From positions 1 to 21,157 of IMG/VR virus record IMGVR_UViG_3300017788_000212: a DNA stretch of 21,157 bases; one strand, written 5' to 3'. Within the stretch, counting starts at the first letter, position 1. Each line of letters begins with the position of its first letter. The position numbers and the translations under genes were made by a program. This document shows, in pieces, positions 1 through 21,157 of this stretch. The DNA comes from a virus. Under the pieces are notes generated by a model. It was not told the DNA's origin. It was given only the letters and a program-made list of their open reading frames with translations, and did not search any database.

Positions 1-475
1 TTTAAAAGTTTATGAAAATAGTTTGTTGGTATATGATTGCGACAATGAAGAAGATTATGAAATAGAATATAGATTGTTAGCAGATAAGTCTGCTATTTAT
101 AAAATTGATATAGCGACTGCAAGCGAACGAAGAAACAGGATAGAGCACGACATAACAAAAATTCCAACCGCACATGGAGATTTGGGGCACGTGGCTTATG
201 TTCCCACGGATTTTCCTAAAGGCGTAGACTATGACTTTGTATTAGATGTTGGACATCTTAAAGTTCCATCAGATGTTGAAGTAGCAACTGATATGTTAAT
301 TGAAGACATTAAGTGTGGAAAATTAGACTATTACAAGAGGTACATAACAAGTTACAATACAGATCAGTTTAGAATTCAGTTTGACAAAGGAATTGTGTAT
401 GGAACTGGAAACCTTCTTGTAGATAAAATTTTAGAAAAGTATATTAAATTAATAACTAAGCCAGGAGTATTATAA
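1..475 (+). CDS. Head-tail adaptor-like protein, 5' end cut by the window
   Basis: The reading frame is open from the first bases of the window (codons from base 2) to TAA at 473-475, so the true start lies upstream. The TTG at 23 has no ribosome binding site and is unlikely to be a start. The visible part is about 158 residues. Its C-terminal end has a helical segment, then DQFRIQFDKG and GTGN followed by VDKILEKY. This layout resembles the end of head-tail connector (HK97 gp6/adaptor class) proteins, which dock under the portal. Its position directly before a head-closure-like and a neck-like gene supports that role. The stop overlaps the next start (TAATG), so translation is probably coupled. 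The family call rests on context and a weak motif; another neck or head protein is possible. Confidence 0.55.
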   Translation, partial: LKVYENSLLVYDCDNEEDYEIEYRLLADKSAIYKIDIATASERRNRIEHDITKIPTAHGDLGHVAYVPTDFPKGVDYDFVLDVGHLKVPSDVEVATDMLIEDIKCGKLDYYKRYITSYNTDQFRIQFDKGIVYGTGNLLVDKILEKYIKLITKPGVL

Positions 476-921
476 TGATTTGCGAAGAAACAGACTTCGC
501 ATTTCCGATGCAAGCAGATGTATATCATCCAATAGTTGAGCAAGGGATTTACGGAGAAGTTAAAAAAACTTGGATATTAGATAGGACAATAGCATGTTCT
601 TTTACAGCAGCAGGAACGGCTTTTAGAGAGGAAGTAACCCCCAATATTAATATTACACAAGATAAAATATTGCTTGGTCGTTGTAAATCAGACATTAGAA
701 TATCAAGCCTTGAAGCCAAAAATGCAATTACAAATGTTATTGTTACAAACATAAGAGATAAAAATTGTAATGAAATTTACAAAGAAACGTCTGGACCTAG
801 ATCTGGCAAGTCTACTATATTTGAGATTGCCACACACGATCCTTTTACAGGTCCATTTGGAAATATTGAGTATTATAAATTAATTATTCGTAGATCTGAA
901 AATCAGGCGGTAGACGTATGA
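475..921 (+). CDS. Head-closure (stopper)-like protein
   Basis: This 148-residue protein starts at ATG 475 behind an AGGAG site at 463-467 and overlaps the upstream stop by one base. Beta-rich composition dominates. Near the N-terminus it has HPIVEQGIYGEVKKTW followed by a segment ending CSF, and later GRCKSDIR. This N-terminal pattern (substrate-like 'YG.v.KTW' followed by a short beta strand) is what head-closure proteins of the SPP1 gp16 class show; those proteins plug the portal channel after packaging. The gene order adaptor, closure, neck, terminator agrees. I see no catalytic motif or membrane segment. Homology to a named family cannot be shown by eye, so the function is inferred mainly from order, size and predicted fold. 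Confidence 0.55.
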   Translation: MICEETDFAFPMQADVYHPIVEQGIYGEVKKTWILDRTIACSFTAAGTAFREEVTPNINITQDKILLGRCKSDIRISSLEAKNAITNVIVTNIRDKNCNEIYKETSGPRSGKSTIFEIATHDPFTGPFGNIEYYKLIIRRSENQAVDV

Positions 922-1592
922 TAAAAATGAGAATTAATTCCACAGCATTTAGAAAAGACATGAATAACATTATGGAGTATTCTTTTGGATTTTTAGAAGG
1001 AATCCATCGGGGTAAAAAGACTTTATATATGGCCCTCGGTCCTCAAATAACAGAGTTAGCATCACAGTTTGTTGATGCAAATGCTAGAGTTTCTCCACAA
1101 TTACTTCATCATATTTACGAATGGGAAAGAACTGGAAGTCCACAAGCAAGGCTTTTTGATATTACTTTTACTGTTAATAATTTGGGACTTGCATTTAATT
1201 CTTCACTAAAACAATCTCAGTCAATTAAAAATGGATCTAGGGTTCCGTTTTATAACAAAGCAATGATAATGGAAAATGGTGTTGCCGTGACTATAACACC
1301 TAGTAGATCAGATGTTTTAAGGTTTGAAGTTGATGGAGAAGAAGTTTACACAAAAGATTCAGTAACGGTAGAAAATCCTGGAGGACAAACGCAAGGACAA
1401 TTTAAGAATGTAATATCTAACTTCTTCGGGCTTTACTTTAGACAATCTTTCTTGCAGGCAAGTGGCCTTGCTGGTTATTTTAAATATCCAAAAGTATTTA
1501 AAAAAAATATGTCTAAAGGTAAAAAGGGCGGAAAGTCTGTAGGAATTAGTACGGGGTATCAATGGATAGTTAACGCAGGGGTTGCAAGATGA
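918..1592 (+). CDS. Neck / tail-completion protein resembling HK97 gp10
   Basis: This is a 224-residue protein whose ATG at 918 overlaps the previous stop (ATGA). An AGGCGG site at 905-910 fits this start; a second ATG at 927 is possible. The N-terminal half has a helix (ITELASQFVDANARVS) followed by LHHIYEWE and beta strands. That helix-then-strand pattern, with an ARVSP-like turn, is typical of HK97 gp10-type neck proteins, which form a ring between the head connector and the tail. It is longer than the usual 110-150 residues of that family. The C-terminus is basic (KKNMSKGKKGGK), which could contact DNA or be a flexible tail; that is speculation. The next gene also starts in an ATGA overlap. 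Confidence 0.6.
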   Translation: MIKMRINSTAFRKDMNNIMEYSFGFLEGIHRGKKTLYMALGPQITELASQFVDANARVSPQLLHHIYEWERTGSPQARLFDITFTVNNLGLAFNSSLKQSQSIKNGSRVPFYNKAMIMENGVAVTITPSRSDVLRFEVDGEEVYTKDSVTVENPGGQTQGQFKNVISNFFGLYFRQSFLQASGLAGYFKYPKVFKKNMSKGKKGGKSVGISTGYQWIVNAGVAR

Positions 1593-2134
1593 CAGAATCA
1601 ACATCAGTATTAAATACACCAGTGTTATGGATTAATCAGTATCTTAGAGAAAAAATAGAGTTGATGACAGACTTAGAAGATATTCCTTTTTTCCCAACTG
1701 GCCCATCTACCTTAGAAACCTTACAGACACAGTTTCCAGAAGGTGGTACCATGGCTGTTTATGATCGTATGTTTAAAATGCGTAGAGGACCATTTCCACA
1801 TATTAAATGTGAGCAAGTACTATATTATTTTTATGCAACTGGGTCAAATCCAACCCTCAAGATGATTCAAATACAGGAATCAGTAATGAGGTTTATGGAT
1901 CGTGGGGATGAAAGTGCTCAAGATTTAAATGCCTGGGCTAAAGCCAAAAGTGATGCTGGTGGTATTGGTGGCATGTTGTGTAAGTTCTACTTTCACGACT
2001 TTAAGATATATCAGTTAGAAGAGGCACGGGATATAGTAGACTTTGGAACAGCCCGAACCTATGCGGGTAATAAGATAATTATAGACTACGACTACCATCA
2101 AATGCAAGACATCATAAACTCAGTAAATTCATAA
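1589..2134 (+). CDS. Tail terminator-like protein
   Basis: This 181-residue protein starts at ATG 1589 (ATGA overlap with the neck gene) behind a CAGGGG site around 1576-1581. It lies immediately before the major tail protein gene, where tail terminators (lambda gpU/SPP1 gp17 class) are normally encoded; these cap the finished tube and bind the neck. The N-terminal part is a helix (VLWINQYLREKIELMTDL), then a proline/glycine-rich turn (FFPTGPSTLETLQTQFPEG) and a strand region CEQVLYYFYA, consistent with that alpha/beta fold. Nothing catalytic is seen. The last residues are followed at once by a hairpin, so the connector operon may end here. The assignment depends on position and size. Confidence 0.55.
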   Translation: MTESTSVLNTPVLWINQYLREKIELMTDLEDIPFFPTGPSTLETLQTQFPEGGTMAVYDRMFKMRRGPFPHIKCEQVLYYFYATGSNPTLKMIQIQESVMRFMDRGDESAQDLNAWAKAKSDAGGIGGMLCKFYFHDFKIYQLEEARDIVDFGTARTYAGNKIIIDYDYHQMQDIINSVNS

Positions 2135-2172
2135 AAAGGCTGTATACTTATCAATGAGGAAACACGCCTTTT
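2134..2172 (+). terminator. Possible weak terminator hairpin before the major tail gene
   Basis: AAAAGGC at 2134-2140 pairs with GCCTTTT at 2166-2172. An inner TGT (2141-2143) pairs with ACA (2162-2164) across one bulged base. The right arm ends in TTTT. The 18-base loop is long and the stem AT-rich, so termination would be partial at best. It could instead mark or protect the 5' side of the major tail transcript. Confidence 0.4.
2143..2148 (+). promoter_or_regulatory. Candidate -10 box (TATACT) for the major tail gene
   Basis: TATACT lies in the only sizeable gap upstream of the major tail gene, preceded directly by TG rather than TGn. No convincing -35 hexamer is seen at the right distance. 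A transcript from here would begin near 2155, inside the loop of the 2134-2172 hairpin, and would lack the left arm. The call is tentative. Confidence 0.3.
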
Positions 2173-2202
2173 AATTTCTAGAAAAATAAAGAGGTGAAAT
2201 AA

Positions 2203-2814
2203 ATGGCTCTAGGTAATAGCAGTAATATTATCGTAGGTGCAGCGCAGGTATGGGTATACGACGATACGTTAACCGATGCCGCTCTACCAGCATATGTAGG
2301 TGGTACTAAGTACGCAACAACGCTGGATGCGGATGACGATTTTCGTAACATCGGCTTTACCATGAATGGTTTGGAAATTCAATTCCAGCCAGATTTTGGT
2401 GAGGTCGCAGTAGATCAAGTTCTTGACGTTGCAAAGTTATTCAAGCAAGGTATGCAGGTTAACCTAAATACCGCATTTGCTGAATCAACATTGGAAAATC
2501 TTCTTGTTGCCACAGCAGGATCTGATTCAGATCTTTCAACAGTAGCAGGAAACCCAACACTCAATCTCAAGGCAGGAACTCTTGGTGAATGTCCGATTGA
2601 GCGAGGAATTGTCGCAGTAGGTCCAGGAACTGGTGATTGTGACGAAAGTTCAAACAAGGAGCGAGTCTATGTTGCATATCGTGCACTTTCAATTGAGAGC
2701 GTAACAGTATCTGCAAAGCGTGATGAGGCTACAATGTTTGAAGTTTCATTCCGTCTGCTTCCAAACGATAACGGCTCTTATGGTAAGATCGTTGACCGTA
2801 CAGTAGCAGCATAA
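2203..2814 (+). CDS. Major tail (tube) protein
   Basis: This 203-residue protein is the expected building block of the tail tube, assembling as stacked rings around the tape measure. The start ATG at 2203 has an AGAGGTG site at 2190-2196. The sequence is beta-rich and includes the segment QFQPDFGEVAVDQVLD then VNLNTAFAESTLENL, a pattern common in phage tail tube proteins. It lies between the terminator-like gene and the chaperones, as in nearly all siphoviruses. Base and codon use differ from its neighbours: a sample line (2221-2280) is about 47% G+C by hand count, against about 30% for 3001-3060 in the next gene, as expected for a very highly expressed protein. A strong intrinsic terminator follows directly, making it an insulated unit. 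Confidence 0.85.
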   Translation: MALGNSSNIIVGAAQVWVYDDTLTDAALPAYVGGTKYATTLDADDDFRNIGFTMNGLEIQFQPDFGEVAVDQVLDVAKLFKQGMQVNLNTAFAESTLENLLVATAGSDSDLSTVAGNPTLNLKAGTLGECPIERGIVAVGPGTGDCDESSNKERVYVAYRALSIESVTVSAKRDEATMFEVSFRLLPNDNGSYGKIVDRTVAA

Positions 2815-2830
2815 TACAACTTAATAATAC

Positions 2831-2870
2831 AGAAGGCCCACGACCCTTGAAAGTCTGGGCCTTTTGTTTT
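2831..2870 (+). terminator. Intrinsic terminator after the major tail gene
   Basis: AAGGCCCA (2833-2840) pairs with TGGGCCTT (2856-2863), extendable by one G-U and one A-U pair. An inner GAC/GTC (2842-2844 with 2853-2855) leaves an 8-base loop. The right arm runs into CTTTTGTTTT. This is the strongest hairpin I see in the window and lies 17 bases after the stop codon of the tube gene. The extended -10 of the next gene begins at its last T. Confidence 0.85.
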
Positions 2871-2878
2871 GGTATAAT
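2870..2878 (+). promoter_or_regulatory. Extended -10 promoter TGGTATAAT, leaderless start
   Basis: This is a perfect TGn-TATAAT extended -10. Six bases (2879-2884) separate it from ATG at 2885, which is the usual distance from a -10 box to the transcription start. No Shine-Dalgarno site is present, so the mRNA probably starts with the A of the ATG. TTGAAA at 2847-2852 is a possible -35, but its 20-base spacer is long and it lies inside the terminator hairpin. Confidence 0.7.
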
Positions 2879-2884
2879 AAGAAT

Positions 2885-3571
2885 ATGCCTACTGAAATTT
2901 ACGACAGCACAATTGTTACTTTAGTTGATGGCTCAGAAATATACATAACTCCTTTAAAAATAAAATATCTTAGACTTTTTATGAAAGAGTTTCAAAGAGT
3001 AAGAAATGCTAAAGATGATAATGAGGCAATTGATGCATTATGTTCTTGTGCAACAATAATGATGAGACAATTTTATCCTAAAATAAAAACACAAGAAGAG
3101 TTAGAAAACGCAATAGATCTTCCCACTATATACCAAATATTAAAATATGCTGGAGGGGTTAGTGTAAATGAAAAATCCGAAGAGTCTGTAAAAGATCAGG
3201 CAACAAAAGGAGGGATCACTTGGGAAGAACTAGATTTAGCAGAATTAGAATCCGAAGTGTTTCTTCTAGGAATATGGAAGGACTATGAAGAACTAGAAAC
3301 TTCTATGTCTATGCCAGAACTAACATCTACCTTAAAAATAAAAAGAGAACTAGATTATCAAAATAAAAGATTCTTGGCTGCTATACAAGGAGTAGACTTA
3401 GATAAGGAAAGCGGTAAGCAAAATGCCTGGGAAGACATGAAGGCCAGGGTATTTAGTAAGGGTAAAGCAACTAACTCAAATGACATATTAGCCCTACAAG
3501 GAGTAAATGCACAACAGGCTGGTTTTGGCATAGGTATGGGCCTAGAATATGAAGATCTAACTGAAAAATAA
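2885..3571 (+). CDS. Long tail assembly chaperone (GT-like, single frame)
   Basis: This is a 228-residue protein. I chose ATG 2885 rather than the in-frame TTG at 2864, which lies in the terminator and -10 box. Residues 1-95 are homologous to the next gene's product: the first 46 positions align without gaps with 20 identities, including the shared TL.DG, PLKI, LR.FMK.F and DDN, followed by DLPT.YQ and a .GV. The C-terminal ~130 residues are extra, with WEELDLAELESE, then ELDYQNKRFLAAIQG and NAWEDMKARVF, ending in a glycine-rich GFGIGMGLEYEDL. This matches the layout of lambda-type GT chaperones, whose T part recruits the tape measure and tube protein. Here it is read in one frame from its own promoter, without frameshifting. 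Leucine TTA is used in 10 of 23 codons and nearly all arginines are AGA. Confidence 0.75.
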   Translation: MPTEIYDSTIVTLVDGSEIYITPLKIKYLRLFMKEFQRVRNAKDDNEAIDALCSCATIMMRQFYPKIKTQEELENAIDLPTIYQILKYAGGVSVNEKSEESVKDQATKGGITWEELDLAELESEVFLLGIWKDYEELETSMSMPELTSTLKIKRELDYQNKRFLAAIQGVDLDKESGKQNAWEDMKARVFSKGKATNSNDILALQGVNAQQAGFGIGMGLEYEDLTEK

Positions 3572-3581
3572 AACCTCGCTA

Positions 3582-3590
3582 TGGTATAAT
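3582..3590 (+). promoter_or_regulatory. Extended -10 promoter TGGTATAAT for the short chaperone
   Basis: This site is identical to the one at 2870-2878. The predicted start is near A3597, giving a leader of about 19 bases that carries a strong Shine-Dalgarno site. CTGAAA at 3561-3566 is a possible weak -35 with an 18-base spacer. The box lies 11 bases after the previous stop codon. Confidence 0.65.
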
Positions 3591-3603
3591 TTATGCATAC
3601 CTT

Positions 3604-3610
3604 AAGGAGG
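3604..3610 (+). promoter_or_regulatory. Strong ribosome binding site of the short chaperone
   Basis: AAGGAGG lies five bases before ATG 3616, a near-perfect match to the 16S rRNA 3' end and the best ribosome binding site in the window together with the one at 3951-3956. The paralogous long chaperone has none. Confidence 0.85.
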
Positions 3611-3615
3611 AATAA

Positions 3616-3939
3616 ATGGCTACAACTGTGCACGAAGAAAAAGAGATCACTCTCATTGATGGCACAAAAGTTAAAATCAGACCGCTCAAAATATCACTTC
3701 TGCGTCAATTTATGAAGAAGTTTGAGGGTTTGGCTGACGTTCAAGATGATAACGATAAGTCAATGACTTTGCTTATTGAATGCGTTCAAATTGCTATGAA
3801 GCAATATAAGCCAGAGTTGTCTGAAGACATTACTAAACTTGAAGACTTGTTGGATCTTCCAACAGTTTATCAGGTTGTTGAAGCAGCATCAGGAGTTAAT
3901 CTTTCAGATACAGCACTCTTGGCTCTTTCACAGCAATAA
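3616..3939 (+). CDS. Short tail assembly chaperone (G-like)
   Basis: This 107-residue protein corresponds to the N-terminal chaperone domain of the gene before it and stops 23 bases before the tape measure start, the position of lambda-type G. It has ITLIDGTKVKIRPLKI, LRQFMKKFE and DDN, then DLPTVYQ, all shared with the longer paralog. No room exists for a frameshifted extension: after TAA 3937-3939 only a short gap with the tape measure ribosome binding site follows. Its codons are unlike those of the long version: none of 16 leucines uses TTA, and ATA isoleucine occurs once. Together with its own promoter and a strong ribosome binding site, this suggests high expression. I infer that it is the abundant partner and the long protein the scarce one. 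Confidence 0.75.
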   Translation: MATTVHEEKEITLIDGTKVKIRPLKISLLRQFMKKFEGLADVQDDNDKSMTLLIECVQIAMKQYKPELSEDITKLEDLLDLPTVYQVVEAASGVNLSDTALLALSQQ

Positions 3940-3962
3940 AAAATTAATACAGGAGGCGGTTA

Positions 3963-6900
3963 ATGGCAGGAGATGTAAATAGCAACATTTTTATTAATGT
4001 TGACACCTCTTCGGCTATGGCACAACTTCGTGCCCTTGAAAAAGAATTAACTGCTCTTAACCGTGCTCTTGTAGTAGGAACAAAGACTGCAGCACAGGCT
4101 CAGTCAAAATATGCACAAGGACTTCTACATAATGTAAACGCCGCTGGTCAGTGGACAGCATCCATGACTAGAATGAGAACTGCAACAGAACAGTTTTCAA
4201 CAGCACTAGATAGATCTAAATTATCACTTAAAGAATATTTCCGTTATGGAATGGCATCTAGTAGAACATTTGGTAGGGTATTTGGAAATGAATATAGCAC
4301 AGTATCAAAACTAGTTGAAAAACGTGTAAAGGTATTACAGCAACAATATGTTCAGTTAGGACGAGACGCTCAGGGTGCAATGAATGCACTCAGGTTTACA
4401 CCCAAAGCGTTAAACTATAGAGATGTAACAACTCAGTTAATGATGGCGACACAGCGTCAACAAATTTTTAATAAACTTATTGACGATGGTTCAACAAAAC
4501 TTCTAAATTTTGGTAAGAATACGCAGTGGGCTGGTCGTCAGTTAATGGTTGGTTTTACAGTTCCTTTAATGCTTTTTGGAACACAGGCAATAAGAACATT
4601 TAAAGAAATTGAAACCCAAATGATAAGATTTAAAAAAGTATATGGAGATATGTATACAGATCCAGGTCAAACAGAACAAGCCTTAAAAAACATAAGAGCG
4701 TTAGCAGACGAGTATACAAAGTATGGTGTTAAGGTTGCAGATACACTTAAGATGGCTGCAGATGCAGCAGCAGCAGGTAATTTTGGAAAAGATCTAGAAC
4801 AGATTGTAGAACAAACAAATCGACTTGCAGTTCTTGGTGGAGTTACTCAAGAAAAAGCACTAGAAACTACTATAGCACTTAAAAATGCTTTTCAGATTGG
4901 AGCAAATGATTTAGATCAAACAATTAACTTCCTTAACGCAGTTGAAAACCAGACTGTTGTTGCTCTTGAAGATTTAACAGAAGCGATTCCTCGTGTTGCT
5001 CCAGTTGTAAAACAACTAGGCGGAGATGTTAAAGATCTTGCATTCTTTATGGCTGCTATGCAAGAAGGTGGTATTAGCGCAGCACAAGGTGCTAACGCAT
5101 TAAAGTCTGGTCTTGCATCTTTAATTAACCCATCAGAAAAAGCATCAAAAATGCTTGCAGGAATGGGAATTAATATTAGAGGAATTGTTGAGGCTAATCA
5201 AGGTAATCTAAGAAATATTGTTGTTGGCTTTGCTCAAGCACTACAGCCATTAACAGACTTGCAACGTACCAGGGCTATTGAAGATGTATTTGGAAAGTTT
5301 CAGTTTGCACGTATATCCGCTTTATTAAATAACGTAACTAAAGAGGGAACTCAGGCTGCAAGAGTATTACAACTTGCAAATGCATCTGTTGAAGAATTAG
5401 CAATTCTATCTGAAAGAGAATTAGGAGTTCAGGCAGACTCCGCAATGAATAAATTTGCTGGTGCTGTAGAAAGATTAAAGGCTGCACTTGCCCCAATAGG
5501 AGAAGTATTTGCTAAAACATTAACTCCAGCAATTGAATTTATTACAAGAATGTTTGAAAGATTTAATAAACTTCCAGACGGAATTAAAAAAGGTGTTGCA
5601 ATAATTACTGCCGTTGTCGGAGGACTTGGGCCAATATTCTTGATGACATTCGGCTTGCTCGCTAACGCTCTTGCTAATACAATGAAAGGATTTAACCTTC
5701 TTCGTAAAGGCTATCAGCAATTAGCGTATGGATCTTCTGATGCTGCTTTAAAAACACAATACTTAACAAATGAAGAACTAGAAAATATATCTACAACAAA
5801 CGCCCTTTATACCTCTCACGAAAGATTATCTGCAGCATATAAAATAGAATCAGCAGCATTAGGTGCATTAATTGCACAATATCAAACTGGCACAAATGCT
5901 ATGAGAGCATTCTCTGCTGCAAATCCAGGTTTATTTGTTCCTGGCAGAGTTGTTCCTCCAATTCGTCGTGCAGGTGGCGGTACAGTAAGTGGTCCAGGAA
6001 CATCTACATCAGATTCAATACCAGCCTATTTATCTGATGGAGAGTATGTGGTAAATGCTAAAGCAGTAAAACAGTATGGTGTAGATACGTTTGATGCAAT
6101 GAATGCAAGGAAGTATTCTAGCGGTGGACCAGTTATTGGTAAAGATGGAATACCTCGTTTATTTGGTGGAGGATTTTATAGAAGAATTTTGGACGCAATG
6201 CTTCCAAAAACCAGACTGGGTGTTGTTCAAGCAGGTGCAAGCGGATATGATATATCTGGTTTTGGCACAGCAGGTAGACCAAGAGTCGGTGTTGTAGCAC
6301 CAACAAGAGCAGGTTCAGAATATTATCCTGATTCGTCTTCATTAAAAAGTTGGAGAAAAATACCTTGGCAAGAAGATAAAGATGGATTTATTATTAGAGA
6401 TCCAGATACTAATGAAACTTATAAAATTAGCAAAGGAAGTAAAAAGTCATTTGATGATGCTTTTGATGATCTTGTTGCGAGAGACGGAGTACAAGCAAGA
6501 AAGCCAAGACCAGCGATGTCTGCTGGGGAATATTTAATTCACAGACTACATAAATACAAAACTGTTAAAGGAAAAGATAAGTTTGAAATAGGTGACATAA
6601 TTCAAGCAGGAGCAAGAGGTCTTGCAAAGGTCAGAACTACTGGGGCAAGTGAAGGTGGAGCATATAAAAGATGGGGTGATGCAGTCAAGGCTCGAACACC
6701 TAAAGTAAGAGCATTAATAAAAGAGTTTGATTCAGAAGAAGAATATTTAAGAAGAATGTTTCCTGAGTTACATGCCCAGTTGTCTGCTCCAGGATATAAT
6801 AGATTTGTTATATCTCCATCGCACATATCCTCTGCTGGTAAAAATAGAAGCGCTTCTGACTGGGGAAGAGAATTAATATTAAGAGATTCATCATTAATCA

Positions 6901-9900
6901 ACATGGCAATGAAAGATATGACAAAGGGAAGACGTATGCCAAAAAGCACACGACATCCACAAACTCAAGCAGAGGCACAACAAGTTATTAATGCAATACA
7001 AAACTTGGGTCCAGTAGATCAACTGGCACCAACTGTTCGTGGTGCTTTAGAAATATTAAAACGTAGGGTTAGCAATAATTTTTATGGCAGACATGATATA
7101 ACTGATGTTGGGCTAGGACTTAAAGGCGGAGGATTACTAAAACTTGCTGGCGGAACGGCATTTGTTGGTATGCCAAAATCATTTACAAAAGTGCAACAAA
7201 TAAGAGCGCTTGCAGAAAAATTAAATCAGGCAGTTAATGCAAGTAGATTTAAAAATCTTCCAATAACAGATACTGGAGTAAAACTAAAGAGTCTTGGAGG
7301 ATTTAGTGTTGGAGAAATTTCAAGAGCAGTAAATGGAGTTTATAGACATCCAGACGGCAGAACTGTAGTTTATAAGGCTGTAGAAAGTGAAGAGGCTGCG
7401 CTGGCTGAAATGAGAATGGCTGCTTTAATGAGAGAGGGTAGTGAACTTAAAACTCCAATGAATCAGTCAATAAAGGTTATTGCTGATCCAACAGATCTAA
7501 CAAGAAAAAGAAAAATTCTTGCTATAGAGTCAGACTACGACCCAAGATTTGAAAATCCAAAGGGAGAATTTACTAAGAAACAATTTATTAAGCAAACATT
7601 GGCTGCTGGTGTTCGTGGGGATAAGGATGTTAAAAGATCAAACGTTAGCGGAGATGATGTAATAGACCAGGGCAACTCTGGAGTATTTAGTACTGCATCG
7701 AGTAGATTTAAGTATGCAGATAGCATGAAGACAATAGAAGAGCAATTGTTAATAAACTTTGGCGCAATAAAAGGTGGTGCTTCAAAAGATTTTGCAAAGG
7801 CTGTTAGAAACATGGCCAAAACAATGGGTTATTCAGCATTTAAAAGCGCAATGCTTAAAGAAATTGAAGAGTCTATTCCTAGATATAGAGCAACTATTAA
7901 CTCATTTAAATTAAATCCACAAGAAAGAAAAATATATGATGATTTGATTGTTCGTTTAGAAAATTCTAAAAATGCAGACTGGAGGAAAGTTTACAATGCT
8001 GCTGCTGGAATTCCAGGATATGAGAATGGAGTATTTTCTGTACCTGGCCCAAAGGGTGCTGGCGATGTAGTCCCTGCAATGCTTTCTCCAGGAGAAGCCG
8101 TAGTTCCAGCAGATCAATCACAAAAGTATAGACCACTTATTAAATCAATTATTGCAGATAATGTCCCTGGATATGGAGATTCTAACTGGAATGATTTGGA
8201 TGATACTCCAAAAAGAGGAGGGTCCTATGATAGAAACGCAGTTGATCGTTTCCAAACACGAATGGAAGCAAAGATTGACAGAGCGGCAGACAGATTTGTT
8301 GGAACAAGAGTTGGCGGTTGGATTGATAGAAAGGTAAGACAAAAACAAGAAAGAGAAGATGCTGCAAGAAACGCAGCAAGAGCATCAGCCAGAGCAGTTC
8401 CAATGCCAGCATTTTCAGACTTAAAAGAATCTGTTGATAAAAATACTAAGGCTGCTAATGATTCTACAGATGCTTCTAAGAAAAATACACGTGGTGTTTT
8501 GCAAAGACTTGGTTTTGATAGAGGTAATTTAAGTGAGGCAGAAAGATTAGATAGAACACGAGGTGGCCGTGGATTTTTAAGAGGATTTGCTACAGTTGCT
8601 GACTTTGATAGGACTGTAACAAAAAATGGTAAAGAAAAATTTACACTAGCATCATCAGCACAAAAAACTAATGCAAGACAATTAGACAGAATGAATCGTT
8701 CTCAAAGACTTGCTATGCCATCTATGGGTGTCGCTATGGCTACATCAATGGCTGGAATGTATGCGATGAGCAACCCTGACAAACAGTTTATGGGTATGAA
8801 CTTAGGACAACTATCTGGTCCATTAATGGGAGTATCTATTCTTGCTGGATTATTACCAATGCTTAATAGTCCAATAAAAATGTTAATTGCAGGAGTAATT
8901 GGTCTTACTGCAATATTCAAGATGCAATCTGCTCAAATTAAACAATCTATTTTAGATGGTCGTGAACAAGGAAAGACTTTACTTACTACAAAAGAGTCAT
9001 TAGAGGAATTTGGCAATCTCACCAATACTGTGTCTAAAACACAAATAGCAGAAAATGTTAGGGCTTCTAGGACAACAGAAATTGTTCCAGTTAGCATGGA
9101 CTTTGGTAAAAACTTTATACTTAATAGTGATTTTGGTAAAAAGTTTCAGGCAGATCTTCAAAAAAATATAGAAACTTTTGGCAAACCTATTGCAGGACAA
9201 GTGCTTGGAAATCAACTTGCAACAGCAGTTAGTCAAAAAGTTTTAACTGAAGAGCAAGCACAGTCAATCGCAATAGCACTTACTAGAGATCTTAAAGATG
9301 CAACATTTGAAATGCAGGTTCGTGGTAAATTAATTGAACTATTAGGACCCGATGGTAAAAATGTAATAACAGATCCAATAGAGTTGCAATTAAAATTAAT
9401 ATCTAATAAAAAACAAATACAGCAAGAAACATTTAAAAATTTGCAAGAAGTCATATCAAGAGAAAGAAATGGGCTTGCTGGATTAGGCGGAAAAGAAGCA
9501 TTGGCGATGGGTCTTTCAACAATACCTGCTGCTGGTGCAGGCGCTCTTGCAACTGGAGCGATGTATCGTGGAAAGGTTGTAAATTATAACGTACGAGGTG
9601 CAGAGGAATTAGCACTTAAAGGAAAACGTGCACAACAATTTATGGCTGCTACAGAAATGGCAAGAGGATCTGGAAAGTTGAATATGGCTGCTAATGCAGT
9701 TAGAGGTTTAAGGGTAGGAACACAGGTTGCTGGTGCAGGAGCAACTGCAACTGGCGTAGGAGCAGTACCTGGTTTAACCTCTATTATTTTAGGAACTGTT
9801 ATTTTTGGAGGTATTGAAGCAGGTTTACGTGCATGGCAAAAGGGTAATGAAAAGAAAGCAATTGGAAAGGCTGCTGGAATATTCTCTGGAGTCACAACAG

Positions 9901-12900
9901 AACTACTTAAATCAACTCAACAAGGCCTTGACGCTATGAATGCACAGATAGATGATTCAATTAAGGTTCTTGAGGCTAAAAAAAGAATAGCAAAAACTTC
10001 GCAAGAGACTGCAGATTTAGAAAGACAAATTGCAGTTCTTGAGCAGAAAAGAGCGCAGGGTATAGACAAAATATATGCACAACAGGCTGAAATATTAAAT
10101 GACCTTGAAACATCTTTTAATCAGATAGGAAAGTCAACATTTTTTGAAACAATTAGTCCATTTGGAACTGGTCGTGGACAACTTCGTACCAAGTTCTTGG
10201 AGTCATTCCAAGAAGGAACTGATCTTAAATTTAAAAAAGATCCAATAAGTAAAATGTATGTTGAAAGAATGCGTAAAGATTTACAAAAGACTGAATCCAT
10301 TCAAGGATCTGGAGGGTCTTCTAGTGCTGCAGCAATGGCATACAATGAACGTCAAAAAGTAGCAAGTGATGTTATAACATTAAAGATAGAAGCACTAATT
10401 AACTCAGATGTTTTAACTGCAGAGCAGGCAGCAGAGGTAGTGTCTAATTTATCTGGTGACAGAGTATTGGCTCAAAAAGAATTAGAAACAATTATTACAG
10501 TGCATGGTCAAGAGGGTCTTCAAAGAATGGCTACTCTACAACAGTATATTCCAAAAGAAAAAAATAAGAAAAATCTTCAACTCATAATTCAGTCTTCTAA
10601 CAGAGAAGATGCTAATGAAACAATGTCTGCTTTAGAAGAATTGGTAAAACTTCCTTCCTACCTCGGATTTGATATTAACATTGAAACACAAAAAGGAGAC
10701 ATGGAAAGACTCGAGGGCGTTGGCGAAGAAATTGCAGATCTAAAGAAAATGATTCCAAGTGGTCAAATAAGTCTAAAAATATTACAAGATGTACAGCAAA
10801 AAGTTGGAGGGCCAGGTAAAAACCTTACATTAGATGCTGCAATTGCACAATGGGAAACATTATCTAAACTACCTAAAGATTTACAGTTTAATGCTATGAT
10901 TACTTTAGGATCAATATCACAGAGCGATTCATTTGATAAAATACTTGATAGAGAATTAGAAGCAGAATTTTATAAGAAAAATCGTTTTCGACGCTCGAGG
11001 GCAACCCCAGCAGTACTTGAAGCATTTAAGGCAGATCAGACAAATATAGATGCAGCAATAAAGGCTTACTTTGCAAAAGTTATGCCAGAGTTATATGGAA
11101 CTGCTGTTAAGGATACAGTAAAAACTGGAAAAGGCACGGGAGACGGAAAGGGCAAAGGCCCAGATACAAGTTGGCTATCTGAGTTATTACAAAGACTTAA
11201 ATTATTAAAAGAAGGAAGCATTGATGCAACAGGCTCTATGAAACAATTACTGGGTCAGGTTACAAAATTCTTTGGACCAGAATTAATGTCTTCGGTAAAT
11301 CCTTCGTTAGATAAAACTAAGGGAGCACTTTTACAAATTGAAAAGGCTGCTAAAGCGGCTGGAATAACTTTATCAACAGAATTTGTAGATTTTATTGAAG
11401 GGCTAGATGCTGAACAATTTGAAGAATTTAGAGATCAATTCTTATCAATGAGTAAAGGAAAAATAGTTGGATTTAAAGGAACAAGCAGTCAGTTCTTTGG
11501 ATCTGATGCAGCATATGATCGCAGACAAAGAGCAATACAGGCAGGGACATTTGACGGATCTCAGCAAAGTCTATTCGGTCAAGTAAACGAGGCTTTTAGA
11601 ACAAAAACAATAGCAGAATTTATTAAAAAACAACAAGACTCTATTAAAGAGAGTAACCTTCAGGTTGAAGCATTTAGAAAATTAACCGACGCAACTGGAG
11701 AATTTAAATTTGATGCCATGGCAGCAATGGAAGTATTAAAAGATCCAGCCCTGGCTAAGGAAATAGCCCTTGGAAAAAAGATTTTTAGTCCAGAAGAAAG
11801 AGAAGCAATAATTACTTCTATCAATAAAACATATGCAGCAGCATCTGCTTTATCTAAAATTAAAATGATCCAAGATACCGAAGGATTGCAAAATCAAGTA
11901 AAGGCTTTTAATAAGTTATCAGCAGCAGGATATGATTATGCCACTATACTTAAGGTAATAGAAAATGAGGCATATGCCTACGAGATTGCTAATGATAAGG
12001 TTAACGGATTATCTAAAGAAACAAAGGAATTAGTTAAAGAAACAGAAAATTATATTAATGCATTAACAACTCTAGAGAATACAAAATTTTTCCAAGAAAG
12101 AACTAACGCTCTTAAACTTAAACAAGATTTTGCTGCAATTGCTCCGTTACTAGTACAGGCAGGAGCAAGTTTATCAGACATACAAGAAATATTAAGCAAC
12201 CCTACTTTAGCAAAGGCATTTATACAAGAACTTAAAGATGGATCACTAGATGCTGGAAGAATTAAAGAATATTTAGATCAAATTCCAGATTTTAAACAAG
12301 TTGACGTAGAACTTAGAATTTCTACAAGAGAGGGTCAGGAAGAGGAGTTTGATAAGTTATTTAGTAAGGCCATGGAATATTATGACTTGCTAGAAGATAA
12401 AATTGAAGATGATTTTGAGCCATTGCTTAAAAATGCTCAAGATGCAATTGATGCCACACAGGAAAAAATTGAAGGTATTAATGATGAAATTCAAAAATAT
12501 CAAGATGAGATTGATGTAAAGCAAAGAAAGATTGAAATAGAAATAACAAGACCTATTGAGATTTTACAAAAAGATTCTGCTGAATTAGCCAACGATCTTG
12601 AGTTAATGAATGTAAGTGCAGATGAGATAACCAAGAAATATGATGAACAGGCAGCAGCACTTACAAAGGTTTTTGAAATAAACTCAAGAATTGCTGATCA
12701 ACAAAAACAACAATTAAATCTTGCAGATGCTCTATCTCAAGGAGATATTTCCGCAGCAGCAGCAGCAGCACAAGAAATGAGAGCGTCTCAATCAGCAGCA
12801 ATGCAAGAGGATCAACTTGGTATTTTAAACACTGCAAAAGAAACTCAAATTGCAGGTTTAAGAAGCAAGGGTGGATTAACTAGATTACAAATTGAAAAAC

Positions 12901-14021
12901 TTCAATTTAATATAAGTCAAAAGATCTATGAACTTGAAAAGAAACGTGATCTTGAATTAATAGAAGTAAGAAAACTAGAAGACGCTATCTACGATATTAA
13001 GACTGGTAGATTAAAACTTGCTCAAAATGAACTTGATTTAAATAATAAAAATCTTAAATCAATACAAGATCAAAAAAACGCTGCGATTGAAGCAATAGAT
13101 AAACAAAGAGAAATTTGGACAGACGCAAAGTTGGCAATTGGTTTTGCAAGAATAGAGGCTGGATACTATAACGATGTTATTGAATTTTCTAATACACTTG
13201 TTAATTTAATGAAAGACGGATGGCTCGGAGTTGGAAATGCTATTCTAGCAGCCGTTTCTGCTCTTGCTCTTTATAATGCAGGACTAAAGAAGCCAGTTAC
13301 TTTTGAGCAGGCACAGGCACAGGCTCAAAAGACTTTAGGTGGTTACTTAAATACTTTTGGTTCTAAACTTGGAAGTGCAGATCAGCAAATAGTTGATCTA
13401 GAACTTAAGATTGCAGAGGCAATGGAGAGGGGCGAAGATACCTCCGCATTAGAAGCACAGTTGGCAGCCCTAAGAGAATCTACTGAATTACTAGCAGATA
13501 ATATGTATGATGTAGCAAAAACGCTTGATAAGGTTGATAACGCAACAAACATCGCTGCAATTAATAGTGCAGTTTCTACTGCCACCAGCATCCTAAAAGA
13601 TCCTTTTGGAGATATTGATGTTGAGTGGGACGGACCAGTTTGGATTCCTGAAGAAGGTTCTGGCGGAGCAGGAGCAGACTTTGTTCAGGTAGCATCTAAG
13701 GGTGGAATCATAAAGCCAAGTTACTTGAAAAAAGGCGGTATGGCAAAATATTTCTTAGGTGGCGGTTTTGCTAAAGGAACAGATACAGTTCCAGCAATGC
13801 TGACTCCTGGAGAGTTCGTAATGAGCAGATATGCTGTAAATGCTCACGGAGTAGATACAATGAAAGCAATTAATGGCGGAGCATCAATTGGAGACTCAGT
13901 GTATAATTATAGTATTAGTGTTAATGTTAAATCTGATGCAAATCCAGATGAGATTGCTAGAGTAGTAATGACACAGATTAAGCAGGTAGATTCTAAGAGA
14001 TTGAGGGGAGCAAACCTATAA
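3963..14021 (+). CDS. Tape measure protein, very large (3352 aa)
   Basis: It fixes tail length and is ejected with the DNA. The start ATG 3963 follows AGGAGG (3951-3956). Residues 1-190 are helical. A region from about 193 to 570 has the tape-measure core (KEIETQMIRFKKVYGD, then ALADEYTKYGV, then a region rich in alanine and GGISAAQGANALKSGL). Hydrophobic stretches lie near 193-210, 544-572, 1588-1655, 1846-1868 and 1918-1958. Three copies of a GxDxVPAxLxPGExVV-type motif centre on residues 684, 1368 and 3274. A kinase-like region lies at about 1105-1330. Three degenerate repeats of ~77 residues start near 2567. A long coiled coil spans about 2796-3066. The C-terminus ends with VNVKSDANPDEIARVVM, common to such proteins. 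At about 0.15 nm per residue the full length would give about 500 nm, less if globular inserts do not count. I see no muralytic motif. Confidence 0.92.
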   Translation: MAGDVNSNIFINVDTSSAMAQLRALEKELTALNRALVVGTKTAAQAQSKYAQGLLHNVNAAGQWTASMTRMRTATEQFSTALDRSKLSLKEYFRYGMASSRTFGRVFGNEYSTVSKLVEKRVKVLQQQYVQLGRDAQGAMNALRFTPKALNYRDVTTQLMMATQRQQIFNKLIDDGSTKLLNFGKNTQWAGRQLMVGFTVPLMLFGTQAIRTFKEIETQMIRFKKVYGDMYTDPGQTEQALKNIRALADEYTKYGVKVADTLKMAADAAAAGNFGKDLEQIVEQTNRLAVLGGVTQEKALETTIALKNAFQIGANDLDQTINFLNAVENQTVVALEDLTEAIPRVAPVVKQLGGDVKDLAFFMAAMQEGGISAAQGANALKSGLASLINPSEKASKMLAGMGINIRGIVEANQGNLRNIVVGFAQALQPLTDLQRTRAIEDVFGKFQFARISALLNNVTKEGTQAARVLQLANASVEELAILSERELGVQADSAMNKFAGAVERLKAALAPIGEVFAKTLTPAIEFITRMFERFNKLPDGIKKGVAIITAVVGGLGPIFLMTFGLLANALANTMKGFNLLRKGYQQLAYGSSDAALKTQYLTNEELENISTTNALYTSHERLSAAYKIESAALGALIAQYQTGTNAMRAFSAANPGLFVPGRVVPPIRRAGGGTVSGPGTSTSDSIPAYLSDGEYVVNAKAVKQYGVDTFDAMNARKYSSGGPVIGKDGIPRLFGGGFYRRILDAMLPKTRLGVVQAGASGYDISGFGTAGRPRVGVVAPTRAGSEYYPDSSSLKSWRKIPWQEDKDGFIIRDPDTNETYKISKGSKKSFDDAFDDLVARDGVQARKPRPAMSAGEYLIHRLHKYKTVKGKDKFEIGDIIQAGARGLAKVRTTGASEGGAYKRWGDAVKARTPKVRALIKEFDSEEEYLRRMFPELHAQLSAPGYNRFVISPSHISSAGKNRSASDWGRELILRDSSLINMAMKDMTKGRRMPKSTRHPQTQAEAQQVINAIQNLGPVDQLAPTVRGALEILKRRVSNNFYGRHDITDVGLGLKGGGLLKLAGGTAFVGMPKSFTKVQQIRALAEKLNQAVNASRFKNLPITDTGVKLKSLGGFSVGEISRAVNGVYRHPDGRTVVYKAVESEEAALAEMRMAALMREGSELKTPMNQSIKVIADPTDLTRKRKILAIESDYDPRFENPKGEFTKKQFIKQTLAAGVRGDKDVKRSNVSGDDVIDQGNSGVFSTASSRFKYADSMKTIEEQLLINFGAIKGGASKDFAKAVRNMAKTMGYSAFKSAMLKEIEESIPRYRATINSFKLNPQERKIYDDLIVRLENSKNADWRKVYNAAAGIPGYENGVFSVPGPKGAGDVVPAMLSPGEAVVPADQSQKYRPLIKSIIADNVPGYGDSNWNDLDDTPKRGGSYDRNAVDRFQTRMEAKIDRAADRFVGTRVGGWIDRKVRQKQEREDAARNAARASARAVPMPAFSDLKESVDKNTKAANDSTDASKKNTRGVLQRLGFDRGNLSEAERLDRTRGGRGFLRGFATVADFDRTVTKNGKEKFTLASSAQKTNARQLDRMNRSQRLAMPSMGVAMATSMAGMYAMSNPDKQFMGMNLGQLSGPLMGVSILAGLLPMLNSPIKMLIAGVIGLTAIFKMQSAQIKQSILDGREQGKTLLTTKESLEEFGNLTNTVSKTQIAENVRASRTTEIVPVSMDFGKNFILNSDFGKKFQADLQKNIETFGKPIAGQVLGNQLATAVSQKVLTEEQAQSIAIALTRDLKDATFEMQVRGKLIELLGPDGKNVITDPIELQLKLISNKKQIQQETFKNLQEVISRERNGLAGLGGKEALAMGLSTIPAAGAGALATGAMYRGKVVNYNVRGAEELALKGKRAQQFMAATEMARGSGKLNMAANAVRGLRVGTQVAGAGATATGVGAVPGLTSIILGTVIFGGIEAGLRAWQKGNEKKAIGKAAGIFSGVTTELLKSTQQGLDAMNAQIDDSIKVLEAKKRIAKTSQETADLERQIAVLEQKRAQGIDKIYAQQAEILNDLETSFNQIGKSTFFETISPFGTGRGQLRTKFLESFQEGTDLKFKKDPISKMYVERMRKDLQKTESIQGSGGSSSAAAMAYNERQKVASDVITLKIEALINSDVLTAEQAAEVVSNLSGDRVLAQKELETIITVHGQEGLQRMATLQQYIPKEKNKKNLQLIIQSSNREDANETMSALEELVKLPSYLGFDINIETQKGDMERLEGVGEEIADLKKMIPSGQISLKILQDVQQKVGGPGKNLTLDAAIAQWETLSKLPKDLQFNAMITLGSISQSDSFDKILDRELEAEFYKKNRFRRSRATPAVLEAFKADQTNIDAAIKAYFAKVMPELYGTAVKDTVKTGKGTGDGKGKGPDTSWLSELLQRLKLLKEGSIDATGSMKQLLGQVTKFFGPELMSSVNPSLDKTKGALLQIEKAAKAAGITLSTEFVDFIEGLDAEQFEEFRDQFLSMSKGKIVGFKGTSSQFFGSDAAYDRRQRAIQAGTFDGSQQSLFGQVNEAFRTKTIAEFIKKQQDSIKESNLQVEAFRKLTDATGEFKFDAMAAMEVLKDPALAKEIALGKKIFSPEEREAIITSINKTYAAASALSKIKMIQDTEGLQNQVKAFNKLSAAGYDYATILKVIENEAYAYEIANDKVNGLSKETKELVKETENYINALTTLENTKFFQERTNALKLKQDFAAIAPLLVQAGASLSDIQEILSNPTLAKAFIQELKDGSLDAGRIKEYLDQIPDFKQVDVELRISTREGQEEEFDKLFSKAMEYYDLLEDKIEDDFEPLLKNAQDAIDATQEKIEGINDEIQKYQDEIDVKQRKIEIEITRPIEILQKDSAELANDLELMNVSADEITKKYDEQAAALTKVFEINSRIADQQKQQLNLADALSQGDISAAAAAAQEMRASQSAAMQEDQLGILNTAKETQIAGLRSKGGLTRLQIEKLQFNISQKIYELEKKRDLELIEVRKLEDAIYDIKTGRLKLAQNELDLNNKNLKSIQDQKNAAIEAIDKQREIWTDAKLAIGFARIEAGYYNDVIEFSNTLVNLMKDGWLGVGNAILAAVSALALYNAGLKKPVTFEQAQAQAQKTLGGYLNTFGSKLGSADQQIVDLELKIAEAMERGEDTSALEAQLAALRESTELLADNMYDVAKTLDKVDNATNIAAINSAVSTATSILKDPFGDIDVEWDGPVWIPEEGSGGAGADFVQVASKGGIIKPSYLKKGGMAKYFLGGGFAKGTDTVPAMLTPGEFVMSRYAVNAHGVDTMKAINGGASIGDSVYNYSISVNVKSDANPDEIARVVMTQIKQVDSKRLRGANL
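5973..6107 (+). repeat. Tape measure motif, copy 1 (residues 671-715)
   Basis: GGGTVSGPG is followed by D684-SIPAYLSDGEYVVNA and then YGVDTFDAMNA. It aligns with copies at residues 1356-1399 and 3266-3306 through D-x-[IV]-PA-x-L-[ST]-x-GE-[YAF]-V. This Gly-rich motif recurs in many tape measure proteins. Copies 1 and 2 bracket the kinase-like region. Confidence 0.8.
7275..7952 (+). other. Kinase-like region inside the tape measure (residues ~1105-1330)
   Basis: Five elements appear in the order and spacing of PI3/4-kinase- or HipA-like kinase folds. They are a Gly-rich NGVY turn followed by HPDGRTVVYKAV (ATP-binding lysine candidate K1138), a helix EEAALAEMRMAALMRE (candidate glutamate E1149), and a hinge-like strand RKILAIESDYDP. 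Next comes GDKDVKRSN, where D1222 and N1227 have the D-to-N spacing of GDTDRHxxN, and then VIDQGNSGVF with D1235 where the metal-binding ID.G..F is found. Helices follow to about 1335. The histidine of DRH is replaced by lysine, so activity is uncertain. This is motif reading by eye, not a domain hit. Confidence 0.45.
8028..8159 (+). repeat. Tape measure motif, copy 2 (residues 1356-1399)
   Basis: GVFSVPGPKGAG is followed by D1368-VVPAMLSPGEAVVPAD and a helix. It matches copies 1 and 3 and closes the segment that carries the kinase-like region. Confidence 0.75.
8724..8930 (+). other. Tape measure membrane segments (residues ~1588-1655)
   Basis: Three closely spaced hydrophobic stretches occur: MGVAMATSMAGMYAM, LMGVSILAGLLPML and MLIAGVIGLTAIF, broken by short polar loops. 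They are the most strongly hydrophobic part of the protein. Tape measure proteins of this kind are thought to insert such segments into the host membrane at DNA entry. Confidence 0.6.
11661..12240 (+). repeat. Degenerate ~77-residue helical repeats in the tape measure
   Basis: Three successive units start near residues 2567, 2645 and 2721: QVEAFRKL..., QVKAFNKLSAAG... and LKQDFAAIAPLL.... Each ends in a helix of the type EVLKDPALAKEIALG, KVIENEAYAYEIA or EILSNPTLAKAFI. The pattern is hydrophobic-helical and divergent, so the boundaries are approximate. Confidence 0.45.
12349..13160 (+). other. Long coiled coil of the tape measure (residues ~2796-3066)
   Basis: Highly charged heptad-like sequence rich in E, K, Q, L and I runs through INDEIQKYQDEIDVKQRKIEI and KIYELEKKRDLELIEVRKLED, with an alanine-rich hinge encoded by a (GCA)6 run at 12753-12770. 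It is the longest uninterrupted rod-like segment in the protein. Confidence 0.65.
13758..13880 (+). repeat. Tape measure motif, copy 3 (residues 3266-3306)
   Basis: GGGFAKGT is followed by D3274-TVPAMLTPGEFVMSR and then NAHGVDTMKAINGG. It shares both halves with copy 1, including the GVDT-x-x-A-x-N ending, and sits just before the C-terminal domain. Confidence 0.8.
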
Positions 14022-14689
14022 TGTCAACTTTATCATATATGGCTGGTAGAAAAAAATATGGTAGACCTCAAGCAATGCTATGGTCAGAAAATTCTGGCAC
14101 ATTAGTTTCTGCTCCAATACCTGGTGATCCAGATTTTAAGGTTTATGTTCCTAATGGTTTAGAAATAGGACAAGACCCAGGTTCTGAAACAGACACTTCG
14201 GTATATAATCAATTTTTAACTTTATCTGATGACAATAGAAGTCAAATAGATTTTAATTTTACACGAATTGAAACAAGAGAAAGAATGATTAATGGACGTA
14301 TGCGTTCATATCATATTGCAGATAAATTAACCTTAACAACATCCTGGAGTATGTTGCCATCTAGGTCATATTTTAATGTTCCAGACTTTAATCCTACAAC
14401 TGGCAAGTCGCCACACGCTGGATCAAATAACCTAGAATATACAACAGATGGCGGAGCAGGAGGAGTAGAATTATTAGATTGGTATGAAAATCATAAAGGT
14501 CCTTTTTGGGTATATCTAGCCTACGATAAATATTCTAACTTTGGTAAAGACTCCGATGCGTACGGTCATTTAGCCCAATATAATCAATTGATACAGATGT
14601 ATTTTTCAGACTTTAGTTATAGTGTTGTAAAACGTGGAAATAATAATTTTGATTTTTGGAATATATCTGTTATTTTGGAAGAAGTATAA
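14021..14689 (+). CDS. Distal tail-like protein
   Basis: This 222-residue protein has an ATG at 14021 that overlaps the tape measure stop (TAATG); a purine-rich GAGGGGAG at 14003-14010 can serve as binding site. Directly after the tape measure, the expected product is a distal tail protein (Dit), the ring that joins the tube to the tip. The sequence is beta-rich. Its C-terminus, MYFSDFSYSVVKRGNNNFDFWNISVILEEV in two parts, has the paired-strand ending typical of tube-like tail proteins, and the middle has FWVYLAYDKY. No enzyme motif is seen. The name rests on position and secondary structure, so a generic minor tail protein is also possible. Confidence 0.55.
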   Translation: MSTLSYMAGRKKYGRPQAMLWSENSGTLVSAPIPGDPDFKVYVPNGLEIGQDPGSETDTSVYNQFLTLSDDNRSQIDFNFTRIETRERMINGRMRSYHIADKLTLTTSWSMLPSRSYFNVPDFNPTTGKSPHAGSNNLEYTTDGGAGGVELLDWYENHKGPFWVYLAYDKYSNFGKDSDAYGHLAQYNQLIQMYFSDFSYSVVKRGNNNFDFWNISVILEEV

Positions 14690-17600
14690 TGTTTCAAAAT
14701 GAAGAATTAAAAAAATATTTAGAAAAATCAGCAACTGTAAAAAGTCAGTCTGCCATAATAGCAGAATGGAATATGAATATTGCAAATAATATTTTTAAAT
14801 TGGGCAACTATAGATATAGGCCTACAGCATCAATTTCTGATAAATATAAATTACTACCAAATACTTTTGATGTAAATGATATAGGAAATTATTACACTGG
14901 TGCAACTGACTCAGACATAACTGTGGATGGTGGCATAAGTCCAGAAAATAATAATGAGCCTTGGTTTTTATTAGCAAAAAATAAAAAAGTATCAATGATT
15001 TATTCATTAGAAGATTGTTTTAAAAAGTTTAGACCAAGGTCTGGTATTAACAAAGCCGTATATTTTCCAGGCAAAAAACTTCATCATTCTAATATAAATA
15101 TGTCAAACAGACCAAGATATTACATGGCTGATAAAAATGATAACTTTAAATACTGGACTTCTTTTAGAAATGATGGAGAAGATTTAAGGGGAATTGCCAA
15201 TAAACCATTAAACTCTCAAAATTTTATTGACGATGCGGTTCCATTTGTTGTTTATCAAAATCCTGTTCCAGCAAATAGACTAGTAGTAAAGATGCAAACA
15301 AATGTAGGCTCAGTTGACCTTGGACCATTTACAAATTCTTCTGGCTCTTTTTCAGATCCACTATACGGAGATCAAAATAAAACAACGCCAGTAAAATGGA
15401 AAGTTCAGTCTTTGCAGGAAAATGATTGGATAGATGTTATTAGTTTTAATTCTGCAAGTCGTAGATCAAATGGTACACCAGTCATAAGTAACGATGGATA
15501 TGTTGAGTTATCATATGGACTAAAGGTTCCAGAAAAATATAGGGATGTTTTTGTTCGTGCAGAAGAATATTTAGATATTTCTTTTAGACCTGTAGAATCA
15601 ATTAATGGTTATGCATACTTAATTAAAAGTAATAATAATGATATTGGACAATACCATATATGGTTTGATAATAAATGGGAAACATTTACTCCAGAATACG
15701 GGTGGTTTTTAGAAGAAGAAACTGTTAACAGACTTACAAATTTTGTCACTGACTTTGTAGATTGCAAATCTTTTAAATCTGTTTCTAATAACAAAACGGT
15801 ATTTAGGGAGTTTGAATATACAAGAGGCTTTAGAATAATTGTAGATACAATGAATAAGATTAATTCTACCTTTGACCTAATAGAACTTTCTCCAAGACTT
15901 ACCGCAGACATTACTGATAGAGTTATGTCATTTGATTTTTCAAAAACAGCGTCTGATTTAGGAACAAGCGGACTACCAGTAGGTCAACTCCTAGCGTCAA
16001 ATGGTAGCATAAACATTTTTGACTATGATAATTCCTTTAATGAAAATAATAAGAATAGTATAATTAAAGACTACACGCACAACAATGTTCAATTAAAGTT
16101 TTATGAAGTAATTATTAACGTAGATGGATATGATTATTTTGTTCCGTTAAAAACAATGTACTTTGATGGTTTCCCCTCATTTTCCCATTCAGATAGAAAA
16201 GTTAATATTAAACTAAGAGACCTATATTTTTATTTTGAATCAATAAAAGCACCAGAAATGTTGGTGACTAATGTATCATTAAGTTATGCTGTTTGTCTTT
16301 TGCTAGACTCTGTAGGCTTTTCTAATTATGCATTTAAAAGATTATATAATGAAAAAGAATTAATCATTCCATTTTTTTACATAGCACCAGATAAAACGGT
16401 AGCACAAGTTTTAAATGATTTAGCAGTTTCTACTCAGACAGCAATGTTTTTTGATGAGTATAATAATTTTATTATGATGAGTAAAAACTATATGTTGCCA
16501 GAAAATAATCAAAGAAGTATTGATGTTTCATTAAATGGATCAAATGATTTAACTCATATAGGCGCTATTGAAAATTCAAATACAAATAACAAACTTGCAA
16601 ATATTATACAGATTGCATCTGAAGAAAAAAATGTTTTTAATGACGGAGTAATTAACTATAACACTAGATATATTCAGAGATCCTATGGAAGTATTAAACA
16701 GGCATTAATGATTGATAACGAAGTTGCTGCAAAAAATTGGATATATAAGCCAGCGCTTTTGTGGGAGATAACTGGAAACCAAAACCTAAGAAGCATAAAC
16801 AATGAAATATCAGATCAATCGTCTTACAATCTTTGTGCAATTCCATTAAACTCTAATCTATCTAACTTACCGCCAGCAGTTGTTGGCAACAAACTAGAAA
16901 ATAATATTATTGATTTAGGTGAAGCCGTATATTGGTTAGGAAAACATGATGGTTACTTTTATGCTAATGGAGAAATTATTAAGTTTGATGCAGTTCAATA
17001 TAATATTCCTGGAGCACAAAAGAATATCATAAGAGAAGAGTCTGATGGAAAGTTTTCGTATATCACCGAAACCGTCGGGGCAGTTGGAAATGTCTGGATA
17101 AGCAGTAATCAAGAGTATCAAGATTATATGTCTAAACTTACTTTCAATGGAAAGATATACCCTACTGGATTAGTAAGGATATATTGCGAACCAAAATATG
17201 AAACAATAAATGGTATTACTGTTATGAAAAACGGAGAGGTAGCAAGACATGGACGTGGTCAGTTTGGCACCAATATAGTTTCTCATGATGCTGGATTAAA
17301 TGCATATTGGAAAAATGATTCCTATTTACGTGGATTTAATATGTTAAGTCACAGGCTTTTTGGATTAAAGGCTGGAGATGTTTTTACACAAAGTCAAATT
17401 TTAGAAGAAAATCTTTCAGTTACTATTCCAGCATCACCAGATCCAGTAAGAGCAAAATCAAATATACGAACTGGAGTTATTAAAAACTTTTTGTCATACT
17501 CTTATTTAAATGAATCTGAAAACAATACTAATAAGTCCACACAGGCTGGATCAATGCAGTCTTCAGCCATGGTAATGTCTGGACCATCGTTTAGCCAGAC

Positions 17601-19086
17601 GGAAAAAGCATTAGATTTTGTTTCTTATCAATACAAGGCGCTAGACAATAAATATAAACACTTTGGCACAAGAATGAGAATTATTGGAAAAATAGAAGTT
17701 GGAGAAACAAAAGAGCAAACTCCTATCAACTCTATTCCGTATTATGTACTACCAGGAACTCAGCCAAACCAACCATTAAATATATCTGGAGGGTCTGGCG
17801 GTATTGCAGTAATGATTAATCCAGCAACTAACGTAGGATATTATTTTGAAATTGTTGCATTAACAGAAAAAAATGTTGAAGGATACTCTTCTGAAGTAGA
17901 TAACCTTCATAATATAATTTTTTATAAAATTAAGTCTGATTTAAATGGAAAGGCAGTTCCTATAAAATTGTGGGGCGGACTAAGTAATATTTTAATTGAT
18001 GACGGTAGATTTACAGGACAAGCAAGAATGATGGGAGAGCAAAATCCCACGGTATACGATCTTGCCGTAGAGTATCAAGACATAGGATCTTTCAGAAGGT
18101 TCTACTTATATATAAATAATAACTTGGTTAAAGTTGTAGATGATCCCAAGCCATTACCAATATATAATAACATAGCCCTGTTTGTTCGTGGCGGTTCAAA
18201 GTGTATGTTTGAAAACGTTTATGCACTTGCTAACAACTACAGTCAAAATACTTCATTTGCACTAGAGACTCCAGTATCTGCAGCCTTTGGAGACGAAAAT
18301 ATTAATGCCAATGAGTCATTTAGAAAGTATGCAATGTCTGGCATGATTCAGTCAACTTATTTGTCTGGAATAAATACTTCTCAACCACCGTCATTTAATT
18401 TATACTTTGATGAATTTGGAACTATTATGAGAGAGGCCGCATATCTAAAGGTGAGATATGATAAGGCCTACCCTGCACTATATGCACAACTATCCCCAAC
18501 CTTCAATAGAATAAAAGGATACACCACTTCTGGCTTTAAGGGTGGATCTTATGGTGCAGAATTTTTAATATTTAATGCAACAGATACATCAATTAATCTT
18601 GATGAAACTAGCGGAAACTATCTTAGAATTCAGGGAATAGCATTTACGCAAGAATCTAATAATCAGTTAACCGTAGATTCTTATTTTGCAAAGAACGCTA
18701 ATTTTTCAGATCCATTAATCAATAAGAGTGGAGATATTGTTTCTCCACATAAGGCTGCTTTAGATTATGATAAAATTAAAACAAGCAGATTGACATACGG
18801 CAAAAAAGAATTTTCTTTAGATCCAATATATGTACAATCTAATGATGACGCAAATGAATTAATGGGCTGGATGATAAATAAAATATTAAGACCAAGAAAA
18901 AGTGTTGGAGTAAAAATATTTGCTAACCCAATGATTCAACTGGGAGACTTAGTTAATTTAAATTATAAAGACAATATCGATAATGATATAATATCACCAG
19001 ACAATAAAAACTTTGTTGTTTATAATATTGAATACAAAAAAGATTCTGGAGGACCAGATATGACTTTATATTTGAGTGAGGTGTAA
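14689..19086 (+). CDS. Tail hub / tail-tip protein with inserted LamG-like domain
   Basis: This is a 1465-residue protein. ATG 14689 was preferred to the in-frame ATG at 14656 because it gives the TAATG junction used throughout this operon and has a GGAAG site at 14677-14681. The first ~330 residues are beta-rich and include segments like VKWKVQSLQENDWIDV and AEEYLDISFRP, resembling discoidin-type carbohydrate-binding sandwiches. Residues ~480-700 look like the hub ring region. A jellyroll domain is inserted near residues 974-1187. The C-terminal ~85 residues (NELMGWMINKILRPRKS, then MIQLGDLVNL and FVVYNIEYKKDSGGPDMTL) match the ending of siphophage hub proteins (gp27/Tal-like). I see no peptidase motif. 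It probably forms the trimeric tip below the distal tail ring and takes part in host binding. Confidence 0.7.
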   Translation: MFQNEELKKYLEKSATVKSQSAIIAEWNMNIANNIFKLGNYRYRPTASISDKYKLLPNTFDVNDIGNYYTGATDSDITVDGGISPENNNEPWFLLAKNKKVSMIYSLEDCFKKFRPRSGINKAVYFPGKKLHHSNINMSNRPRYYMADKNDNFKYWTSFRNDGEDLRGIANKPLNSQNFIDDAVPFVVYQNPVPANRLVVKMQTNVGSVDLGPFTNSSGSFSDPLYGDQNKTTPVKWKVQSLQENDWIDVISFNSASRRSNGTPVISNDGYVELSYGLKVPEKYRDVFVRAEEYLDISFRPVESINGYAYLIKSNNNDIGQYHIWFDNKWETFTPEYGWFLEEETVNRLTNFVTDFVDCKSFKSVSNNKTVFREFEYTRGFRIIVDTMNKINSTFDLIELSPRLTADITDRVMSFDFSKTASDLGTSGLPVGQLLASNGSINIFDYDNSFNENNKNSIIKDYTHNNVQLKFYEVIINVDGYDYFVPLKTMYFDGFPSFSHSDRKVNIKLRDLYFYFESIKAPEMLVTNVSLSYAVCLLLDSVGFSNYAFKRLYNEKELIIPFFYIAPDKTVAQVLNDLAVSTQTAMFFDEYNNFIMMSKNYMLPENNQRSIDVSLNGSNDLTHIGAIENSNTNNKLANIIQIASEEKNVFNDGVINYNTRYIQRSYGSIKQALMIDNEVAAKNWIYKPALLWEITGNQNLRSINNEISDQSSYNLCAIPLNSNLSNLPPAVVGNKLENNIIDLGEAVYWLGKHDGYFYANGEIIKFDAVQYNIPGAQKNIIREESDGKFSYITETVGAVGNVWISSNQEYQDYMSKLTFNGKIYPTGLVRIYCEPKYETINGITVMKNGEVARHGRGQFGTNIVSHDAGLNAYWKNDSYLRGFNMLSHRLFGLKAGDVFTQSQILEENLSVTIPASPDPVRAKSNIRTGVIKNFLSYSYLNESENNTNKSTQAGSMQSSAMVMSGPSFSQTEKALDFVSYQYKALDNKYKHFGTRMRIIGKIEVGETKEQTPINSIPYYVLPGTQPNQPLNISGGSGGIAVMINPATNVGYYFEIVALTEKNVEGYSSEVDNLHNIIFYKIKSDLNGKAVPIKLWGGLSNILIDDGRFTGQARMMGEQNPTVYDLAVEYQDIGSFRRFYLYINNNLVKVVDDPKPLPIYNNIALFVRGGSKCMFENVYALANNYSQNTSFALETPVSAAFGDENINANESFRKYAMSGMIQSTYLSGINTSQPPSFNLYFDEFGTIMREAAYLKVRYDKAYPALYAQLSPTFNRIKGYTTSGFKGGSYGAEFLIFNATDTSINLDETSGNYLRIQGIAFTQESNNQLTVDSYFAKNANFSDPLINKSGDIVSPHKAALDYDKIKTSRLTYGKKEFSLDPIYVQSNDDANELMGWMINKILRPRKSVGVKIFANPMIQLGDLVNLNYKDNIDNDIISPDNKNFVVYNIEYKKDSGGPDMTLYLSEV
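17608..18249 (+). other. LamG-like (concanavalin-type) domain in the hub protein
   Basis: Residues ~974-1187 show the strand order of a LamG-like jellyroll: an opening FVSYQYKALD, an outer strand GGIAVMINPATNVGYYFEI, then IDDGRFTGQAR, then VYDLAVEYQDIGSFRRFYLYINNNLVKVVDD, and a closing IALFVRGGSKCMFENVYALA (segments given separately). This fold commonly binds sugars. The call is by pattern only. Confidence 0.55.
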
Positions 19087-19087
19087 T

Positions 19088-19582
19088 ATGTCAACTGTTT
19101 CCAGTACTCCAAATTTACCATCTGTTAATCCTGCAACCGCAAAAGATGGCTCTGTTAAATCTGCCACTCCAGATATTATTTTATTTGATGATGAAACAAT
19201 TCCTATAGAAATAATGACAGATCTGATATTTGAAAATATCGGTGGACAAGAATTAATTAATGTAATTAGAACAGATATTATTAATGGACAAAATCTTAAT
19301 TATCAACCTATTAAAAATTTAACTAGTTTATATCTTCAATATAACCCTCAAAATATTTTATCTTTACAAGATACAGATTATAATTATTTTAGAAAATTTC
19401 CAATTAATTTCTCTACCAAAATTCCAATATGCGGAACTGGGCCAGACTGCTCTATTGTCTACATAGACTCAGAAACTGGAAACTTAGTTATAAACGTTGT
19501 AAACTTGGGACGGGATGAGCAAGTAGAAGTATCAATAGTTTCTGACGGGGTGGTATTAGATGATACAATATATGGGGTGTAA
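19088..19582 (+). CDS. Small tail-tip protein of unknown function
   Basis: This is a 164-residue protein. ATG 19088 was chosen over the in-frame GTG at 19076 because it lies one base after the hub stop codon, with GAGGTG at 19078-19083. The N-terminal 30 residues are rich in S, T, P and look flexible. They are followed by an acidic segment DIILFDDETIPIEIMTDLIFENIGGQELI, then QPIKNLTSLYLQYNP. The last third is beta-rich (IVYIDSETGNLVINVVNL). I do not recognise a domain with certainty. Its place between the hub and an adhesin-like protein suggests a structural connector of the tip. Similar small acidic proteins are common at this position in actinobacterial phages, but that is recollection and not proof. 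Confidence 0.5.
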   Translation: MSTVSSTPNLPSVNPATAKDGSVKSATPDIILFDDETIPIEIMTDLIFENIGGQELINVIRTDIINGQNLNYQPIKNLTSLYLQYNPQNILSLQDTDYNYFRKFPINFSTKIPICGTGPDCSIVYIDSETGNLVINVVNLGRDEQVEVSIVSDGVVLDDTIYGV

Positions 19583-19584
19583 TT

Positions 19585-20703
19585 ATGATTACTAACATAG
19601 GAAAAGGCATACTTGCCAAATATTTGATAGGTCAGGCTCCCTCGTATGCCTCGTATATCGCCATTGGCTGTGGGGCAAAGCCACTTGCAACCAATCAGCC
19701 TTTTGGAAATTACTCAGCCAAAGAGTCGTTAGATTTTGAAATGTTTAGAGTTCCAGTTACGTCTAGAGGATATGTTACTGAAAGTGGAATTAATAAGATT
19801 GTTTTAACAGCAGAACTTCCAACTGATGAACGATACGAAATATCTGAGGTGGGTGTTTATTCAGCAGGAGCAAACCCATCTGCGGGAGCATATGATAGCC
19901 GATCCCTATTTGCTTTTACTGTTAATGAAAATTGGGAATACCATGATCAAACTTCTGCAACAGAGTTACCCGTAGTTTACACACCTTTGGACGGAAACAA
20001 TAATGATAATGTTATAAATCAAACTTATGCTGCATTTCAGACTAACTCAGATAATAGATTATTTACTAATACCGATAGAATATCTAGATATGAAAGATCA
20101 AGATTTTATAATAATATAGTTATGCTTAAAGGAGATTCTGCAAACCTTTCTGTTTCTGGAGGGCATTTAACAATAGGCGCTGACTCAAACCACATACATC
20201 TATTAGGAACATCACTAGATTTTAATCAAAATGCTCCGACAGATCAAATTAAATTGGCATTTAGTATTATTAATAAAGATCCAGATCCGTCTATTGTTCC
20301 CGACGAAGTAAGAATATTATTAGAGTTTGCAGAAACCGACACGGCTGGAAGTGGACAGTCTGCTAGATTTGAAGTAATAATGGAATCAGAAGATTATAGT
20401 TTTTCAACAAATAGATATCATGTAGTAACTAAACAATTGCAACAATTGTACAAGACTGCTGGTTTCACGTGGAACAATGTTAGTGTTGTAAAAATATATT
20501 CAACCGTTATTAAAAATGGATCTCCGTCAAGTAATTTTTATGTAGGACTAGACGCAGTAAGATTTGAAAATATATCAACTACCAACCCCATATATGGTTT
20601 AACGGGATATACAGTTTTAAAAAATACAAATGCAGAAACTATTGTAAAGGCAGCAAATACAAGCAACTATATTGAGTTTAGATTTGCTATGGACGTGCAA
20701 TAA
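19585..20703 (+). CDS. Tail-tip / receptor-binding-like protein
   Basis: This is a 372-residue protein with ATG at 19585, two bases after the previous stop; GGGG at 19574-19577 is the likely binding site. The N-terminal ~125 residues (ITNIGKGILAKYLIG, YIAIGCGAKPL, ISEVGVYSAGA) resemble the attachment domain found at the start of many tail fibre/baseplate proteins. The C-terminal half (from about residue 170) is a beta-sandwich: it opens with NNIVMLKG and closes with FYVGLDAVRFENI followed by PIYGLTGYTVLKN. This looks like a galactose-binding-type jellyroll, plausible for sugar binding on the host. No enzyme motif is seen. Its function as adhesin is inferred. Confidence 0.6.
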   Translation: MITNIGKGILAKYLIGQAPSYASYIAIGCGAKPLATNQPFGNYSAKESLDFEMFRVPVTSRGYVTESGINKIVLTAELPTDERYEISEVGVYSAGANPSAGAYDSRSLFAFTVNENWEYHDQTSATELPVVYTPLDGNNNDNVINQTYAAFQTNSDNRLFTNTDRISRYERSRFYNNIVMLKGDSANLSVSGGHLTIGADSNHIHLLGTSLDFNQNAPTDQIKLAFSIINKDPDPSIVPDEVRILLEFAETDTAGSGQSARFEVIMESEDYSFSTNRYHVVTKQLQQLYKTAGFTWNNVSVVKIYSTVIKNGSPSSNFYVGLDAVRFENISTTNPIYGLTGYTVLKNTNAETIVKAANTSNYIEFRFAMDVQ

Positions 20704-21143
20704 TGCCAAGCCCAGATCAAGGTATTAAAAAAATTATTATTCCTAAGTCCAAACTTCCTGGATTCTTTGGAGAAAATAGGCAATATGTTTTAAGATATAG
20801 ATTTATATCAGAGGACAAAAATAGAACATCGCACTGGTCCCCCGCATATAAGATTATTGCAGAAGACACGCCATCAGAAATTTTGAATAGCATGATTATT
20901 GATAAAACAAATAAAGTGATTAATTTAGCATGGGAACCACAAGAAAATATGAATGAATATTTTATTTATGTAAAATGGAATAATGGTTCGTGGCAGTATT
21001 ATACAAAAACATCACAAACTAATTATTCAATAGTTTATGATGCAGCAAAAACATATATTCATCTTGCTGTTCAAACTAAAACAATTCCATTAGAAAGATT
21101 TGCAGATGCCATTTTGTTTGAAAATGAAGGCAGTCTGGTATAA
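20703..21143 (+). CDS. Fibronectin type III-like minor tail protein
   Basis: This 146-residue protein has ATG at 20703 overlapping the previous stop (TAATG). The first ~50 residues form strands with YVLRYRFISEDKNRTSHWSPAY, and the remainder repeats the theme with VINLAWEPQENMNEYFIYVKWNNGSW then YSIVYDAAKTYIHLAVQTK. The W-x-P, the Y-x-V-x-W and the final strand are typical of fibronectin III-like beta-sandwiches, common in phage tail tips as spacer or sugar-contact modules. Two such folds may be present. It belongs to the tip complex by position. The -10 box of a new promoter overlaps its last codons. Confidence 0.6.
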   Translation: MPSPDQGIKKIIIPKSKLPGFFGENRQYVLRYRFISEDKNRTSHWSPAYKIIAEDTPSEILNSMIIDKTNKVINLAWEPQENMNEYFIYVKWNNGSWQYYTKTSQTNYSIVYDAAKTYIHLAVQTKTIPLERFADAILFENEGSLV

Positions 21144-21144
21144 T
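21136..21144 (+). promoter_or_regulatory. Extended -10 promoter TGGTATAAT at the end of the window
   Basis: This is the third exact copy of the box seen at 2870 and 3582, overlapping the stop codon of the fibronectin-like gene. TTGAAA at 21118-21123 is a possible -35 with a short 15-base spacer. Transcription would start near 21151 and serve the gene just beyond the window. Confidence 0.55.
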
Positions 21145-21149
21145 TAGTT

Positions 21150-21154
21150 AGGAG
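21150..21154 (+). promoter_or_regulatory. Ribosome binding site for the next gene
   Basis: AGGAG lies a few bases before the window edge, after the last stop codon. The gene it serves starts outside the window. Confidence 0.6.
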
Positions 21155-21157
21155 AAA

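Follow-up and report, generated by a model that had tools for sequence, protein, structure and literature searches.

Few recoding events in tailed phages are as conserved as the frameshift used in the expression of tail assembly chaperones (TACs). The window analyzed in this work, a 21,157-base virus fragment with tail genes, raises the question of whether a gene duplication may stand in place of that event, as proposed in an earlier sequence-only reading of this DNA, which described two separate paralogous TAC genes instead of a frameshifted G/GT pair. The features of the locus are listed in Table 1.

Table 1. Features of the predicted TAC locus and its flanking genes in the window
Feature	Position	Strand	Details
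Major tail protein gene (context)	2203..2814	+	48% identity to the annotated protein of Streptomyces phage Angela
Predicted intrinsic terminator, major tail protein/long TAC	2833..2869	+	AAGGCCCA/TGGGCCTT stem, T-rich tail
Putative promoter P1, extended −10 TGGTATAAT	2870..2878	+	Hexamer ends 6 nt 5′ of ATG 2885
Long TAC gene	2885..3571	+	GT-type fusion, 228 aa, without Shine-Dalgarno
N-terminal (G-like) domain of the long protein	2885..3184	+	Paralogy to the short protein, E=8e-25; phrog_10504
C-terminal (T-like) domain of the long protein	3185..3568	+	Same frame as the N-domain; phrog_10474
Putative promoter P2, extended −10 TATGGTATAAT, for the short gene	3580..3590	+	
CCTTAAGG dyad overlapping the Shine-Dalgarno	3600..3607	+	CCT..AGG in 53/84 distinct leaders vs 12% in control
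Shine-Dalgarno AAGGAGG of the short gene	3604..3610	+	
Short TAC gene	3616..3939	+	G-type, 107 aa
Tape measure protein gene (context)	3963..14021	+	30% identity over 539 aa to the annotated protein of Angela

As that reading had it, both genes are complete open reading frames (ORFs), each contained in one frame. The two occupy different frames of the window. The claimed relatedness of their N-terminal parts was borne out by BLASTP, which revealed 37 identities over 100 aa (37%), a paralogy that by sequence is far beyond chance, and 20 of the first 46 ungapped residues are identical, exactly as counted originally. A profile search, suggested at the time as a check and made here against PHROGs, showed that both N-parts match phrog_10504 (E=3e-20 and 2e-22) and that only the long protein has a match to phrog_10474, at its C-terminal end. 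Frameshift extension of the short gene, named in advance as one of two observations that would speak against the proposal, was excluded in the window, where no extension frame is open (past the gene's own stop, the next one follows after 3 codons in the −1 frame and after 14 in the +1 frame), and is absent in nearly all relatives.

The nature of the long gene became apparent from comparison with phage records. The long protein matched 132 records in tblastn searches, 127 of them corresponding to Streptomyces phages, and in 119 records at least 80% of the protein was covered at one place. In those places the match splits over two adjacent ORFs, with the T ORF located in the −1 frame relative to G, and many of the records annotate these ORFs as TACs. 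In the window, the G and T domains form one continuous frame, fused where the relatives have a slippery site, and the T-like domain shares about 40% of its residues with the −1 frame ORF found in the Streptomyces phages. By these alignments, the long protein unites in one frame the two ORFs annotated as the TAC pair in Streptomyces phages of the Stanwilliamsviridae. The pair of that family (for example Angela 54/55, Coruscant, BillNye) is homologous in both G and T, shares the site between the major tail protein and the tape measure, and has a G leader similar to that described here, with a terminator followed by a promoter-like site and a Shine-Dalgarno sequence; it differs in having one G copy, T in the −1 frame after CCCAAAT or CCCGGAA, and no separate long gene. 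It has to be mentioned that the TAC ORF annotated as gene 38 in Streptomyces phage Faust (NC_070783) spans 60 bases (L164, 3591–3650); the T frame of this phage is open from 3294 to 3650, and the annotation looks truncated.

A survey of related phages, also proposed along with the original claim, was carried out through four viral-contig scans plus selected phage records, and resulted in 285 loci, with several overlaps or repeats among them. The duplication was found to recur: 195 loci contain the fused long gene followed by the short gene, 88 contain G followed by T in the −1 frame, and 2 contain the fused gene only, both of these being cut at a locus end. Mixed architectures were found in none of the 285 loci, the arrangement being all-or-none, and the long-first order pointed out for the window holds for every complete duplicated locus. 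A T ORF in the −1 frame together with a slippery heptamer was present in 70 out of 70 distinct G/T loci, the heptamers being mostly CCCAAAY, CCCGGAA or GGGAAAN, with one AAACCCA; none of those three motifs was found at the fusion junction in 143 distinct duplicated loci. Furthermore, each of six contigs of 100–123 kb encodes exactly two copies of the G-domain and one T-domain. All six encode a WhiB protein and are therefore likely actinophages. No host or prophage copy was found in a scan of genome contigs.

Other heptamers of the slippery form X XXY YYZ, mostly A-runs, do occur near the junction in 26 of the 143 distinct long genes, and one lies near the end of 10 short genes. Frameshifting might thus persist alongside the duplication, with ribosomes slipping and stopping at A-rich runs of some long genes to give extra short form. 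We regard this as very improbable, since the heptamers are not conserved and are missing at the junction of the window, AT-rich genes should contain such runs in any case, and all complete loci already have a short gene dedicated to that form.

The relationship between the two copies was then analyzed in domain trees. In the N-domain tree, the long-gene N-domains form one clade (support 100/99) and the short genes another (92/75), indicating that the copies separated a single time, without later homogenisation; on this phylogenetic evidence, the locus derives from one ancient duplication with fusion. Four frameshifting relatives (L184, L232, L182, and L284) group with the short genes in this tree, three of them carrying GGGAAAC, and the long N-domains fall outside. 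In the T-domain tree, the long genes stand beside these same four relatives; two changes between fused and unfused forms are needed in this tree, and a single origin is allowed. Forcing both copies into one clade was not rejected (AU p=0.3), and more than one branching order of the duplication is therefore compatible with the placement of the long N-domains.

The outside position of the long N-domains, along with their divergence from the short genes (37% identity here), would also be compatible with the long gene being a foreign TAC acquired from another phage, the resident locus having lost its T part. This origin appears unlikely, given the neighborhood of the long genes in the T-domain tree, the fact that the separation of the copies can be a long-stem effect, as judged from the AU value, and a long-gene codon use equal to the phage's own default. 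The substitution of a duplication for frameshifting is instead supported by the correspondence of the long gene to the relatives' G plus T, by the loss of the slippery site, and by the N-domain tree. Frameshifting is likely the ancestral state, since it is found in Streptomyces, Rhodococcus and environmental relatives. The short protein is more conserved than the long N-domain, the median pairwise identities being 67% and 53%, respectively, and 67% for T. The leader of the short gene seems to be the one inherited from the ancestor, because the single G gene of the frameshifting relatives often has the same elements (an extended −10 in 36/66, a Shine-Dalgarno sequence in 63/66, and often a terminator-like stem).

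To describe the signals that may govern both genes, counts were made on the 135 distinct duplicated loci with enough flanking sequence. A strong fold consistent with a terminator precedes the long gene in all 135 (mean dG −23.6 vs −9.4 in shuffled sequences; for region 2822–2872 of the window, dG −23.5 and z −5.6). It is followed by TG plus a match of at least 5/6 to the −10 hexamer in 131 loci, as compared to 2.8% in shuffles. The −10 stands 6 nt from the ATG in 93 of the 135 loci, as in the window, where this spacing fits the earlier description of the long gene as leaderless, and transcripts from P1 are predicted to be so; some long genes may have a short leader, since the −10 is located at 8–15 nt in about 27% of them. 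A Shine-Dalgarno sequence of at least 5 nt was detected in only 5/135 long genes vs 130/135 short genes, and the AAGGAGG reported ahead of the short gene of the window is real. In addition, a perfect TGnTATAAT precedes the short gene in 129/135 loci, mostly 24–28 nt from the ATG. P1 and P2 are thus candidate promoters whose activity we infer from these conserved motifs.

The CCT..AGG dyad in the short-gene leader, which might serve as an operator or act within the RNA, occurs in the forms CCTTAAGG, CCTTATAAGG and CCTATATAGG, and is also present in the G leaders of several frameshifting relatives. A hairpin masking the short-gene Shine-Dalgarno in read-through transcripts can be drawn in the window, but was rejected, since over 108 spacers it did not differ from upstream-shuffled controls (p=0.35). 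The window and each of the large contigs contain the TATAAT-leader-GGAGG layout at only 2 to 5 places, and it recurs about 4.5 kb upstream in 5 of the 6 large contigs. In the two contigs examined, L285 (728–756) and L286 (1221–1248), TATAAT, a short leader and GGAGG precede a gene for 161–166 aa located directly 3′ of the presumed major capsid gene, a layout that suggests a second internal strong promoter.

Codon use also distinguishes the two genes. GC3 was higher in the short than in the long gene in 125/143 loci (p=2e-20), and the share of ATA among Ile codons was 53% in long genes, 25% in tape measure, 9% in short genes, and 5% in major tail protein genes; the short genes, unlike the long ones, follow the codon preferences of the major tail protein gene. 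The contrast drawn in the sequence-only reading was therefore correct as regards the favored codons of the short gene, but the AT-rich use of the long gene is not special to it, being the phage default, from which the short gene and the major tail protein depart, and its AT-richness was discarded as a sign of foreign origin on the same ground. The contrast fits, as far as codons can tell, a short protein made in bulk and a long one made sparingly. Along with the conservation of the signals, it makes it plausible that the short:long ratio is set through transcription and translation.

Regarding function, the locus was compared with the lambda G/GT system, in which the short form exceeds the long one approximately 30:1, G binds to the tape measure and T to the tail tube protein (PMC5009743). 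Both loci lie between the major tail protein and the tape measure genes, and both encode a short form and a long form that share the N-domain, the latter with a C-terminal T extension; lambda gpG/gpGT acts on the tape measure, as would the pair described here. The lambda long form is made by −1 frameshifting, whereas here it is encoded in one frame, the slippery site is absent and the short gene has no extension. The proteins are homologous to annotated TACs, those of the Stanwilliamsviridae. The predicted fold of the short protein matched a viral "Tail assembly chaperone" (E=5e-7, TM 0.77; models of moderate confidence); PDB sequence and fold searches gave no match, and weak matches to phrog_1932 were found in 11/21 relatives. 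Position, two-form design, homologue annotation and fold match together suggest that the pair has chaperone activity, and by analogy with lambda the G part would bind the tape measure and T the tail tube. PHROGs lists phrog_10504 and phrog_10474 as families of unknown function; here they correspond to G-like (2885–3184 and 3616–3939) and T-like (3185–3568) TAC domains, respectively.

The short gene might also be the sole working chaperone, with the long protein having another role in the tail, for instance as a minor component. The faster evolution of the long N-domain would agree with such a role, as would a conserved C-terminal stretch of the fused T part that is lacking in Streptomyces T. 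We consider it quite unlikely, because conservation of the T-domain equals that of the short protein and no complete locus lacks this domain, a pattern that a requirement for the G-T form would produce.

Altogether, the homology of the copies, the fusion, the loss of the slippery site, the single duplication and the conserved signals, all read from sequence, lead us to propose, with a probability of about 0.86, that the TAC pair arose by one duplication of a frameshifting G/GT locus, followed by fusion, slippery-site loss and control of the ratio by other means. According to this proposal, the ancestral locus would have duplicated once, one copy becoming a permanent in-frame G-T fusion (the long gene) and the other remaining G alone (the short gene), with loss of the slippery site in both. 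A strong extended −10 promoter, together with favored codons and a strong Shine-Dalgarno, would give the short protein its excess, and this protein would coat the tape measure protein. The long protein would be scarcer, since its gene lies past a terminator, uses ordinary codons and would be transcribed without a leader; its N-domain would enter the coat and its T-domain would recruit the major tail protein. No terminator was seen between the long and short genes, so P1 transcripts probably run into the short gene, and P2 can therefore only add short protein. The excess of short over long would in this way be built into the layout.

Separate TAC genes have a precedent in T4-like phages. The two T4 proteins, gp26 and gp51, show similarity to one another (E=2e-6) and are also separate paralogous short and long forms, but their homology to the present TAC family was not detectable (hhalign probability below 1%). 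Moreover, genes 26 and 51 of this myovirus lie on opposite strands, whereas the genes studied here follow one another in tandem, beginning with the long one, and a separate promoter signal precedes each. For T4-like phages, PMC10885494 describes, from Vladimirov et al. (2022), short and fused long TACs encoded by separate genes with no frameshift, and to that extent the separate-gene principle is already known. For Microbacterium cluster EA phages, the relevant part of PMC7302621 describes two TAC ORFs with no evident frameshift; these look separately expressed, and their paralogy or fusion is not given in that part. As far as the papers searched show, what is new here is the independent actinophage origin, the tandem arrangement with the long gene in front, and the conserved layout with two promoters.

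From these comparisons, a large group of freshwater actinobacterial viruses appears to make both TAC forms from two sister genes, while its closest relatives frameshift. We think it probable that a whole aquatic actinophage lineage permanently swapped a frameshift-set G:GT ratio for a duplicated dual-promoter locus (long gene leaderless, short gene with a strong Shine-Dalgarno), the copies of which then specialised, the short one remaining close to the ancestor and the N-domain of the long one diverging. The analysis also suggests a function for phrog_10504 and phrog_10474. If true, the swap would be an independent and traceable escape from a highly conserved recoding event, visible from both sides. 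With homologous proteins and synteny in a family that exists with and without the frameshift, it becomes possible to test directly what a fixed ratio is worth, and such a natural swap would allow the purpose of the ribosome slip to be tested.
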